The notes under the pieces are model-generated. The model did no database searches and was not told where the DNA came from. It saw only the letters and a list, made by a program, of their open reading frames with translations. Shown here piece by piece: positions 1-64,000 of a stretch of DNA of 64,000 nucleotides. The position numbers and the translations under genes were made by a program. Each line of letters starts with the position of its first letter. Position 1 is the first letter of the stretch. The DNA comes from Acidimicrobiales bacterium (lineage in GTDB: Bacteria; Actinomycetota; Acidimicrobiia; Acidimicrobiales; AC-14): the NCBI GenBank assembly GCA_025463925.1, contig JAODBK010000049.1, positions 1-64,000 on the forward strand. Direction: 5' to 3'.

Positions 1-286
1 CTTCGTCCAGGCAACGCGGGACCACCTGGCGCGGATCGGTGATGCCGTGCACCCGAGCAACGCCCGACGAGCGCAGTGTGCGCTCGAGCAGCGTCACGTT
101 CGTCTCCTCATCGTCGACGATCAGCACCATGGCCTCGGCCAGCGCCGAGGGGACGGCGGTGGCGAGTGGCGGCGCCGAGCGGGGGCTCAACGATGCCGCC
201 GTGTCGGGATCGCCGTCATCGCCCGGTCCGTGCGCCGAGGGCGGTGGTGCGTCCCCGTCACCCCGCCCGGCTTCCTGACCGACCAT
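1..286 (-). CDS. Response regulator, N-terminal part (cut by left edge)
   Basis: The reverse strand reads a receiver-domain N-terminus: from an ATG at 130 it gives MVLIVDDEETNVTLLERTLR, with the acidic DD pair and hydrophobic beta-1 strand of REC domains. The frame stays open upstream to an ATG at 286, which adds a Pro/Ala/Gly/Asp-rich leader of 52 residues. That start has AGGA about 11 nt upstream, so 286 is plausible, but 130 cannot be excluded. The gene starts about 48 bp after the stop of the hybrid kinase gene on the same strand, so the two probably form one operon and the regulator may be its phosphorelay partner. The effector domain lies outside the window, so the output (for example HD-GYP, GGDEF or kinase) is unknown. 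Confidence 0.75.
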   Translation of the reverse strand, partial: MVGQEAGRGDGDAPPPSAHGPGDDGDPDTAASLSPRSAPPLATAVPSALAEAMVLIVDDEETNVTLLERTLRSSGVARVHGITDPRQVVPRCLDE

Positions 287-334
287 CGACCCGAGAGTTC
301 CTGCCGTGACTGGGAGAAGTTCGCTTTGTCTCCG

Positions 335-1924
335 TCAAGGCCGGTCGCTGCCACCGACGTACTGGTCGATGATCGTGAGCAACTGCATCACGTCGATCGG
401 TTTCGTGAGGTACGCGGCGGCACCCATGGCCAGCAGGTGATCGATCTGACGAAGCGTGGCGTCGGCGCTGAGGATCACGACGGGGATGTCTTCCGTGCGT
501 GGGTCGCTCCGCAATATCGTGAGGATGGTCTCGCCGGAGATGTCCGGGAGATGCAGGTCGAGGGCGATGAGGTCGGGGCGCAGCTCTCGCGCCAAGTCCA
601 GGCCGAGGCGTCCGAGCATCGCCGACCGGAGGCGCAGCCCCGGTCGGCGGGTCAGCAGTCGCTCCAACAGCAAGGTGTTCGCGGAATTGTCCTCGATGTA
701 GAGCACGGTGCCCGAGACGTTGGCGTCGATGGCGTCGTGTCGACGACCCGAAACGTCGGCCCGACGGGCGGGCGCCTCACCCAGCGGCAGCTCCACCCAG
801 AATGTGCTGCCGCGCCCGAGGGTGCTGTCGGCCCCCACGCTCCCGCCCATGTGCTCGGCCAGGGCCTTGGAGTGAGCGAGGCCAAGGCCTGTGCCCTCCA
901 CGCTGGTCTGCTCGGCGCCGATGCGATCGAAGGGTTTGAACAGCCGGTCGAGCAGTTCTGCCGGAATGCCTCGGCCGTTGTCGACGACGGCGATTCGCAG
1001 CCAACCATCCCGGATCGCCGTGGACTCCACCGTTGCCACGCTTCCAGGCGGCGTGTACTTGATGGCGTTGGCGAGGTAGTTCACGAGCACTTGGTGCAGT
1101 CGGCGCCGATCGGCCATGACGTAGTCGTCGGCATCGCGGACGGAGGTCGCGCGCAGCGTGACACCCTGCGCGGTCGCCAACGGTCCCAGAAGGCTGAGCG
1201 CGTCGGCGACCGCGTCGCCGACGCGCACCGGTTCGACCGACATCGACACCGCGCCACTCTCGATGCGGGCGATGTCCAGCACTTCGTCGATCAGCCCGAG
1301 CAGGTGCCGGCCGGACAGGAGGATCTGTCGCACCGAGTCACTTTGGTCGCCTTCCAATTGGTCGAGCTCGAGCAGTTGGCCGAAGCCGAGGATCGCGTTC
1401 AACGGTGTGCGAAGCTCGTGGCTCATCTGCGAGAGAAACTCGCTCTTCGCCATGTTGGCGGCTTCGGCAGCGGCGCGGGCTTCCTCGGCGCTGGCCCGCG
1501 CGGCCTCGGCTTCGTGGTGGGCTTCCTCCAATGCATGTCGTGCCGCGCGCTGCTCGGTGACGTCGCGAGCGGTGCCATAAACCAGGCCCGTTTCGGGATC
1601 GAGATCAGCGTTCCAGTCCATCCAGTGGACACCGCCGCCGATGTCGACGTAGCGGTTCTCGAAGGTGATGGTTCGATGGCCGACGTCGTCGAACTCGCGC
1701 GTGTTCTCCTCTGTCGACGCGTCGCGGTCGTCGGGATGGACGAACTCGCTCCACGGATTCGCGAGGATGACGTCTTTCGACACACCGAGCAGGCGAGCGA
1801 GCGCCGAGTTGACGCGTTCGAATCGACCTTCTGGGCCGGTGACGACCATCACGTCGACCGCCAGCTCGAAGAACCGCTCGAAATCGATCTCCCGGGCTGA
1901 CTCGCCAGGCTGCTCGGATGTCAT
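335..1924 (-). CDS. Hybrid sensor histidine kinase (PAS-HisKA-HATPase-REC)
   Basis: This 529-residue cytoplasmic sensor kinase has no membrane segment. An N-terminal PAS domain (about residues 10-125) is followed by an Ala/Glu-rich coiled linker (about 130-160). The HisKA box carries the phosphoacceptor His in FLSQMSHELRTPLNAILGF (about 165-185). The HATPase domain has N (NYLANAIKYTP), G1 (DNGRGIP) and G2 (GTGLGLAHSK) boxes. A C-terminal receiver holds the likely phospho-Asp in ALDLHLPDISG and a TKP lysine motif near the end. The ATG at 1924 has GGGAGGG a few bases upstream. A response regulator follows on the same strand, which suggests a His-Asp relay. The stimulus is unknown; PAS domains of this type often bind a small ligand or sense redox state. 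Confident for family, not for signal. Confidence 0.93.
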   Translation of the reverse strand: MTSEQPGESAREIDFERFFELAVDVMVVTGPEGRFERVNSALARLLGVSKDVILANPWSEFVHPDDRDASTEENTREFDDVGHRTITFENRYVDIGGGVHWMDWNADLDPETGLVYGTARDVTEQRAARHALEEAHHEAEAARASAEEARAAAEAANMAKSEFLSQMSHELRTPLNAILGFGQLLELDQLEGDQSDSVRQILLSGRHLLGLIDEVLDIARIESGAVSMSVEPVRVGDAVADALSLLGPLATAQGVTLRATSVRDADDYVMADRRRLHQVLVNYLANAIKYTPPGSVATVESTAIRDGWLRIAVVDNGRGIPAELLDRLFKPFDRIGAEQTSVEGTGLGLAHSKALAEHMGGSVGADSTLGRGSTFWVELPLGEAPARRADVSGRRHDAIDANVSGTVLYIEDNSANTLLLERLLTRRPGLRLRSAMLGRLGLDLARELRPDLIALDLHLPDISGETILTILRSDPRTEDIPVVILSADATLRQIDHLLAMGAAAYLTKPIDVMQLLTIIDQYVGGSDRP

Positions 1925-2305
1925 CTGCCCTCCCGACCGCTGATGACCGAATCAGTGTCGCACCGCGGTCGCGGCGCGGCGCGTCATCCACGCCATGTCC
2001 ATGGACAGCCACGATTACCGCGCGGTGAGTCGGCCGATTCGCGATCGCCGTCGCAGCGCTCGTCACGGCCTCGTGTACTTCGCCGCAGCACGAGGACTCA
2101 CTCTCTTCGCCGAGTGCCCGGCACGCCAGGCTGATGTGATCTCGACGGCGACGCCTCGAATAGGGCCCGGACCGGGTCGGCTACGAACAGCCTGGTACGC
2201 CGCCGGCGCCGGGTTGGCTGAGCCATTATCGAAACGTGTCTCGGACGATCCGACTTCGCAGCGGCCGAGTCAGACGACCGCATGAGCTCGTGGATCGAGA
2301 CGCGC
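1925..2305. other. Intergenic region, no gene seen
   Basis: About 380 bp between two minus-strand genes. The open frames here have no recognisable domain or convincing ribosome site and look like GC-driven shadows. A perfect 12-bp palindrome TGTCCATGGACA lies at 1996-2007, about 75 bp upstream of the hybrid kinase start. It could be a regulator site, but nothing supports this beyond its symmetry. Confidence 0.5.
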
Positions 2306-3187
2306 TCAGGCTTGGACGAGCGTGTTGCCTAGCCGCAAAGCCATGAGCTCCACGGCGTCCGGCAGATAAGGACCGCTCGACGAGACCAGTCCTGCGGCCG
2401 CCGACGGCCACGCCACCGTGACGCCTTGGAGGACGAAAGGTTTGGCGAACCAGCCCCATTCGGCCCCGACGAAGCAGAGCAGTGGATGCACCGGCACGCC
2501 AGGCAAGTCATCACCAAGGGCCTGGCGCACGACCTCGACCTGCTTGGCCATTGCGACAACAAGCTTGGTGCAGTCCCGTCGTCCGACGTAGAGGCGCTCG
2601 TCGGCCGTGAACCACCCGCCTACGTCCTTCTTGGCCACCTGCCCCGAGTAACGCTTCGCATCGATCACCCAGACGCCGGAGGGGGCAATCGCAATGTGGT
2701 CAATGTTGGCCCGTGATCCCGGAACACGCCGATCGTGGAGCGCGACGACGCCTGCATGGCCGATCGCGTCCAGCGCGGCACCGACCCGGCGCTCACCTTC
2801 GGCTCCTTGAAGCCACGCTTTCGTTGATTGGGGATCATCGCTCAGCGCAAGGATCAAACCGCCGACCCGAGGATGTCGCGAGCGGATTGCGGCCTCTCTC
2901 TTGGCCAGCCGACGCCGACCCTCTCGGTCTGCCGAGCTTCCCGCGCCCGCGTGTAACGACAGATCAGATTCGACCGCCGGACTGGCGTCGGCCGGCGGGT
3001 TGGACGACCGCACGATTGTTCCTTCACCGCCGCCAGTGATCGCGGCTTCGGCTTCGGGATCGCCGCACTGCGGGCACCGAAGCGTCTTGGTGTCGGTCTC
3101 CCACCACGCGTCGGATCGTGCCTGGATCGCCGCACGGCACATCGCGCAGGTCCCGGAGTAACGGACACGAATGAGTCGTGCAGTCAC
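2306..3187 (-). CDS. NERD-domain protein with N-terminal zinc ribbon
   Basis: The protein is about 293 residues. The N-terminus has two CxxC pairs (CAMC near residue 13 and CPQCG near 38), which suggests a small zinc ribbon. After a polar linker, residues about 130-250 form a NERD (nuclease-related) domain: GAEGERRVGAALDAIG, then ANIDHIAIAPSGVWVIDAK with the Asp and Lys spacing typical of the restriction-endonuclease-like core. The family is predicted to process DNA, but its biological role is poorly defined. The GTG at 3187 is preferred over a TTG two codons upstream; neither has a clear Shine-Dalgarno. It stands alone, with gaps of about 380-400 bp on both sides. Confident for the domain; function inferred. 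Confidence 0.85.
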   Translation of the reverse strand: MTARLIRVRYSGTCAMCRAAIQARSDAWWETDTKTLRCPQCGDPEAEAAITGGGEGTIVRSSNPPADASPAVESDLSLHAGAGSSADREGRRRLAKREAAIRSRHPRVGGLILALSDDPQSTKAWLQGAEGERRVGAALDAIGHAGVVALHDRRVPGSRANIDHIAIAPSGVWVIDAKRYSGQVAKKDVGGWFTADERLYVGRRDCTKLVVAMAKQVEVVRQALGDDLPGVPVHPLLCFVGAEWGWFAKPFVLQGVTVAWPSAAAGLVSSSGPYLPDAVELMALRLGNTLVQA

Positions 3188-3193
3188 GGTCAA

Positions 3194-3591
3194 AGTGTCG
3201 CGCTAGTCGCCAACCAGGTGAGTCGGCCCAAGCGTCGCCTGCGGTCGCTCTCGCGCAAGGCAGCTTGCCAAGCACCGTTCGTAGACGTTCCGCCGAGGCT
3301 TCACGGGGGGCGATTGCCCTCTCGATCCGCGCCCGCTCGGCTTCATCGATCCCAGTGGCTCGACTAGTTTGCGGCTCCTCGGCGCCACTGGGATCTCCGG
3401 CGGCTGCGCCGCCTCTTCGGCGAGGACGGCTGCGCCTTCGTGAACGTCGAGGCTCACTTGGTGCTCATTTCTCCCAAGCGTCGTCGGCGCTCGACATGAA
3501 ACTTGATGCCCTCGGTCGATCTCGGTCACGGCGGTCGCAATGTCGTCCGGCCTCGAGCCCGATCCATTCATGGACACTCTGTTGCCGATCT
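3194..3591. other. Intergenic region with short coding-like remnants
   Basis: About 400 bp without a convincing gene between the NERD gene and the end of the MerR gene. The reverse strand has short stretches that read like decayed coding sequence, for example DEAERARIERAI around 3340-3310, but every frame is broken within about 60 codons. A strong inverted repeat (3348-3395) lies inside. This could be the scar of a small lost gene or of a mobile element. Confidence 0.4.
3348..3395. repeat. 12-bp perfect inverted repeat, 24-nt loop
   Basis: GATCCCAGTGGC at 3348-3359 is matched exactly in inverted orientation by GCCACTGGGATC at 3384-3395. The transcript would form a stable 12-bp hairpin with a 24-nt loop. 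There is no T-run after either arm, so it is not a classic intrinsic terminator, although it lies about 200 bp beyond the end of the MerR gene. It could also be a remnant of transposon ends or a regulatory hairpin. Confidence 0.7.
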
Positions 3592-4047
3592 TCAGCGCCC
3601 GACCGCTTTCACGGCCCCGAGCTCGGCCACCCGCTCGCGATAGACCGCCTCCTTCTCCTCGAGGTCGCCGAGGAAGGCCTCGAGGACGGCGAGGCGCTCC
3701 TGGACTTGCGCCTGCATCTGATGGTTGAGCGCCACCGCCTCGTCGAGCATCTCCCGGCGGCGCTTCGTCGAGATGCCCCGCGCCGCCTCGTGGCGCAGTG
3801 CCGTCAACCGGTCCTCGGCGTTGAGGATCACGCCGATCTTGTCGAGGTCGAAGCCCATCACGTTTCTGAGCTCGAGGATCCGCAGCAAACGGACGACATC
3901 GGCTTCGGAGTACCGGCGGCTGCCGCCGGGTGACGCGCCGGCCGGCGCGAGGAGCCCCAGCTCCTGGTAGTACCGAAGCGTCCGGGTCGTCACGCCGGCG
4001 CGCTGGGCGACGTCGCCGATGCGGTAGGGCGCTTCTCCGGCGCTCAT
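3592..4047 (-). CDS. MerR-family transcriptional regulator
   Basis: A 151-residue regulator with an N-terminal winged helix-turn-helix typical of MerR: YRIGDVAQRAGVTTRTLRYY, then GGSRRYSEADVVRLLRILEL. A long dimerisation helix follows (about residues 80-145), rich in Glu, Arg and Leu. There is no large ligand domain, so the effector is unclear. The ATG at 4047 overlaps the stop of the upstream MFS exporter gene (ATGA), so translation is probably coupled. That pairing suggests the regulator senses a substrate of the exporter. A 44-bp near-symmetric dyad in front of the exporter gene is the obvious operator candidate, which would make the circuit autoregulatory. An ATG four codons upstream is possible but lies inside the exporter frame. 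Confidence 0.93.
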   Translation of the reverse strand: MSAGEAPYRIGDVAQRAGVTTRTLRYYQELGLLAPAGASPGGSRRYSEADVVRLLRILELRNVMGFDLDKIGVILNAEDRLTALRHEAARGISTKRRREMLDEAVALNHQMQAQVQERLAVLEAFLGDLEEKEAVYRERVAELGAVKAVGR

Positions 4048-5819
4048 GCTGGCACCCACTCTTCCAGGTCCGGGGCATCACCCGGCGCAGCATCGGGATC
4101 GGTCGGCGCGCCGAACGGGCCGACCGGGTGGCGATCGCGCTCGGCGGTGTCGCCATGGACGTACTTGGCACCCCGCGCCCAGGAAGCAGCCGCCGCAATG
4201 AGGCACATCACCAGGGACGCCGAGAAGGCGATGCGCAGACCCGTCATGAACGGCTGGCTGATGAGGTGGGGGAAGTACGTCTTGCCGGTGATCGTGCGCC
4301 ACTGGGCCTGGGTGACGCCCGCCCGGGCCGGGCTCCCGAGCAGCTTCTGCATCGGGTTGTAACCGAGGAAGGCCGCGAAGAGGCTGCCGACCGGCGGCGC
4401 CTGGGAGATCTGCGTCGCCGTCGCCGCCGGAACACCGTTGGCCCGCAGCGATGCGTCCATCGTGTGCGGGAGTGTCGAGGACAGTCCGACGATCATCAGC
4501 GAGAAGAACACGCCGACCGACAAGACCATGCCGGTGTTCTGGAACGTCGCCCGCATGCCGGATGCCGCGCCGCGGCGGTCGGGCGGCGCGGCATTCATGA
4601 TCCCCGTCATGTTGGGCGCCGCGAACAGGCCCATGCCGATCCCGTTCGCCAGCAGCAGCAGCCCGAAGACCGGGAAGCCGAAGTTCGCCGGCAGGAGCAT
4701 GAGGAGGCCGAAGGTGGTTGCCGCCACCACCATGCCACCGGTGGCGAACGGCCGAGCGCCGTAGCGGTCGGACAGCCACCCTGACACCGGGCCGGCGAGC
4801 AGGAAGCCGCCGGTGAGCGGGAGCATGTAGATCCCCGCCCACAGCGGCGTGCGCTCGAAGCTGTAGCCGTGCAGCGGCAACCAGATGCCCTGCAGCCAGA
4901 TGATCAGCATGAACTGGAGCCCGCCGCGTCCGATCGACGACAGCAGGCTGGCGACGTTCCCCATGGTGAAGGCCCGGATCCCGAACAGCTCGAGATGGAA
5001 CATTGGATCCTCGGCTCGCCGTTCGACGAACGCGAACACGACGAGGATGGCCGCGCCGCCGATGAGCTCGCACAGCACCCAGGGGCCGGTCCAGCCCATC
5101 GAGTGGCCGCCGTGGGGCATGAGGCCATAGGTGAGGCCGACGAGGATCATCACCAGCCCGACCCCGAAGGTCACATTGCCCCACCAGTCGATGCGCGCCC
5201 GGGTCTTCGTGCCGACTTCGCGCAACTTGAGATAGGCCCACACCGTCCCGAAGACGCCGATCGGCACGTTGATCCAGAACACTGCCCGCCAGTCGATGTC
5301 GGCCAGCACCCCGCCGGCGATCAGCCCGATGAACGATCCGGCGATGCCCGCGATGACGCTGATGCCGATGGCGAGTCCCCGCTCCTCGACGGGGAAGGCG
5401 TCGGTGAGGATCGCCATCGAGTTCGCGGTGAGCAACGCGCCGCCGATGCCCTGCACGACGCGCCACACGATCAGCCACATCGCGCCCCGCCCCCCGTACC
5501 AGGGACATAGAGACAGCGCGAGTGACGCCGCGCTGAACACCGCGAACCCCGCGTTGTACATCCGGACGCGGCCGAAGATGTCGCCGAGCCGCCCGAACGT
5601 CACGACGAGGACCGCGGTCACCACGAGGTACCCCATCAGCATCCAGAGCAGGTAGCCGATGTTCGCCGGTTGGAGCGGGTCGAGGCGGATCCCGCGAAAG
5701 ATCGCCGGCAGCGAGATCAACACGATGGACGAGTCGAGCGCCGCCATGAACACCCCGAGGGTGGTGTTCGACAAGGCGGTCCACTTGTAGCGGTCGGCGG
5801 TTGGCGCGGTGGGGGACAC
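4044..5819 (-). CDS. MFS drug exporter, DHA2 (14-TM, EmrB/QacA-like)
   Basis: A membrane exporter of 591 residues, within the usual range for 14-helix DHA2 transporters. TM1 carries the conserved FMAALDSSIVLISLPAI segment. Motif A appears as GRLGDIFGRVRMY. Motif C (antiporter) appears as GIGGALLTANSMAILTDAFP. A second motif-A-like loop is SGWLSDRYGARPF. The C-terminal cytoplasmic tail is Asp/Pro rich. It should expel hydrophobic or cationic compounds using the proton gradient. GTG at 5819 is chosen because GGAG lies 5 nt upstream (TCGGAGCAGCTGTG). A TTG at 5855 would extend the frame but falls inside the 44-bp dyad. It sits between a MarR gene (upstream) and a MerR gene (overlapping downstream), so two regulators may converge on it. 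Confidence 0.93.
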   Translation of the reverse strand: MSPTAPTADRYKWTALSNTTLGVFMAALDSSIVLISLPAIFRGIRLDPLQPANIGYLLWMLMGYLVVTAVLVVTFGRLGDIFGRVRMYNAGFAVFSAASLALSLCPWYGGRGAMWLIVWRVVQGIGGALLTANSMAILTDAFPVEERGLAIGISVIAGIAGSFIGLIAGGVLADIDWRAVFWINVPIGVFGTVWAYLKLREVGTKTRARIDWWGNVTFGVGLVMILVGLTYGLMPHGGHSMGWTGPWVLCELIGGAAILVVFAFVERRAEDPMFHLELFGIRAFTMGNVASLLSSIGRGGLQFMLIIWLQGIWLPLHGYSFERTPLWAGIYMLPLTGGFLLAGPVSGWLSDRYGARPFATGGMVVAATTFGLLMLLPANFGFPVFGLLLLANGIGMGLFAAPNMTGIMNAAPPDRRGAASGMRATFQNTGMVLSVGVFFSLMIVGLSSTLPHTMDASLRANGVPAATATQISQAPPVGSLFAAFLGYNPMQKLLGSPARAGVTQAQWRTITGKTYFPHLISQPFMTGLRIAFSASLVMCLIAAAASWARGAKYVHGDTAERDRHPVGPFGAPTDPDAAPGDAPDLEEWVPA

Positions 5820-5836
5820 AGCTGCTCCGAACGAAG

Positions 5837-5880
5837 TTGACGTTGGCGTGAACAATGGCCAATGTTTACGTCAACGTCAA
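5837..5880. promoter_or_regulatory. 44-bp near-perfect dyad, probable MerR operator
   Basis: Between the MarR stop and the MFS start, two 22-bp half-sites are inverted copies matching at 19 of 22 positions. Each half begins TTGACGTTG and contains CGT then AACA; the centre is TGGCCA. Two overlapping TTGACG -35-like hexamers lie on the reverse strand at 5880-5869. MerR-type regulators bind long dyads within promoters, and the TTGACGT/ACGTCAA style resembles operators I recall for some MerR members such as LiuR. It lies 18 bp upstream of the exporter start. Confidence 0.75.
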
Positions 5881-5923
5881 GTCCCGGGCCCCCGCGACAC
5901 GGTGGACATCGACGCGGTCACCG

Positions 5924-6397
5924 TCAGGTGCCGTTGTGGTGGCTCATGAGCTGCTCCACCAGCGACACGAACGCGGCGCGGTCCTCGGCCGAGAGTGGGG
6001 CGAGGAGATGCGCATTGACTTCGGCCGCGATCTTGTCGAGCCGACGAAGTGCGCTCCGCCCGCTGGTCGTGAGGCTCAGCGAATAACGGCGCCGGTCATC
6101 GACATCGCGCTCGCGGATGACGAAACCGGCCCGCTCGAGGATGTCGATGGCGCTGACCATGTCGCTCGGGTCGACACCCATGAGGTCGCTGATCTGCTTT
6201 TGAGAAGCCGGCTCGAGGCGAGCGACGCAGCTCATCACCCCGTAGGACGGCGGGCGCAATCCGGCCTCTGCCACCCACGGCTCTCGCGCGAGCCGTTCCT
6301 TGAAGAGTCGACGCGAGATGGCGGCCAGCCCGGCGACCGACACCGGGAGGCGTTCGGACTTGCGTGGGGGACTGGCAGTGTGACGGGCAGCTCCCAC
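5924..6397 (-). CDS. MarR-family transcriptional regulator
   Basis: A 157-residue winged-helix regulator. The recognition region reads EPASQKQISDLMGVDPSDMV (about residues 65-84), followed by the wing RDVDDRRRYSLSLTTSGR, the hallmark DxRRx(F/Y)xLxLT pattern of MarR. N- and C-terminal helices would form the dimer. The GTG at 6397 is preceded by TAGACT and 6 nt, which suggests a leaderless transcript. It is divergent from the DrrAB-like exporter starting at 6478 and lies upstream of the MFS exporter on its own strand, so it may repress either or both. A 6+6 bp inverted repeat in the shared promoter is its likely binding site. MarR proteins typically release DNA when bound by small phenolic or hydrophobic compounds. 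Confidence 0.92.
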   Translation of the reverse strand: MGAARHTASPPRKSERLPVSVAGLAAISRRLFKERLAREPWVAEAGLRPPSYGVMSCVARLEPASQKQISDLMGVDPSDMVSAIDILERAGFVIRERDVDDRRRYSLSLTTSGRSALRRLDKIAAEVNAHLLAPLSAEDRAAFVSLVEQLMSHHNGT

Positions 6398-6413
6398 ACC
6401 CGCAGTCTAGGGT

Positions 6414-6444
6414 GGTAGCGCCAAGAATTGCTACCTCCTATGAT
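6414..6444. promoter_or_regulatory. Divergent promoter with inverted repeat (MarR site)
   Basis: The inverted repeat GGTAGC-N10-GCTACC spans 6414-6435. Immediately after it on the plus strand is TATGAT (6439-6444), a 5/6 match to the -10 consensus. It is followed by the strong ribosome site GGAGAGGAGGG before the ATG at 6478. The repeat therefore covers the -35 area of the ABC operon and also lies upstream of the -10-like TAGACT of the MarR gene. A MarR dimer bound here could repress both directions. Confidence 0.6.
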
Positions 6445-6477
6445 GGGGAGTTCCCAGCACTCGGGAGAGGAGGGCGC

Positions 6478-7479
6478 ATGACCGAACTGCAGCGTGATGG
6501 GCAAGCCGCGGTGTCCGTGCGAGGGCTCCAGAAGCGCTACGGCGATCTCGTGGCGGTTCGCGGCGTCGACTTCGAGGTGGCACCGGGCGAGACCTTCGGA
6601 TTCCTCGGGCCGAATGGCGCCGGAAAGTCGACGACCATCGGGATGCTGTGCACCCTGGTCGAGCCGACCGGCGGCATGGCACTGGTGGCCGGCCACGATG
6701 TCGTGAGGGCGCGGGGCGACGTCCGGCGCAACATCGGGCTGGTGTTCCAGGACACCACCCTCGACCTCTATCTCACCGCCGAGCAGAACATGCGCTTCCA
6801 CGCCGAGCTGTACGGAGTCCCGCGCGATCTCCTCGGTGATCGGATGCACCAGGTGCTCGACATGGTGGGTCTCTGGGAGCGCCGGTCCAGCCGGGTCAAC
6901 ACCTTCTCGGGCGGGATGAAGCGGCGCCTCGAGATCGCCCGAGGCCTGTTGCACTCACCCCGGGTGCTGTTCCTCGACGAGCCGACCGTCGGGCTCGACC
7001 CGCAGACGAGGGCATCGATCTGGGCCTACATCCACGAGCTGCGCCAGCAGGAGGACATCACCATCTTCCTCACGACGCACTACATGGACGAGGCCGAGCA
7101 CTGCGATCGCATTGCCATCATCGACCAGGGCGCGATCGTCGTGCTCGATTCGCCCGAGGCTCTCAAGGCGAGCGTCGGGAAGGACCGTGTCCAGATCCGC
7201 ACTGCGAACGATCCGCAGGCCATCGCCGAGCTCCGCGACCGTTTCGACATCGAAGCCTCGGTCCACGAAGGCGCGGTGACCTTCGCGGTCGCCGGCGGCG
7301 AGCAATTCATCCCGCGTCTGTTCGCCGAGCTGGGGGTACCCATCGAGTCGGTGAACGTGTCGCGGCCCTCGCTCGACGACGTGTTCCTGACCTACACCGG
7401 CCGCACCATCCGCGACGCCGAGGCCTCGAGCTCGGACCGGTTCCGGGCCAGCCCGTTCGCGGCCGCGGCCCGGAGGTGA
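6478..7479 (+). CDS. ABC exporter ATP-binding protein (DrrA-like)
   Basis: A 333-residue ATPase subunit of a drug-type exporter. Walker A is GPNGAGKST (about residue 45), the Q-loop is VFQDTTLD, the signature is FSGGMKRRLEIARGL, Walker B is VLFLDEPTVGLDP and the H-loop is TTHYMDEAEHCD. The C-terminal extension of about 90 residues after the core fits the DrrA/CcmA-type family, where it contacts the permease. ATG 6478 has an excellent GGAGAGGAGGG ribosome site; longer frames from upstream starts would run through the promoter. The permease gene starts 4 bp after its stop. Expression is probably under the divergent MarR. The substrate is unknown; relatives export anthracyclines and lipids. Confidence 0.95.
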   Translation: MTELQRDGQAAVSVRGLQKRYGDLVAVRGVDFEVAPGETFGFLGPNGAGKSTTIGMLCTLVEPTGGMALVAGHDVVRARGDVRRNIGLVFQDTTLDLYLTAEQNMRFHAELYGVPRDLLGDRMHQVLDMVGLWERRSSRVNTFSGGMKRRLEIARGLLHSPRVLFLDEPTVGLDPQTRASIWAYIHELRQQEDITIFLTTHYMDEAEHCDRIAIIDQGAIVVLDSPEALKASVGKDRVQIRTANDPQAIAELRDRFDIEASVHEGAVTFAVAGGEQFIPRLFAELGVPIESVNVSRPSLDDVFLTYTGRTIRDAEASSSDRFRASPFAAAARR

Positions 7480-7483
7480 CGAG

Positions 7484-8374
7484 ATGACCACCACGACGCC
7501 GGCCTCGGCCACCGATCCCTCCCGCCCGATGGTGGCCAAGATCCGGTTGCCGGAAGGCGGCGCCGCCCAGGACCTGCGAGCGGTCAAGGTCGTGTGGCAG
7601 CGCGAGATGATCCGGTTCTCCCAAGACCGGATCCGGATCGTCACCGCGCTGGTCCAGCCGATCCTCTACGTGTTCGTGCTCGGTACCGGGTTGTCGTCAC
7701 TCACCAAGGGCGCCACCGGCGACGTCAGCCTCCGCACGTTCATGTTCCCCGGCGTCTTGGCGCTGTCGGTCCTGTTCACCGCGATGTTCTCGGCGGTGTC
7801 GATCGTGTGGGACCGCGAGTTCGGCTTCCTGCGCGAGATGCTCGTCGCCCCGGTGCGGCGAAGCGCCATCATCCTCGGGAAGTGCCTTGGCGGCGCGACG
7901 GTTGCCGCGATCCAGGGCCTCATCGTGCTCGCGCTCGCCGGCTTGGTGAGCGTCCCGTACTCGCCGATCATGCTGGCCACGCTGGCGGTCGAAATGTTGT
8001 TGCTGGGCTTCACCGTCACGGCTTTCGGCCTGGTCATTGCGGCTCGCATCAAGCAGATGCAAGCGATGATGGGCCTGATGCAAATGATCTTGATGCCGTT
8101 GATGTTCCTCTCCGGCGTCTTGTACCCGCTCGCCGGGCTGCCGAGATGGCTCAACGTCTTGGTGCACATCAACCCGATCACGTACGCCGTGCACCCGCTG
8201 CGGCTGGTCGTGTTCGCGCACATCCACGCCAGCGCCACCGCGGTGGCCCGGCTCAACCCTCCCTTGACCTGGTGGGGCTGGCCGGTGCCGACCCTGGTCC
8301 AACTGGCGGTCGTCGCCGCGACCGGCATGGTCTTCTTGTGGGTCGCGGTGTTGGAGTTCGACCGGGCTGACTAG
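7484..8374 (+). CDS. ABC-2 type permease (DrrB-like)
   Basis: A 296-residue integral membrane subunit with six predicted helices. The first starts near residue 48 (IVTALVQPILYVFVLGTGL). The conserved ABC-2 segment is VSIVWDREFGFLREMLVAP, followed by RRSAIILGKCLGG. Later helices include MILMPLMFLSGVLYPL and the NPITYAVHPLR motif typical of DrrB/ABC2_membrane proteins. An N-terminal cytoplasmic tail of about 45 residues precedes the first helix. It is co-transcribed with the ATPase gene (4-bp gap, ribosome site GGAGGTGACGAG). Together they form a heteromeric exporter of two permease and two ATPase subunits. The gene converges on an oxidoreductase gene with only 15 bp between. Confidence 0.95.
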   Translation: MTTTTPASATDPSRPMVAKIRLPEGGAAQDLRAVKVVWQREMIRFSQDRIRIVTALVQPILYVFVLGTGLSSLTKGATGDVSLRTFMFPGVLALSVLFTAMFSAVSIVWDREFGFLREMLVAPVRRSAIILGKCLGGATVAAIQGLIVLALAGLVSVPYSPIMLATLAVEMLLLGFTVTAFGLVIAARIKQMQAMMGLMQMILMPLMFLSGVLYPLAGLPRWLNVLVHINPITYAVHPLRLVVFAHIHASATAVARLNPPLTWWGWPVPTLVQLAVVAATGMVFLWVAVLEFDRAD

Positions 8375-8389
8375 TCGTCAGCGTCCGCC

Positions 8390-9499
8390 TTACACCTTCA
8401 CTCGTTCCCCTGACGCGGCGCACCTCTCGATGGCGGCGATGACCTCGTGGCGCCGGACGGCGTCCGCGAAGTCCGGCACGGTGTGTTTCCCGTTGTCGAT
8501 GTCTGCCGCGAAGGCGGCATAGACGCGCCCGACGTTGAAGGCGGGCGCTCCTTGCAGGCTCGTGAGGGCGGGCCACTTCTGTATCAGCCGCTCCGGTACC
8601 GCGAGCGGGGCAAGCTCCTTTCGGCCCTGCGCCCCCACGATTGTCACGGGAAAGATCCCGGGGAGCGGGCCGTCGGCCGTGATCCGCAGCGTTCCGTCGG
8701 TTCCATTGATCTCCCACAGGAAACCGATACCGCCGGCCACGGCCTCGCGGACATGAACGCTGGCGGTCGCCCCAGAAGTGAGGGTGCCGATCACCGCGAT
8801 TTGGTCGGCGGCCGTTTTCACGACCTCCTCGCCGGTCTCTTCGATCTTGATGATCGGCCTGCGGAGATCCGACAGCGCCGACAGTTCGGCGAACTCGCCC
8901 AGCACGTGGTTGAGGGTGTCGAGGCTGTGGCCCACCGCGATCGTGAGCAGGTTGGCCCCACTCTTCTCGTCGAGCATGTAGGTGTTCGCCTCGACCACCG
9001 CGTCGCCCGGGATCGACAGCCCGACCATGGTCGTCGACAGCACCTCGCCGACATAGCCATCGCGCAACAGCTCTTGGACAAACTCGATGGCCGGGGCCTG
9101 CCGGCCCTGCAATCCGACGACGGAATGCACGCGCTGCTCGGCTGCCAGCGCGGCCATCGCCCGGGCATCGTCGACATCGCGTCCGAGGGGCCACTCGCAG
9201 TAGACGGCTTTGCCAGCGGCAAGCGCGGCGGAGACGAGCTCTCGGTGGTGCGGGACCTTGACCGTCACCGCAACCACGTCGATGTCTGGCTGGGTCACCA
9301 GCTGCTCGTGGTCCGAGAACACCATGCTGACCCCGAACACTTCGCCTGCGGCGCGAGCGGCTTCCGCGCGGCGCGCGCTCAGCGCGCGGATGTCGTAGTT
9401 CGGCAGTGCCCGCAGCGCCGGGATGTGGGCGGCCGCGGCCCAACCGCGGGTGGGGCTGACGCCGATGATCCCGACGCCCAGCTTCGATGGTGCGGTCAC
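8390..9499 (-). CDS. Gfo/Idh/MocA-family oxidoreductase (Gal80-like)
   Basis: A 369-residue NAD(P)-dependent oxidoreductase. The Rossmann start is LGVGIIGVSPTRGWAAAAHI (glycine-rich loop near residue 12), and the active-site region is AVYCEWPLGRDVDDA, the EKP-type motif in its EWP form. The C-terminal alpha/beta domain includes GIGFLWEINGTDGTLRI. The GVSPTRGWA and EWP variants are those seen in Gal80-like members of the family, some of which are sugar dehydrogenases and some non-catalytic sensors. GTG 9499 has GAGGG 11 nt upstream. It follows the YceI remnant by 17 bp. The substrate cannot be told from context; a sugar or inositol derivative is the default guess. Confidence 0.88.
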   Translation of the reverse strand: MTAPSKLGVGIIGVSPTRGWAAAAHIPALRALPNYDIRALSARRAEAARAAGEVFGVSMVFSDHEQLVTQPDIDVVAVTVKVPHHRELVSAALAAGKAVYCEWPLGRDVDDARAMAALAAEQRVHSVVGLQGRQAPAIEFVQELLRDGYVGEVLSTTMVGLSIPGDAVVEANTYMLDEKSGANLLTIAVGHSLDTLNHVLGEFAELSALSDLRRPIIKIEETGEEVVKTAADQIAVIGTLTSGATASVHVREAVAGGIGFLWEINGTDGTLRITADGPLPGIFPVTIVGAQGRKELAPLAVPERLIQKWPALTSLQGAPAFNVGRVYAAFAADIDNGKHTVPDFADAVRRHEVIAAIERCAASGERVKV

Positions 9500-9516
9500 T
9501 CGAGACGTGCCCTCGG

Positions 9517-9803
9517 TCAGGCGACCGCGGCCTTGGTGGCCGCGACGGCCTGGACGGCCAATTCGATGCGGGCCGTCTTTCCGACGAGGAGCCCACCGGT
9601 TTCTAGCGCCACGTTCCAGGTGAGCCCGAAGTCCTCCCGGTTGATGTCGGTGGCCGCGCTGAAGCCGATGCGCTCGTCGCCCACCGGAGAGATGCCGCCA
9701 CCATCGAAGTCGACTTGCAACGTGATGGGCTTGGTCGTGCCGCGCACCGTCAGATCGCCCACCAGTTCCCAGGTGTCGTCACGCTGACTGTTCGATCCGA
9801 CAT
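9517..9803 (-). pseudogene. YceI-family protein remnant (internal deletion, frameshift)
   Basis: The frame 9762-9517 encodes an 81-residue C-terminal half of a YceI-type lipocalin-fold protein: VGDLTVRGTTKPITLQVDF, then DINREDFGLTWNVALETGG and a final K(x)RIEL strand. Family members are about 170-190 residues. Upstream the same frame continues as SQRDDTWEL and then meets a stop. A good ribosome site (GGAAGGAG) and ATG at 9803 start MSDRTVS in a different frame that ends after 17 codons. The simplest reading is an out-of-frame deletion of roughly 100 codons joining the native start to the C-terminal half. The divergent MarR gene next to it is a common partner of YceI genes. YceI proteins bind isoprenoids; this copy should be non-functional. 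Confidence 0.75.
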
Positions 9804-9890
9804 GGGATCAACTCCTTCCAGTTTGCTGACATATCCACAATATCCAATAGATGGCTGTCACGTCAACAAAAAGTCGGTAAGCTGTTCGTG

Positions 9891-10406
9891 ATGGCGAAAC
9901 CGCGATGGCTCGACGAACGCGAAGCCCACCTCTGGCGGAGCTGGCTGCGCCTCAACCAGGAGCTGCTGAGCATTCTCGAGGAGCAGATCAGTCGCGAGGG
10001 TGGTCTGTCCGGGGCGGACTATGCCGTCCTCGTGCCCTTGTCCGCGGCGCCCGACGGCATGCTGCGGGCCCGCGAGCTCGGCCGCGAGATCTTGTGGGAT
10101 CGCAGTCGTCTCTCCCATCAACTGGGGCGGATGGAGAAGCGGGGCCTCGTGGTCCGCGAGGAGTGCGCGGAGGATGCTCGGGGCGCCATGGTCCGCATGA
10201 CCGACGCCGGCCGCGCCGCAATCCAACACGCCGCGCCCGGACACGTCGCCGCCACCCGCCGCCACTTCTTCGATCTCCTGTCGAAGAGAGAGGTGGACCA
10301 GCTCACGACCGTGTTCGACCGCGTCCTCGCCAACCTCGAACACAACGATTCCAGTGAGCGAGTCCGAGACTCCCATGGCCGAGCGGCTCAGACGCCGAGG
10401 CGATAG
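9891..10406 (+). CDS. MarR-family transcriptional regulator (PRWLD type)
   Basis: A 171-residue MarR protein. The N-terminus MAKPRWLDEREAHLWRSWLR is the form seen in the actinobacterial group often found next to YceI genes. The helix-turn-helix is ARELGREILWDRSRLSHQLG and the wing is RGAMVRMTDAGR. ATG 9891 is preceded by TAAGCT and 7 nt, so it may be leaderless; an overlapping GTG lies one codon upstream. Between it and the YceI remnant, two ATATCC direct repeats (about 9833-9847) may be part of its operator. If YceI was its regulated target, the regulator has now lost it, though it may control other genes elsewhere. Confidence 0.92.
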   Translation: MAKPRWLDEREAHLWRSWLRLNQELLSILEEQISREGGLSGADYAVLVPLSAAPDGMLRARELGREILWDRSRLSHQLGRMEKRGLVVREECAEDARGAMVRMTDAGRAAIQHAAPGHVAATRRHFFDLLSKREVDQLTTVFDRVLANLEHNDSSERVRDSHGRAAQTPRR

Positions 10407-10550
10407 ATCGCGGCGCTCGCGTCGAGGACCGCGCGCGCGTTCCGGTTCCCCCGGTTGTTGACTCGATCGTAACGGCGCGGACATCGCGCCGATACACGGC
10501 GCCGCGATGCTCCTTGCGAACCACGTCGACCTTGCTGGGAGGCAACGACC

Positions 10551-11837
10551 ATGGGCCACAGACTTCGCGCCGCGCTGCTCGTCGGCGCGATTCTCGCCGG
10601 CGGCACTGCGGTCGCCGCACGCGCCGCGTCCGCCACCAAGCCGGTCGAACTCGCAGTCGACAAACCAGCGTTCTGGGCTGGCAGTTACGTGACCGATGCG
10701 CACACGCACCTCACCGGCGCGGCCGCCTGCACGGTCATTCATTGCTTCGACTACCCACTCGACGTCGCCGCCGGCGGTTGGCGGATTCGCGTCGCGCTCG
10801 ACACGCCGGATCGCAGCACGGAGTTCGAGCTCGACCTCATCGATCCATCCGGCACCGTTCAAGCAACCGCGTCGAATCCGGCCCAGTCGGAGTTCGATCT
10901 GGAAGTCCTGGCGCTGCATCCGGTGGCCGGCAAATGGATCGCGCGCGTGATCCCTCAAGAAGCACATGACGCAACGTTCCGGATGCGGGCCAAGCTGGAG
11001 CGCGGCCCGGTCGTGTACGCGCACAAGACGATGCTGCTGCCCGATCTGCAAGTCACGCCGCCCTATGAGTTCACGTTCGTCGCCCCGGCCAACCCGCTCA
11101 ACGCGTTCGCCACCGATTCGATCAACCCGCCGTTGCAGGCGGGCGCGACCGCGCCGCTGTCCTGCACCCCCGACGAGATGGTCCAGGATCACGTCACGCG
11201 TTGCCTGCGGTTCACCACCGGGCCGCGGGACGCGGGGCCTGGCCCACTCGAGATCGACTACAACCCCGTCGGCGGGAAGCTGGGCGTCCAGACACCGGGC
11301 CCGGCGTTCCAGCGGATCTACTACAGCGACGGCACCTCGTTCCTCCGTCCGGCGGGCCAGTTCCAGTTCCACGCCGTCCACGGCCACTATCACTACCTGG
11401 ACTTTCTCAAGTTCCAGCTCTACAAGGTCGCCCCTGACCACGCCCTCGCGCCGGCCGGCAGCGGCAAGAAGCTCGGCCTCTGCCCGGCCAACGAGCTCTT
11501 CGCCGACTGGCACACCTTCAACCAGCAACAAGGTGGGGCGTTCACCTACAACTGCGGCATCACCACTGGCGAAGCGTCGCTCGGTCTGAGCGTCGGATGG
11601 GGCGACGTGTACCGCTGGCAGCGCCCTGGCCAGTACGTCGACTTCAGCGGCGACGGCGACGGGTACTACCTGCTGCAGGTGACCATCAACCCCAAGCACA
11701 ACGCGCTCTCGGTCCGTTACGACGACAACGTCGGCTACGCCTACATTCACGTCGTCGCCGACCATGTCACGATCATCGAGCGGGGACAGGGCACGAGCCC
11801 ATGGGACCCGACGAAGGTGGTCTTCACGGATCAATGA
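10551..11837 (+). CDS. Secreted lysyl-oxidase-like protein
   Basis: A 428-residue exported protein: signal peptide 1-26 (charged start, hydrophobic core, AARAASA cleavage region). A beta-rich domain (about 50-150) resembles pre-peptidase or CUB-like modules. The C-terminal lysyl oxidase domain starts at LLPDLQVTPPYEFTF. The copper site HGHYH (about residue 278) matches the HxHxH core of animal LOX. GKKLGLCPANE and WGDVYRWQRPGQYVD sit where LOX has the Lys and Tyr that form the quinone cofactor, and the ending includes YYLLQVTINPKHNAL. Bacterial homologues oxidise primary amines such as lysine side chains, perhaps cross-linking surface proteins. The ribosome site GGGAGGC precedes ATG 10551. 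It appears to be a single-gene unit. Confidence 0.85.
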   Translation: MGHRLRAALLVGAILAGGTAVAARAASATKPVELAVDKPAFWAGSYVTDAHTHLTGAAACTVIHCFDYPLDVAAGGWRIRVALDTPDRSTEFELDLIDPSGTVQATASNPAQSEFDLEVLALHPVAGKWIARVIPQEAHDATFRMRAKLERGPVVYAHKTMLLPDLQVTPPYEFTFVAPANPLNAFATDSINPPLQAGATAPLSCTPDEMVQDHVTRCLRFTTGPRDAGPGPLEIDYNPVGGKLGVQTPGPAFQRIYYSDGTSFLRPAGQFQFHAVHGHYHYLDFLKFQLYKVAPDHALAPAGSGKKLGLCPANELFADWHTFNQQQGGAFTYNCGITTGEASLGLSVGWGDVYRWQRPGQYVDFSGDGDGYYLLQVTINPKHNALSVRYDDNVGYAYIHVVADHVTIIERGQGTSPWDPTKVVFTDQ

Positions 11838-11881
11838 CGGGGTCGGGCGATGAGTCGGTCCGTGGATAGCGTCTGACACGC

Positions 11882-12658
11882 ATGCCCGACATCGCACGCC
11901 TCGACGCGGCCGCCCGGCGGCTGCGCGAGCTCCACCAGATCGGCCGGCCGCTGCTGCTCGTCAACGTGTGGGACGCCGCCGGCGCCCGGGCGATCGTCGC
12001 GGCCGGAAGCGCGGCCGTCGCCACGTCGAGCGTGGCCATGGCGGCCGCACGCGGCGGATCCGACGGCAACCGCGATCGGGAGGCCGCCTTCGCCCAGCTG
12101 CGACAGATCACCGCCGCGGTCGACGTGCCGGTGACGGCCGACCTCGAGGGCGGCTACGACCTCGCCTCGGACGACCTGGTCGACGCCCTGCTCGACGCCG
12201 GCGCCGTCGGGTGCAACATCGAAGACACCGACCACGCGACCGGCGACAGTCTCCTCGACGCGGAGGCGCGTGCCGTCTACCTGGCCGCCATCCGCGCGGC
12301 TGCCGACCGGCGCGGCGTCGGCATCGTGCTCAACGCCCGGATCGACGCCATCATCCGACACCCGCAGCGCGACCCGGCCGCCGCCATGGACGAGGTGCTT
12401 CGCCGGGCGCGCCTCTACCTCGACGCCGGCGCCGACTGCGTCTACCCGATACGCCTGCGAGACCCGGCGCTGGTGGCCCAGGTCGTCAAGGAGCTCGACC
12501 GCCCGGTCAACGCCAACCCGTCGGAACCCCTCGCGGCCCTGGCCGAGGCCGGAGCCGCCCGCATCTCGTTGGGTGGCGGCGTCCACAACTGGATGGTCAG
12601 CGAGCTGGAGCGTCGGGCCAGGCGCCTGTTCGACGGCGACGCCACCGCGTTCACGTAG
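11882..12658 (+). CDS. Isocitrate lyase/PEP mutase-family enzyme
   Basis: A 258-residue TIM-barrel enzyme. Family marks: LLLVNVWDAAGARAIVAAGS near the start (substrate loop), the metal-binding strand VPVTADLEGGYD (Asp/Glu), GAVGCNIEDTDH, a NARIDAI segment and the late GGGVHN loop. This subgroup (PEP phosphonomutase-like, oxaloacetate decarboxylase-like) cleaves or forms C-C or C-P bonds in 2-oxo or 2-methylcitrate-like acids. It lacks the long insert of true isocitrate lyases. No phosphonate genes lie nearby, so phosphonate synthesis is unlikely. It lies 44 bp after the lysyl-oxidase-like gene, and a hairpin directly follows its stop. The substrate is unassigned. Confidence 0.88.
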   Translation: MPDIARLDAAARRLRELHQIGRPLLLVNVWDAAGARAIVAAGSAAVATSSVAMAAARGGSDGNRDREAAFAQLRQITAAVDVPVTADLEGGYDLASDDLVDALLDAGAVGCNIEDTDHATGDSLLDAEARAVYLAAIRAAADRRGVGIVLNARIDAIIRHPQRDPAAAMDEVLRRARLYLDAGADCVYPIRLRDPALVAQVVKELDRPVNANPSEPLAALAEAGAARISLGGGVHNWMVSELERRARRLFDGDATAFT

Positions 12659-12662
12659 CCAC

Positions 12663-12679
12663 CGGAGAGGGCCTCTCCG
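12663..12679 (+). terminator. Hairpin after PEP-mutase-like gene
   Basis: CGGAGAG-GGC-CTCTCCG forms a perfect 7-bp stem with a 3-nt loop, starting 4 nt after the stop codon. The following bases (ATCGTCTTG) have only a weak T-content, as is usual for intrinsic-like terminators in high-GC actinobacteria. It separates the enzyme gene from the two-component operon. Confidence 0.6.
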
Positions 12680-12754
12680 ATCGTCTTGCCGATGACGTGC
12701 TCATCGCGGACGGCCGAGCGGAAGCGAGCGTCACGAAGTCGGGAAACCGGAGCG

Positions 12755-12772
12755 GTACGTCGTTCGGCGTAG
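12755..12772. promoter_or_regulatory. Operator copy 1 of response regulator, upstream of kinase
   Basis: GTACGTC-GTTC-GGCGTAG is an 18-bp inverted repeat lying 59 bp upstream of the kinase start at 12831. The same pattern ([G/C]TACG[T/C]C-N4-GGCGTAG) recurs at 14615-14632 in front of the ABC exporter operon. A further half-site CTACGTC lies at 12779-12785. The position suits activation and autoregulation by the NarL-type regulator encoded downstream. Confidence 0.65.
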
Positions 12773-12830
12773 GCGGTGCTACGTCACGGGTGGGACGACG
12801 CCGCTCGGGTTGGGGCTTACGGTGCTGAGT

Positions 12831-13925
12831 GTGCGTCGAATGCCGCCGTTGGCTCTGTGGGCGAGCGCGCTCGTCGTCGGGGTGATCCAGGTCGGCGGGT
12901 CGTTCGGAGCCGCGCATGATCAGCCGGATCGCCTGGCGATCGACGGCGTGGCGATCGGCTTGCTGTTGCTCGGCCCGGCGGCGTTGGCGGTCCGGGGTCG
13001 GTGGCCGCTGGTGGGGGCCGGCGTGCCCTTGCTGGCCGCTGACGTCTACCTCGGGCGCGGGTACCCGTATGGGCCGATCTTCCTCAGTGTGATCGTCGGG
13101 CTGGTGACGGCGGTGCTGGCGGGCGAGCGCACTCGGGCCTGGCTGTTGTCGGGGCTTGGGTTGGTGGGCTATCCGCTGGCGGTGTGGCTGGTCGGTCGCG
13201 GCTCGGAGCTTCCGCCGTTGCTGCACCTCTTGCTGGTCGCGGGCTGGATCTCGGTGGTGCTGGCCGTCGCGGACCTCGTGCGATCTCGCCGGTTGGAGAC
13301 AGCCGAGCGGTTCCGGCGCCGCATGAGTGAAGAACGTCTCGGCATCGCCCGCGATGTGCACGACGTGCTGGCGCACAACATCTCGATGATCAACGTGCAA
13401 GCGGGTGTGGCGCTGCATCTCTTCGACGAGCGGCCGGAGCAGGCGCGTACTGCATTGGCCAACATCAAGGACGCCAGCCGGGAGGCGCTGCACGAGCTCC
13501 GCTCGGCGCTGGAAGTGCTCCGCTACGGCGACGACCGGGCGGTGCGCGCGCCGGCGCCGGGGCTCGCCGAGCTGGACCGCCTCGTCGACCGGGTGCGGGC
13601 CGGCGGTCTGGACGTGCGGACCGAGACGGCGGGCGAGCCGGTTGCGCTGCCGGCGTCGATCGACCTGGCCGCCTACCGGATCGTGCAGGAGGCGCTCACC
13701 AACGTGACCCGTCACGCGCAGGCCCGCGCCGCGGTCGTCCGCATCCGCTACGGCGATGCGATGATGATCGAGGTGCTCGACGACGGTCGGGGCGGGACGG
13801 CGACCGCCGGCAACGGCATCGTCGGCATGCGGGAGCGGGCCGTCGCCCTCGGGGGCACCCTCGACGCCGGGCCCGCTCCGGACGGCGGATTCGCGGTGGT
13901 CGCCGTGCTGCCGGTGCCGTCATGA
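12831..13925 (+). CDS. Sensor histidine kinase, NarL/DesK type (HisKA_3)
   Basis: A membrane kinase of about 364 residues with five or six N-terminal helices (about residues 5-150) and little periplasmic sequence. The HisKA_3 box is SEERLGIARDVHDVLAHNIS with the phosphoacceptor His in RDVHD. The HATPase_c domain shows QEALTNVTRHAQA (N box) and EVLDDGRGG, GNGIVGMRERA (G boxes). This build resembles DesK-like sensors of membrane state. GTG 12831 is preferred because TACGGT lies 7 nt before it, the same leaderless arrangement seen for other genes here; GTG 12822 and TTG 12810 are alternatives. The stop overlaps the response regulator start (ATGA). Confidence 0.92.
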   Translation: MRRMPPLALWASALVVGVIQVGGSFGAAHDQPDRLAIDGVAIGLLLLGPAALAVRGRWPLVGAGVPLLAADVYLGRGYPYGPIFLSVIVGLVTAVLAGERTRAWLLSGLGLVGYPLAVWLVGRGSELPPLLHLLLVAGWISVVLAVADLVRSRRLETAERFRRRMSEERLGIARDVHDVLAHNISMINVQAGVALHLFDERPEQARTALANIKDASREALHELRSALEVLRYGDDRAVRAPAPGLAELDRLVDRVRAGGLDVRTETAGEPVALPASIDLAAYRIVQEALTNVTRHAQARAAVVRIRYGDAMMIEVLDDGRGGTATAGNGIVGMRERAVALGGTLDAGPAPDGGFAVVAVLPVPS

Positions 13926-14587
13926 TCGGCGTGGTGCTCGCCGACGACCAGGCCTTGGTGCGGGCCGGCTTCCGGGCCCTGCTCGATGCCCAGGACGACA
14001 TCGAGGTGCTCGGGGAGGCGGCCAACGGCGCCGAAGCGGTGCGCCTCGCGGTCGAGCACCGGCCCGACGTGGTCCTCATGGACATCCGCATGCCGGTGAT
14101 GGACGGCCTCGTCGCCACCGGCGCGATCGTCGACGACACCCGGCTCGGCGGCGTCCGGGTCGTGATCCTCACGACGTTCGATCTCGACGAGCACGTCTTC
14201 GAGGCCATCCGCCTCGGCGCCAGCGGGTTCCTGGTGAAGGACACCGAGCCGGCCGAGCTGCTCCGAGCGGTGCGGGCGGTGGTGGCCGGCGATGCCCTGC
14301 TCTCGCCGTCGGTGACGCGGCGCCTCATCGCCGAGTTCGCCATCCGTGCGAAGGACCCGGGCCGGATGCCCGGCCTCGACGCGCTCACCGACCGCGAGCG
14401 CGAGGTCATGGCCTTGGTGGGACACGGCCTCACCAACGACGAGATCGCCGAGCGGCTCATCGTGAGCACGGCCACTGCCCGCACCCACGTCAGCCGGGCC
14501 ATGGTGAAACTCGGCGCACGCGATCGGGCCCAGCTCGTGGTCTTCGCCTACGAGGCGGGGCTCGTCCGTCCCGGCTGGCTGGGCTGA
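13922..14587 (+). CDS. Response regulator, NarL/LuxR type
   Basis: A 221-residue DNA-binding response regulator. The receiver domain has ADDQ (acidic pocket), the likely phospho-Asp in VVLMDIRMPVMDG (about residue 55), the Thr in ILTTFD and the Lys in FLVKDTEP. The C-terminal LuxR-type HTH reads LTDREREVMALVGHGLTNDE followed by IAERLIVSTATARTHVSRAM. Start and stop are typical, with ATGA overlap to the kinase gene. Its likely target site is the 18-bp inverted repeat found both upstream of the kinase and 50 bp upstream of the ABC exporter genes, so it probably controls that exporter. Confidence 0.95.
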   Translation: MIGVVLADDQALVRAGFRALLDAQDDIEVLGEAANGAEAVRLAVEHRPDVVLMDIRMPVMDGLVATGAIVDDTRLGGVRVVILTTFDLDEHVFEAIRLGASGFLVKDTEPAELLRAVRAVVAGDALLSPSVTRRLIAEFAIRAKDPGRMPGLDALTDREREVMALVGHGLTNDEIAERLIVSTATARTHVSRAMVKLGARDRAQLVVFAYEAGLVRPGWLG

Positions 14588-14621
14588 CCGACGCCGCTGA
14601 CCGACGCCGCTGACCTACGCC
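14583..14621 (+). repeat. Three tandem 13-bp repeats over response regulator stop
   Basis: GCTGACCGACGCC occurs twice in tandem and a third time with one change (GCTGACCTACGCC). The stop codon of the response regulator (TGA, 14585-14587) is inside the first unit, and the third unit supplies the left arm of the operator at 14615-14632. The repeats may have arisen by slippage and may provide degenerate half-sites. Confidence 0.8.
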
Positions 14622-14632
14622 GGCGGGCGTAG
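14615..14632. promoter_or_regulatory. Operator copy 2, upstream of ABC exporter operon
   Basis: CTACGCC-GGCG-GGCGTAG is a near-perfect 18-bp palindrome ending 49 bp before the exporter ATPase start. It matches the site in front of the kinase gene (12755) in arm sequence and in 4-bp spacing. Probable binding site of the response regulator encoded directly upstream. Confidence 0.7.
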
Positions 14633-14681
14633 CTGAAGAGTCGCTCGCCGCCTGACGACGCGGCGGCCGCCGAGGCCGACG

Positions 14682-15614
14682 ATGGTCGCCATGACAACAA
14701 CTGCGCTCTCAGTTCGCGGGCTCACCAAGCGCTACGGCTCGCGCGTCGTCGTCGACCACCTGACCCTCGAGGTCCCGGCCGGCGTGGTCGCCGGTTTCGT
14801 GGGGCCCAACGGTGCCGGCAAGACGACGACGATGGCGATGCTCCTCGGACTGGTCCGCCCGACGTCCGGCGCCGGCACCGTGCTCGGCCACCCACTCGAC
14901 CACCCGGCCCGGTTCCTCCCCGATGTCGGGGCGCTCATCGAGAGCCCGGCGTTCTATCCCGCGCTGAGTGGCATCAAGAACCTCCGGATGCTCGCCACTG
15001 TCGGCGACCACGACGTCGACCGCATCCCCGCCCTCCTCGAACTGGTCGGGCTCGCCGATCGCGGCAACGACCCGTTCCGCAGCTACTCCCTCGGGATGAA
15101 ACAGCGGCTCGGCATCGCCGCCGCGCTGTTGGGCGACCCGCGACTCCTCATCCTCGACGAGCCGTCGAACGGCCTCGACCCGCAGGGCATGCGCGAGATG
15201 CGCGAGCTGATCGCCAAGGTGGCCGCCGACGGGCGAACCGTCCTCGTCTCCTCCCACGTGCTGAGCGAGCTGGAGCAGGTGTGCGACTGGCTGATCATGA
15301 TCGACAGCGGCGCCGTGCTCTTCGCGGGCGCCGTCGCCGACTTCGCCGCCGACTCGGATGCCGCGCTCACCATCGCCACCACCCGGCCGGCCGACTTGCC
15401 GAAGCTGCGTCAGGTGTTCGCCGACGCCGGGCATCTCGTGGAGCTCGGTGACGATCGCCTCGTGGCCCGCATGCACCCCGGCGACCTCGACGCCGTGGCG
15501 GCCGACCTCAACCGCGCCGCCTTCGACGCCGGGATCGTGCTCACCGAGCTGAGCCCCAAGCACACCACCCTCCAGGACCGCTATCTCAGCCTCGTCGACG
15601 GGAGCACCCGATGA
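14682..15614 (+). CDS. ABC exporter ATP-binding protein
   Basis: A 310-residue ATPase of the CcmA/NatA-like class. Walker A is GPNGAGKTTTMAML (about residue 42), the Q-loop region is GALIESPAFYP, the signature is YSLGMKQRLGIAAALLG, Walker B is LLILDEPSNGLDP and the H-loop is LVSSHVLSELEQ. The C-terminal 80 residues form the extra domain seen in lantibiotic- and bacitracin-type exporters (BcrA-like). The first ATG (14682) has GAGG upstream; ATG 14691 is possible. It overlaps the permease start by 4 bp. The two-component system directly upstream and the shared operator suggest induction by membrane stress or an antimicrobial, though the substrate is unknown. Confidence 0.94.
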   Translation: MVAMTTTALSVRGLTKRYGSRVVVDHLTLEVPAGVVAGFVGPNGAGKTTTMAMLLGLVRPTSGAGTVLGHPLDHPARFLPDVGALIESPAFYPALSGIKNLRMLATVGDHDVDRIPALLELVGLADRGNDPFRSYSLGMKQRLGIAAALLGDPRLLILDEPSNGLDPQGMREMRELIAKVAADGRTVLVSSHVLSELEQVCDWLIMIDSGAVLFAGAVADFAADSDAALTIATTRPADLPKLRQVFADAGHLVELGDDRLVARMHPGDLDAVAADLNRAAFDAGIVLTELSPKHTTLQDRYLSLVDGSTR

Positions 15615-16399
15615 CCCACGTGATCCGCGCCCAACTGATCCGTCTGCTGCGTCGCAAGACCATGGTGCTCGCGGCCGTCGGCGCCACCGCCTTTGCCGTC
15701 ATGGCCGCAACGACCGTGTTCAGCAGCGCCAAGCACGGCGGGGCCGGCCTCGGCGGTCGCGCGGTCACCTTGGAGACCCTGGCCGGCAAGGGCGGCGGCA
15801 CCTTGGCGTTCGCCACCGCGGCGTCCTTCATCGGCTTCTTCATCTTCGTGACCTTCATCGCGCTCATGGCCTCGGAGTTCTCGGGCGGCACGTTCCGGGC
15901 ATTGCTGCTGCGCGACCCCCGACGGCTCCGGGTCCTCGTCGGCCAGGTGGTCGGCATCCTCATCGTCATCGCCGGCATCGCCGCGGTCGCCGAGCTGCTG
16001 ACGTTCGCGCTCTCGTTCCTCATGGCCGCATCGCGGGGCGTGCCGACGTCGGCCTGGCTGTCGAGCGGCGGCGCCGGCGACGCCATCAAGAACTACGCCA
16101 CCGTGCTGGCCGGGGTCGGCGGGTGGGCGGTGCTCGGTACCACTCTTGCCGTCATCTTCCGCTCGGCCCCGCTCGCCCTCGGCATCGGCTTCGTGTGGGC
16201 CGGCCCGTTCGAGCATCTCGTCGCCAACGCCTGGACGACGGGCAACCAATGGTTCCCCGGCCTCGTGCTGCAGTCCCTGATCGCCGGTGGCACCAACGAG
16301 CTCGCCCTGGGCCGAGCCCTCGTCATGGGACTCGTCTACGTCGGCGTGGCCGCGACCGCCACCCTCGCCCTCGTCGCGACGCGCGACGTGACCGCCTGA
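15611..16399 (+). CDS. ABC-2 family permease
   Basis: A 262-residue membrane protein with about six helices, starting with a short cytoplasmic RAQLIRLLRRKTMVLAAVGA segment. Helices include AASFIGFFIFVTFIALMASE, VGQVVGILIVIAGIAAVAEL and GVGGWAVLGTTLAVIF. The conserved charged loop SEFSGGTFRALLLRDPRR between helices is typical of ABC-2 permeases in bacitracin/lantibiotic exporters. The ATGA overlap with the ATPase gene indicates coupled translation and a 1:1 complex. It ends one base from the convergent DUF4395 gene. Confidence 0.92.
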   Translation: MTHVIRAQLIRLLRRKTMVLAAVGATAFAVMAATTVFSSAKHGGAGLGGRAVTLETLAGKGGGTLAFATAASFIGFFIFVTFIALMASEFSGGTFRALLLRDPRRLRVLVGQVVGILIVIAGIAAVAELLTFALSFLMAASRGVPTSAWLSSGGAGDAIKNYATVLAGVGGWAVLGTTLAVIFRSAPLALGIGFVWAGPFEHLVANAWTTGNQWFPGLVLQSLIAGGTNELALGRALVMGLVYVGVAATATLALVATRDVTA

Positions 16400-16400
16400 A

Positions 16401-16973
16401 TCAGCGATGGCGCGTGGCAGAAGATCCGCCCGCGGCGCGAGTGGGCGGGCCGAGTGCGATGTTGTTGCAACGCTCGCAGACGTCGTCCGGGATCCAGCCG
16501 GCCTTCATGAGCAGGGCAAACATCTTGCACCCGAGGCAGTAGGCGAAGACCGACTCGAGGGTCGCGGCGACGACCAGCAGGCCGAGCAGCACGTACGCCG
16601 CCTCGCGCAATCCGAACCCGAGGGCCAGGACCGCGGCGGTCACCGAGAAGACCGCGCCGAATCCCTGGGCAAAGCGCTTCGGTGGGCCGGCCACGTACTT
16701 CGGCGCGACGCCGAGCCGCGGGGTGATCAGCCGCGTCGCGATCTGGCCGAGAGGACTCAACGTCGGCCCGGTCAGGACGCGTGCGACGAAGCCATAGGCC
16801 AGCGGCACCGTCAACCACGGCTGGTCGAAGACGATCGTGACCAGCGCCATGAGCACCACGCCGCCGGCCACCAAGCGGGCCGACACCTCGTTCACCGGAT
16901 TCGGGAACGAGAAGACCGTGCCCGCCCACCCGGATCGCGTCGACGAGTTGCCGACGGTCGATGCTGTCGTCAT
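16401..16973 (-). CDS. DUF4395 membrane protein
   Basis: A 190-residue membrane protein that matches DUF4395: FSFPNPVNEVSARLVAGGVV at the start, then helices LMALVTIVF, WLTVPLAYGFVARVL, and a late pair FGAVFSVTAAVLALGFGL and AAYVLLGLLVVAATLESVFA. The CLGCKMFALLMKAGWIPDDV segment has a CxxC that could be redox active; members are often found near thioredoxin-like genes, though none is here. A CERCN pair follows. ATG 16973 has a textbook AAGGAGG five bases upstream; longer frames lack support. The function is unknown; the CxxC suggests thiol-disulphide or metal chemistry at the membrane. Confidence 0.88.
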   Translation of the reverse strand: MTTASTVGNSSTRSGWAGTVFSFPNPVNEVSARLVAGGVVLMALVTIVFDQPWLTVPLAYGFVARVLTGPTLSPLGQIATRLITPRLGVAPKYVAGPPKRFAQGFGAVFSVTAAVLALGFGLREAAYVLLGLLVVAATLESVFAYCLGCKMFALLMKAGWIPDDVCERCNNIALGPPTRAAGGSSATRHR

Positions 16974-17067
16974 GTGGCCTCCTTGCTCCGCGTTGCAAGT
17001 GCCAACGGACGGGTTGGTATTCCCACTCGGTGGCAGGCCGAGCACCCGCGCCGGCCACCCGAGCCGC

Positions 17068-17670
17068 TCAGCTGCTCGGCGTCGGAGCCCGCCGCGCGTT
17101 GAAACGCATGACGACATGCCCGAGCCCCGGGCGCACCGAGACGTCGACGACGGGGAGACGGGCCAGCTCGGCTCGCAGTTCGTCGATCCCGATCATCCGG
17201 TGATCGGCGGGCTCGGCGCGGTGGAGCCATCGCATCGGGCCCGCGTCGACGAGGTCGTACGCGACCAGCAGACCGCCCGGACGGAGCACGCGCACCGCCT
17301 CGCTCAGCGCCTTCTCCCAGGCCACGGTGTGGTGGAGCATGATCCAACTGACGACGGTGTCGAAGCTCGAGTCGGCGAAGGGCAGCGCGGTGGCGTCGGC
17401 CTGGCGAGCCGTGACTCTGGTGCCGAACCGGGTGAGCTTCTCGACCGCGCTCGAGACCATGGTCTGGTCGAAGTCGGTGACGCACATGGTGATGGCGGGC
17501 GTCGTTGCGAGCAACTGCTCGGCCATGGCGCCGCTTCCTCCGCCGATCTCCAGCACCTCGCCACTGAGCGCGATGCCCTGAAGGGCCCAGGGCAGCACGA
17601 GACGGCGCGTGAACACGCGCCACGGGGCACTGCGGCAGACGGCCTTCTCGACCCGCGACATCGCCGGCAT
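17068..17670 (-). CDS. Class I SAM-dependent methyltransferase
   Basis: A 200-residue Methyltransf_11-type enzyme. Motif I is GEVLEIGGGSGAMAEQLL (SAM-binding glycine loop, about residue 42), motif II has CVTDFDQTM, the adenine-binding part is RQADATALPFADSSFDTVVS and the post-motif segment is EAVRVLRPGGLLVAYDLVD. ATG 17670 is preceded by TAGCCT and 7 nt, which fits a leaderless transcript starting at the ATG. The frame stays open far upstream across the next gene, but only this part has family features. The methyl acceptor is unknown; small-molecule or lipid substrates are common for this group. It is 50 bp downstream of the FtsX-like permease, same strand. Confidence 0.93.
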   Translation of the reverse strand: MPAMSRVEKAVCRSAPWRVFTRRLVLPWALQGIALSGEVLEIGGGSGAMAEQLLATTPAITMCVTDFDQTMVSSAVEKLTRFGTRVTARQADATALPFADSSFDTVVSWIMLHHTVAWEKALSEAVRVLRPGGLLVAYDLVDAGPMRWLHRAEPADHRMIGIDELRAELARLPVVDVSVRPGLGHVVMRFNARRAPTPSS

Positions 17671-17720
17671 GCGGGCGAGGCTAGGACGGATCGGTCGAGT
17701 TCGACGTGCGAGGTGAGTCG

Positions 17721-20210
17721 CTATTCGAGCGGGCGTCGGGCGATCGCGGGCGGTTGACGGCCCGCCAGCGCCCAGCCGCCGACCGCGGCCGCCACCGGCA
17801 GCCCGACCGCGATGGTGAGCAGGTTGGCGTAGGGCGGATGCCCGAGCGGGCCGAGGCGGTGGTGGTACCAGGCCACCGCCTCGACGTAGGCGCCTCCCAA
17901 CCCGAGGAGCACGCCCAACACGGCGAGGCTGCCGGCCGTGGCCGCGGTGAGGGTGCGCCGCGTCTTCGCGGTGGCCCCGGTCGCGGTGAGCGTGCGCAAC
18001 TCGTTGGCCGACTCGGCGCGGATGAGACCGACGGTCATGGCGAGCACGCCGAGCGCGAGCACGATGCCGGCCACGGACGCGTCGGTCCCGAGCTGGGAGG
18101 TGTTGTGGCGGTCGGCGGCCTCCACCGTGAGGCCGACCGCGGCCGCGGTCTTGGTCGCGCCGCGTATCTGGGCGGCGGTGATCGGGCGCCGGGCCTCGAT
18201 GAGCCACCCGGCCACGATGGGCTGCAGGCCGGTGGTCTCCAGGCCGTGGGCGGTGAGGAGCGCGACCGGCGCCGCAGCGTACGCCGGCATGTCCAGGGTC
18301 TGGATCTTGGGGTCGATGGTGTGCCGGGGGCCGGTGCCGAGGACGAGATGGCTGCCCAAGGCGCGGCGCGTGACCTGGACCAGGGCCAGGAGGGGCTTGG
18401 CGATGATGACGTCGGCCGCCGGGTCGATCTGGCTCGGGCTGATGCCGTCGTGGTCCAGGATTGCCGGGGTGGCGAGGTAGAGCGGCAGCAGCATCTCGAT
18501 CCGAGAGCCGCCGCCGGGCTCCGCCGTCATGGCGAGCAGCGCGGCGCGCTCGCGGCCCGGCACCGCTGCGCCCTGCAGGAGCTCTCCGGCGGGGTCCCGA
18601 GCGGTGTCGAGCTCGAGGGCCTTCTGGGCCCCGAGGCCGCTCGCGATGGTGGCGATGCCTTGTTCGGCGGTGTGGAGCTCCTCGGCGTTGATGTCGGGGA
18701 GGGGTTCGCGTGGGTTCGAGCGGTAGACGACCAGCTGGTTGGCGGGAAGGTTGGCCACGGTGGGGCCGTTGGTTGCTGACTGGTACGCGGATGTCACGGA
18801 GATGGTGGCGGCGATGACGACCGCGAGCGTGACGGCACCGAGGGCCGCGCCGGATCGGGCTCGATAGCGGGACAGGTCGCGGAGCGCCAGACGGACTGCG
18901 ACCGGCGCGCCGCCGACGCGTGACGCCAGCGCGCCGATCCCGAGCGGCGCCAGCGGGAGCAGCCCGACGGTTGCGGTCACGATGCCGAGCACGAGGAGGA
19001 TGCGACCCCGGTGTGACGCGGAGCCCGGGATCTGGTTGGCCCCGACCAACATGACGAGCCCAGCTGCCAGCAGGACACATCCCACCGTTGCGAACCGGCG
19101 GGCCGGCTGTGGTCGTGGGGGTCGGCCGGACAGCGCGGCCATCACCGACATGCGCGACAGCGATCGCGCCGGCCACCACGCGGCGGCGACCGCGGTGACG
19201 ATCGCCAGGCCGACCGCCGCGCCGACTCCCCACCACGGGATGGCGAAGCGATCGATGCGGTGGCCGACGACGGATTCCATCGCGGGTGCCAGGGCGAGCC
19301 ACCCGCCGAGGCCGGCGAGCGCGCCAGCCAGTGCGCCGGCCAGGCCGACGGCGGCGCCGTTGGCCACCATGACGAGGCGGACCTGACGTCGGGTGGCCCC
19401 GAGGGAGGTCAGCATCCCGAGGGCGCGCAAATGACGTTGGGCGACGACGGTGAAGCCGGCCACCGCCACGAGGCCGACGAAGAGCAAGCCCATGGTGGCG
19501 AGCGCCAAGACCGCCAGCGTCGAAGCCGCCTTGGAGACGGCCGAAACGCCTTCGATCTGCAGCGGTGCGCCGCTCGGCAAGTGCACGCGTGGGAGCTGGC
19601 CTGGTGCGCCATGGATGATGACGGCGACATTCGTGGCCGGGTCGGCTCCTCCTGATGCCGTCAGCGCGAATGTGTCGTGGAGGTCTTGCGGGTTCTCGAC
19701 CAACCCGACCACCCGGAAGGTTCGGTCCCCGGTCGCCCAGGTGGCGCCGACGTGGAGACCGAGAGTGGCAGCCAGGCGATGCGTCATCGCCACTTCGCCG
19801 ATGGTGGCGGGGAGCCGCCCGCCGATGAGCCGGGTCGTCGGATCGGCAGCGCCCGTGTCGTGAGCGCGGAGATCGACGGTGGCGATCGAGCCGGCGATGG
19901 TCAATCGGCGATGGTGGATGACTTGGCCGGAGCCGAACGCCGCGGTGATGGCCGCGAGGTCGTCGTTGAGGCGGGGATCGTTGCCGGGGAGACTGACGGT
20001 GGTGCTGGCGGTGGGGCCCGCGTTGGTGGCCAACGCCAGCCCGCCGGTGGTGGCCGCCACCGCGACGGTGACCAGGGCGAGAAGCAATGTCTGCTGGCGC
20101 CACTCACGGCGGAACAGTCGCGCTGACCACCGGACGATGGCCCGCCGCGCCGGCGCGCCGCCGCTCGCACGCTCGCGGCGCGCGAGCGGATCGACGACCG
20201 CGGTCGTCAT
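17721..20210 (-). CDS. FtsX/MacB-family ABC permease (large, two FtsX units)
   Basis: An 829-residue permease of the FtsX/MacB superfamily. It has an N-terminal helix (LFRREWRQQTLLLALVTVAV), a large extracytoplasmic domain, and a three-helix FtsX module (AVLALATMGLLFVGLVAVAG onward with LRALGMLTSLGATRRQVRLV). A second set includes SRYRARSGAALGAVTLAVVI, and the C-terminal FtsX module has ANELRTLTATGATAKTRRTL. The total of about ten helices fits the large actinobacterial exporters that often move lipids, lipoproteins or antibiotics. ATG 20210 overlaps the ATPase stop (ATGA), so an upstream in-frame ATG is rejected. Operon order: PadR, ATPase, permease, all overlapping. Confidence 0.93.
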   Translation of the reverse strand: MTTAVVDPLARRERASGGAPARRAIVRWSARLFRREWRQQTLLLALVTVAVAATTGGLALATNAGPTASTTVSLPGNDPRLNDDLAAITAAFGSGQVIHHRRLTIAGSIATVDLRAHDTGAADPTTRLIGGRLPATIGEVAMTHRLAATLGLHVGATWATGDRTFRVVGLVENPQDLHDTFALTASGGADPATNVAVIIHGAPGQLPRVHLPSGAPLQIEGVSAVSKAASTLAVLALATMGLLFVGLVAVAGFTVVAQRHLRALGMLTSLGATRRQVRLVMVANGAAVGLAGALAGALAGLGGWLALAPAMESVVGHRIDRFAIPWWGVGAAVGLAIVTAVAAAWWPARSLSRMSVMAALSGRPPRPQPARRFATVGCVLLAAGLVMLVGANQIPGSASHRGRILLVLGIVTATVGLLPLAPLGIGALASRVGGAPVAVRLALRDLSRYRARSGAALGAVTLAVVIAATISVTSAYQSATNGPTVANLPANQLVVYRSNPREPLPDINAEELHTAEQGIATIASGLGAQKALELDTARDPAGELLQGAAVPGRERAALLAMTAEPGGGSRIEMLLPLYLATPAILDHDGISPSQIDPAADVIIAKPLLALVQVTRRALGSHLVLGTGPRHTIDPKIQTLDMPAYAAAPVALLTAHGLETTGLQPIVAGWLIEARRPITAAQIRGATKTAAAVGLTVEAADRHNTSQLGTDASVAGIVLALGVLAMTVGLIRAESANELRTLTATGATAKTRRTLTAATAGSLAVLGVLLGLGGAYVEAVAWYHHRLGPLGHPPYANLLTIAVGLPVAAAVGGWALAGRQPPAIARRPLE

Positions 20211-20929
20211 CGGGCCTGATCGGAGATCAGCAAGGACTCCGGCGGCGGAGGTGGTGCGGTCTGGTCGACCACGCGGCCGTCGCGCAGGAACACCACCCGG
20301 TCGGCCCACGACGCGAGCTGCGCGTCGTGGGTGACGACGACGCCGGCCACGCCGCCGTGACAGGCGGCGCGCACGAGCCGCATGACCGCCTCGGCGTTGA
20401 CCGAGTCCAAGGCCCCGGATGGCTCGTCGGCGAGAAGGAGATGGCGATCCCCGACCACCGCCCGGGCAATGGCGACCCGCTGCCGTTCGCCGCCGGACAA
20501 CTCGTCGGGAAATCTCGTGGCCTGGTCGGCCAGTCCCAGCTGCTCGAGGACGTCGCGGGCCAGCTGCCGGGCCGACTTGAGCGGGCGGCCGTCGAGCTCG
20601 AGAGGCAGCGAGACGTTCTCCTCCGCGGTCAGGCCCGCGAGGAGGTTGAAGTCCTGGAAGACGAAACCGACCGAGCGGCGCCGAAGCCGGGCCCGGTCGT
20701 TGGCGGACAGGGCCGACAGCAGCCGGCCGTCGACGAGCACCTCGCCCGACGTCGGCTCTTCGAGACTGCCGGCGATCGTCAACAGCGTGCTCTTGCCCGA
20801 ACCGCTCGGGCCCATCACCGCCACCAGCTCGCCGGCATCGACACTGAGGCTGACGTCGCGCAGCGCGTGCACCTCACCCGGGCCATCGCCGTAGCGCTTC
20901 GACACCTGCTGAAGATCCAAGACGGTCAT
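20207..20929 (-). CDS. ABC ATPase, LolD/MacB type
   Basis: A 240-residue ATPase. Walker A is MGPSGSGKSTLLTIAG, the Q-loop is FVFQDFNLLAGLTAEEN, the signature is LSGGERQRVAIARAVVG, Walker B is HLLLADEPSGALD and the H-loop is VVVTHDAQLASWADR. The GPSGSGKST and QDFNLL forms are those of LolD/MacB/FtsE-type ATPases that partner FtsX-like permeases. It lies between the PadR gene (4-bp overlap upstream) and the FtsX-like permease (4-bp overlap downstream). Such complexes act as mechanotransmitters or exporters. Expression is likely controlled by the PadR protein through the palindrome upstream of the operon. Confidence 0.96.
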   Translation of the reverse strand: MTVLDLQQVSKRYGDGPGEVHALRDVSLSVDAGELVAVMGPSGSGKSTLLTIAGSLEEPTSGEVLVDGRLLSALSANDRARLRRRSVGFVFQDFNLLAGLTAEENVSLPLELDGRPLKSARQLARDVLEQLGLADQATRFPDELSGGERQRVAIARAVVGDRHLLLADEPSGALDSVNAEAVMRLVRAACHGGVAGVVVTHDAQLASWADRVVFLRDGRVVDQTAPPPPPESLLISDQAR

Positions 20930-21516
20930 CGCCGCACCCCCACACGCCTCGGCAGCTTCGGCATCTTCGGCAGCGGGGCCGCGGTCGACACTCCCGCGTC
21001 GGCCTTCGCCCGCTTGAGCCGGCCGTCGGCGGTGTCGAGCCAGCGGATCACCCCGTCGAGCCGGAACAGCTCGGCGTCGACCACCAACGCCAGCGCCACG
21101 TCATCGTTGGCCGCCAGGTCCTTGATCCGTGTCCATTGCTGCATCAACTCGACGAGATGACGGCGATGGACCTGCACCACCTCACGCACGTCCACGCCGG
21201 GGAGACGGGCGGCGATGAGGACCTTGATGACCAGCTCGTCGCGCGGGGGTGAGGACAGATCAGGTGGCGTCCGCAACCACGCCGCGAGCTCGTCCTCGCC
21301 GTCGGTCGTGATGCGGAAGTTGCGCTGCGGGCCGTCGTCGCCGTCGCCGTCGGACGCGACCAGCCCGTCGCGCTCCAGCCGCTGCAACGTCGTGTACACC
21401 TGCCCGACGTTGAGCGGCCACACCTCGCCGGTGCGGGCCTCGAACTCCTGTCGGAGTTGGAGGCCGTACTTCGGCCCTTCGCTCAACAACGCCAACAGCG
21501 AATGGCGGACGCTCAT
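20926..21516 (-). CDS. PadR-family transcriptional regulator
   Basis: A 196-residue regulator. The N-terminal PadR winged helix reads SLLALLSEGPKYGLQLRQEF, then GQVYTTLQRLERDGLV and a wing at RNFRITTDGEDEL. The C-terminal helical part (about residues 90-160, Vir_C-like) would form the dimer. ATG 21516 has GGGAG four bases upstream. It is the first gene of the operon PadR-ATPase-FtsX permease, an arrangement well known in actinobacteria and firmicutes where PadR represses its own exporter. A perfect 7+1+7 palindrome lies 23-37 bp upstream of its start. Confidence 0.95.
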   Translation of the reverse strand: MSVRHSLLALLSEGPKYGLQLRQEFEARTGEVWPLNVGQVYTTLQRLERDGLVASDGDGDDGPQRNFRITTDGEDELAAWLRTPPDLSSPPRDELVIKVLIAARLPGVDVREVVQVHRRHLVELMQQWTRIKDLAANDDVALALVVDAELFRLDGVIRWLDTADGRLKRAKADAGVSTAAPLPKMPKLPRRVGVRR

Positions 21517-21538
21517 GGTGCTCCCTGCATGCCGAGGT

Positions 21539-21553
21539 GAATACTCAGTATTC
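21539..21553. promoter_or_regulatory. PadR operator palindrome
   Basis: GAATACT-C-AGTATTC is a perfect 15-bp palindrome 23 bp upstream of the PadR start codon. It is the most AT-rich stretch in the area, so it probably overlaps the core promoter (GTAGAAT on the reverse strand is a -10-like candidate). PadR repressors are known to bind such short inverted repeats in their own promoters. Confidence 0.75.
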
Positions 21554-21663
21554 TACCTGCGCGGCGACGTGGGTCAAGCGCAGCTCGCGCGGTCGTCGAG
21601 GGACGCGCGACGTTGGTCGCCCTTCCGGCTGACGGCGTGGGGCACCGGTGATCCGGCGCGAGG

Positions 21664-22584
21664 TCAGTTGATCGGCGGGGGGACGCCCTCGGCGCTGGCC
21701 GCGAGCTCCGGGTCCCAGCTGCAGACCATGCATGCGTGCCGAATCGCCGAACGGCCGAAGTCGAGCGCGGCGCGGTGTGGGTCCGGTGCGACGCGCACGT
21801 CGTCCCAATCGAGGACGTACTCGCCCAGTCCGGCATCCCAACGCGCCGCCGCGGGTGACAGCGTCGCGTTCTCGAACCCGTCCGGGGCAGGAAAGGCGTA
21901 TGCGAAGAACGCCGCGTGTGGATAGCGGGCGTCTCCCGGCCACCAGCCGACCTCGATCTGCTGGGCATCGCCCGAGTTGCGCATGATGAAGTCGTTCGAC
22001 GGCGGGTCGACCCGTCGACCGGAGAACAGGCTCACCGCGAGGTCGAAGCTGCCCCACCACGCGTTGACCGGCGTGGCTCGACCCCGGTACGGGGCACGCA
22101 GCGCCGCGAGCACCAGGGCGGCCTGGGTTGCCGCCGCGAAGTAGGCGGTCGCCTGGTTCGGGTCGTAGGTGGCGTGCTCGACGTCCTCGTCGAGCGGCGT
22201 CGTCCATGGGGTCTCTTGCGGCGTGGGGTTGATCTGGACCGGGCCGACGAGGTCGCCGACGGCCGCCAACACCTCGCGCGTGACGTCGGCGACCGGCCGG
22301 TCACGAGCGAGCGGGACGCGCCGAACGCGACCGTCGGTGTGCTCGGCCACCGCGTGGTGGGTGTGCAGGTCGAGCGCGACGACCAGCGCGCCCGAGCCGT
22401 CGGGCGCCGGCAGCGGCAAGGTCTCCCAGCCCCGCCCGCTGAGGCGCAGGGCGGCATGCTGGAGTTGCGGCTCGGGCGGGGCGAGCGCCACCGCGAGCTT
22501 GCCGAGCACCTGGCTGTGCGCGTGCAGGGTGTCGCACGTGGCACTCCACACTTCGTAGGAAAGCGGCGGCCATGTCGTGGACAC
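21664..22584 (-). CDS. DUF5996 family protein
   Basis: A 306-residue soluble protein matching the DUF5996 pattern: WPPLSYEVWSATCDTLHAHS near the start, LGKLAVALAPPEPQLQHAAL, VVALDLHTHHAVAEHTDG, INPTPQETPWTTPLDED, AYFAAATQAALVLAALRAPY and WWGSFDLAVSLFSGR, then FIMRNSGDAQQIEVGWWPGD. The many conserved Trp, His and Asp residues suggest an enzyme or ligand binder, but no activity is known. GTG 22584 is chosen because TAGCGT precedes it by 7 nt (leaderless pattern); a longer frame to 22683 would overlap the promoter of the divergent coiled-coil gene. It is a single-gene unit. Confidence 0.85.
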   Translation of the reverse strand: MSTTWPPLSYEVWSATCDTLHAHSQVLGKLAVALAPPEPQLQHAALRLSGRGWETLPLPAPDGSGALVVALDLHTHHAVAEHTDGRVRRVPLARDRPVADVTREVLAAVGDLVGPVQINPTPQETPWTTPLDEDVEHATYDPNQATAYFAAATQAALVLAALRAPYRGRATPVNAWWGSFDLAVSLFSGRRVDPPSNDFIMRNSGDAQQIEVGWWPGDARYPHAAFFAYAFPAPDGFENATLSPAAARWDAGLGEYVLDWDDVRVAPDPHRAALDFGRSAIRHACMVCSWDPELAASAEGVPPPIN

Positions 22585-22697
22585 GCGAGCCACGCTAGCG
22601 ACGATGATCCGACGTCGTCGGCCCAGGAATGGGGGCGCAGGCAGGAGGCGCCCGTGGTGCAGCGAATCCTCCACGGATGACATCCCCCGAGGACCTG

Positions 22698-23105
22698 ATG
22701 CAGACGATCGCCTCCGAGGCGTCCGGGCTGGCCAACGAGGTGCTGGCCGCGACTCGCACCGAAGCCGAGCGGTTGGCCGAGCTGCGGCGGAAGGCGGAGG
22801 AGACGCTGGTTGAGGCTCGCGCCGAGGCCGAACGGTTGGTCGCGGCGGCCCGGAAGTCCGCCGAGGTCGATCAGGCCCGCCGTTGGTCCGACACCGAGCA
22901 CGCCTGCAGCGAGCTGCTGGCGGCCGCCGAAGCCGAGGCCGAGCGGAGCCAGCGCTCGGCCGACGCCATCGTCGCGGATGCCGAGGCGAAGGCTCGCGAG
23001 GTCCGCGACGAGCTGGTCGAGCTGCTGGCCGGGACGCGCGCCGAGATCGAGTCCGCCCGGGCGGTGCTCCACCAGCTGGTCGACGGGCCGAGCATCGACC
23101 ATTAG
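22698..23105 (+). CDS. Coiled-coil Ala/Glu-rich protein
   Basis: A 135-residue protein made almost entirely of helix: heptad-like Ala, Glu, Arg and Leu from residue 1 to 120, with repeated EAERL/AEAEAER units. It has no membrane segment or catalytic motif. It looks like the stalk of an F-type ATPase b subunit or a DivIVA-like scaffold, but lacks the distinguishing N-terminal features of both. ATG 22698 has GAGGA four bases upstream; ATG 22677 would add seven residues without a ribosome site. It is divergent from DUF5996 and about 110 bp upstream of the secreted GH25-like gene. Function unknown. Confidence 0.7.
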   Translation: MQTIASEASGLANEVLAATRTEAERLAELRRKAEETLVEARAEAERLVAAARKSAEVDQARRWSDTEHACSELLAAAEAEAERSQRSADAIVADAEAKAREVRDELVELLAGTRAEIESARAVLHQLVDGPSIDH

Positions 23106-23215
23106 GTCGCGCGCCACCGGAAGCTCAAGCGCGCCCTGACGCGGGCCGATGTCGACGGACGACAACCGGTCTGCGACGATGAAGCCAGGACGCACCGCCT
23201 CGGCGGCGTGCGGGG

Positions 23216-24634
23216 GTGGATGTGGAGAACATACGGCGGTGGATCGCGGTGGTCGCCGCGTCCTTCCTGCTGGCTGCGGTCGCAGCGGCGCCCCCGGCCG
23301 GGGCGACGTCACCGGGCCTCGACATCTCCTGGCCGCAGTGCCCGGGCTTGGCCGTGGGGGCCGCCGGCGGCTTCTCCGTCGTCGGCTTGACCAACGGCCT
23401 CGCCTACACCGACAACCCGTGCCTCGCGACGGAATGGCGGTGGGCTTCGTCGACGGGAACACCGGCGGGTCTGTACCTCGTCCTGAACTCCGGGCCGTTC
23501 GGCGGAACCGATGCGGCGTACGCCTACGGGGCCGGAGCGATCGATCACGCGTTGGCGACGATGGCGTCGACATCGATCACCGCCCCACTGATCTGGTTGG
23601 ACGTCGAGACCGGGAAGTTCTGGAGCGCGGATCAGGCCGCGAACGCCGCGGTCGTGCACGGCGCCATCGATCGGCTGCACGCCCGCGGCTTGGGCGCCGG
23701 GATCTACTCGACGGCCTACCAGTGGGCCGTCATCGCCGGCGCCGACCGGCCCGGAGGGCCCATCTGGGTCGCCGGCACCCCCGGCTACGCCGGCGTTCAG
23801 TCCTATTGCTCGAGCGCGCACGCGTTCGCCGGAGGACAGCCCTGGATCGTCCAGCTCCCGCCATCACCCCTCGATGTCGATGTCTTGTGCCCGGCGGGCG
23901 AGGCGGGGCTCGGCTCGATGTTCCATGTGGGGCCGAGCGTCGACCCGCCGATGACGCTCGCGATTTCGGGCGCGCCCTACTGGAGGGGTTGGGACATCGC
24001 GCGGGGCGTCGCGTTCGCGGCCGGCGGCGGCGGCGTCGAGGTCGACGGGTACGGTGGCTTGCATCCCTTCTCGACCGGTGGCGCCCGACCGGCCAATGTG
24101 ACGAGCGCGCCGTACTGGAAGGGATGGGACATCGCCCGCGGTCTCGCACTCGTCCCGACCGGCGGCGGGTACGTGGTGGACGGCTGGGGTGGCTTGCATC
24201 CGTTCGCGCAAGCGGGGACGACGATGCCTCCGCCGGTCGCGACGTCCGTCTACTGGCCGGGATGGGACGTGGCCCGGGGCGTCGCGCTCATGCCCGACGG
24301 CCGGTCGGGATACGTGCTCGACGGTTGGGGCGGCCTGCATCCGTTCGCCACCGCTGGCGCGTCGATGCCGCCGAACGTGCACGGCGCGCCCTACTGGCCG
24401 GGCTGGGACATCGCCCGCGGGATCACGATCCTCGCCGACGGCAGCGGCGGTTACATCGTCGACGCGCGCGGTGGCTTGCACCCGTTCTCGATTGGGACCG
24501 GCCGGGCACCGCCGGCGGTTCAGGGCCGCTACTGGGCCGCGGCACTCGTCCGCGGCGCCGGGGTGGTGGCGGACGGCACCGTGTTGACGCTCGACGGCTG
24601 GGGCGGATTCCACACTGCGCTCCCGGTCAATTGA
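23216..24634 (+). CDS. Secreted GH25-like protein with GWDIARG repeats
   Basis: A 472-residue exported protein. Signal peptide 1-30 (AAVAAAPPAGA). Residues about 32-225 form a GH25-like barrel: GLDISWPQC at the first strand and APLIWLDVET with the DxE pair at the active-site position, which suggests a muramidase-type glycosidase or a relative that only binds. Residues about 250-470 contain five copies of a 45-47-residue repeat with core PYWxGWDIARG...GYxxDxxGGLHPF, predicted to form beta structure, perhaps a propeller-like or cell-wall-binding array. The GTG at 23216 is one of several close in-frame starts. It could act on peptidoglycan or on the surface of other cells. Confidence 0.82.
   Translation: MDVENIRRWIAVVAASFLLAAVAAAPPAGATSPGLDISWPQCPGLAVGAAGGFSVVGLTNGLAYTDNPCLATEWRWASSTGTPAGLYLVLNSGPFGGTDAAYAYGAGAIDHALATMASTSITAPLIWLDVETGKFWSADQAANAAVVHGAIDRLHARGLGAGIYSTAYQWAVIAGADRPGGPIWVAGTPGYAGVQSYCSSAHAFAGGQPWIVQLPPSPLDVDVLCPAGEAGLGSMFHVGPSVDPPMTLAISGAPYWRGWDIARGVAFAAGGGGVEVDGYGGLHPFSTGGARPANVTSAPYWKGWDIARGLALVPTGGGYVVDGWGGLHPFAQAGTTMPPPVATSVYWPGWDVARGVALMPDGRSGYVLDGWGGLHPFATAGASMPPNVHGAPYWPGWDIARGITILADGSGGYIVDARGGLHPFSIGTGRAPPAVQGRYWAAALVRGAGVVADGTVLTLDGWGGFHTALPVN
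23975..24631 (+). repeat. Five tandem GWDIARG repeats (135-141 bp units)
   Basis: Units start at 23975, 24110, 24248, 24389 and 24527, each with a Tyr-Trp pair followed by GWD(I/V)ARG in units 1-4 and a degenerate LVRGAG in unit 5. Each ends with GGLHPF, or GGFHTA in the last. The gradual divergence suggests old duplication followed by functional constraint on the aromatic and Gly residues. Confidence 0.9.
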
Positions 24635-24697
24635 GCCGGCCAGGTTGCGCGGGAGCGACACAGCAACCTCCCAGGTCGTGAGGCGAAGCTCACGGCC

Positions 24698-25608
<911 letters not shown>

Positions 25609-25612
<4 letters not shown>

Positions 25613-26439
25613 TCGCGTTGGTGCGCACCGAATTCGTGAAGGCGGCGCGGCGAACCCGCACGCTCATCATCGCGGCGTTGCTGATCGGACTCCCGACGTT
25701 GATCGCAGTCGCCATCCATTCCCGGGGCGACCGCCCTGGTCGCGACAACGGCGAAGGACTCTTCCGTCTGGCACAGCAGAGCGGGATCATGGTGCCGGCC
25801 GCGGTGCTCGGTGTCATGAGCGGCTTCCTGCTCATCGTCATCACCGGGACCTTCGTCGGTGACTCGGTGGCGGGTGAGGCGGCGTGGGGCAACCTTCGCT
25901 ACGTGTTGATGCGCCCGGTGACGCGCGGGCGGCTCCTCGTTGCCAAGGCGATCGTTGCCGACGTGCTGGTGTGGGCATGCACGTTCCTCGTCAGCATCGC
26001 CGCGCTCATCGCCGGCGTCATCCTGTTCGGCTCGCACGCCGTCACGGTTCCGGCGTTCGTGGGCTCGAGCGGTGGCTTCACGATTCCGGTGGGCACCCTC
26101 GTGGCGCGGGTGGCGTTGGGTACCGCGTATGTGGCGTTCGGCTACACCGCGCTGCTCGGGCTCGGAATGCTGTTCAGCACGCTCACCGACGCCGCGACCA
26201 GCGCGATCGGCGCCACCGTCGGCGTCTACATCGTGTCGGAGATCCTGGACGGCATCAGCCAGCTCGGCCGCATCCGCTACGGGCTGCCGACGCACTACCT
26301 GAGCGCGTGGGAGGCGATGTTGACCAAGAACCAGTACCCCAGCGACATGGTCGTCGGCGTCGCCGTGCAGCTCGTCTATCTCGCAGTGTTCGGAACTGCC
26401 GCGGTCATCTGGTTCCGGCGGAAGGACATTCGGTCGTAG
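25609..26439 (+). CDS. ABC-2 family permease
   Basis: A 276-residue integral membrane subunit with six predicted helices. The first is TLIIAALLIGLPTLIAVAI after a short basic tail; a long loop (residues 35-60) is probably extracytoplasmic. The conserved charged loop GEAAWGNLRYVLMRPVTRGR precedes the third helix, as in other ABC-2 permeases. Later helices include VWACTFLVSIAALIAGVILF and VQLVYLAVFGTAAVIWF with a basic C-terminus. GTG start overlapping the ATPase stop. It forms the exporter with the upstream ATPase. Confidence 0.92.
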
Positions 26440-26460
26440 TGCCCGACTCGGGTCACTGAC

Positions 26461-26673
26461 TCAGCTGGCCACGCCCGCCGAGTGCCCGGCCGGCTCGGCG
26501 CCGGCCCCGACCGCCGGGGCATCCGGCGTCGCCACGCCGCGGGCCAACCGCTCGAAGCGTCGGTCCCGCGTCAGATGGCCCGTCCAGCGCTCGCCGTCCC
26601 AGTAACGGGCGACCCCCGGGTCGGTCGCATCGAGATACCAGCCACGCGCCGTCGCGGGACGCTCATCGTCCAC
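26461..26673 (-). CDS. Small DUF2510-domain protein
   Basis: A 70-residue protein with one DUF2510 motif: GWYLDATDPGVARYWDGERW (about residues 11-30), the short aromatic module usually placed at the N-terminus of actinobacterial membrane proteins. Here no membrane segment follows, only a Pro/Ala-rich tail. The GTG at 26673 has GGGAGG eight bases upstream; the longer open frame to 27000 has no support. DUF2510 resembles short Trp-rich interaction modules. It may be a truncated member or a small adaptor. Confidence 0.75.
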   Translation of the reverse strand: MDDERPATARGWYLDATDPGVARYWDGERWTGHLTRDRRFERLARGVATPDAPAVGAGAEPAGHSAGVAS

Positions 26674-26842
26674 TCGCAGTCCTCCCAGCCCGTCCCCGGA
26701 GTGTGCCAATGAGGCAATCGTCCGAAACCGGGCATTGGGTACGCCGCGGAGGCGATTCATCAGCCGGAAACATGCGGAGCCGCCGCCCGGCGAGCGCGGC
26801 GCACCGGTACCGTGGGTGTCTCGCGGTTGAAGGGGAGTGGGG

Positions 26843-27694
26843 ATGCGTACCTGCAAGGGGGCTGGCGTGCGGGCGACCGCGGTGGGTGCTGCCGCGCTGG
26901 CGCTCGTGGTGGCGGTGCAAGGCGCCGGTCTGGCGAACGCGGCACCGTCCGACCACCCGCAACATGTGATCCCCCAGAAGGGGACCCACCGGCGAGCCAC
27001 CGCGAACCTCGTCGATCACGGGGGCGGCGTCCTGCCCGCGTCGCACACCTATGCGATCTGGTGGGGCAGCCCGAGCGCCTTCCCGACTGACGCGCACACC
27101 GAGATTCCCGCGCTGCTCTCGGGTTTGGCCGGCCCGACGTACACGGGGATCGCCAGCCAGTACATGCCGAGCTCGAGGGCGACCTCGTCGTACGTCGCCG
27201 CGGCAACCGACACGTCGGCGCCGCCGTCACGATCGCCGGCGACCGCCACGATCGTCGACGAGGTCGGGCGCGTGATCGCCGCCAACGCCGCCAACGGGTG
27301 GAGTCCCGATCCGACGGCGATGTACTTCGTCTACACGAGCACGTTTCCGAGCCACGTCAACTACTGCGCCTGGCACTCCTACGGAACGGTGGGCGGTACG
27401 ACCGTCCAAGTCGCGTACATGCCCAACACCGCGGGCATCGCCGGCTGCGATCCCGGCGCGGTCTACGACACCACCCACTACACGGAGGGGACGCGGTCGC
27501 TGGCCAACGTGACCGCGCACGAGTTCATGGAAGCGATCACCGATCCCACCCTCACCGCCTGGTACGACCCCTCGGGTCAAGAGATCGGCGACAAGTGCGC
27601 GTGGCAGTTCTCGGGCACGGTGTCGCTCGGCGGCAGGGGTTGGCAACTCCAGCAGGAATGGAGCAACTCGGCCACCGGCTGCGTCCAGACATAG
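26843..27694 (+). CDS. Secreted EXORDIUM-like (phosphate-induced) protein
   Basis: A 283-residue exported protein with signal peptide 1-34 (ending GLANAAPSD). The body reads HTYAIWWGSPSAFPTD, an NYCAWHSYG segment with paired Cys, and a late block NVTAHEFMEAITDPTLTAWY followed by DPSGQEIGDKCAW. This HExxE...TDP...AWYD...EIxDxC block is the hallmark of the plant EXORDIUM/PHI-1 family and its bacterial relatives, and it looks like a zinc-metallopeptidase site. The role in bacteria is unknown; a cell-wall or extracellular protease function is an inference. ATG 26843 has GGGGAG five bases upstream. It lies just before the large membrane protein gene. Confidence 0.75.
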   Translation: MRTCKGAGVRATAVGAAALALVVAVQGAGLANAAPSDHPQHVIPQKGTHRRATANLVDHGGGVLPASHTYAIWWGSPSAFPTDAHTEIPALLSGLAGPTYTGIASQYMPSSRATSSYVAAATDTSAPPSRSPATATIVDEVGRVIAANAANGWSPDPTAMYFVYTSTFPSHVNYCAWHSYGTVGGTTVQVAYMPNTAGIAGCDPGAVYDTTHYTEGTRSLANVTAHEFMEAITDPTLTAWYDPSGQEIGDKCAWQFSGTVSLGGRGWQLQQEWSNSATGCVQT

Positions 27695-27772
27695 GTCGCC
27701 GCAACAGCATCGCGGCTCCCGGCATCGAGATGCGACGATGGGGGCCTGGGCGGGTCGAGGGAAGGAACGGAG

Positions 27773-30139
27773 ACGGGGCGCTTTGCGGGGTGGCGCGAAG
27801 GCGCGTTCCCACGGGCGTCGGAATGGCCGCTGCGCCGCCGGACCACCGATTGGCTCCGGCTGGTCATTGCCGCGGTCGCCGTCGTCGCCGTCACCCGCCA
27901 CGCCGGCGCGCCGACCGCGAGCGAGCGCGCCCTCTACGACCTGATCCGGTCGTTCCCTTCGGCCGTTGATCCCGTCTGGCGCGCGCTCTACGGCGGCGGC
28001 GCCCTGTGGGCCGTCTGCCTGGTGGTGTCCGCGGCGGTGGTTGCTCGACGTCGGCAACTCGCGCTCGAGCTCTTGCTCGCCGGCGTCCTGGCCCGAGCCT
28101 TGGGGCAGGCCCTGCGCAACGTCGTGGGCACGTCGGCGCACGGGCTGTTGCATGCGACCGGCACCACGACGGGATTCCCGTCGATTCGCGTCGCGATCGT
28201 CGTCGCGGTGGCCGCAACGGCCGCGCCATTCGTCACCCGTCCGACCCGCATCGTGGGCAAGGTCCTCGCCTTCGGAGTCGCGCTGGCGGCCATGGGGTCG
28301 GGCCATGCCGACCCCGACGGTGCGGCTGCCGCGCTCCTGATCGGTTGGGGCATCGCCGCCGGCCTGCACCTCATCTTCGGATCGCCGGGCGGCCGGCCGG
28401 GGCCGCTGGCGGTTGCCAACACCCTCCGGAATCTCGGCGTCATGGCTCGTGACGTCGAGCTGCCCGAAGAGCAGCTGTCGCCGGGAATGACGGTCATGCG
28501 CGGCTTCGACGCCACCGGACCGTTGCGCATCAACGTGTTCGGGCGTGATGAAGCTGACGCGCAACTGCTGGCCAAGATCAGACGAGTCCTGCTGTTCAAG
28601 GACAGCGGCGCCGGCCTGTTCCTCACCAGACGGGAACAGGTGGAGCACGAGGCCTACGTGATGCTCCTGGCGCGCAGCCATGGCATTCGGGTCCCGGACG
28701 TCGTGGTCGCTGGGGACGCCGGCGGAGGCGCGGCGGTGCTCGTCCAGCGCGAGATCGGGGGTGTCCGCCTGCGCGATGCCGATCGAGACACGGTGGACGA
28801 CGCCGTGCTCGACGAGGTGTGGCATCAGGTCAAGGCGCTGCACGCCGCGGGCATCGTGCATGGACGCCTGGACGGAGATCACGTGTTCCTCACGGCCGAC
28901 GGGCCGGCCCTCGTCGGGTTCACGACCGGCCGAACGAGCCACCAGGCGCGAGGGTCGACGCAGGACGTCGCCGAGCTCCTGGCCGCGACGAGCGCGATTG
29001 CCGGACCCGAACGGGCGCTGGCCGCGGCCACCCGGGCCTTGACGCCCGAAGTCGTCCTGCCCGCGCTGCCCCTTCTGCAGCCCGCGGCGCTCACGCATCA
29101 GACACGCGTGCTCCTCGGTGGCGCGCGCCATGCCCGCAGGCGCACCGACCGGCTTCGGGAGGTCGCGGCCGGGGTCCTCGGCGTCGACCCACCCGCCGTC
29201 ACCCAACTGCACCGAGTCAAGCCGTCGAGCGTCGTCATGGCTGCCGGCTCGCTCGTTGCTGCCGGCGGACTTCTCGCCGGGGTCGGATCACCCAGCAAGG
29301 TCTGGGCGGCGCTGACGAATGCCGAATGGCAATGGCTCACCTTCGCCCTCGCACTCTCGTTGGCGACCAACATCGGATACGCCGTTGCGCTCCAGGGCAC
29401 GGTGCAGCAGCGCCTTCCCCTGGTGCCGACGACCGAGCTGCAGGTTGCGATGTCGTTCTCGAACCTTGCCGTACCGGCCCTCGGCGGCATCGCCATGCAG
29501 GTGCGCTATCTGCAGCGCCAGGGAGTCGATCTCGTGTCGGCGGTCGCCGCCGGAGGTCTGCTCAGCTCGGTTGCGAATGTGGCCGTGTCGGCCGGGGTGG
29601 TGGGCGCGGCCTTGGCCGCACAACCGACGACGTTCAGCGTCTCCCTCGTCCCGACGACTGGACTGGCCGTGACCGCCCTCGGCGCCATCGGTGTCGCCGG
29701 TTTGGCGGCGGCGATCATCGCCGGCATCCCGCGCATCCGCGGTGCCGTCTTCCCGCCGGTTCGCCAGGCGGCGTCGACGATGTGGCAATCGCTTCGCCGG
29801 CCGCGCCTGTTGGCGCTGTTGGTCGGTGGCAACATCGTGGTCGCCCTCATGCTCGGCGGTTGTCTTGCGGCTTCGCTCGCAGCCTTCGGGGGGAGTGCTC
29901 CGTTCGGATCGATCCTCGCCGTCAGTATCGCGGTGCAGACGATCTCGGCCCTGGTGCCCGTTTCCGGCGGCGGGACGGCGTTGTCGGCGGTCGGGCTCTC
30001 GGGGGCGCTGGTGGCAATGGGCGTCGTCCGCCCCGTGGCGGTGGCGGCCGCGCTCACCGATCAGGTGGTCATCAGCTACCTTCCGGCGCTGCCCGGTTGG
30101 TTCGCGACCCGCCACCTCCTCCGCAACGACTACCTCTGA
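27773..30139 (+). CDS. PAP2-like/pseudokinase/LPG-flippase membrane protein
   Basis: The protein is about 788 residues. An N-terminal membrane region (about 20-210) is spaced like a PAP2 phosphatase, but GFPSIR replaces PSGH and GSGHADPDG replaces the second His motif. A kinase-like region (about 230-430) has HGRLDGDHVFL and LVGFTTG in place of the HRD and DFG motifs. The C-terminal eight-helix UPF0104/LPG_synthase_TM domain (about 460-788) resembles lipid flippases such as the MprF N-terminus. The first ATG/GTG/TTG in frame is GTG 28022, but the frame is open back to 27695 and reads like protein. The best start is ACG 27773, spaced 7 nt from AAGGA, as if ATG had changed to ACG. Domain calls are from motif reading. 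Confidence 0.75.
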   Translation, partial: TGRFAGWREGAFPRASEWPLRRRTTDWLRLVIAAVAVVAVTRHAGAPTASERALYDLIRSFPSAVDPVWRALYGGGALWAVCLVVSAAVVARRRQLALELLLAGVLARALGQALRNVVGTSAHGLLHATGTTTGFPSIRVAIVVAVAATAAPFVTRPTRIVGKVLAFGVALAAMGSGHADPDGAAAALLIGWGIAAGLHLIFGSPGGRPGPLAVANTLRNLGVMARDVELPEEQLSPGMTVMRGFDATGPLRINVFGRDEADAQLLAKIRRVLLFKDSGAGLFLTRREQVEHEAYVMLLARSHGIRVPDVVVAGDAGGGAAVLVQREIGGVRLRDADRDTVDDAVLDEVWHQVKALHAAGIVHGRLDGDHVFLTADGPALVGFTTGRTSHQARGSTQDVAELLAATSAIAGPERALAAATRALTPEVVLPALPLLQPAALTHQTRVLLGGARHARRRTDRLREVAAGVLGVDPPAVTQLHRVKPSSVVMAAGSLVAAGGLLAGVGSPSKVWAALTNAEWQWLTFALALSLATNIGYAVALQGTVQQRLPLVPTTELQVAMSFSNLAVPALGGIAMQVRYLQRQGVDLVSAVAAGGLLSSVANVAVSAGVVGAALAAQPTTFSVSLVPTTGLAVTALGAIGVAGLAAAIIAGIPRIRGAVFPPVRQAASTMWQSLRRPRLLALLVGGNIVVALMLGGCLAASLAAFGGSAPFGSILAVSIAVQTISALVPVSGGGTALSAVGLSGALVAMGVVRPVAVAAALTDQVVISYLPALPGWFATRHLLRNDYL

Positions 30140-30148
30140 CCGGCGGGC

Positions 30149-30709
30149 TCATCGGGTGCGACGACTGATCTTCGGGAACTCTCGATCCAGGGCGAGATAC
30201 ACCGCGACGACCCCGATCAACCCCAAGCTGATCGCGACGTTGAGGAGGCCCGTCAAGGCGGCAGCACCGAACGCGCACAGGCCAGCTGCCGATCGTCGAG
30301 CTCGAGACCACGCGTAGGCGGAGTCGTGCGGTGGCTCGAGCAGGCCGGGATTGCGGGCGACGTGAACCCACAAGGTGGTGAACGCCAACCCGACGAGCGT
30401 GAGGACCAACCCGTACGCGACGGCCGCGGCGTGTGATTCGTGGTTGGCCCGCAGATGCGCGGCGAGCACCGCCGTCGGGAACGGGATCAGGGCCACGGTC
30501 ATCAGGAGCAGCAGGTTCAGGAAGAGCAGGGCGATGACCAGGAAGCTGACGCCGTACGCCACGTAGTTGGGCCACAGCCCAAGTAGGCGGCTGGTCAGGC
30601 CCCGGCCGCTGCCAGGATCGCGAAGGTTGAGCACCAACACCGTGATGGCGACGGCGAACACACCGTCGCTGAAGGCCTCCAGGCGGGTCGTCTCCATCGG
30701 CCGCGTCAT
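30149..30709 (-). CDS. TMEM175-like potassium channel (DUF1211), loop missing
   Basis: A 186-residue membrane protein. The first helix carries FSDGVFAVAITVLVLNL, the signature of bacterial TMEM175 channels (the FSD motif lines the pore). The family normally has, after helix 2, a loop with NHH and a following helix start. Here SFLVIA joins directly to LLFLNLLLLMTVALIPFPTA, so about 20 residues are absent. Helices 4-6 are present (AYGLVLTLVGLAFTTLWVHV and later). ATG 30709 lacks a clear ribosome site; ATG 30697 is an alternative. It would conduct K+ if intact; the deletion may break folding or gating. It ends 9 bp from the flippase gene, convergent. Confidence 0.8.
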   Translation of the reverse strand: MTRPMETTRLEAFSDGVFAVAITVLVLNLRDPGSGRGLTSRLLGLWPNYVAYGVSFLVIALLFLNLLLLMTVALIPFPTAVLAAHLRANHESHAAAVAYGLVLTLVGLAFTTLWVHVARNPGLLEPPHDSAYAWSRARRSAAGLCAFGAAALTGLLNVAISLGLIGVVAVYLALDREFPKISRRTR

Positions 30710-30934
30710 CGGAGACCGCGGCACCGCGCCGAGGCGCGCGGGCGATCGGTTGGCAACGGGTCCTCCTGGTCGGCGTCGGTCGTCGATGCAACCCTCGCGC
30801 ACGCACGATCCGCCGTCCTCAATACCAGACGCGGGCCCGAGGAGAGATGTTGTTGCGGCGCAGAAGCCGCTCGCCAATCCGTTGGCGGCGCGACGACGCC
30901 GATCGCCGTGGTCAGCCCGTCGACTCGGACGCGC

Positions 30935-33900
30935 TCAGGTGACGGTCAGGTTGACCGTCTTGCTGCTGAGGGCGTACGTGGTGTCGCCCACGAAGCCGAC
31001 CGTGATCGGGTAGCTGCCAGGCGACTTGGGTGCCGTCACCGACACGGTGGCGACGCCGAGGGCGTTGGTCGTGACGCTGTGACTGCGACCGTTGAACGTG
31101 AACTTCAGGGTCTTGCCCGCGATGGGCGCTCCGCCGCTCGTCACGAGGGTGGCCGACAACGTGATGGTCGCATTGCGCGCCGCCGTGGTCGGGCCGGTGT
31201 AGGTGACCACGGTCGGGACCGTTACCGACAATGTGGCCGACGCGTTCGACGGGCCGTCGGCGGCGTCGCCGGCGAAGTTGATCCCGATGGCGTACGAGCC
31301 GGCGTTGGCCGGAGCGGTCACCGCGACGGTGGCCACTCCGATGGTCGGTCCGGACGTGCCGGTCGTCACGCTGTAGGTCGACCCGTTCAGCGTGAAGGCC
31401 ACGGTCCGTCCCGCGAGCAACGCGCCACTGCTCGTCTTGAGCGTCGCGGTGAGGTTGACAGTCGCCCCGACGATGCCGGACGTCGCCCCCGTATAGGTGA
31501 GCGCGGTGGACACCCGGGCGGCGAGAGTCAACGTCCTGGTGGCGGGCGCATAGGTCGCGTCGCCGGCGAACGCCACGGTCATCGGGTACGTGCCGGCGAT
31601 GGCTGGCGCCGTGGTGGCCGCCGAGGCCACCCCCTTCGCACTGGTCGTCGTGGTGAAGATGGTGCCGTTGAGCGTGAACCTCACGACGCGCCCCGCCAGC
31701 GCGGCCCCGCCGCTCGTCTTGAGGGTCGCGGACAGCGTGATCTTGGCGCCCGGCGTGGACGACACGACTCCGGTGTAGGTGAGGACCGCCGCGAGCTTGA
31801 CGTCATGGCTCGCGGTCGCGAAGGAACCGAGGACGACGCCGTCGCCCGCGTAGGTCGCGGTGATCGTCTTGGTGCCGGTGGTGGTGGACGTCAAGTCGCA
31901 GCTGAACGTGTGACTCGCGATGGTCGCCGTGCACGACGCCGCTCCGTCGCTCACCGCCACCGTGCCGGTGGCGGCCGTCCCGCTGGAGATGACGGTGCCG
32001 GCGACGGCGTATGCCTGACCGACGGCGGTCGGTGCCGACAGGTCCGACGTGATCGCGGTGACGGTCGTGGGGAACCCGGTCGACTCGTATGCCCCGCTGT
32101 CGCACGCGGTGCCGAGCGGGCGGGCCACGCCCCGCTGGTCGGTGGCCGGGCAATCGGCTCCCGACACCGGGACTCGGTCGACCGCGGCGCTGCCCGCGCC
32201 CAGCGCCATCGTCTTCGTCGGTCCGCCGTTGTCGGCGAGGGCGGCGAGCTTGGGGTCACCCGAGAAGAACCCGCTCGGGCACTGGGCATCCGCAGGGTAG
32301 GTGACGTTGCGCAGGAGATCGGTGGTCGACCCGGTGCCGCCGCAGTTGCCGACCACGATGCTCCCGCCAACCGGGGCGGCGACATTGTTGGCGAGGATGC
32401 TGTTCTCGACGGTCGCGCTGCCGTCGTTGAACAGGCCGGCCGCGATATAGGTCGTGCTGTTGCCCGCGATCGTGCTGTCGCGGACGGTGAGCGTGCCGGA
32501 GGTGCCGTTGTAGATGCCCGCGCCGTAGTAGTCGGTGGTGTTGCCGGCGATCGTGCTGTTGGTGACGGTCGTCGTGCCCTGGTTGACGAGCCCGCCGCCG
32601 AGGAACCAGCCGCTGTTGCCGGAGATCGTGCTGTTCGTCACCGTGACGGTGCCGGAGTAGCTGGAGATCCCTCCGCCGTAACTCCGGTTGCCGGACAGCG
32701 TGCTGTCGGTGAGCGCCACCGTGCCGGCGCCGTTGTAGATTGCACCGCCCTGGTACCCGTCGTCGGTGGAGTTGCCCGACAGCGTGCTGTTGACGATGGT
32801 CAGGCTGCCGATGCCGTTGCGGATGCCGGCGCCGTTGTCATCGGCGAGGTGGCCGTTCGTCAGGTTCACCTCGTTCAGTGTCAGGTCGCTGCTGTTGCGG
32901 ATCAGCCGGAATGCTGACGTGGACCCGTCCCGGGTGATCGTCGACCCGTTGCCGTTGACGGTGAGCGGGCCGTCGTTGCCCAGCCCGCTGTTCGCCGTCG
33001 ACAGGTCGTGCACCGTGGTCAGCGTGAAGGTGCACGCCGACCCGAGCTCGATGGTGTCCGCCCCGGCATGGCTGTTCGCGGCCGTGAAGGCATCGGCGAG
33101 AGCTTGCTCGTTGTCGGACGCGGTGCCGCTGCATGCGACGAGGAACGACTTCGCCGCCGAGGCCGAGTCGGACGCGGTGTTGCCGGCCCCGTCGGTGGCG
33201 ACCACCGAGTAGGTGATAGGTCCCGAGAGTGCCGAGAGGTTCAGCGACGTGAACGACCAAGCGCCGGTCGTGCTGTCTGCGGTCGTGGAGTCGGTGACGT
33301 TGTGCGCCGGGGTGCCGTCGGCCACCGTGAGGTCAACGCTGTCACCGGGCTCGGCCGTTCCGGAGGCCGCCGCCGAGGTGTCGTTTGCCGTGGTCACCGG
33401 GTCGGTCACGAGGGTGATGGCAACGCTGGTGGTGGTGTCGATCGTCCACGAGTAGCTGGCGGCCGAGCTGGTGTTGCCTGCGGCGTCCGTCGCGACCACC
33501 TGGTAGGTGTGTGGCCCGGCTGAGAGCGGATCGGTGTAGGTCGTCGGCGCGCAGATCGAGAAGCCGCCACCGTCGAGCTCGCAGGAGAACGTCACCCCGC
33601 CTTCGGTGTCGCTGACCGTGAACGACGCCGACGTCACCTTGGTGGTGAGCTCCGGGGTGGCGGTGTAGGTGGGCGCGGGTGGAGCCGTCGTGTCCACGGT
33701 GATCGGCCAGGCATGGCTGTAGCCGTTGTTGCCGGCGTCGTCGGACTGGGTCGCTCGGGCGGTGTAGTCACCCTCGGCCAGCGCGGGGGTCGCGTGCACC
33801 GAGTACGCACCGGTGGCGCCGTCTCTAGGCGCGTTGACCTGCTCGACGGGGACGTCGGTGGTGAAATCCGGCGTCGTGCCGCTGTAGATGTCGATGACGA

Positions 33901-36529
33901 CGATGGCCGAGTCACCGATCGTCGTGCCGCCGACGCCGGAGAAGACCGCGGTCGTGTCGTTGGTGGGGTTGGCCAGGAGATCGAGGCTCACGGTGGGCGC
34001 GGTGCCGTCGACGGTCCACGAGAAGCTGGCGGCCTGGCTGACGTTGCCGGCACCGTCGACGGCGACGACCTCGAACGTGTGAAGGCCTTCGGGCACGGTC
34101 CCGCCGTTGGCGCCGTACGACGTCGGCGAGAGACACGCCGACAGGGTGTCGCCGTCGAACTCGCACTGGAAGGTCACACCGGCCTCGGTGTCGGAGAAGG
34201 AGAACGAGGCGCTCGTGACATGGGTGAGCGTCGCCGGGCTGTCGGTGATCGACGGCGCCGGCGGGGCGCTGGTGTCGACGGAGAAGGTCGTCGCCACCGA
34301 CGTGGTGCAGTTCGACCCGTCGTCGCACTGGGTGGCGGTGGCCGTGTACGTGCCGTCACTCAGGGCCGCGAACGACGCGTCGGCCGACGAGTCGTAGGTC
34401 CAGGACGCGCCGGTGCGATCGACCGTGGCGGTGCGGACCACGCTCGGAGTCGAGTCGGACACGTCGATCGCCACCGTCGTGCCGTCACCGGAAGCGTTGC
34501 CCGCCGCGCCGGAGAACACCGGCGTGGCCCCGGTCGCGCCGGACGGCGCGGTGATCGTGACCGACGGGGCCGTGGCGTCGATCGTCCACGTGAAGGTGGC
34601 CGCGGTGCTCGTGTTCCCCGCGCCGTCGGTGGCCTTGACGTCGAACGTGTGGGATCCCTCGGCGATTGGTCCGGCATAGATGGCCGAGGACGAGCACGAC
34701 GCGAACGCCGCGCTGTCGAGCCGGCAGCTGAAGGCAACTCCACCTTCTGCGTCGGTGTAGTCGAACGACGCCGATGTGGCGCTGGTGATGAGGTCGGGGG
34801 TGCTGGTGAACGACGGTGTCGGCGGCGCGGCCGTGTCGACGGTGAAGGTGGACTCGGTGCTGTGGCCGATGTTGCCGACGCCGTCGGACTGTTCGGCGCG
34901 CGCCGTGTAGGTGCCTTCGGCGAGTACCGGAGAGGCGTCCACCGAGTACGCCCCGGTGAGACCGTCGCGGCTGGTGGTGAGGTGTTCGGTCGGCGTGTCC
35001 GCGACGTAGTCCGGGGCGGCACCGGCGTACACGTCGACCGTGACGGTCGCGGAATCGCCGCTGGCGTTGCCGGCGATGCCGGAGAAGGTCGGGGTCGTGT
35101 CATTGGTGGCGCTCGTCACCGCGTCGAGGCTGACGGTGGGCGCGGTGGTGTCGATCGTCCAGTCGAAGCTCGCGGCCGCGCTGATGTTGTTGGTCGCCGA
35201 TTCCACCGCCTTCACGTGGAAGGCGTGCGCGCCGGCTGCGATCGGCCCCGCGTAGGCAGCGGGCGAGGTGCACGCCGAGAACGCGGCGGCGTCGAGTGCG
35301 CAGCGGAAGGTCACGCCGGCGTCGGTGTCGCTGAACGAGAACGAGGCGGATGTGGCGATCGTGCTGGCCGCCGGGTGGGCGGTGATGGACGGGACGGCCG
35401 GGGAGCTGGTGTCGAGCTCGTAGGCGCCGATGTCGCACGCGCTGCCCTGCGGCCGGACCGCGCCACGCTGGTCGGTTGCCGCGCAGTCGGCGCCCGAAGC
35501 GGGCACGGTGTCGAGCGCCGCGCTCCCAGCGCCCAGCGCCATCGTCTTGGTCGGACCTCCGTTGTCGGCCAACAGGCCGAGATGGGGATCGCTGGAAGAG
35601 AAGCCGGAGCAGCTCGGGTCGCTCGGATAGCTGATGTTGCGGTGGTTGTCGGTCACGCCACCACCGCAGTTCGAGGTGTGGGTGAATGCCCCCGGGCCCG
35701 TCCCGGCGATGTTGCCGGCGAAGATGGTGTTCTCGGCGCTGGTCGCGCCGTAGAGGGTGTACGTGCCGCCGCCGCCGAGGAGCGCGCTGTTGCCCGCGAT
35801 CGTGCTGTTCACGATCGTGGTGGTCGGCGAGTTCGGCGTGACTCCGGTGAAGATGGCCGCGCCGTACCCGAACGGGCCGGCTGCGGTGTTGCCCGAAAGG
35901 GTGCTGTTGCTCACCGTCAGCGTGTTGTCGTTCAGGATCCCGCCGCCGTAGATCGCGCTGTTCCCGGAGATGGTGCTGCGATTCACGCTCGCAACTCCGG
36001 TGTTGTAGATCCCGCCGTTGGCGGTGTTCCCGGAGATCGTGCTGTCGTTGACGTGCAACGTTGCGCCGGCGAAGTTGCCGATCCCGGTATTGACGCCGTT
36101 GCTGAGCGTCAGGCCGTTGAGGGTGAGGTCTCCGTTGTTCCCGACGATCCCGATGAACGCTGACCCGGTGCGGGTGATGGTCGACCCGTTGCCGTTGACG
36201 GTGAGGGTGCCCGGGCCGCCCCAACCGACGCCTGAGCCGCCGTAATGGGCCGACGTCACCTCGAAGGTGCAGCCCGAACCCAACTCGATGACGGCGGGTC
36301 CGCCGTGGGTGGCCGCGGCTGAGAACGCGTTCACGAGGGCCTGTTCGTTCAGCGCGGCGGTGCCAGTGCAGCCGACGTCGACGGTGAAGGGAACGGCGGT
36401 GGCGAACGCCGGCGACAGCGCCAGCGCGGTCGCCGTCGTCACCGCCACCGCGACGACGATCGCCATCGAGCGGCGGCCGAGCCGGCCGCGACCGCGGTCG
36501 AAGGTGCGTGCTGCCCCCAAGTGCTCCAT
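30935..36529 (-). CDS. Giant secreted protein: two beta-helix modules, Ig repeats
   Basis: A 1864-residue exported protein with a signal peptide of about 47 residues (long basic start, AFATAVP). Beta-helix module 1 (about 50-376) opens with NEQALVNAF and is full of STISGN/STIAGN turns, ending in DNGGPTKTMALGAGS and ACDIGAYEL, the choice-of-anchor Q pattern. Residues about 376-1130 alternate two Ig-like types four times each (TSASFSFSDTEAGVTFQC and NDTTPTFSG). Beta-helix module 2 (about 1130-1500) repeats the layout of module 1. Four Big_3-like domains (TYTG...LSATLKTSGGAPLAG) finish the protein. It has no LPxTG or C-terminal anchor, so it is probably a released or wall-associated adhesin. The ribosome site GGGAG precedes ATG 36529. 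Probably TetR-regulated. Confidence 0.92.
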   Translation of the reverse strand: MEHLGAARTFDRGRGRLGRRSMAIVVAVAVTTATALALSPAFATAVPFTVDVGCTGTAALNEQALVNAFSAAATHGGPAVIELGSGCTFEVTSAHYGGSGVGWGGPGTLTVNGNGSTITRTGSAFIGIVGNNGDLTLNGLTLSNGVNTGIGNFAGATLHVNDSTISGNTANGGIYNTGVASVNRSTISGNSAIYGGGILNDNTLTVSNSTLSGNTAAGPFGYGAAIFTGVTPNSPTTTIVNSTIAGNSALLGGGGTYTLYGATSAENTIFAGNIAGTGPGAFTHTSNCGGGVTDNHRNISYPSDPSCSGFSSSDPHLGLLADNGGPTKTMALGAGSAALDTVPASGADCAATDQRGAVRPQGSACDIGAYELDTSSPAVPSITAHPAASTIATSASFSFSDTDAGVTFRCALDAAAFSACTSPAAYAGPIAAGAHAFHVKAVESATNNISAAASFDWTIDTTAPTVSLDAVTSATNDTTPTFSGIAGNASGDSATVTVDVYAGAAPDYVADTPTEHLTTSRDGLTGAYSVDASPVLAEGTYTARAEQSDGVGNIGHSTESTFTVDTAAPPTPSFTSTPDLITSATSASFDYTDAEGGVAFSCRLDSAAFASCSSSAIYAGPIAEGSHTFDVKATDGAGNTSTAATFTWTIDATAPSVTITAPSGATGATPVFSGAAGNASGDGTTVAIDVSDSTPSVVRTATVDRTGASWTYDSSADASFAALSDGTYTATATQCDDGSNCTTSVATTFSVDTSAPPAPSITDSPATLTHVTSASFSFSDTEAGVTFQCEFDGDTLSACLSPTSYGANGGTVPEGLHTFEVVAVDGAGNVSQAASFSWTVDGTAPTVSLDLLANPTNDTTAVFSGVGGTTIGDSAIVVIDIYSGTTPDFTTDVPVEQVNAPRDGATGAYSVHATPALAEGDYTARATQSDDAGNNGYSHAWPITVDTTAPPAPTYTATPELTTKVTSASFTVSDTEGGVTFSCELDGGGFSICAPTTYTDPLSAGPHTYQVVATDAAGNTSSAASYSWTIDTTTSVAITLVTDPVTTANDTSAAASGTAEPGDSVDLTVADGTPAHNVTDSTTADSTTGAWSFTSLNLSALSGPITYSVVATDGAGNTASDSASAAKSFLVACSGTASDNEQALADAFTAANSHAGADTIELGSACTFTLTTVHDLSTANSGLGNDGPLTVNGNGSTITRDGSTSAFRLIRNSSDLTLNEVNLTNGHLADDNGAGIRNGIGSLTIVNSTLSGNSTDDGYQGGAIYNGAGTVALTDSTLSGNRSYGGGISSYSGTVTVTNSTISGNSGWFLGGGLVNQGTTTVTNSTIAGNTTDYYGAGIYNGTSGTLTVRDSTIAGNSTTYIAAGLFNDGSATVENSILANNVAAPVGGSIVVGNCGGTGSTTDLLRNVTYPADAQCPSGFFSGDPKLAALADNGGPTKTMALGAGSAAVDRVPVSGADCPATDQRGVARPLGTACDSGAYESTGFPTTVTAITSDLSAPTAVGQAYAVAGTVISSGTAATGTVAVSDGAASCTATIASHTFSCDLTSTTTGTKTITATYAGDGVVLGSFATASHDVKLAAVLTYTGVVSSTPGAKITLSATLKTSGGAALAGRVVRFTLNGTIFTTTTSAKGVASAATTAPAIAGTYPMTVAFAGDATYAPATRTLTLAARVSTALTYTGATSGIVGATVNLTATLKTSSGALLAGRTVAFTLNGSTYSVTTGTSGPTIGVATVAVTAPANAGSYAIGINFAGDAADGPSNASATLSVTVPTVVTYTGPTTAARNATITLSATLVTSGGAPIAGKTLKFTFNGRSHSVTTNALGVATVSVTAPKSPGSYPITVGFVGDTTYALSSKTVNLTVT

Positions 36530-36582
36530 CGCCGGCTCCCGTTCGGTTCGATGCGCTGGTGGCCCTCCCCGCAGGAGCCGTT

Positions 36583-36601
36583 ACCATACGCCATAGAGTA
36601 T
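36583..36601. promoter_or_regulatory. TetR operator copy upstream of giant surface protein
   Basis: ACCATACG-N6-AGTAT, with ATAC and GTAT as inverted arms, lies 54-72 bp upstream of the giant protein start. The same pattern occurs at 37485-37503 upstream of the TetR gene. Both are AT-rich islands in GC-rich DNA and include TATGGT-like -10 elements on the reverse strand. Confidence 0.65.
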
Positions 36602-36726
36602 CTACGACATCACTGTGGGTGCTCGCAACTCGTGTTTGCCGCATTTGGTGGTGATCGAGGCGCATTGTCGGGATCGGAAGCGCACTGTTGGGCTGAACGT
36701 CAGGTGCGTCGCACCAATGGTCCGAG

Positions 36727-37419
36727 TCAGTGAGCGAGCAGGCCGGCGAGGAGGGCCCGCAACGCCGGCTCGAAATGCCGCTCATCGCCCTCGTCGAACC
36801 GGGCCTCCAGCACGCCGCGGTGGTTGGCGGTCGCGCCCCGTTTGGTGAACAGCCGGCGGCCTTTCGCCAGCAGGGCGCGCGGGTTTCGGCCGAAATAGGC
36901 GCTCGCGGCGCGACGGTTGGCGGCGATCTGAATCGCGCCCATGGTGAAGTTCTGCACCGCGCTGAACGCGAGGGGGACGTCGGGGAAGCCAGCAGCTTCG
37001 AAGAGCGCGGTGTGGATGCGGGTGCTGGCGAAAAGGACGTCGTCGGGCTCGGCGACCGCGACTGCGAGGTTGGCCAGGTCGGAGTTCTCCAACCACACGT
37101 CGCGGGTGCAGATGCAGATCGCCAGGATGGTCTCGATGGGATCGCCAACCTGGCCCGCGGCCCGCTCGATGACTTCCAGCCAGACCTGCTCGATCAACGC
37201 GTCCATGAGTGCGGGCTTGTCGGCGACGTGGTGATACAGGGCCATCGGAGTCACGCCGAGCTCGGCCGCGAGGCGGCGCATGCTCAGCGCGTCTCGGCCG
37301 TCCTTCCGCACGATCCGCAAGGCCCGCTCGAGGATCTCCTCGCGCTCGAGTGGCGTGTTCCGCCCGAGCGCCGGGCGCCCGCGCCGTCGTTGCGGTTCGG
37401 TCGGGCGCGTCCGAGTCAC
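36727..37419 (-). CDS. TetR-family regulator (TetR_C type)
   Basis: A 230-residue regulator. After a basic leader (TRTRPTEPQRRRGRPALGRN), the HTH region reads LSMRRLAAELGVTPMALYHH followed by VADKPALMDAL (about residues 45-75). The C-terminal helical domain would hold the ligand pocket; it has a CxC pair (ICICTRD). GTG 37419 is the first usable in-frame start. Two copies of ACCATACG-N6-AGTAT, one about 66 bp upstream of this gene and one between it and the giant protein gene, suggest that it represses both. The TetR gene and the giant gene lie on the same strand with the second operator between them. Confidence 0.92.
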   Translation of the reverse strand: MTRTRPTEPQRRRGRPALGRNTPLEREEILERALRIVRKDGRDALSMRRLAAELGVTPMALYHHVADKPALMDALIEQVWLEVIERAAGQVGDPIETILAICICTRDVWLENSDLANLAVAVAEPDDVLFASTRIHTALFEAAGFPDVPLAFSAVQNFTMGAIQIAANRRAASAYFGRNPRALLAKGRRLFTKRGATANHRGVLEARFDEGDERHFEPALRALLAGLLAH

Positions 37420-37484
37420 GCGGGTGGTCGCCGCCGGAGAATCGTCGGTCGTCGCATTGCCGCTCCTGATGCTCTCGCGGTTAT

Positions 37485-37503
37485 ACCATACGTTGTCCAG
37501 TAT
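37485..37503. promoter_or_regulatory. TetR operator copy upstream of its own gene
   Basis: ACCATACG-TTGTCC-AGTAT is the second copy of the site seen at 36583. It sits next to TATAACC on the reverse strand, a possible -10 element of the TetR gene. Autoregulation by TetR proteins through such sites is common. Confidence 0.65.
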
Positions 37504-37529
37504 TAGCGCCGGCGAGCGGCCGACTCAGT

Positions 37530-37994
37530 TCACGTGAACGAGATCGGGAACGGGAAGACGTCGGCGCGCTCGTGGCCGATCTTGCGGGCGAGACTCTGAT
37601 AGCGGCGCTCCGCGAACCGCCAACGCCCGTCCACGTACGCGTAGCTGTCGTCGTAGAGGCCGAAGGCGTTGCTCCACACCCCAGTGCTCGCCTCCTGGCG
37701 AAGCTCGACCATGTACAGGCGGCCTCGCGCGCTCGTCTCGTCGGCGACCTGTATCACGGTGTTGAGGATCACGAACTCGAAGAACTCGAACTGCGCGATC
37801 GCCTGCTCGATGAATTCACCCAAGGCCGAGGCGCCGACCAGTTCGATCACCGGCCGACTCACCGTGTCGACTCGGATCGGTGCCGCGGGGGCGAAGAGCG
37901 GCTCCAGCTCAGCCCACGCCCGTCGCGTGACGACGTCGGCGTAGCTGGCCTGCAAGCGGGTGATAGCCAGATAGGACTCGGTGTCGCTGTCCAC
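37530..37994 (-). CDS. SnoaL-like/NTF2-fold protein
   Basis: A 154-residue protein with the SnoaL-like fold pattern: SYLAITRLQASYADVVTRRA (helix pair), ELEPLFAPAAPIRVD (first strand), a FIEQAIAQFEFFEFVILNTV stretch and VDGRWRFAERRY near the C-terminus, which is a typical closing strand of this fold. Members include steroid isomerases, polyketide cyclases and dehydratases, so the reaction cannot be told. GTG 37994 has GGAGG 11 nt upstream; the frame continues upstream but runs into the EAL gene. It follows the GAF-EAL gene on the same strand and is the last gene before the TetR promoter region. Confidence 0.8.
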   Translation of the reverse strand: MDSDTESYLAITRLQASYADVVTRRAWAELEPLFAPAAPIRVDTVSRPVIELVGASALGEFIEQAIAQFEFFEFVILNTVIQVADETSARGRLYMVELRQEASTGVWSNAFGLYDDSYAYVDGRWRFAERRYQSLARKIGHERADVFPFPISFT

Positions 37995-38028
37995 GCGAAG
38001 AAGCACCTCCGTGGTCACATGAATTGGG

Positions 38029-39270
38029 CTACACCAACGAGCGTGGCTGCACCGCGATGACGTCGGCCAGTGAGCCTGGCCGACCGAGGTAGTAGCCCTG
38101 GGCGGACTCGGCACCCAGCGACCGGAGGGCATCGAGCTCGGAAGCGGTCTCGACTCCCTCGGCGAGGATTCCACTACCGATCTTCGACGCGAACTCGATG
38201 AACGCCGCCGCCAGCGCGGCCTTCGCCACGTCGGTGTCGATGTCACGCGTGATGCTGATGTCGAGCTTGATGAAGTCGGGCTTCAACCAGAGGATGTGGC
38301 GGAGGCTGGCGTAACCGGCGCCGGCATCATCGACCGCGACAAGAAGGCCCCGGTCGCGCAGGGGCTGGAGTTTGGTGCTGAGGGTGCCGTAGTCGGCCAC
38401 CGGCGCGTGCTCGGTCATCTCGAGTACGAGACGCGACACGTCGACGTCGGCCAATGCCGCATGCAGCTCATGAGATTCGGCGGCGACTGGCGAGACGTTG
38501 ATGCCGAGGCGCATGTCAACGGGGAGCTCTGGGAGCGCCCGGAGTGCTGAGCGCACCGCGGCGATCTCGAGCTCGACGCCGAGCCCGACCGCCTCGGCGT
38601 CGGCAAACCACACGTCCGGGGTCAGCCCACCCTCGGATGGGAAGCGCGACAGCGCCTCGACACCGAGCACCCGTCGGTCATCGAGGGCGACAACCGGCTG
38701 GAACACCGTCGCCAGCACGTCGTCGTCGTCGATGGCGCGCAGGATTCGCTCCCTGGTGCGCTCCCTGCGATCAGCGGCGGTGATGTCCGCCTCGAGATAG
38801 GAGCCGGCGACGTCGGCGAAGACGCGAAGGACGGCGAGGTCGCGGTCGGTGAGGGAGTCGTCGGCGTCGTAGCGAAAGCAGCAGAACGTCCCGTAGGTCC
38901 GGCCGTCGGACATCCGCAACGGCACGCTCATGTGCGCGCCGACCGGAAGCGCCGCGGTCACGGCGAGCTCGGCCGCAGCCGGCACCGCCATGGCGTCGCG
39001 GATGAGCTCGGGCAGCCGGCCGTCGACCACCCGTTGGCAATAGCTGTCCTCCAGCGGATCAGAGCCACCGACGGCCACTGGACCAGGACGAGCCGAGTCG
39101 ACCACGCGGAAGACCCGGTCGCCGCCGGTGAACTCCGAGATGAACGAGACGTCCATCCCGAGATGTTCACGCGCCGCTCGGACGAGCCCGACCAGCGCGT
39201 TTTCGGCCCGCTGGCCGTCACCGGCCGCCGTCAACGCGTCGCGCAATGACACTCCGCTCTCTTCCCCCAT
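38029..39270 (-). CDS. GAF-EAL c-di-GMP phosphodiesterase
   Basis: A 413-residue cytoplasmic protein. The GAF domain (about 25-165) has SFISEFTGGDRVFRVVDS and YGTFCCFRYD, typical of GAF ligand pockets. The EAL domain (about 170-410) keeps the catalytic set: VEALSRF (EAL form), NVSP, LEMTEHA, AVDDAGAG, KPDFIKLDISITR and AEGVET. It should hydrolyse c-di-GMP to pGpG under control of a small molecule bound by GAF. ATG 39270; the ribosome site is not strong. A 216-bp gap separates it from the divergent TetR gene. It resembles YcgG/BluF-type stand-alone phosphodiesterases in layout. Confidence 0.93.
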   Translation of the reverse strand: MGEESGVSLRDALTAAGDGQRAENALVGLVRAAREHLGMDVSFISEFTGGDRVFRVVDSARPGPVAVGGSDPLEDSYCQRVVDGRLPELIRDAMAVPAAAELAVTAALPVGAHMSVPLRMSDGRTYGTFCCFRYDADDSLTDRDLAVLRVFADVAGSYLEADITAADRRERTRERILRAIDDDDVLATVFQPVVALDDRRVLGVEALSRFPSEGGLTPDVWFADAEAVGLGVELEIAAVRSALRALPELPVDMRLGINVSPVAAESHELHAALADVDVSRLVLEMTEHAPVADYGTLSTKLQPLRDRGLLVAVDDAGAGYASLRHILWLKPDFIKLDISITRDIDTDVAKAALAAAFIEFASKIGSGILAEGVETASELDALRSLGAESAQGYYLGRPGSLADVIAVQPRSLV

Positions 39271-39487
39271 CGGTGTGCTCCATCCTCAGCGCCGACCACG
39301 CCGACCGCGCCGTGACCTCGAGCGATCGCGTGGGTGGTTGCCACCGCAACTCCAGCAAACGGTAACCCCGCGCCGGTCACGCGTGTGCCGGCAGGCCGCG
39401 GGTTGGTGCGGGACAAGGGCCATTGTGGGAGGAAAGGTGCCGCGCGACATCTCGGGATCGGCGTGACCGCGGCCGTAGGATCGCCGG

Positions 39488-40141
39488 GTGCCGGCCGATG
39501 CATCGCAGACGCGCAAGAAGTTGATCGATGCCGCGGCCCGGTCGTTCGCAGAGCACGGAGTGTTCGGGGCATCGCTGATCGACATCACCCGTCTGGCCGG
39601 GCAGCGGAACCGTGGCGCGCTCCATTACCACTTCGGGTCTCGCGCGGGCGTGCTGAGCGCCGTGCTCGAGCAGCACGTGGAGTTCCTCGCGAATCGCGAA
39701 GGGGAGCTGTTGACGGTCGCCTTGTCCGCACCCGACGACGACCTGGCGTCGGTCGTGGAGGCCATCGTGCGACCCGCGGCCGAGTTGGCGGACAGCGGTT
39801 GGCGGGGACGGTCGTTCCTCGTGATCCTCGCCGAGCTGGTCGACGAGGACCCCGCGAGCCTCGGCGGCGACGTGAGTGCCGTGCTCGCCCGGACGGGCGG
39901 CTACGCGGTGTATGCGCTGCTGGAGCAGCGCATGGGCCAGTTCAGCCCGGAGGTGCGGGCCGAGCGATTCGCGCTTGCCACGGGATTCATCCTTCGGGCG
40001 GTCGCCGAACGGGCGCGGGCCGCTGGCCGTCGCCGGCGCACCGGCCGGCCGCAGTTGGACCACGAGGCCTTTGTCGGCAACCTCGTGGCGATGGTCGCGG
40101 CCGCACTGTCGGCGCCGCTCCACCACAACTCGGTCGGTTGA
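39488..40141 (+). CDS. TetR-family transcriptional regulator
   Basis: A 217-residue regulator with a standard TetR_N HTH: KKLIDAAARSFAEHGVFGAS, then LIDITRLAGQRNRGALHYHF (about residues 10-50). The C-terminal domain is helical with a FILRAVAERARAAGRR stretch. GTG 39488 is preceded by TAGGAT and 6 nt, so the transcript is probably leaderless. It is divergent from the GAF-EAL gene and converges on the Liv gene cluster, so its targets are uncertain; regulation of the divergent phosphodiesterase or of distant genes are both possible. No clear palindrome was found in the shared gap. Confidence 0.92.
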   Translation: MPADASQTRKKLIDAAARSFAEHGVFGASLIDITRLAGQRNRGALHYHFGSRAGVLSAVLEQHVEFLANREGELLTVALSAPDDDLASVVEAIVRPAAELADSGWRGRSFLVILAELVDEDPASLGGDVSAVLARTGGYAVYALLEQRMGQFSPEVRAERFALATGFILRAVAERARAAGRRRRTGRPQLDHEAFVGNLVAMVAAALSAPLHHNSVG

Positions 40142-40151
40142 CCGACGCGAG

Positions 40152-40523
40152 CTAATCGCCAGTCGCCTTCGCCGCCTCGGAGATGGCCAGCTGCTGCTCG
40201 TACGACTGGCGCAGCAGCCAGAAGCGCAAGAACTGGGCGAACGAGTAGCGCAGGAACACCACGCCGCCGACGACGCTGATCGTCATGCCCCACACGGCCA
40301 GCGGCAGATACGCGTTGGACCGGAGGACGTCGACGCTGGAGCCCGGGGTCGCCTTCACGTTGAGCGACGCCGCGTAGGCCCCGAACGCGATCACCACCCC
40401 CGCGACCATGAGGAACACGCTGAACATCCGCAGCGCGGCCTCCCAATTGGGCCGGCCGGCCTTGAGCTTCATCTCGTCGATCTGCGAGTTGAACCGCTCG
40501 CTGCGGCTCGTGGGTTGAGTCAT
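40152..40523 (-). CDS. Small two-TM membrane protein
   Basis: A 123-residue protein with a charged N-terminal part (SRSERFNSQIDEMKLKAGRP) and two membrane helices (FSVFLMVAGVVIAFGAYAAS and LAVWGMTISVVGGVVFL), ending in a short polar tail. It starts 14 bp after the LivF gene stop on the same strand. Such small proteins are not a standard part of branched-chain amino acid transporters, so it may be an accessory stabiliser or a passenger gene. ATG 40523 follows GAGGGG. No domain is recognised. Confidence 0.75.
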   Translation of the reverse strand: MTQPTSRSERFNSQIDEMKLKAGRPNWEAALRMFSVFLMVAGVVIAFGAYAASLNVKATPGSSVDVLRSNAYLPLAVWGMTISVVGGVVFLRYSFAQFLRFWLLRQSYEQQLAISEAAKATGD

Positions 40524-40536
40524 CGTCGTGCGCCCC

Positions 40537-41283
40537 TCAAGCGCCCAGGTAAGCGGTCGACAGATCCGTCTCGATCTCCGCCGGCGTGCCGAACGCCGTG
40601 ACGCGCCCGTGGAGCATGATCCCAGCCCAGTCGGCAATGCCGAGGACGGCCCGGGCGAACTGCTCGACGATCAGGACTGCGACGCCCGTCGTCGCGACTT
40701 GGGCGACGATCTCATAGAGCTGCTCGACCACGATCGGCGCGAGCCCCATCGAGAGCTCGTCCAGCAGCAGCAATGAGGGATCGGTTGCCAGCGCTCGCGC
40801 CATCGCGAGCATCTGCTGCTCTCCACCGGACAAGGTTCCCGCCAACTGTCGGCGACGTTCACCGATGCGCGGGAAGCGCTCGTAGGCGACCTCTTCGACG
40901 GCCTTCCGCGCGACGCCCGCGTGGGTGGCCATCCAGAGGTTCTCGCGCACCGTGAGGTTCGGGAAGATGCCTCGTCCCTCGGGGATGACGCACACCCCGC
41001 GACGAGCGAGCTCGTCGGGCGCGGCCCCGTTCACCCGTCGTCCGGCTATGAACAGGTCCCCTCCGGTCGTCGGGAGCTGGCCGGCGACGACCCGCAGGGT
41101 GGTGGATTTCCCACCGCCGTTGGGTCCGAGCAATGCGACGACGGTGCCTCGTGGGACGGCGAGGTCCACGCCGTGCAGCACGTCGATGGACCCGTACGCC
41201 GCGGTGACGCCACCCAGTTCCAGCGCGAGGTCGGTCCGGTCCATCGTCGGACTCATCGGTACGCCGATCGCGTCGGCCGTCAC
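40537..41283 (-). CDS. livF: Branched-chain amino acid-type ABC ATPase (LivF)
   Basis: A 248-residue ATPase of the HAAT family. Walker A is GPNGGGKSTTLRVVAG, the Q-loop/E region is VIPEGRGIFPNLTVREN, the signature is LSGGEQQMLAMARAL, Walker B is LLLLDELSMGLAP and the H-loop is LIVEQFARAV. VIPEGRGIFPNLTV and ELSMGLAP are the LivF-specific forms. GTG 41283 overlaps the permease stop (GTGA); ATG 41256 is an alternative. No LivG is encoded in the cluster, so this ATPase may act as a homodimer or LivG may be elsewhere. Confidence 0.94.
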   Translation of the reverse strand: MTADAIGVPMSPTMDRTDLALELGGVTAAYGSIDVLHGVDLAVPRGTVVALLGPNGGGKSTTLRVVAGQLPTTGGDLFIAGRRVNGAAPDELARRGVCVIPEGRGIFPNLTVRENLWMATHAGVARKAVEEVAYERFPRIGERRRQLAGTLSGGEQQMLAMARALATDPSLLLLDELSMGLAPIVVEQLYEIVAQVATTGVAVLIVEQFARAVLGIADWAGIMLHGRVTAFGTPAEIETDLSTAYLGA

Positions 41284-43691
41284 GTGCGCCCGCTGGTGAG
41301 ACCGAGACCGAGATCGATCTCCCGCAGATCCTCGGTGGTGAACGGTCGGTCGAGTCCGACGAGCTCGAGCGGCACGGTGTCCTCGCGAGCGGATCGGGCT
41401 CGTCCAGGTGCGGCCGATGGTGACCGGGCCGCGGTTGCGCCGATGCGGGGGAGGACCGCGACGAGCGCGGCGGTGATGAGGACGAAGTCCCAGTTGCCGA
41501 TCACGTGCTCGAACGCCAAGAGCCAGGCCGACAGCTCGACCGCCACGCCGGCGACGAACACCGGGGTCCGGCCACGGATCAGTCGCTTCCAGGACCGGAA
41601 GGCATCGTCGAGGAAGCCGCTCGGCTGACGACCCAGGCCGACGCCGATGAGCGCCGGCAGCACAGTGGTGAACTGGGCCAGCCACAACAACGGGCCGTGG
41701 AAGGCCGAATAGTCGTGGGCGAGCTTGGCGAAGATGCTCTGGAGGGTCACGAACACGGCGCCGTAGAGCACACCGGCCGCGAAACCACCGGAGACGTACC
41801 CGGCGCCGGCGACGACGAGGAGCATCAGCATCGTCATCGACTCGAACAGGCTGAACCGCCCGGCTGTGACCGCGCCGATCTCTTGCGCGAACAGGCAGCC
41901 GCCCAACCCGGCGATCGCCGATGAAAGGAAGAACACCGACAGCTTCGTCTGAACGATGTTCATGCCGAGCGTGGCGCAGGCAGCCGGGCTGTTCCTCATG
42001 GCGGTCAGGCGCCGGCCGTAGGCGCTGCGCCGCAACCCGATCAGCATGAAGCCGAGCACCGCGAACACGACCGTCAACAGGAGAAGGAAGTTTGCCTGCG
42101 GCTTGAAGTCGATGCCGAGGAGCCGAGGCCGCGGCACCTGCAGGTTGCCATTGGGGAAGATGGGGCTCCACCGCGCTCGCTGCAGCCACGGGTCGCTCGC
42201 CGCGACGGTGAAGACCACGCCAGCCGCGACGGACGCCACGAGCGCACCGATGGCGCCCCGGGCGCGGAAGACGAACCACACCGCGACGAGGCCGGCGACC
42301 GCGAGGAGGATGAGGGTGACCGGGTAGATGCGCCGTTGGGCCGCGAACTCCTTGAACACCATCTGCTCCACGCCCAACGAGAACGCCGCGGTCGCCAGCG
42401 CGAGATAGACGCCCCGCAAGCGCAAGGCCGGCAGCGCCATTGCCGCCCCGATCAGCGCGGTGACGATGATCGCGGGCGCGTAGGCCAGCCAACCTGCGCG
42501 GTCGATGGCGTTGTGGCCGACGTGGTGGAAGAAGACCGTGCCGCCGATGCCGGCCAACGCCATCGTCGCCAGGCTCACCTCGCCGGCGAAGCCGACGAGC
42601 AGCACCAACGACAACATGATCACGGCCGCGGCCACGGCGTCACTCACGACGAGCAGCGCCGAGGGAGCCATGATCCTCGACAGCAGGAACATGCCGACCA
42701 TGAGCGCGACCGCACCGGCGCCGGCGTCACCCAAGGAGGGCAACGTGAATCGCTCACGGGCCCTGCTCACCGTCCCCCGAAGGCGGTCCTGCGGCAGGGC
42801 CACGAGCACCGCGAACAGCAGGATCATCGGGACGGCGAGCCGGAGGTTCCCGCGCCAATCGAACGACTTCGGCAGCAGGCCCGTCGGCCGCTCGAACGCC
42901 ATGCGGGTCGCGAGGCCGAGCACGATCGCTCCGACGAAGGTCATCGGCAGGTTTCGCAGCCGACCGAACATCGCCGCCGCGAACGCGTTGATCACCAACA
43001 GCGTCAAGAGCGTCGAGCTGAGGGTGCCGCCCAACGACGGCGTGATGAGGATGCCGGCCAGGGCCGACAACGACACGCCGATCATCCAGCTCACCAACGA
43101 CACGCGGTGGGGCCGACCGCCGTTCAGCTCGAGCAGCGAGCGATCGTCGACGACGGCGCGCATCGAGACGCCGATGCGCGTCCGGTAGAGCAGCACCCGC
43201 AGCCCGACGGCGAGGGTGGCGGCGACGACGAGGACGGTGAGGTCGTGCCACAGCAGCACCGCCCCGAACACCGTGACCTTGTGATCGGAACCGAAGAACG
43301 GCTGGATGGTGTGCGGGACGTTGGCGTTCCAGATCCAGTTGGCGAGGCTGATCAGGCCCAACAGGACCGAGATCGGCACCACGAGCTTCACCGTCTCCGA
43401 CGTTCCCTCCAGCCCGCGAATGACGACGAGGTAGATCACCGCCCCGATCAGCGGCGCGACGACCAGCAGGACGAACCCGAGTGCCAACGGCGCCGGCCAG
43501 TGCCCTTTCGGCAGCAGCGGCCATCGGTGATGGTCGTTGACCCGCAAGTCCCAGTAGATGTACGCGCAGAACATGCCCAGCGCGCCGTGGGCGAAGTTGA
43601 AGATGCCGGACGTCGAGTAGGTGACGACCAGACCGGCCGCGGCAATCGCGAAGACGGCACCGGTGACCAGGCCGTTGATGAGGAGGTTCAC
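41280..43691 (-). CDS. LivH-LivM fused permease
   Basis: An 803-residue permease combining both membrane subunits of a HAAT importer. Residues about 1-300 are LivH-like: INGLVTGAVFAIAAAGLVVT, NFAHGALGMFCAYIYW, and the EAA-like MRAVVDDRSLLELNGGRPHR. Residues about 360-740 are LivM-like: LVGFAGEVSLATMALAGIGG, ALPALRLRGVYLALATAAFS and MRNSPAACATLGMNI. Two extra C-terminal helices and a soluble tail follow (PFTTEDLREIDLGLGL). The substrate may be a branched-chain amino acid, amide, urea or an aromatic acid. ATG 43691 follows the binding protein gene by 27 bp. Confidence 0.94.
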   Translation of the reverse strand: MNLLINGLVTGAVFAIAAAGLVVTYSTSGIFNFAHGALGMFCAYIYWDLRVNDHHRWPLLPKGHWPAPLALGFVLLVVAPLIGAVIYLVVIRGLEGTSETVKLVVPISVLLGLISLANWIWNANVPHTIQPFFGSDHKVTVFGAVLLWHDLTVLVVAATLAVGLRVLLYRTRIGVSMRAVVDDRSLLELNGGRPHRVSLVSWMIGVSLSALAGILITPSLGGTLSSTLLTLLVINAFAAAMFGRLRNLPMTFVGAIVLGLATRMAFERPTGLLPKSFDWRGNLRLAVPMILLFAVLVALPQDRLRGTVSRARERFTLPSLGDAGAGAVALMVGMFLLSRIMAPSALLVVSDAVAAAVIMLSLVLLVGFAGEVSLATMALAGIGGTVFFHHVGHNAIDRAGWLAYAPAIIVTALIGAAMALPALRLRGVYLALATAAFSLGVEQMVFKEFAAQRRIYPVTLILLAVAGLVAVWFVFRARGAIGALVASVAAGVVFTVAASDPWLQRARWSPIFPNGNLQVPRPRLLGIDFKPQANFLLLLTVVFAVLGFMLIGLRRSAYGRRLTAMRNSPAACATLGMNIVQTKLSVFFLSSAIAGLGGCLFAQEIGAVTAGRFSLFESMTMLMLLVVAGAGYVSGGFAAGVLYGAVFVTLQSIFAKLAHDYSAFHGPLLWLAQFTTVLPALIGVGLGRQPSGFLDDAFRSWKRLIRGRTPVFVAGVAVELSAWLLAFEHVIGNWDFVLITAALVAVLPRIGATAARSPSAAPGRARSAREDTVPLELVGLDRPFTTEDLREIDLGLGLTSGRT

Positions 43692-43718
43692 GGGTCTGCC
43701 GGGAGCGCCGTGGTCGGG

Positions 43719-45230
43719 CTAGCTCGGCGTGAAGGTGCCGAACTCCGTGGCGATCCGGTTGGCGTCGAGCTTGGCCGCGGTGAGCGCGGTGGTCGAGATG
43801 CCCTTGACGAGGTAGCGAGGGTCACAGTCGAAGAGCCCAGTGGTGGGGGCGACCTTCACGAAGCTGGCCCCTTGCAGTCGCAGGAGGATCCCGCAACTCG
43901 GCGCGTCGTTGCTGCCGGGACTGGTCGCGGTGTGCAGGCCGCCAGCGGTCCAGCTCGTCTGCTGCGCCGCCGAATCGAGCACGCACTTCGCCGTGACCGT
44001 GGACCCGCAGGCCTTGACGCCAGTGGCCCACAGAAGGAATGCCGACGTTGCTTGCTCACCCAGGAGCGCGACCTTGCCGCCCGACTTGTTCATCAGGTCG
44101 ATGTACTTCTGCACCGCGGGCGCTTGGCTCGCCAGCTCGAACGGGACCGTGGCGAGGCGGACGTAGACGTTGTCGCCCGCGCTGGCGTTCTGGCCGTTCC
44201 AGGTCGCGAACTCGGTTTCGTAGTGGTTGGAGTCGGTCAGCCAGGCCTGCGGCGCGAACCCGACCTGCTTCGACGCCGCGAGGAAGTTCTCGAGGTTGGG
44301 ATTGGGTGAGCCGACCCAGACCACCGACTGGATGCCGCACGCCTTGAGGTTGCTGGCAAAGGGCTTCCAGTCCGATTCACCGGCGATGTTGTAGATCTGG
44401 TCGCACTTCAGGAACTTCCAGCCCGCCTGCGGGAAGGCGGCGGCGTACTTGTCGCGTGTCTCCCGGGTCGCCGGGAACTCGGCGAACACGAACGCCGACT
44501 TCTGCACCGCGTCGGGGAACAGCTTGGCCAGTTGGAATGCCGCCGAAGCCGGCACCTCGTCGCCCGGTCCGGGCACGGGCTCGATGACGCCCGGCCCGTG
44601 GGCGAAGGCGGTTGCGACCGCGTACGTCGGGATGCTCGACAACTTGCAGTCGATGCGGATCTTCTCCTGTCCCGCGTCGAGGACCCAGCCTTGGCCGACG
44701 AGCATGAACACCTTGTCGTTGCACGCCTGCGTCATCACCTGCGTGACCTGGAGCACCTTGGCGTCGTAGTAGTTGCCGACGACCTTCCGGCCGTTGATTC
44801 CGCCCTGGTCGTTGCACCACGTGATCATGGCCTTCATCGCGTCGGTCATCTCTTTGTCCAACCCGGGGGCCGCCGCGTACCCGGCGTCGTCACCGAAGCC
44901 GATGGTGATGGACGAGTCGGTGACGCCATTGGCGGTCGCACCCGACGCCGTGCCGCCACCGCAGGGTGACGGGAGCGTTCCGAACGCCGCCGCCGCGCTC
45001 GCGGACGTGGTGGTTGCGCCGGCCGGAGCCGAGGTGGACGGGCCCTTCGTGCCGGCGGTGTGGCTGCCGCCGCATGCCGAGGCGATGAGACCGAGGCCGA
45101 CGAGCATGGTGATCCACCGGCCTCGTGTCGGGCCGGCGCGACGTGCCCGGCGGGGGAGCGCTTCGATTCCTGGTGTCGCCCGACTGCCGAACCTTGGCCG
45201 CGAGCTCACGGTCAGCTTGTCCCCCGACAT
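43719..45230 (-). CDS. ABC substrate-binding lipoprotein (HAAT family)
   Basis: A 503-residue Peripla_BP_6-type lipoprotein. The signal region MLVGLGLIASACGG has a lipobox-like ASAC, so the mature protein would be lipid-anchored. A Thr/Ser/Ala-rich linker follows, then the two-lobed binding domain with TIGFGDDAGYAAAPG, CNDQGGINGRKVVGNYYDAK and VWVGSPNPNLENFLAASKQV. The ATG at 45230 has GGGGGAGAG upstream; the frame runs further up but lacks a start signal. It is the first gene of the LivHM-LivF-2TM operon and has a clear promoter at 45302-45330. The ligand is unknown; family ligands are amino acids, amides and aromatic acids. Confidence 0.93.
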   Translation of the reverse strand: MSGDKLTVSSRPRFGSRATPGIEALPRRARRAGPTRGRWITMLVGLGLIASACGGSHTAGTKGPSTSAPAGATTTSASAAAAFGTLPSPCGGGTASGATANGVTDSSITIGFGDDAGYAAAPGLDKEMTDAMKAMITWCNDQGGINGRKVVGNYYDAKVLQVTQVMTQACNDKVFMLVGQGWVLDAGQEKIRIDCKLSSIPTYAVATAFAHGPGVIEPVPGPGDEVPASAAFQLAKLFPDAVQKSAFVFAEFPATRETRDKYAAAFPQAGWKFLKCDQIYNIAGESDWKPFASNLKACGIQSVVWVGSPNPNLENFLAASKQVGFAPQAWLTDSNHYETEFATWNGQNASAGDNVYVRLATVPFELASQAPAVQKYIDLMNKSGGKVALLGEQATSAFLLWATGVKACGSTVTAKCVLDSAAQQTSWTAGGLHTATSPGSNDAPSCGILLRLQGASFVKVAPTTGLFDCDPRYLVKGISTTALTAAKLDANRIATEFGTFTPS

Positions 45231-45301
45231 GGCTCTCCCCCTCAATTCGCCTGCCCCCTGGCGGCGACGCCTGCGCAAGCACCATGGGTGCGAGGTTGCG
45301 G

Positions 45302-45330
45302 AGTCTAAGCAGGGCTCTCTAAATCCGCAA
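45302..45330 (-). promoter_or_regulatory. Promoter of Liv-type transporter operon
   Basis: On the reverse strand TTGCGG (45330-45325) is followed by a 17-bp spacer and TAGACT (45307-45302), a good sigma-70-like promoter. The transcript would start near 45295, leaving a leader of about 65 nt before the ATG at 45230. Confidence 0.65.
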
Positions 45331-45410
45331 GGGTGCGACGAGACCAAGGATTGACGCTCACCACGCGCACGCCCTCGACCCTGGGGCAGTCGAGGGGTCG
45401 GAGTGGCAGG

Positions 45411-45851
45411 TCAACCTGGGGTCGTGGTCGACGGCGCGGCCGTGACTCTCAGCTGACCGTCGGCGCGCGTCCCCTGCGATCCGACCACGTGCACCCGATA
45501 TGACCCCGCCGGATTGCCCGACTGCGGGGTGTATGTCCCACTCGCCGCTCCGGTCGGGTCTGCGGTGTGTGGTGGACCGACGAAGTGGGTGTGATTGGGC
45601 AGATCGACCGCGAAGGTCATCGGCTCACCCGCTCTGAGCCCGTGGGCCTCCAAGACGAAGTGCGTTCCCGGCGGGCCGGTCGCCGGTGAGATGACGAGCG
45701 TGCCCTTCCGGGTCGTCGAGGATCCCGAGAAGTGGCGGGTGATGCGGCTGCAGCCCGAGATCGAGACGGCCGCCACCAGGACGAGGACGGCCGCCGCAGA
45801 TGCGGGGTGACGCGCGGCCAGGTCGGGGGTCGGGCCCTCTGTCAGTGCCAT
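45411..45851 (-). CDS. Small secreted lipoprotein, Ig-like
   Basis: A 146-residue lipoprotein: signal region AAAVLVLVAAVSISGC with a classic SGC lipobox (Cys about residue 34). The mature part is one beta-sandwich-like domain starting GTLVISPATGPPGTHFVLEA, then GLRAGEPMTFAVDLPNHTHF and SGTYTPQSGNPAGSYRVHV, in the style of IPT/TIG or Ig-like domains found in surface proteins. The C-terminal tail is Thr-rich. It is divergent from the GGDEF-EAL gene. Function unknown; probably a cell-surface binding or structural protein. Confidence 0.85.
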   Translation of the reverse strand: MALTEGPTPDLAARHPASAAAVLVLVAAVSISGCSRITRHFSGSSTTRKGTLVISPATGPPGTHFVLEAHGLRAGEPMTFAVDLPNHTHFVGPPHTADPTGAASGTYTPQSGNPAGSYRVHVVGSQGTRADGQLRVTAAPSTTTPG

Positions 45852-45926
45852 CCGTCGATGCTTTCACGGCTTCGGGCACGCGTACGCGCCATGGAGCGCG
45901 GACCGGAACAGGTCGATGTCAGAGCA

Positions 45927-48641
45927 ATGGAGTCGAATCAGACGTCAACGGGACCGCGCCCGGCCAATGGGCCCCGCGGCCGGCCTGGAGTGGGAGTGAC
46001 GGCGCGGCTGGTCGCACTGGTCATGCTCCCCGTCACGGTGATGTGCGTGTTGGCCGGTTCGGTCGTATTGACCCGCCGAACGTCGGCCGCGCAGGCCGAG
46101 GCGGTCGACGTCGGCATGAGCGAGCTGGCCGACTTCGTCGTCCTGCGAGACGCGCTGCAGGATCTCCAGACGATCGCCGCTTTCGACGTCCGTTTCGGCC
46201 AGGTCGGCGTCACCCGCGCCACCGCCACGGCATTCCTGGGCGTCGACTGGTCGGCCGCGATTGCGCCGGCCCGGGCGCAGGCCGACCGGGCGGTCGCACG
46301 ACTCGGCGTGCGGACCCCCGTCAGTGCGAGCGCCCTCCGGGCGCTCTACGCCGAGAGCGACGCGACCGCATCCGGTCGGCTCTCGGCGGTCAAGCGGGTC
46401 ACGAGCTATGTGGACTCGAGTAGCGCCGCCCTCGCTCGCGAGCTCGACCAGCTCGAGGCGTCGACGCGCGAACCGCGGCTCGTTGCCGCGCTCGAGAGCC
46501 TGCGGGTCGTGAGCCGGATGGTGGATGCCGCCACTCCTCAGGTGGTCGACTTGAGTGCCGTCTGGTTCCCGGCGTTCGGCGCGACCCCGCAGGCGACCGC
46601 AGCGTCGTTGGTCAGCTTCGGCGCCGACAGCGCCAATTACGCCGACGCGTCCGCCGAACTTCGCGACCTGGGTGTGAAGAGTGTCGTCGGCGCGCTGGCA
46701 CGCGTCGAGGCGAGCCCGGGCGCCAAGGCGTTCGACGGCGCGGTGGCTGCCACCCGGCTGGGCACATCAGTCAGCGCCGGCAATGTCCCGATCGACAGCG
46801 TCATGGTCGCCGCGGCATTCCGCGGCTACTTCGACCGAGCGACCTTGCTCGATGGGCTGGTGACGACTTCGACCGCAGCGGTTCGCGACCAAGCGCAACG
46901 CCTGGCCGCCACGGAACACACCAGCTTCATGATCTGGCTCCTCGGCGCCGCCGGCCTGGCCCTCGCGTCGATCAGCGTCGCGCTGTTGCTGGCCCGCTCC
47001 ATCTCCAAGCCGTTGCGCGACCTGGCCGGATACGCCCACGCCGTGAACGAGGGCCAGCTCGACGCCGAGCCCTCCCGAAGCCGCGGCCGCGGACCTCGCG
47101 AGACGCGGATGGCGTTCGCGGTGTTCACCGACCTCGTGGCGAACTTGCAGCTGCTCGATGCCAAGGCCAATGCCCTTGCCGAGTGCAACTTCGATGATCC
47201 CGTCCTGAGCGAGCCGCTGCCCGGCCGGCTCGGCCGCTCCCTGGAGAGCTCGGTCGCGGTGCTCTCCGGTTCGATCGTCGAGCGTGACCAACTTCAAACG
47301 CATCTCGCCCATCAGGCGACGCACGACTCCTTGACGGGCATCGCCAACCGGCCGGCAGCCATCGCCGCGATCGAGGCGGCGATGCAGCGCGCCGGCCGAA
47401 CGGGCGCGATCACTGCGCTGCTGTTCGTCGACCTCAACGACTTCAAGGCTGTCAACGACAGCCATGGTCACGAAGTCGGCGACGAGGTCCTCCGCCAGGT
47501 CGCCACTCGCATCGCGAGCGACCTCCGCAGCGGGGACGTCGTCGCCCGCCTTGGAGGCGACGAGTTCGTCGTCGTCGCCGAGGACATCGCCGACGTTGCC
47601 GATGCCACCTATCTGGCACGGCGCGTCATCGACGTCGTCAGTGAGACCATCGACGTCGGCGCGCTGCAGATCAGCATCGGCGCCGCGGTCGGAGTCGCGT
47701 TGACCCACGACGGACCGGAAGCGCCGTTGCACCTCCTCGCCCGAGCTGACGCCGCCATGTATCGGGCCAAGCTCCACGAAGAGTCGGCGATCGAGATCTT
47801 CGATGCCGACTTGCAGCGGCAGATGATCGAGCGCGAGGACGTCGAATCCGCCCTCACCGCGGCACTGGCCGACCCATCAGGTGGCGGGCTCCAATTGCAC
47901 TACCAGCCGGTGCTCGACGCCACGTCGGGCGCAATGGTGGGTGTGGAAGCGCTCATCCGTTGGGATCGGCCGGGCCACGGCTTGCTCGCTCCCGACTCGT
48001 TCATCCCGATCGCCGAGGCGACGTCGCTCATCATCGATCTCGACTGCTGGGTGCTCGCGGAAGCGACGCGCCAAGTCGTCGCATGGTCGTCGGACGACGA
48101 TCTCGCCGGGGTCCCGGTGGCCGTCAACATTTCCGGTCGCCACTTGCTCAGCCGCCAGCTGCCGAGCCACGTCGAAGCGGCCCTCGACGCGAGTGGCATC
48201 GACCCCCGCTTTCTCAGCATCGAGATCACCGAGACGGTGCTGCTCACCGATCTCGTCATCGCCGCCGCGGAGCTCGACGTCATTCGTGCGCTCGGGGTCA
48301 GAGTCGCCATCGACGACTTCGGCACCGGCTACACGTCCCTGGCTCACCTCCAGCACCTGCCGATCGACACGATCAAGATCGACCGTTCGTTCATCAGCCA
48401 GCTGAACGTCCGGCGGGGCAGCTCGCTGGTCCGCATCGTCACCGACCTCGGCCACGCCATCGACATCAACATCGTCGCCGAAGGTGTCGAGACGGGCCTC
48501 GAGCTGAGCGCCCTGCAGGCCATGGGCGCAGATCACATCCAGGGCTTTCTTCTCAGCCGGCCGCTCGAGCCGGAGGCACTGGCGGTCTGGGCGCATGGAC
48601 GCCCGGCTGCCGAGTCGCTCGCGCTCGCTGGTTCGGCGTGA
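45927..48641 (+). CDS. Membrane GGDEF-EAL protein with extracytoplasmic sensor
   Basis: A 904-residue protein: TM1 about 28-50 (LVALVMLPVTVMCVLAGSVV), an extracytoplasmic helical sensor (about 55-325, nitrate-sensor-like in build), TM2 about 333-355 and a HAMP-like linker. The GGDEF domain (about 460-610) keeps RLGGDEF, so it may be an active diguanylate cyclase. The EAL domain (about 650-900) keeps VEALIRW, NISGRHL, EITETV, DDFGTGYTS, KIDRSF and AEGVET, so it may also be an active phosphodiesterase. It could switch between making and degrading c-di-GMP. ATG 45927 is the most likely start, ATG 45891 an alternative. It converges on the HD-GYP fusion gene with 4 bp between. Confidence 0.93.
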   Translation: MESNQTSTGPRPANGPRGRPGVGVTARLVALVMLPVTVMCVLAGSVVLTRRTSAAQAEAVDVGMSELADFVVLRDALQDLQTIAAFDVRFGQVGVTRATATAFLGVDWSAAIAPARAQADRAVARLGVRTPVSASALRALYAESDATASGRLSAVKRVTSYVDSSSAALARELDQLEASTREPRLVAALESLRVVSRMVDAATPQVVDLSAVWFPAFGATPQATAASLVSFGADSANYADASAELRDLGVKSVVGALARVEASPGAKAFDGAVAATRLGTSVSAGNVPIDSVMVAAAFRGYFDRATLLDGLVTTSTAAVRDQAQRLAATEHTSFMIWLLGAAGLALASISVALLLARSISKPLRDLAGYAHAVNEGQLDAEPSRSRGRGPRETRMAFAVFTDLVANLQLLDAKANALAECNFDDPVLSEPLPGRLGRSLESSVAVLSGSIVERDQLQTHLAHQATHDSLTGIANRPAAIAAIEAAMQRAGRTGAITALLFVDLNDFKAVNDSHGHEVGDEVLRQVATRIASDLRSGDVVARLGGDEFVVVAEDIADVADATYLARRVIDVVSETIDVGALQISIGAAVGVALTHDGPEAPLHLLARADAAMYRAKLHEESAIEIFDADLQRQMIEREDVESALTAALADPSGGGLQLHYQPVLDATSGAMVGVEALIRWDRPGHGLLAPDSFIPIAEATSLIIDLDCWVLAEATRQVVAWSSDDDLAGVPVAVNISGRHLLSRQLPSHVEAALDASGIDPRFLSIEITETVLLTDLVIAAAELDVIRALGVRVAIDDFGTGYTSLAHLQHLPIDTIKIDRSFISQLNVRRGSSLVRIVTDLGHAIDINIVAEGVETGLELSALQAMGADHIQGFLLSRPLEPEALAVWAHGRPAAESLALAGSA

Positions 48642-48645
48642 CCGC

Positions 48646-50403
48646 CTACCGCGCCGCGGCGTCACTGGGGTAGTCGATCACGCCCTCGCGCACCGCGGTC
48701 GCCACTGCCTCGAGCTTGGAGTGGGCCTGCAGCTTGGAGAGGATGCTCTGCACGTGGTTGCGCACGGTGTTGAGCCGCAGCCCGAGGCTTTGGGCGATCT
48801 GCTTGTTCACGAGGCCCGCGACCATGAGCTCGAGGATCTCGAGCTCGCGTGGCGTGAGGTCGGCGCCCAGCCCGCGGCGGGTCGGTCGCAGCTGGCGCAA
48901 GAGCGGCACCAGCTCGGTGGGTGCGGTGATCGTTTCGCCCTCGTGGACCGAGACGATGGCCTCGAACAGCACGTCGACCGCCTCCTCCTTTTTCACGAAG
49001 CCGGAACACCCGGCGGCGATGGCCCGCACGAGCGCCTGATCGTCGGTGCGGGCAGTCAGCATGATGACCTTGACCGCAGGGATCAGCGCCTTGATCTGCT
49101 CGGTGGCCTGAGGCCCGTCGCCATCGGGCAGCTCGAAGTCCATCAAGACGACGTCGGGCGCATGGGCCAGCGTTGCGGCCACCGCGTCGGCGACGCCGCC
49201 CGCGGTCCCGACCACCTTGAGCTCGGGCCGGCTGCCGAGGAGGCGGACCAGGCTGTGGGCGAAGATCTCGTGGTCGTCGACCACGAGGATGCGGATGCGG
49301 CCGAGCGCTTCGGCAACGTCGGGGTACGCGGCACGGATCGCGCGCAGCGATTCGATCGACGCGAAGAACGCATCCAGCAGCCGGGGCTCGAACTGCCGGC
49401 CCCGCAACTCGCCCATCATCTCCATGGCCTCCTCGAAGGTCATGGCGCGTCGGTAGACGCGGTTGGACGTGAGCGCGTCGAACACGTCGGTGACGGCCGC
49501 GATCCGGGCCTCTTCTGGGATCTCGGTGCCGGCCAGGCCCCGGGGGTAGCCGGTGCCGTCCCACCACTCGTGATGCGTCAGCGCGATGTCGGCGGCCAAG
49601 CTCAACAGCGCGGAGGTCGATCCGGCGAGGAGCTGGTAGCCGATGCGGGCGTGGTGCTGCATGGCGGTGTACTCCGCCGCCGAGAGCGCGCCCGGCTTCA
49701 ACAAGATCCCGTCGGGCACGCCGATCTTCCCGACGTCATGCAGCGCGGTGGCCAGGCGAAGGTCCTCGAGCGGTCGCGCGCGGAAGCCGACCGCTTCGGC
49801 GAGCACCACTGCGTAGCGGCTCATCCGGTCGATGTGGCGTCCGGTCTCCTCGTCGCGCAGCGACACCGCGCGGCTCAGCCGCTCGATCAGGTCACCACTG
49901 TCGTCGCCGCGCCCATCGGCTTCGAGGCCTTCCAGCACGCCACCGAGCACCCGTCCGCGCCCGATCGTGTCCTCCAGGGACCGCACGTGGCGTCGCTGGG
50001 CCAGCTCGAGGTCGCGACGTCGCAGCGCGCTGGCCAGGTTCACGAGCAACTCGTTGGTGTCGAAGGGCTTGATCACATAGCCGAATGCGCCGAGGTCGAA
50101 GGCCGCCTCGGCGGTGCCCGGGTCGTCGACCACGGTGGTCATCACGACCGCAAGGTCCGGGAAGTCTGCGGTCAGGTCCTTGAGCAACTCCATGCCGGAC
50201 GTGCCGGGCATCCTGATGTCGCAGAGCACCGCCGCGACGTCGTCCTCGGCGTCGAGCACCAGCCGGGCCTGCACCGTGGTCGCGGCCTCGAGGCAGGTAT
50301 AGCCATGTCCGGCCAGCATCCGTGCCGTGCTACGACGAAAGGTCTCGTCGTCATCGACGAGCAGCACCTTGATTGCCGTTCGTTCGCCGTCGTCCCTTGG
50401 CAA
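48646..50403 (-). CDS. REC-HD-GYP-REC-LuxR fused response regulator
   Basis: A 585-residue protein with an unusual chain of domains. REC1 (about 12-130): VLLVDDDE, CDIRMPGTSG (phospho-Asp), VIKPF. HD-GYP (about 170-360): ALHDVGKIGVPDGILLKPG, HHARIGYQLL and HHEWWDGTGYPRGLAG, the full metal-binding set. REC2 (about 370-490): ILVVDDHE, LMDFELPDGDG, FVKKEE. LuxR-type HTH (about 515-575): LTPRELEILELMVAGLVNKQ. It would join c-di-GMP hydrolysis to DNA binding under two phosphorylation inputs. No internal start codon precedes REC2, so this is a true fusion. TTG 50403 starts right after the kinase stop; GTG 50367 is possible. Its likely partner is that kinase. Confidence 0.93.
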   Translation of the reverse strand: MPRDDGERTAIKVLLVDDDETFRRSTARMLAGHGYTCLEAATTVQARLVLDAEDDVAAVLCDIRMPGTSGMELLKDLTADFPDLAVVMTTVVDDPGTAEAAFDLGAFGYVIKPFDTNELLVNLASALRRRDLELAQRRHVRSLEDTIGRGRVLGGVLEGLEADGRGDDSGDLIERLSRAVSLRDEETGRHIDRMSRYAVVLAEAVGFRARPLEDLRLATALHDVGKIGVPDGILLKPGALSAAEYTAMQHHARIGYQLLAGSTSALLSLAADIALTHHEWWDGTGYPRGLAGTEIPEEARIAAVTDVFDALTSNRVYRRAMTFEEAMEMMGELRGRQFEPRLLDAFFASIESLRAIRAAYPDVAEALGRIRILVVDDHEIFAHSLVRLLGSRPELKVVGTAGGVADAVAATLAHAPDVVLMDFELPDGDGPQATEQIKALIPAVKVIMLTARTDDQALVRAIAAGCSGFVKKEEAVDVLFEAIVSVHEGETITAPTELVPLLRQLRPTRRGLGADLTPRELEILELMVAGLVNKQIAQSLGLRLNTVRNHVQSILSKLQAHSKLEAVATAVREGVIDYPSDAAAR

Positions 50404-52128
50404 CTACGAACCACCGTCCAGGACCACGCGCACCTTGCGCAGCAGATCGTCGGCCGAGAATGGCTTCTCGATGAGGAAGACGCCGGCTTCCAGCACCCCT
50501 TGGTGCACGATGACGTCCTGGCTGTAGCCGCTCATGAAGAGCACCTTGGTTGCCGGGCGCAGCCTGGTCACCTCGACCGAGAGCTCCTTGCCCGAAAGGC
50601 CGGGCATCACGACATCGGTGAGCAGGAGGTCGATGTCGCCCGGATGACTCTGCACGATCACCAGTGCCTCCTCGGCCTCGCCCGCGGCCAGCACCGTGTA
50701 ACCGCGACTCACGAGCATCCGACGTGCCGGCTCGCGCACGATCGCTTCGTCCTCGACGAGCAGGATCGTCTCGCCCTTCGACAGCGGCACGTCGGGTTTC
50801 GCGCGGCGGGGCACTGACCCGGTGTCGGTCGTCGCCGGCAGGAGCACGCGGATGCTGGTGCCCAAGCCCATCTCGGAATAGATGGCGACGTCGCCGCCGG
50901 CTTGTCGAACGATGCCGTAGACCGTCGCCAGACCGAGGCCGGTGCCCTCGCCCGTGCGCTTGGTCGTGAAGAACGGCTCGAACGCTCGGGCGGAGACCTC
51001 GCGGGACATGCCGGTTCCCGTGTCCGACACGGTCAGCCGGACGTACCGGCCGGGCTCGATGGATCGCAGGCGGGCGTACTGAGGCTCGACGTCGAACGTC
51101 GCCGTCTCGAGGGTGAGCTCGCCGCCGGTCGGCATCGCATCCCGGGCGTTCACCGCCAGGTTCATCAACACTTGGTCGATCTGGCCGCGATCAGCCTTGA
51201 TCAACGGCAGCTCCGGCGCCAACACCGTTTGCAAGGTGTCGACGTTCTGACCGATCGTCCGGCGCAGCAGCTTCTCCATCTCTCCGACCACCGCGTTCAG
51301 GTCGAGCACTTCGGGCTGGACGGCTGTCCGGCGGCTGAAGATGAGGAGCTGGTGCGTCAAGGCCGCGGCCCGTTTGGCCACCATCGTGATCTCTTCGACG
51401 TCCTCGGCGAGGGTCACGAACGCCGCGTCCTCGGTCAAGCCGCGGTGTTCCATCTCTTCTTGGAGGCTCGCGGACACGAGGCTGGCGTAGTTCATGATCC
51501 CGGCGAGCAGGTTGTTGAAGTCGTGCGCGACGCCGCCGGCCAGGTGCCCGATGCTCTCCAATCGCTGCGCTTGGTGGAGCTGCGCCTCCAGCATCGACCG
51601 TTCCTCGTCGCGCTCTGCGCCGATGACAGTCGCCTCGAGCAGGCTCCGCTCGTCTTCGATGCGCTTCCGGTCGGTGATGTCCCGCACCGCCGCCGACACG
51701 AGCACGCCTTCTCTCGTGTTCAACGACGACAAGGAGATGTCGACGGGAAATTCCGTGCCGTCCTTGCGCCGCGCCATCGGTTCGAGTCCGGCACCCATCG
51801 GGCGCGGCGTCGGATTGGCGAAGTACGACTTGCGATGACCCGGATGCACCGCTCGGGCCCGGTGCGGGATGAGTGTGTCGAGCGGGAGCCCGAGCAGTTC
51901 CTCGCTGGAGTAGCCGAAGAGCGACTCCGCTTGCGGGTTCGCCAGGTGGATCACGCCGTCGGCGTCGACCGCGATGATTGCGTCCTGCGCCGCTTCGAGA
52001 AGGCCTGGGAACCTGGCCTCGGTCTTCTGGCGCTCCGAAGTGACGACGCCCGCGTCGGAGTCAGCGTCGAGCAAGTCCCCTGAAGAGGGCGAGGGCAACC
52101 GCGGCATCGAGTGGCTTGTCGCGTCCAT
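50404..52128 (-). CDS. PAS hybrid histidine kinase with C-terminal REC
   Basis: A 574-residue cytoplasmic kinase. PAS domain about 35-150 (AAQDAIIAVDADGVIHLANP, and FPVDISLSSLNTREGVLVSA). The phosphoacceptor is in GGVAHDFNNLLAGIMNYASL (about 197-216), the HDFNN form of HisKA-type kinases. HATPase has NLAVNARDAMPTGG, VSDTGTGMS and GTGLGLATVYG. The C-terminal REC holds ILLVEDE, LLTDVVMPGLSG and IEKPFS. ATG 52128 has AAGGAAAGG upstream. It lies directly upstream of the REC-HD-GYP-REC-HTH gene (no gap), so phosphate may pass from this REC to that protein. The signal is unknown. Confidence 0.94.
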   Translation of the reverse strand: MDATSHSMPRLPSPSSGDLLDADSDAGVVTSERQKTEARFPGLLEAAQDAIIAVDADGVIHLANPQAESLFGYSSEELLGLPLDTLIPHRARAVHPGHRKSYFANPTPRPMGAGLEPMARRKDGTEFPVDISLSSLNTREGVLVSAAVRDITDRKRIEDERSLLEATVIGAERDEERSMLEAQLHQAQRLESIGHLAGGVAHDFNNLLAGIMNYASLVSASLQEEMEHRGLTEDAAFVTLAEDVEEITMVAKRAAALTHQLLIFSRRTAVQPEVLDLNAVVGEMEKLLRRTIGQNVDTLQTVLAPELPLIKADRGQIDQVLMNLAVNARDAMPTGGELTLETATFDVEPQYARLRSIEPGRYVRLTVSDTGTGMSREVSARAFEPFFTTKRTGEGTGLGLATVYGIVRQAGGDVAIYSEMGLGTSIRVLLPATTDTGSVPRRAKPDVPLSKGETILLVEDEAIVREPARRMLVSRGYTVLAAGEAEEALVIVQSHPGDIDLLLTDVVMPGLSGKELSVEVTRLRPATKVLFMSGYSQDVIVHQGVLEAGVFLIEKPFSADDLLRKVRVVLDGGS

Positions 52129-52173
52129 CGGACGCCTTTCCTTCCGCCGGGTGAATCTGATGCCCAGGGTACG

Positions 52174-54951
52174 TCATACCGGACTTCTTACGGTCTCGGC
52201 GCGTCTAGGACAAATGTCTAGATGTCCTCGGTACCGACGAGCGGCGACTCCGAGGACGAGCAGGAGGACGGCGACGCCTCGCGGGATCGATTCACCGGTC
52301 GCCGGGAGGACGGCGTGCGTCGTCGAGCCCGCGGCCGCACCCGCGGCGACGCCACGACACGCGTCGCGTGCCGCGGTGAACGGCACGGTGAGGTCCGATC
52401 CGAAGGAGCCGCCGTCGTCGAGATGCAGCACCGCCTCGGCGTCGGCTTGGTAGGCCGGCGCGGTCATCCGCATCGGCTTGAACCGGTACGCCTCGTACAG
52501 CGCGCGCTGATCCTCGAAATGCGGCGGCGGCGGTCCACCGAGGCCGAGCTGTGCCGACGCCGCGGCCGAGTCGGCGGCCCAGTTGCCCGGGGGCTCGATG
52601 TTCTCGCCGACACCGGCGCGAGGATCGACGATCTGGGAGTAGGAGCCGTGGTCCATCCCCTTCACCGGTGGTGGCGCCAGCACGCCGATCGCGGTGAACG
52701 GCTCGGTCGGGAACGGCCGATGCCAGCGGTTCGTGTCCGACGTCTTGAACTCCTTGGTCAGCTGCGCGAGCACCGCGGACACCGCGTTGCGGATCACGGC
52801 GTCGGGGTCGGACACGAAGCGGTACGCGGTGCGGCCGGCGAGGGCGTCGTAGGCCGCCGAGATCTGGTTGAGGTACCCGCCGTTCGGCAACAGGCCGCCG
52901 GCGACGTCACCGAACACCGCCTTCACCAGCTCGGTGCCGAGCGGCACCGGGAAGCCGGCGGTCGGCGGCGCGTAGTTCATGTTGTCCAACTCGAAGATGG
53001 TGAGCCCGGCGTGGTCCTCCTTGCCGTCGCCGTCGGCGTCGGTGCGCGCGAAGCCGCCGCCCTTCCACGACTCGAGGAGCGCCAGCGCCTGCACGATGGC
53101 CGGGTCGTTCGATCCGCGCAGGGCGTGCTCGAAGAGCGGGAAGAACGTCGATGCATACGGGTCGTCGCCTTCGAGGAAGTGGCGGTTCACGGCTTCGAGC
53201 GTCGCGACGGTCGCTCCGTGCTGCGCGTCGAGCAGCTGCTGGTCATGGCCGATGCGCGAGGCCACGCCGGCACCCACCTGTGACGGGTTGGGCCACCACG
53301 AGATCGGCTTGGTCTCCGTTCCCTGGTTGGTGGCGACGTAGCCACTCGGCGGATCGACGACGTGGGGCATCTGGCAGGCGCTGAGAAATCCCTTCCACTC
53401 GGCGTCGCCGGTGCCCGGCATCGGGAATCGGCGATCGGTTCCCGGCCTGACCGGCTGCAGTCCGGCGAGGCGGTATGCCAGGTGGCCTTCGGTGTCGACG
53501 TAGGTGATGTTGAACGTGGCGGTCAGCGCGTCGGACGCGGCGTCGAAACCGGCCATCGATGTGCTGAGGTTCCAACCGAGTGTCCCCGTGAGGCTGCCGA
53601 GGAACACGCCGGTCTGGGCGCGCCTGTACGCCAAGCCAAGGTGGTCGGCCGAGTCGACCTGGCTGATCGGGCCGTGCACCGTGTAGTCGTAGGTCTCGGT
53701 GATGACTTGCGGGGGACACGGCCCGGCCGGAAGCCCGGCGACCTTGCAACCCACGGGCGACTTGACGACATAGGTCGTCGAGCGCCGCACGGTGTCGCGC
53801 CATTGGCCGTCGAAGAAGTAGCGGTGAGGGTTCTGCGGGTCGAGCCGCTCCACGTAGAGATCGGCCTGGTCACCCATGTTGCCGGCGACCAGGCTCCACG
53901 CGTGCTGGTTGCACCAGCCGACGCCGAGACCCGGACCGAGACCGGGCACGGTGAAGCCCTCACAGTCGAGGTGCCCGGCGATGTGCCAGCCCACTTCGTA
54001 GAAGATCGGTGGCGCCTCGAGTCCCGACTGCGGCGAGCCGAGCAGAAGGCCACCGCCGTTCGCCGTCCGCGCGCCCGACAACCCTGCGGCGTACGAGCCG
54101 ATCCTCGGGAGCGGGATGTGGAACGCGTCGAGCACCGCTCTGGCGGTCGCGGCGTCGCTGGTCTGCGCGGCGGCGGCGGAGTACAGACCCGGCAGGCCCA
54201 TCACCGACTGCTGGCCGGCGGTGGGCGCGCGCACGTCGTAGCCGGCGTCGCGGGGCACGGGCGGGCCCTCGCCGGGCGCCACCGCGCTGGGCGCGTCCGC
54301 AGTGGTCGGCGGGTCCATGTCGTTGAAGGCCTTCAGGCCGCTCACCGGGCCGAGATGGGCGGTGAGGGCGCTCAACAACTTGGCGTTGTCCATCTCTCCC
54401 GCGGCGCCCTCGCCGCCGAAGTTGACCATCGTGAACACCATGTCGACGGTGACGGAGTCCTCGGGCTTCCACGGTTCCCAGGGATCGCCGAGTGCGGGGA
54501 ACAGGATCGAGGCCGTCGCCGGGTTGGCCAACGTCTCGATGGCGCCTTGGTTGACGCCCGCCGCGTAGGCCGCGTAGAGCGACTTCAGCTGCGGGCTGAG
54601 TCGTTGGTACTGACCCTCGATGTCGTTGGGCAGCACGAACTCCCGACGGGTGAACCGATCGGCCGGCAGCATCGACGGGCCGATGAGCTCGGACAGCCGA
54701 CCCTGGCCGAGCTTCCGGATAGCGTCCATCTCGAACAGGCGGTCCTTCGCGGTGAGATACCCGGTCGCCCACGACAGCCCTTGCAGGTTGGCGGCCTCGA
54801 TGTGCCCGACGCCGTAGTGGTCGCGGTAGATCGTGATCGCCGAACGGCTCGTCTGCGCGCCCGCCGGTTGGTCACGCGGAAACAGCACGGGTGCCGCGAG
54901 CAGCAGGACGACCGCGGCGAGACGGAGCGTTGTTCCCCCAGGACGGCGCAC
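52174..54951 (-). CDS. Penicillin acylase-family Ntn hydrolase, LPxTG anchored
   Basis: A 925-residue exported protein: signal peptide 1-32 (hydrophobic run ending in AGAQ). The alpha-chain region carries ITIYRDHYGVGHIEAAN and YLTAKDRLFEMD, typical of the family. The predicted autocatalytic site is Gly285/Ser286 in RIGSYAAGLSGARTANGGG, the expected N-terminal Ser nucleophile, but Tyr replaces the usual Asn after it. The beta chain includes LGSPQSGLEAPPIFYEVGWH. LPATG at 882-886 with a short hydrophobic stretch and RRYRG then follows, a sortase-type C-terminus; no sortase gene is in view. It may hydrolyse N-acyl homoserine lactones, penicillins or other amides at the surface. The start at 54951 is plausible. 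Confidence 0.88.
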   Translation of the reverse strand: MRRPGGTTLRLAAVVLLLAAPVLFPRDQPAGAQTSRSAITIYRDHYGVGHIEAANLQGLSWATGYLTAKDRLFEMDAIRKLGQGRLSELIGPSMLPADRFTRREFVLPNDIEGQYQRLSPQLKSLYAAYAAGVNQGAIETLANPATASILFPALGDPWEPWKPEDSVTVDMVFTMVNFGGEGAAGEMDNAKLLSALTAHLGPVSGLKAFNDMDPPTTADAPSAVAPGEGPPVPRDAGYDVRAPTAGQQSVMGLPGLYSAAAAQTSDAATARAVLDAFHIPLPRIGSYAAGLSGARTANGGGLLLGSPQSGLEAPPIFYEVGWHIAGHLDCEGFTVPGLGPGLGVGWCNQHAWSLVAGNMGDQADLYVERLDPQNPHRYFFDGQWRDTVRRSTTYVVKSPVGCKVAGLPAGPCPPQVITETYDYTVHGPISQVDSADHLGLAYRRAQTGVFLGSLTGTLGWNLSTSMAGFDAASDALTATFNITYVDTEGHLAYRLAGLQPVRPGTDRRFPMPGTGDAEWKGFLSACQMPHVVDPPSGYVATNQGTETKPISWWPNPSQVGAGVASRIGHDQQLLDAQHGATVATLEAVNRHFLEGDDPYASTFFPLFEHALRGSNDPAIVQALALLESWKGGGFARTDADGDGKEDHAGLTIFELDNMNYAPPTAGFPVPLGTELVKAVFGDVAGGLLPNGGYLNQISAAYDALAGRTAYRFVSDPDAVIRNAVSAVLAQLTKEFKTSDTNRWHRPFPTEPFTAIGVLAPPPVKGMDHGSYSQIVDPRAGVGENIEPPGNWAADSAAASAQLGLGGPPPPHFEDQRALYEAYRFKPMRMTAPAYQADAEAVLHLDDGGSFGSDLTVPFTAARDACRGVAAGAAAGSTTHAVLPATGESIPRGVAVLLLVLGVAARRYRGHLDICPRRAETVRSPV

Positions 54952-55046
54952 GCCGTCACGCTAGTTCCCTGACGCGGGCGTCAGGCTGTCGTGCTCGGCC
55001 GAGCGTTTCGCGGAGACGGGTCTCGCGGCCAACTCGTCCGAGATCG

Positions 55047-55232
55047 TCACCGCGCTTCGAGAGCCTCCACTCGCTCGTTCAGCTCGGAGATGACGGCCGC
55101 CATCTCCACGGCGAGCTCGCCGACGATGGCCAGCACGACCACGGTGACCTCAGCCAGCTCTTCCTCGGTTGCCTTGTGCTTGCCGCGGTGCATGGCATCG
55201 TGCAGGCGGTTCTTGACGTGGTCCTTGTCCAT
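55047..55232 (-). CDS. Small helical protein, unknown
   Basis: A 61-residue protein with a basic N-terminal part (KDHVKNRLHDAMHRGKHK) and a helix (LAEVTVVVLAIVGELAVEMA) that could be amphipathic or a membrane segment, then a charged end (ELNERVEALEAR) with heptad pattern. ATG 55232 has AAGG six bases upstream. It follows the two-component kinase on the same strand with a 35-bp gap. It may be a small membrane-associated or coiled-coil protein. No family recognised. Confidence 0.6.
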   Translation of the reverse strand: MDKDHVKNRLHDAMHRGKHKATEEELAEVTVVVLAIVGELAVEMAAVISELNERVEALEAR

Positions 55233-55267
55233 CCCGCACCTTACGTTTTTGCCTCCCGCCGAGCGCG

Positions 55268-56638
55268 TCATCCGCGCTCGGGGGGAGGCAGAACCGAACG
55301 GGGGAAGTGGAGCACGGCGTCGATGCCGCCGTGTTCCGAGCGGGCCAGGACGATGGTGCCCCCGTTGACTCGCACGAGCTGGTCGACGATCGCCAGGCCG
55401 AGCCCGGTGCCACCGTTGGCGTGGGGACGCGGTCCTTGCCAGAACGGATCGAAGGCCCGCCGTCGCTCGTCGACCGTCATGCCCCGACCCTCGTCGACGA
55501 CGTGGATCTCGACTGCCGCGCTCGTTGCCGTGGTGCGCAGCTCGACGGCCCGACCGCGTGGGGTCGCGTCGAGCGCGTTGTCGATGAGGTTGTCGAGAAT
55601 CTGATCGAGATCGCCGGGCACCAGCATCACGTTCGCCTGCGCGTCCGAATCGAATCGCAGATCGACGTCGTGCTCGGCGGCGAGGGGCGCCCACGCGTCG
55701 AAGCGTTGGGCAACGACGCCCGCAACCTCGACGTCCTGACGCTCGGGCCGACGGCCGTCGGCTTGGGCCAGGGCGAGCAGCCCGTCGACGAGGCGCGTGA
55801 GTCGCGCAGTTTCGAGGAGGGCCGCCTCCCGCGTCGTCGACGCGGCATCCGTGCCATCGTCGATGACGAGGTTCTCGAGCCGCAGCCGGAGCGCCGTGAG
55901 CGGAGTCCGGAGCTGATGGCTGGCGTCGGCGACGAAACGACGTTGGGACGCGACGAGCTCGTCGAGGCGGTCGGCCATCTCGTTGAACGTCGTGGCGAGC
56001 GCGACGACTTCGGGCGGTCCCGTGCCGGTGTCGGCCCGCACGTCGAGCTGGCCGCGACCGAGCTCGGCGGCGTTGGCCTCGAGCCGCCGGAGGGGATCGA
56101 TGGCCCAGATCGCCAACCACCGGCTCACCAGGACCGAGACACCGAGTACACCCACTCCGATCCCCACGAGCACGAGCCAGAAGCGATGGACCTGGCGGTC
56201 CACGCCGGCGTCGGAACGCGCGATGAGGATCGCCCCGTGACTGTCGCCGCCCGAGCCCACCGGCAGGGCCACGTACGCCTTGCCGCCCAGCTCACCAGTG
56301 ACGGCGCGCCCGGTCCGAGCCGACAGGAGCGCCGCCCGGAACCGTTGATCGGTGCTGGCCGACCCGACCGCCGCGAGTTGGACACCGTTGCGATCCAGGA
56401 TCACCACGTCGCCACCGACCCCGGTCGAGAAGCGGCTGGCCAACGCCGGGACGTCGTGGCCGCCCGGATGTTCGACGACCTCTTCGGAGAGCGAGCCGAG
56501 CGAGCCGGCATCGCGCTGCAGCGAGCCCATGAGCGCGTCGTGCTCGTGGCGGCTGTAGACGATCGCGAGCGGCACCATGAGGAACAGCAGCACCGTCGTG
56601 ACGAGGATGACGTTGCTGCTGAGGAGCCGCCGTTTCAT
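55268..56638 (-). CDS. OmpR-type partner histidine kinase with HAMP
   Basis: A 456-residue membrane kinase: TM1 about 8-30 (VILVTTVLLFLMVPLAIVYS), an extracytoplasmic sensor about 31-150, TM2 about 155-178 and HAMP (IDPLRRLEANAAELGRGQLD). The HisKA box is RRFVADASHQLRTPLTALRL with the phosphoacceptor His. HATPase: NLIDNALDATP, VVDEGRGM and GTGLGLAIVDQ. The ATG at 56638 overlaps the response regulator stop (ATGA). Together they form a two-component system that is divergent from the flavin electron-transfer operon, so a redox or envelope signal is likely but unproved. Confidence 0.94.
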   Translation of the reverse strand: MKRRLLSSNVILVTTVLLFLMVPLAIVYSRHEHDALMGSLQRDAGSLGSLSEEVVEHPGGHDVPALASRFSTGVGGDVVILDRNGVQLAAVGSASTDQRFRAALLSARTGRAVTGELGGKAYVALPVGSGGDSHGAILIARSDAGVDRQVHRFWLVLVGIGVGVLGVSVLVSRWLAIWAIDPLRRLEANAAELGRGQLDVRADTGTGPPEVVALATTFNEMADRLDELVASQRRFVADASHQLRTPLTALRLRLENLVIDDGTDAASTTREAALLETARLTRLVDGLLALAQADGRRPERQDVEVAGVVAQRFDAWAPLAAEHDVDLRFDSDAQANVMLVPGDLDQILDNLIDNALDATPRGRAVELRTTATSAAVEIHVVDEGRGMTVDERRRAFDPFWQGPRPHANGGTGLGLAIVDQLVRVNGGTIVLARSEHGGIDAVLHFPRSVLPPPERG

Positions 56639-57345
56639 GGTTCGACGCGGATGCGGAATCCCACGCTGTGCACGGTCTCGATGAGCCCGGGGCTGGCGAG
56701 CTTCTTCCGCAACGACGCGATGTGCACGTCGAGGGTCTTGGTGGGGCCGTACCAGTGCGGGTCCCAGACCTCGTCCATGATCTGCTGGCGGCCGACGACC
56801 GCGCCCGCGTCCTCGGCCAGCAACGCGAGGAGGTCGAACTCCTTCGGTGCCAACGCGACCTCGGCCCCGCCCACGCTCACCCGACGGGTCCGCCGGTCGA
56901 TCTCCAAGCTGCCCAACCGCTGGGGACGTTCTCCCTCGGGAGCCGGAGTGGTTCGCCGGACGACGGCCCTGACGCGAGCGATGAGCTCGCGAGTGCCGAA
57001 CGGCTTGACGATGTAGTCGTCGGCGCCGAGCTCGAGGCCCAGCACCCGCTCGGTCTCGTCGCCCCGCGCGCTGACGATGATGATCGGCACGTCGGAATCG
57101 GCGCGGACGCGTCGGCACAGCTCGGTGCCATCCATGTCCGGGAGGCCGAGGTCGAGCAGCACCAGATCGGCGCGAGCACGATTGGCCAGGGCTTCCGCGC
57201 CCGTGGCGGCGCGAGTCGCGGTGAAGCCGGCTCGCTCGAGGCCTTCGACCAGCGGCACGGCGATCGCGTCGTCGTCCTCGACCACCAGCAGATGCACCTG
57301 ACCAGCATTGTCGACCTTCGTCGTCGGGACCGGCGATTTGGCCAT
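56635..57345 (-). CDS. OmpR-type response regulator
   Basis: A regulator of about 236 residues. Receiver: LLVVEDDDAIAVPLVEGLER, LVLLDLGLPDMDG with the phospho-Asp, IIVSARG, DDYIVKPFG. The winged-helix DNA-binding domain (about 140-230) ends TLDVHIASLRKKL and ETVHSVGFRIRV. ATG 57345 is a choice among several in-frame starts; AAAGGA directly precedes it. It overlaps the kinase gene by 4 bp. The divergent ferric-reductase-like gene starts about 58 bp away at 57404, so this regulator probably acts on that promoter. Confidence 0.92.
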   Translation of the reverse strand: MAKSPVPTTKVDNAGQVHLLVVEDDDAIAVPLVEGLERAGFTATRAATGAEALANRARADLVLLDLGLPDMDGTELCRRVRADSDVPIIIVSARGDETERVLGLELGADDYIVKPFGTRELIARVRAVVRRTTPAPEGERPQRLGSLEIDRRTRRVSVGGAEVALAPKEFDLLALLAEDAGAVVGRQQIMDEVWDPHWYGPTKTLDVHIASLRKKLASPGLIETVHSVGFRIRVEP

Positions 57346-57403
57346 TCCTTTACCAAATGCTTTCTCGGCGCTGGAAGTGGCGCCCGTAGGGTCGTCGTGG
57401 CCC

Positions 57404-58786
57404 ATGTCCACCGTCGCGACCGCCTCGCATTCGCGCAACGCCGCCCTTGCGGTCGCACCCTCGCGTGGTGCGGACCACGCGTGGGACGTGATGGTCGTCG
57501 TCGTCGCAAACGCCGCGGTCGTCCTCGGGCTGTGGGTGCGCCACGGGGGAGTGCACACGCTCGACAAGCCCGGCGGCGCGCTGATCGCGGCCGGCCAGCT
57601 GACCGGGCTCATCGGCACCTATGCGGTGCTGGTGCAGCTGCTCCTGATGTCGCGAATCGGGTGGCTCGAACGCCATGTCGGGTTCGACCGTTTGGCGGTG
57701 TGGCATCGCTGGAATGGTTTCGCGGCGGTGTCGCTGCTCGCCAGTCACGCCGTGTTCATCACGCTCGGCTATGCGACCGAGGGTCGCCAGTCGATCCCGG
57801 CCCAGCTCGGCGACTTCATCCGGCACTACCCGGATGTCCTGATGTCGATCGTCGGGCTCGCCCTGTTCGTTGCGATCGCGGTGACCTCGGTGCGCGCCGC
57901 TCGACGCCGTCTGACGCGCGAAGCGTGGTACGCGCTCCACCTCTACGCCTATCTCGCGGTCGCGCTGGCATTCGCGCATCAGCTCTCGGTGGGGACCGAC
58001 TTCAGCACCGACCGGCTGGCACGGGTCTGGTGGATCGCGCTGTACCTCGCGGTGTTCGGCGCGATCCTCGCGTGGCGGGTCGGACGCCCGATGCGGTTCA
58101 ACGCGCGCCACCGGCTGCGAGTGCTGGAGGTTCGGCCGGAGTCCGTCGGAGTCGTCTCGGTGTACATCGGTGGCCGCGACCTCGACCGGATCGGCGCGCG
58201 GGCCGGGCAGTTCTTCCTCTGGCGGTTCCTCACCGGGACCGGATGGGCGAGGGCGCATCCGTTCTCGTTGTCAGCCGCACCGAACTCACGATTCCTCAGG
58301 ATCACGATCAAGGAGCTCGGCGACGACACCGGGCGGATGCAACGACTGCGGCCTGGAACGCGGGTGTTCGCCGAGGGCCCGTACGGCACGTTCACCGCCG
58401 AGCGACGGACTCGGCGCGATGTCGCGCTCATCGCCGGCGGTATCGGCATCACACCGTTGCGGGCATTGGTCGAGTCGCTCGATGCCGACGCCGGTGACGT
58501 GACGCTCCTCTATCGCGTCGTGAGCGATCACGACCTCGCCTTCCGCGACGAGCTGGCCAGGCTCGCCCGGCGGGGCCTCCAGGTGCACGAGCTCGTCGGC
58601 CCGGAGATCGGCGACGACCGCACCGACCGACTCGGGGTCCCGGCGCTCCGTGCGCTCATCCCCGACATCGCTCGGCGCGATGTCTACGTCTGCGGCCCGC
58701 CGGCGATGCTCGACGCGCTCCGTCGCCGGCTGCGGGTGCTCGGTGTCTCCCGTCGCCACGTCCACTTCGAGCGGTTCGACTACTGA
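57404..58786 (+). CDS. Ferric-reductase-like membrane flavohaem protein
   Basis: A 460-residue protein. The membrane part (about 25-220) has paired haem His candidates in DRLAVWHRWNGF, LLASHAVF and YALHLYAYLAVALAFAHQLS, as in FRE/NOX-type haem reductases. The cytoplasmic FNR-type part has an FAD motif AHPFSLSAAP (about 305) and NAD(P) motifs AGGIGITPLRAL and YVCGPPAMLDAL. It should carry electrons from NAD(P)H through FAD and haem across the membrane. ATG 57404 is the likely start, with a TAGGGT -10-like element about 11 nt upstream. It is followed at 12 bp by the FMN-binding protein gene, then by apbE. Confidence 0.93.
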   Translation: MSTVATASHSRNAALAVAPSRGADHAWDVMVVVVANAAVVLGLWVRHGGVHTLDKPGGALIAAGQLTGLIGTYAVLVQLLLMSRIGWLERHVGFDRLAVWHRWNGFAAVSLLASHAVFITLGYATEGRQSIPAQLGDFIRHYPDVLMSIVGLALFVAIAVTSVRAARRRLTREAWYALHLYAYLAVALAFAHQLSVGTDFSTDRLARVWWIALYLAVFGAILAWRVGRPMRFNARHRLRVLEVRPESVGVVSVYIGGRDLDRIGARAGQFFLWRFLTGTGWARAHPFSLSAAPNSRFLRITIKELGDDTGRMQRLRPGTRVFAEGPYGTFTAERRTRRDVALIAGGIGITPLRALVESLDADAGDVTLLYRVVSDHDLAFRDELARLARRGLQVHELVGPEIGDDRTDRLGVPALRALIPDIARRDVYVCGPPAMLDALRRRLRVLGVSRRHVHFERFDY

Positions 58787-58797
58787 ACGGATCCCGC

Positions 58798-59271
58798 ATG
58801 CATCGCGCCATCCCTGTGATCGCGGCAACGGCCGGTGGGCTCGCGCTGCTGGCCAACTTCCACTCGAGCCCGAGTGGTGTGTCGATCGCGCGCGCCGGAG
58901 CGCCGGCGACCGTTCCCTCGACCGAGTCCTCGGCCCCTCCGGCTCCGACCGGCTCGACACCTGCCGGAAGCGGGCCGCCGACCACCGCCGGAAGCCGGCG
59001 CACGCTCGACGGGCCGGTGGTGCCGACGCGGTACGGGGACGTGCAGGTCCGTGTCGTCCTCGTGGGCAGCCAGATCGTGGACGTGCAGGCGCTCAAGCTC
59101 CCGAACGACCGCGCCCGCTCCGTGCGCATCAGCGACGAAGCTGGACCGCTTCTCCGCGAGGAGACGCTCCGGGCGCAGAGTGCGCAGATCGACCTGGTGT
59201 CCGGTGCCAGCTACACGAGCGACGGCTATGCGCAGTCCTTGCAGGGCGCGCTCGACGCGGCGCGGCGTTGA
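58798..59271 (+). CDS. Secreted FMN-binding (FMN_bind) protein
   Basis: A 157-residue protein with an N-terminal signal/anchor (AIPVIAATAGGLALLANF), then a Pro/Thr/Ser-rich linker (about 35-70) and an FMN_bind domain: YGDVQVRVVLVGSQIVDVQA and VSGASYTSDGYAQSL. The SGASYTS motif is the site where ApbE attaches FMN through a phosphoester to Ser or Thr in this family. It would carry electrons outside the membrane. The start ATG 58798 follows the ferric-reductase-like gene, and its stop overlaps the apbE start (TTGA). The linker length would let it reach extracellular acceptors. Confidence 0.9.
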   Translation: MHRAIPVIAATAGGLALLANFHSSPSGVSIARAGAPATVPSTESSAPPAPTGSTPAGSGPPTTAGSRRTLDGPVVPTRYGDVQVRVVLVGSQIVDVQALKLPNDRARSVRISDEAGPLLREETLRAQSAQIDLVSGASYTSDGYAQSLQGALDAARR

Positions 59272-60086
59272 CGAAGGCGCTGACGGAGGCGTTGACGACC
59301 GGCGCGGCCGACCGCACGTTCCGGGTCGAGCACCTGTGGGGAACGGCCATCGGTGTCGACGTTCGCGGCCCCGTGCGCGAAGGCGCGCTCGACGCGGTGT
59401 TCTCCTGGTTCGCCCGCGTGGACGATCTGTTCTCCACCTGGCGCGCCGACACCGAGATCAGCCGGCTCGGGCGCGGCGAGCTCACCGTCGAGCAGGCGAG
59501 CCCTGAGGTGCGCACCGTCCTGGACCTGTGCCGGTTCGTCGAGCTGCAGAGCGGCGGCGCGTTCGACGTCACCTTCGGCTCGGATCCCCGGGTCACCCCG
59601 CAGCCGGGACGCGGCCCGATCGATCCGTCGGGCCTGGTCAAGGGCTGGGCCCTCGATCGCGCCGCCGGCCTCCTCGTCTCCGAAGGCGTCTCGAACTTCA
59701 CCATCAACGCCGGTGGCGACGTCGTGACCCACGGCCGCCCGGCTCCCGGCGAGATGTGGCGCGTGGGCATCCAGCATCCGTCGTCGCGGGATCAGCTCGC
59801 GGCCGTCGTCGGCGGCACCGACCTCGCGGTCGCAACCTCGGGTCGTTACGAGCGCGGCGATCACATCATCGATCCTCGGACCGGACGACCGGCGGTCGGC
59901 CTGGTCTCCGTCACCGTCATCGGCGACGACCTGGCGCTCGCCGACGGCTATGCGACGGCAGCGCTCGTGCTCGGGAGACCCGGCATGGTGTGGCTCGACG
60001 GGCTCGCGGGCGCTGAGGGCATGGCCATCACCGGTGACGGCACGGTGCTGCTCACCGACGGCTTCGATCGCTTTCGGATCTCGTGA
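59268..60086 (+). CDS. apbE: FAD:protein FMN transferase (ApbE)
   Basis: A 272-residue ApbE-type protein: FRVEHLWGTAIGVDVRG (start of the fold), WFARVDDLFSTWRADTEISR, the conserved SGLVKGWALDRAAGLL (flavin transfer region), NFTINAGGDVVTHG, WRVGIQHP and ATSGRYERGDHIIDPRTGRP. It joins FMN from FAD to a Ser or Thr of the FMN_bind protein. It has no clear signal peptide, so it is probably cytoplasmic or exported by another route. TTG 59268 overlaps the upstream stop; a TTG at 59292 is an alternative. It is the last gene of the three-gene electron-transfer operon, and a strong hairpin follows it. Confidence 0.92.
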   Translation: MTKALTEALTTGAADRTFRVEHLWGTAIGVDVRGPVREGALDAVFSWFARVDDLFSTWRADTEISRLGRGELTVEQASPEVRTVLDLCRFVELQSGGAFDVTFGSDPRVTPQPGRGPIDPSGLVKGWALDRAAGLLVSEGVSNFTINAGGDVVTHGRPAPGEMWRVGIQHPSSRDQLAAVVGGTDLAVATSGRYERGDHIIDPRTGRPAVGLVSVTVIGDDLALADGYATAALVLGRPGMVWLDGLAGAEGMAITGDGTVLLTDGFDRFRIS

Positions 60087-60160
60087 CGTCGAGCGGTTTC
60101 GCCAATGGCAACACTGGTGCAACCGAGCCGTCACATCCGCCTGCGACCCTGACGCCAGGT

Positions 60161-60204
60161 GCCTTCCCCGGCCTCCACATTCCCCCGGGGGGACCGGGGA
60201 AGGC
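60161..60204. terminator. Convergent hairpin terminator
   Basis: GCCTTCCCCGG (60161-60171) and CCGGGGAAGGC (60194-60204) are perfect 11-bp inverted arms with a 22-nt loop that itself contains CCCCCGGGGGG. It lies between the end of apbE and the end of the enolase-family gene on the opposite strand. There is no U-run, but the stem is very strong and could work for both strands. Confidence 0.7.
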
Positions 60205-60221
60205 GCGCTCGTCCGGCCGGA

Positions 60222-61331
60222 CTACGGGCGCGGCCAGCGCTCGACCGAGACGGTCACCGAGCGGAGCACATCGGGGATCGGGTCGACTCCGATGCCGGGT
60301 CCCGTCGGCACCCGCAGGCGGCCGTCGTGCAGGACGAACGGGTCGGTGATGTCGGCGACGTAGTAGCGGTCCGACGCCGAGATGTCGCCGGGCAGCGTGA
60401 AGTTGGGCAGCGCCGCCAGAGCGACGTTGGCGGCGCGTCCGATGCCGGTCTCGAGCATGCCGCCGCACCAGACGGGCACACCGCGGGCCGCGCAGAGGTC
60501 GTGGATGCGACGGGCCTCGAGGTAGCCACCCACCCGGCCCGGCTTGACGTTGACGATCGTGCAGGCCCCCAGCTCGATGGCCACCGCGGCCGAGTGGGCC
60601 GACGTGATGGATTCGTCGAGGCAGATGGGCGTGGCGATGATGCCGGCGAGCTCGGCATGGCCGAGGAGGTCGTCGTCGGCGAGCGGCTGTTCGATGAGCA
60701 AGAGCTCGAACGGGTCGAGGCGAGCGAGATGGTGCGCGTCGGCCAGTCGATACCCGGCATTGGCGTCGACTTGCAGGAGCAGGTCGTCGCCGAAGCGCTC
60801 GCGCACCGCCCGCACCGGCTCGACGTCCCATCCCGGCTCGATCTTCAGCTTGATGCGCCGGTACCCCTCGTCCAGGTGGCCGGCCACGACCTCGAGAAGG
60901 GCCGGGATCGAGTCGGTGATGCCGACGCTCACGCCGGCATCGACCGCGGCGCGCACCGCGCCCAGATGGTCGGCCAGGCTCACCCCCGCCACCCGCAACT
61001 GGGCGTCGAGGATCGCGGTCTCCAACGCCGCCTTGGCCATCGGGTGGCCCTTGACTGTCGTGAGCGACGGGGCCATCGCGTCGGCGGTCACGTCGCCCAT
61101 CGCGAACAGCCGGGGGACCAGGTGATCGCGGATCACGGCCTCGGCCTCGTCGACGTACTCGGAGGAGTAGCGCGGCTCCGCCATCGCGACGCACTCGCCC
61201 CAACCGATCGCGTCCGGGGTGAGCGCTGCCACCAGCAGGAGCTCGCGCTCCGTCTCCGTGCCCAAGGACGTGCGGAACGGCGAGACGAGCGGCATGCGCA
61301 GGCGCCGCACCTCCACCGCGTCGACCTTCAT
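60222..61331 (-). CDS. Enolase-superfamily OSBS/NAAAR-type enzyme
   Basis: A 369-residue member of the o-succinylbenzoate synthase/N-acylamino acid racemase group. The N-terminal capping domain runs to about residue 130. Barrel motifs: YRRIKLKIEPGWD with the KxK catalytic lysine pair, LLLQVDANAGY (metal Asp), LIEQPL (metal Glu), ICLDESI (metal Asp) and VNVKPGRVGG (second catalytic Lys). The GGMLETGIGRAAN loop is typical of NAAAR. It could make o-succinylbenzoate for menaquinone or racemise N-acyl amino acids; no men genes are near and it sits in a catabolic operon, so a catabolic role is equally likely. The ATG start at 61331 is clear from alignment to family length. Confidence 0.9.
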   Translation of the reverse strand: MKVDAVEVRRLRMPLVSPFRTSLGTETERELLLVAALTPDAIGWGECVAMAEPRYSSEYVDEAEAVIRDHLVPRLFAMGDVTADAMAPSLTTVKGHPMAKAALETAILDAQLRVAGVSLADHLGAVRAAVDAGVSVGITDSIPALLEVVAGHLDEGYRRIKLKIEPGWDVEPVRAVRERFGDDLLLQVDANAGYRLADAHHLARLDPFELLLIEQPLADDDLLGHAELAGIIATPICLDESITSAHSAAVAIELGACTIVNVKPGRVGGYLEARRIHDLCAARGVPVWCGGMLETGIGRAANVALAALPNFTLPGDISASDRYYVADITDPFVLHDGRLRVPTGPGIGVDPIPDVLRSVTVSVERWPRP

Positions 61332-61394
61332 TGGCGCGGCCGCACGCGCGTCGGCCAGCCGCCCCGAGTCATGTCGACGGCAACGTACCCGCGC

Positions 61395-62207
61395 TCAGCC
61401 GTCGCGGAACACGGCCCGGACGGTGCCCAAGGGATCGAGCGCGGCCTCGAACACGTCGCCGGGCGCGGCGGCGACGAGCGGGCCGAGCGACCCGGAGAGC
61501 ACGACCTCACCGGCGGTCAGCGGCGCCCCGCGTTCGACGACGGCGTTGGCCAACCACACCACCGCGTTCACCGGATGGCCGAGGCACGCGGCGCCGGTTC
61601 CCGTCGACACCTCTTCGCCGCGACGCGTCATCGACATGCGGACCTCGTGGAGGTCGACGTCGGTGATCCGCCGCGGCCGGCCGCCGAGGACGTAGAGGCC
61701 CGACGACGCGTTGTCGGCCACGGTGTCGAGGATCGTGATGTCCCACGCCTCGATGCGGCTGTCGACGACCTCGATGGCGGCGACGACGAAGTCGGTGGCG
61801 CGCAGCACATCCGCCGTCGTCACCGGCCGGTCGGGCAGGTCGCGGCCCAGCACGAACGCGACCTCGGCCTCGACGCGGGGCTGCAGGAGTCGGCCGGTGG
61901 GCAGGGGCTGCTCGTCGCCGAACTCCATGTCGGCGAAGAGCACACCGAAGTCGGGCTGGTCGACGCCGAACTGGCTCTGCACCGCGTGCGACGTGAGCCC
62001 GATCTTGCGGCCCGCCCGGCGCCGCCCCTCGGCCGAGGTCGCGGCCAGCACGTGTTGTTGCACCAGGTACGCGTCGTCGATGCTGCCCCCGTCGAGGAGA
62101 TCGCGCACCGGAGCGCACGGCGAGCCGGTGGTGTGGGCACCGACGAGACGCGCCGCGGCGGCGTCGATGCGGGCGCTCGGCAGCAACGCGGCCTTGGTCG
62201 TGAGCAC
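61395..62207 (-). CDS. 2-keto-4-pentenoate hydratase-like enzyme (FAH fold)
   Basis: A 270-residue member of the MhpD/DmpE hydratase family within the FAH superfamily. Marks: AYLVQQHVLAATSAEGRRRA, GRKIGLTSHAVQSQFGVDQP, LFADMEFGDEQPLPTGRLLQ, PRVEAEVAFVLGRDL (metal-binding EVE), EVVDSRIEAWDITILDTVAD and GHPVNAVVWLANAVVERGAP. These enzymes add water to 2-hydroxypenta-2,4-dienoate in aromatic or steroid ring breakdown. GTG 62207 starts 8 bp after the IclR gene stop. The neighbour FAD-dependent dehydrogenase recalls the steroid gene pair kstD-hsaE of mycobacteria, an analogy by recall only. Confidence 0.9.
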   Translation of the reverse strand: MLTTKAALLPSARIDAAAARLVGAHTTGSPCAPVRDLLDGGSIDDAYLVQQHVLAATSAEGRRRAGRKIGLTSHAVQSQFGVDQPDFGVLFADMEFGDEQPLPTGRLLQPRVEAEVAFVLGRDLPDRPVTTADVLRATDFVVAAIEVVDSRIEAWDITILDTVADNASSGLYVLGGRPRRITDVDLHEVRMSMTRRGEEVSTGTGAACLGHPVNAVVWLANAVVERGAPLTAGEVVLSGSLGPLVAAAPGDVFEAALDPLGTVRAVFRDG

Positions 62208-62215
62208 CGGCGGGA

Positions 62216-63070
62216 TCAGCCGCGGGACGGGAACATGACCCGCCAGATGCCACGAGCCGCCGTCCGGATCGCCGGGCTGAGGCGGTCGACGTTGATCCGC
62301 GGCGACGGCCCGGTGATCGAGAGCGCGGCCACCGCCCGACCAGAGCCGCGGATCGGCACCGCGACGCACGTGATCCCGGGAACCGCCTCCTCCCGGTCGA
62401 ACGCGACGCCCAACTCGCGGATCGTGCGCATCTCGTCGCTGAAGACGATCGGGTCGACGATCGTGCTCGGCGTCATCTGGATCAGCCCGCGGTTGACGAC
62501 GTCCGCGATGACCTCCTCGCCGGCGAAGGCCAGCATGGCCTTGCCGAGACCCGTGCAATGGGCCGGCGCCTTCCCGCCGATCCGTGACGGCACCTGATGC
62601 GCGTCGTGGCCGCCGATCTTGTCGAGGTACAGCACGTCGCGCCCGACGAGCGCGCCCAGGTGCACGGTCTCGTGGGTCGCCTCATAGAGGTCTTCCATGA
62701 AGGGAAGCGCGACCTCGCGGAGGTAGTAGCAGCGCCGCACCAGGAAGCCGAACTCGAACATCCGGGTGCCGAGCTGGTACTGGTTCCCGATCCGCTCGAG
62801 CCACCGGTAGGCGACGAGCTGCTCCAGCATCCGGTGCACCGTCGATCGCGGCAGGCCGGTGCGCTCGCAGAAGTCGCTGAAGCTCAATGCGGGGGAGTCC
62901 GCCGCGAACGCGTCGAGGATCAGCGCCGCTTTGCCGAGCACGGACTTCGAGTCGACCGACTGCGCGGTCGGATCGGTGACGGACTCGAGATCGACCTGTT
63001 GGCCATGACGCCCGAAGATGTCGAAGGCGTCGTCGGCAAGATGGGCGGCCGCCCCGTCAGCGCCGATCAT
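62216..63070 (-). CDS. IclR-family transcriptional regulator
   Basis: A 284-residue regulator. The HTH_IclR domain (about 40-100) reads SKSVLGKAALILDAFAADSP, FSDFCERTGLPRSTVHRMLE. The C-terminal effector domain (about 115-280) includes HLGALVGRDVLYLDKIGG, CTGLGKAMLAF, FDREEAVPGITCVAVPIRGS and AALSITGPSPRI. ATG 63070 overlaps the stop of the upstream dehydrogenase gene (ATGA), giving an N-terminal extension of about 35 residues. It probably controls this catabolic operon in response to a substrate or ring-cleavage product. Confidence 0.93.
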   Translation of the reverse strand: MIGADGAAAHLADDAFDIFGRHGQQVDLESVTDPTAQSVDSKSVLGKAALILDAFAADSPALSFSDFCERTGLPRSTVHRMLEQLVAYRWLERIGNQYQLGTRMFEFGFLVRRCYYLREVALPFMEDLYEATHETVHLGALVGRDVLYLDKIGGHDAHQVPSRIGGKAPAHCTGLGKAMLAFAGEEVIADVVNRGLIQMTPSTIVDPIVFSDEMRTIRELGVAFDREEAVPGITCVAVPIRGSGRAVAALSITGPSPRINVDRLSPAIRTAARGIWRVMFPSRG

Positions 63071-64000
63071 CCACGCGCCTCACGACCGGCGGTCCAGCCG
63101 AAAGCGAGCGCCGGGCCGAGCGTGCTGCCGGCGGACCAGTAGCCCTCGCCGGTGAGCGATGCCACGCAGTTGCCGGCGCCGTACAGCCCGGGAATCGCCG
63201 CGCCGCCCGGGCGCAGGACCCGGGCCCGCTCGTCCACCACCGGGCCGCCGCAGGTGTCGAGCGTCCCGGGTGCGAGGAGGATGCAGTAATAGGGACCGCT
63301 GGCCGAGAACGGGCGCATCGTCGCGTTCGGCGTGCGCTCGCCCGGCCTGGGCACCGAGCCCCATGCGACCTGGATCGGCGTCGATCCCCGCCCGAAGTCG
63401 TCGTCGACGCCCCGCTCGGCGAAACCGTTGAACCGGTTGATGGTGGCCTGCAGGTTGGGCGCGAAGTCGTCAGCGAGGCGCACGCTGGGACCGACGACCG
63501 CCCCGCCGCTCGCCCGGTGCGCGATCTCCTGCAGCCGCCCGTCGATGCGCTGCGCGAGCTCGGCCCAAGTCGCCCCTTGCAGCACATACGGGGACGAATC
63601 GCCCGGCATCGGGACCGGGTAGCGGTAGATGTGGAACTGGTCGTAGTCGGCGACGGCCTGGTCCCAAACCATGAACTGCACGAGGTTCGGATAGTCGTCC
63701 GTCGCGGCGTCGAGAGTGAAATGGGACCGCGTGCGCTCTTGGTACATGGCCTTCTCGCAAGCGACCCGCCGACCGTGTTTGTTGACGATCACCATGCTAT
63801 CGCCGAAGGGGCAGAAGATGTCCTCGTCCCACTCGACGAATCCTTCGCGCAGGGTCGGCTCGAGCGCGCTCTGCGACCAGAACGCGTTCGCCAGGTTCCC
63901 CATCTCGGCACCGACGCCGGCCGCGATGTCGATGAAGTCGCCGGTGTTCGTCGGCACCGCGCAGCCGCCGAAGATCGGCCCGCGGAGATAGGACGTCGCT
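63067..64000 (-). CDS. FAD-dependent dehydrogenase (KstD/fumarate reductase-like), 5' cut
   Basis: The C-terminal 310 residues of a large FAD_binding_2-type enzyme; the start lies beyond the right edge, since the frame stays open to 64000 and reads SYLRGPIFGGCAVPTNTGDF. Other marks: SALEPTLREGFVEWDEDIFC, VIVNKHGRRVACEKAMYQER, a capping domain with INRFNGFAERGVDDDFGR, PYYCILLAPGTLDTCGGPVV and the FAD-proximal end AIPGLYGAGNCVASLTGEGY, WSAGSTLGPALAFGWTAGR. Relatives are 3-ketosteroid delta-1-dehydrogenases and fumarate reductase-like flavoproteins. With IclR, hydratase and enolase genes after it, it probably begins or belongs to a degradative operon. Confidence 0.9.
   Translation of the reverse strand, partial: ATSYLRGPIFGGCAVPTNTGDFIDIAAGVGAEMGNLANAFWSQSALEPTLREGFVEWDEDIFCPFGDSMVIVNKHGRRVACEKAMYQERTRSHFTLDAATDDYPNLVQFMVWDQAVADYDQFHIYRYPVPMPGDSSPYVLQGATWAELAQRIDGRLQEIAHRASGGAVVGPSVRLADDFAPNLQATINRFNGFAERGVDDDFGRGSTPIQVAWGSVPRPGERTPNATMRPFSASGPYYCILLAPGTLDTCGGPVVDERARVLRPGGAAIPGLYGAGNCVASLTGEGYWSAGSTLGPALAFGWTAGREARG

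Follow-up and report, generated by a model that had tools for sequence, protein, structure and literature searches.

The window analysed here, a 64,000-nucleotide stretch of DNA from an Acidimicrobiales bacterium, carries a gene that raises the question of how a lipid flippase might function when it is fused to two degraded enzyme domains. The open reading frame (ORF; 27773..30139, on the plus strand, as are all features of the protein given below) encodes 788 amino acids plus a stop codon and comprises a PAP2-like domain, a pseudokinase and an MprF-type flippase. A sequence-only reading of this locus had held that both enzyme-like domains are dead and that only the flippase looks intact. Alignment with relatives adds to this earlier observation of two dead enzyme domains a replacement of the flippase salt bridge, which is shared by a whole clade. 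The window protein is probably a conserved variant that has no enzyme activity and moves lipid in a different way.

The ORF is real and is contained in an uninterrupted frame of 814 codons (27695-30139), which follows an in-frame stop at 27692-27694. GC content by codon position is flat from 27695 to 27772 (0.69/0.73/0.69) and coding-like from 27773 (0.73/0.64/0.89), and a strong third-position GC bias (0.83-0.89) extends from about 27773 to the stop codon of the ORF. Because this bias begins near 27773, the N terminus of the protein is coding and the coding start lies close to this position. A scan of the frame, however, revealed no ATG, GTG or TTG between the upstream stop and position 28022, which corresponds to codon 84, and thus the first 83 residues lack a standard start. 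Either translation begins at an unusual codon (ACG at 27773 or 27767, or CTG at 27746) or the assembly sequence contains an error, and expression of the gene is uncertain for this reason. The candidate ACG start has the sequence AAGGA upstream. A frame error near the N terminus was considered and rejected, since the ATG codons at 27730, 27738 and 27823 lie in other frames and their translations, judged by eye, do not resemble the family start.

Residues 1-210 (27773..28402) constitute a PAP2-like membrane domain that has lost its catalytic residues, as assigned by AlphaFold2, Foldseek and Pfam PAP2 matches in relatives. The AlphaFold2 pLDDT is 77.9 for the whole fusion protein and 84.1 for these 210 residues modelled alone, which was done because Foldseek with the whole model returned kinases or kinase-containing proteins. 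The top matches to the separate model are PgpB, LpxE and G6PC, with TM values of 0.61 (TMq) for PgpB (5jki) and 0.68 (TMt) for LpxE (6ebu); matches to these two phosphatases have a probability of 1.00 and span TM values of 0.55-0.68 and E values of 0.02-0.12. The Pfam PAP2 profile does not match the window protein, whereas other members of the family match it strongly, with E = 1.3e-17 for L076. The structural evidence therefore places the N terminus with PgpB and LpxE, rather than with some other fold.

All three PAP2 catalytic motifs (KX6RP, PSGH and SRX5HX3D) are missing from the window protein. Residues 134-139 (28172..28189) read GFPSIR in place of PSGH, just as had been noted from the sequence, with Arg139 at the catalytic His position. 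This exchange of His for Arg is present in 23 of the 25 members of the clade to which the protein belongs and in 27 of 40 proteins in the rest of a larger subfamily that has lost both catalytic sets. The second His motif had been described as lacking, and the in-register motif is indeed absent; however, an H-x3-D string does exist, in GHADPD (28301..28318), where (S/R)x5Hx3D is expected. Its His178 sits one residue off the register set by a conserved Pro, and the matching catalytic position is mostly Ala or Gly in other clade members. Both the Arg that precedes the H-x3-D position and the PSGH His are absent. We therefore rejected an active PAP2 enzyme acting through H178-x3-D182 and treat the string as coincidental.

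The adjoining residues 211-475 (28403..29197) form a Bud32/RIO-like pseudokinase domain, as indicated by AlphaFold2, Foldseek and a weak NCBIfam match. Foldseek returns PRPK, Bud32 and Rio2 kinases (PRPK 6wqx, TMt 0.66, E = 7.2e-6), and the predicted fold is that of a Bud32/PRPK-like kinase and no other. Pfam kinase matches are all sub-threshold, and the NCBIfam Bud32 score (36.9 bits, E = 2.5e-9) falls short of the 125-bit cut-off for an equivalog, that is, for the KEOPS kinase. Four catalytic residues are missing together: Asn254 (28532..28534) occupies the position of the VAIK Lys; the catalytic-loop remnant HGRLDGDH (residues 363-370, 28859..28882) has Arg365 for the HRD Asp and His370 for the Asn, the latter exchange being found in 19 of the 25 clade members; and GFTTG (residues 382-386, 28916..28930) carries Gly382 for the DFG Asp. 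Both degenerate motifs had been correctly picked out in the sequence-only reading. Judged by sequence, the set of Asn254, Arg365, His370 and Gly382 speaks against the binding of ATP/Mg by the window protein.

Fusions of a PAP2 domain, a kinase domain and an MprF flippase are widespread in Actinomycetota. Among sampled genomes, matches to the fusion protein, some of them partial, occur in 99 of 397 from the order, 119 of 395 from the class and 61 of 396 from the phylum; these wide searches scored two candidates per genome, such that paralogue counts are lower bounds. A related-locus search yielded no locus with the single protein as query and 19 with an alignment. Named relatives come from metagenome-assembled genomes of Acidimicrobiia and other Actinomycetota, and from Cellulomonas; those in the window protein's own clade are all metagenome-assembled. 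Full-length similarity of the window protein to relatives reaches 52%. Members such as L008, L071, L072 and L076 keep both the PAP2 motifs (KX6RP, SGH and RX5HX3D) and the kinase motifs (K, HRD, N and DFG), others keep the kinase motifs only, and a large subfamily has lost both sets. The existence of members with intact motifs means that those of the window protein were lost. Thus, the double catalytic loss proposed earlier is confirmed by alignment, but it is common to a large subfamily rather than peculiar to this protein, and some members of the protein's own clade retain the Lys, the HRD Asp or the DFG Asp. Within one architecture the family thus includes PAP2 and kinase domains at every stage from intact to dead, so that the conversion of enzyme to pseudoenzyme can be traced residue by residue.

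The C-terminal domain (residues 484-788, 29222..30136) belongs to the LPG_synthase_TM family of MprF-type flippases. Pfam PF03706 matches residues 494-775 (E = 5.4e-15) with 56.1 bits, which exceeds the 33.4-bit cut-off, and the flippase profile matches Pseudomonas aeruginosa MprF (PaMprF, chain 9goe) with E = 0.002. In PaMprF, E295 and R319 are reported to form a conserved salt bridge between TM7 and TM8, and P326 to serve as a hinge (PMC11980842). The family hallmark is PxPGGxGxxE followed by an Arg seven residues ahead of the hinge Pro, and the profile alignment matches its Glu, Arg and Pro exactly to these three PaMprF sites. Where the family has PxPGGxGxxE...R, the window protein has PVSGGGTALS...Q: the altered hallmark lies in VPVSGGGTALSAVG (29954..29995), and the residues at the positions of E295, R319 and P326 are Ser738, Gln764 (30062..30064) and Pro771.

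These exchanges define a rewired clade. Among 107 aligned members, the salt-bridge Glu is present in 82 of 82 proteins outside the clade and in none of the 25 inside, which have Ser (16), Gly (8) or Ala (1); the Arg is found in all 81 outside proteins with a residue at that site and, again, in none of the 25 (Gln in 24, Pro in 1). Further phylum-level relatives with a readable motif also keep the Glu. The distance from PxP to the Arg or Gln is 35 in all 25 clade members and 34 in 80 of 81 others, such that the clade has one extra residue between the two salt-bridge sites. A further aligned one-residue insertion, Gly594 in the window protein (29552..29554), is present in 25 of 25 and is a gap in 82 of 82 others. 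New polar sites are nearly fixed in the clade, comprising N533 as well as Glu555 (24 of 25, compared with 7 of 82 others) and Gln576 (24 of 25, compared with 1 of 82), the latter two within 29435..29500; P507 and P618 are among the further fixed or nearly fixed differences. The earlier impression that the flippase alone is intact is thus refuted at its hallmark site, with the Glu-Arg pair gone from the entire clade.

Trees built without the motif columns recover the 25-member clade as monophyletic (FastTree 99, IQ-TREE SH-aLRT 98), with the window protein grouping with L109-L111 (support 99), and a single evolutionary origin of the rewired clade would be the simplest account of its sequences. 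Within the clade, purifying selection acts on each of the three domains, including the dead ones. For four clade pairs, Nei-Gojobori dN/dS values, which are approximate because dS is 0.6-1.1, range over 0.13-0.27 for PAP2, 0.18-0.39 for the kinase and 0.08-0.24 for the flippase. These ratios, well below 1, led us to reject decay of the dead domains in the clade. At flippase identities of 0.45-0.55, the PAP2/kinase identities are 0.47/0.45 in the clade, compared with 0.34/0.38-0.40 in the rest. Purifying selection on domains that lack their catalytic residues fits a non-catalytic role.

The explanation we favour, at roughly even confidence, is that the fusion protein has been remodelled, having no enzyme activity but a neutral polar flippase gate, and that in it the pseudo-PAP2 and pseudokinase domains have non-catalytic roles. 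According to this model, the C-terminal domain would still carry lipid across the membrane, through a pathway gated by the neutral polar Ser738 and Gln764 instead of a charge pair, with the possible involvement of Glu555 and Gln576. The pseudo-PAP2 domain, with Arg139 at the former catalytic His position, might bind a lipid that carries a phosphate and leave it uncleaved; the pseudokinase may act as a scaffold or a ligand-binding switch, like the pseudokinase on mycobacterial MviN/MurJ. A role for the dead modules as lipid or nucleotide sensors, as suggested in the sequence-only reading, is possible. More tentatively, the clade-wide neutral pair of Ser or Gly with Gln could mean that lipid passes through another kind of gate, or that another substrate is moved, under the control of the pseudophosphatase and the pseudokinase in the protein.

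Loss of the charge pair need not abolish transport, given that the PaMprF variants R319A, R319E and E295Q transport lipid normally and E295R does so faster (PMC11980842). Evidence against a remodelled gate comes from Staphylococcus aureus MprF, in which alanine mutants of the same pair increase daptomycin sensitivity (PMC11980842), a result that by analogy is consistent with loss of function. A doubtful but possible model holds that all three domains are inactive, such that the protein is a pseudo-transporter serving as a membrane scaffold or receptor subunit for an active canonical paralogue. Indeed, the hallmarks of all three functional sites are lost, several genomes carry two clade members, and the genome studied here encodes four other PF03706 proteins, including a full-length fusion paralogue, all with Glu at the corresponding motif. 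However, the flippase is the most constrained domain in three of the four clade pairs (dN/dS 0.08-0.09), which together with the conserved new polar residues in the membrane suggests a working membrane pathway, and the transport-competent PaMprF mutants also speak against inactivity.

It is unlikely that the window copy is simply a decaying gene, although the absence of ATG, GTG and TTG ahead of codon 84 is what decay might produce, as are the longest terminal branch (0.7) in its four-member subclade and its departures from its own clade: Ser for Pro in PxPGG, Gly at W712 and Gln at R112. Given these off-clade residues at several conserved sites, the window protein might work less well than related proteins do. 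Decay is nonetheless hard to reconcile with the 814-codon open frame, the coding-like GC bias throughout the ORF and the full-length similarity to relatives. Still less probable is that the PAP2-like or kinase-like domain remains enzymatic with catalytic residues that have migrated, for example to H178-x3-D182 or to Asp367/Asp369. The H-x3-D spacing, the kinase residues kept by some clade members and the precedent of bacterial pseudokinases with other chemistry (SidJ, in PMC12599244) favour this idea, and it is opposed by the out-of-register and unconserved H178, by the missing KX6RP and PSGH His, and by the joint loss of all four kinase residues.

Structures of the MprF flippase domain come from R. 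tropici and P. aeruginosa. The window protein shares with this domain its Pfam and profile family, the hinge Pro (Pro326, equivalent to Pro771) and part of the PGG motif, and differs in having Ser738/Gln764 for E295-R319 and a one-residue insertion. Unlike MprF, a bifunctional lysyl-PG synthase and flippase, it carries no C-terminal aminoacyl-PG synthase domain (DUF2156, by Pfam), ends after the flippase domain and is fused to PAP2-like and kinase-like domains. Its N-terminal domain resembles PgpB of B. subtilis and LpxE of A. aeolicus in fold and in the placement of motif segments, but lacks their catalytic motifs and has the conserved clade Arg at the PSGH His. Similarly, the kinase-like domain shares its fold and weak sequence similarity with Bud32/PRPK and RIO kinases, but not their catalytic residues, and it is part of a membrane-embedded fusion rather than a KEOPS subunit. 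In Mycobacterium tuberculosis MviN, a pseudokinase on a flippase recruits FhaA (PMC12599244). This MviN/MurJ system (ActPs3, PMC12599244) likewise joins a lipid flippase and a degraded kinase in one actinomycetotal polypeptide, and by analogy offers a precedent for a regulatory scaffold. MviN, however, has a MurJ-type flippase joined to a carbohydrate-binding domain and to a pseudokinase of the Ser/Thr type at the C terminus, whereas the window protein has an MprF-type flippase and a Bud32/RIO-like pseudokinase between two membrane domains; PF03706 is its only flippase match in Pfam, with no MurJ/MviN domain.

A literature search did not find this three-part architecture or the rewired clade. 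The role of the MprF salt bridge is disputed, in that a proton-gated barrier has been proposed for RtMprF whereas PaMprF mutants still scramble lipid (PMC11980842). A natural clade that lacks both partners, and yet strongly conserves the domain, offers a direct route to deciding between a gate, a specificity element and a mere stabiliser as the function of the bridge. If the remodelled-gate model is correct, evolution has itself tried out, in the rewired clade, another gate or another substrate for the movement of lipid.

Comparison with the gene regions of other clade members revealed no conserved neighbours of the window gene that hint at a pathway. Upstream lie a minus-strand DUF2510 ORF, a plus-strand gene for a putative secreted protein and an ABC-2 transporter pair. 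The ORF for the putative secreted protein (26837-27694, plus strand; 285 amino acids, no Pfam match) shares the reading frame of the fusion gene and ends at the stop codon directly ahead of it. Downstream are a TMEM175-type channel, with a TMEM175-like match in one other region, and a large Ig-like repeat protein (30938-36529, minus strand; 1864 residues) that combines a beta-helix with repeated bacterial Ig-like domains (Big_13 and Big_3_5) and is probably a surface protein. Shared neighbours occur only in a freshwater subclade of the family (L098, L100, L144, L145 and L149), in which genes that by eye appear anti-sigma-like and ECF-sigma-like lie 0-1 kb away.

The second full-length fusion in the same genome (L002; G000:C47:40013-42331) has both PAP2 His residues (FPATH and GAHFPID), a degraded kinase and an intact flippase Glu and Arg. 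Several genomes carry two fusion paralogues (L118 with L130b, L090 with L128, L107 with L129, and L029 with L050), and it is possible that such pairs are heteromeric partners. Both paralogues of a pair are often members of the rewired clade, and L118, L128 and L129 form a separate subclade.
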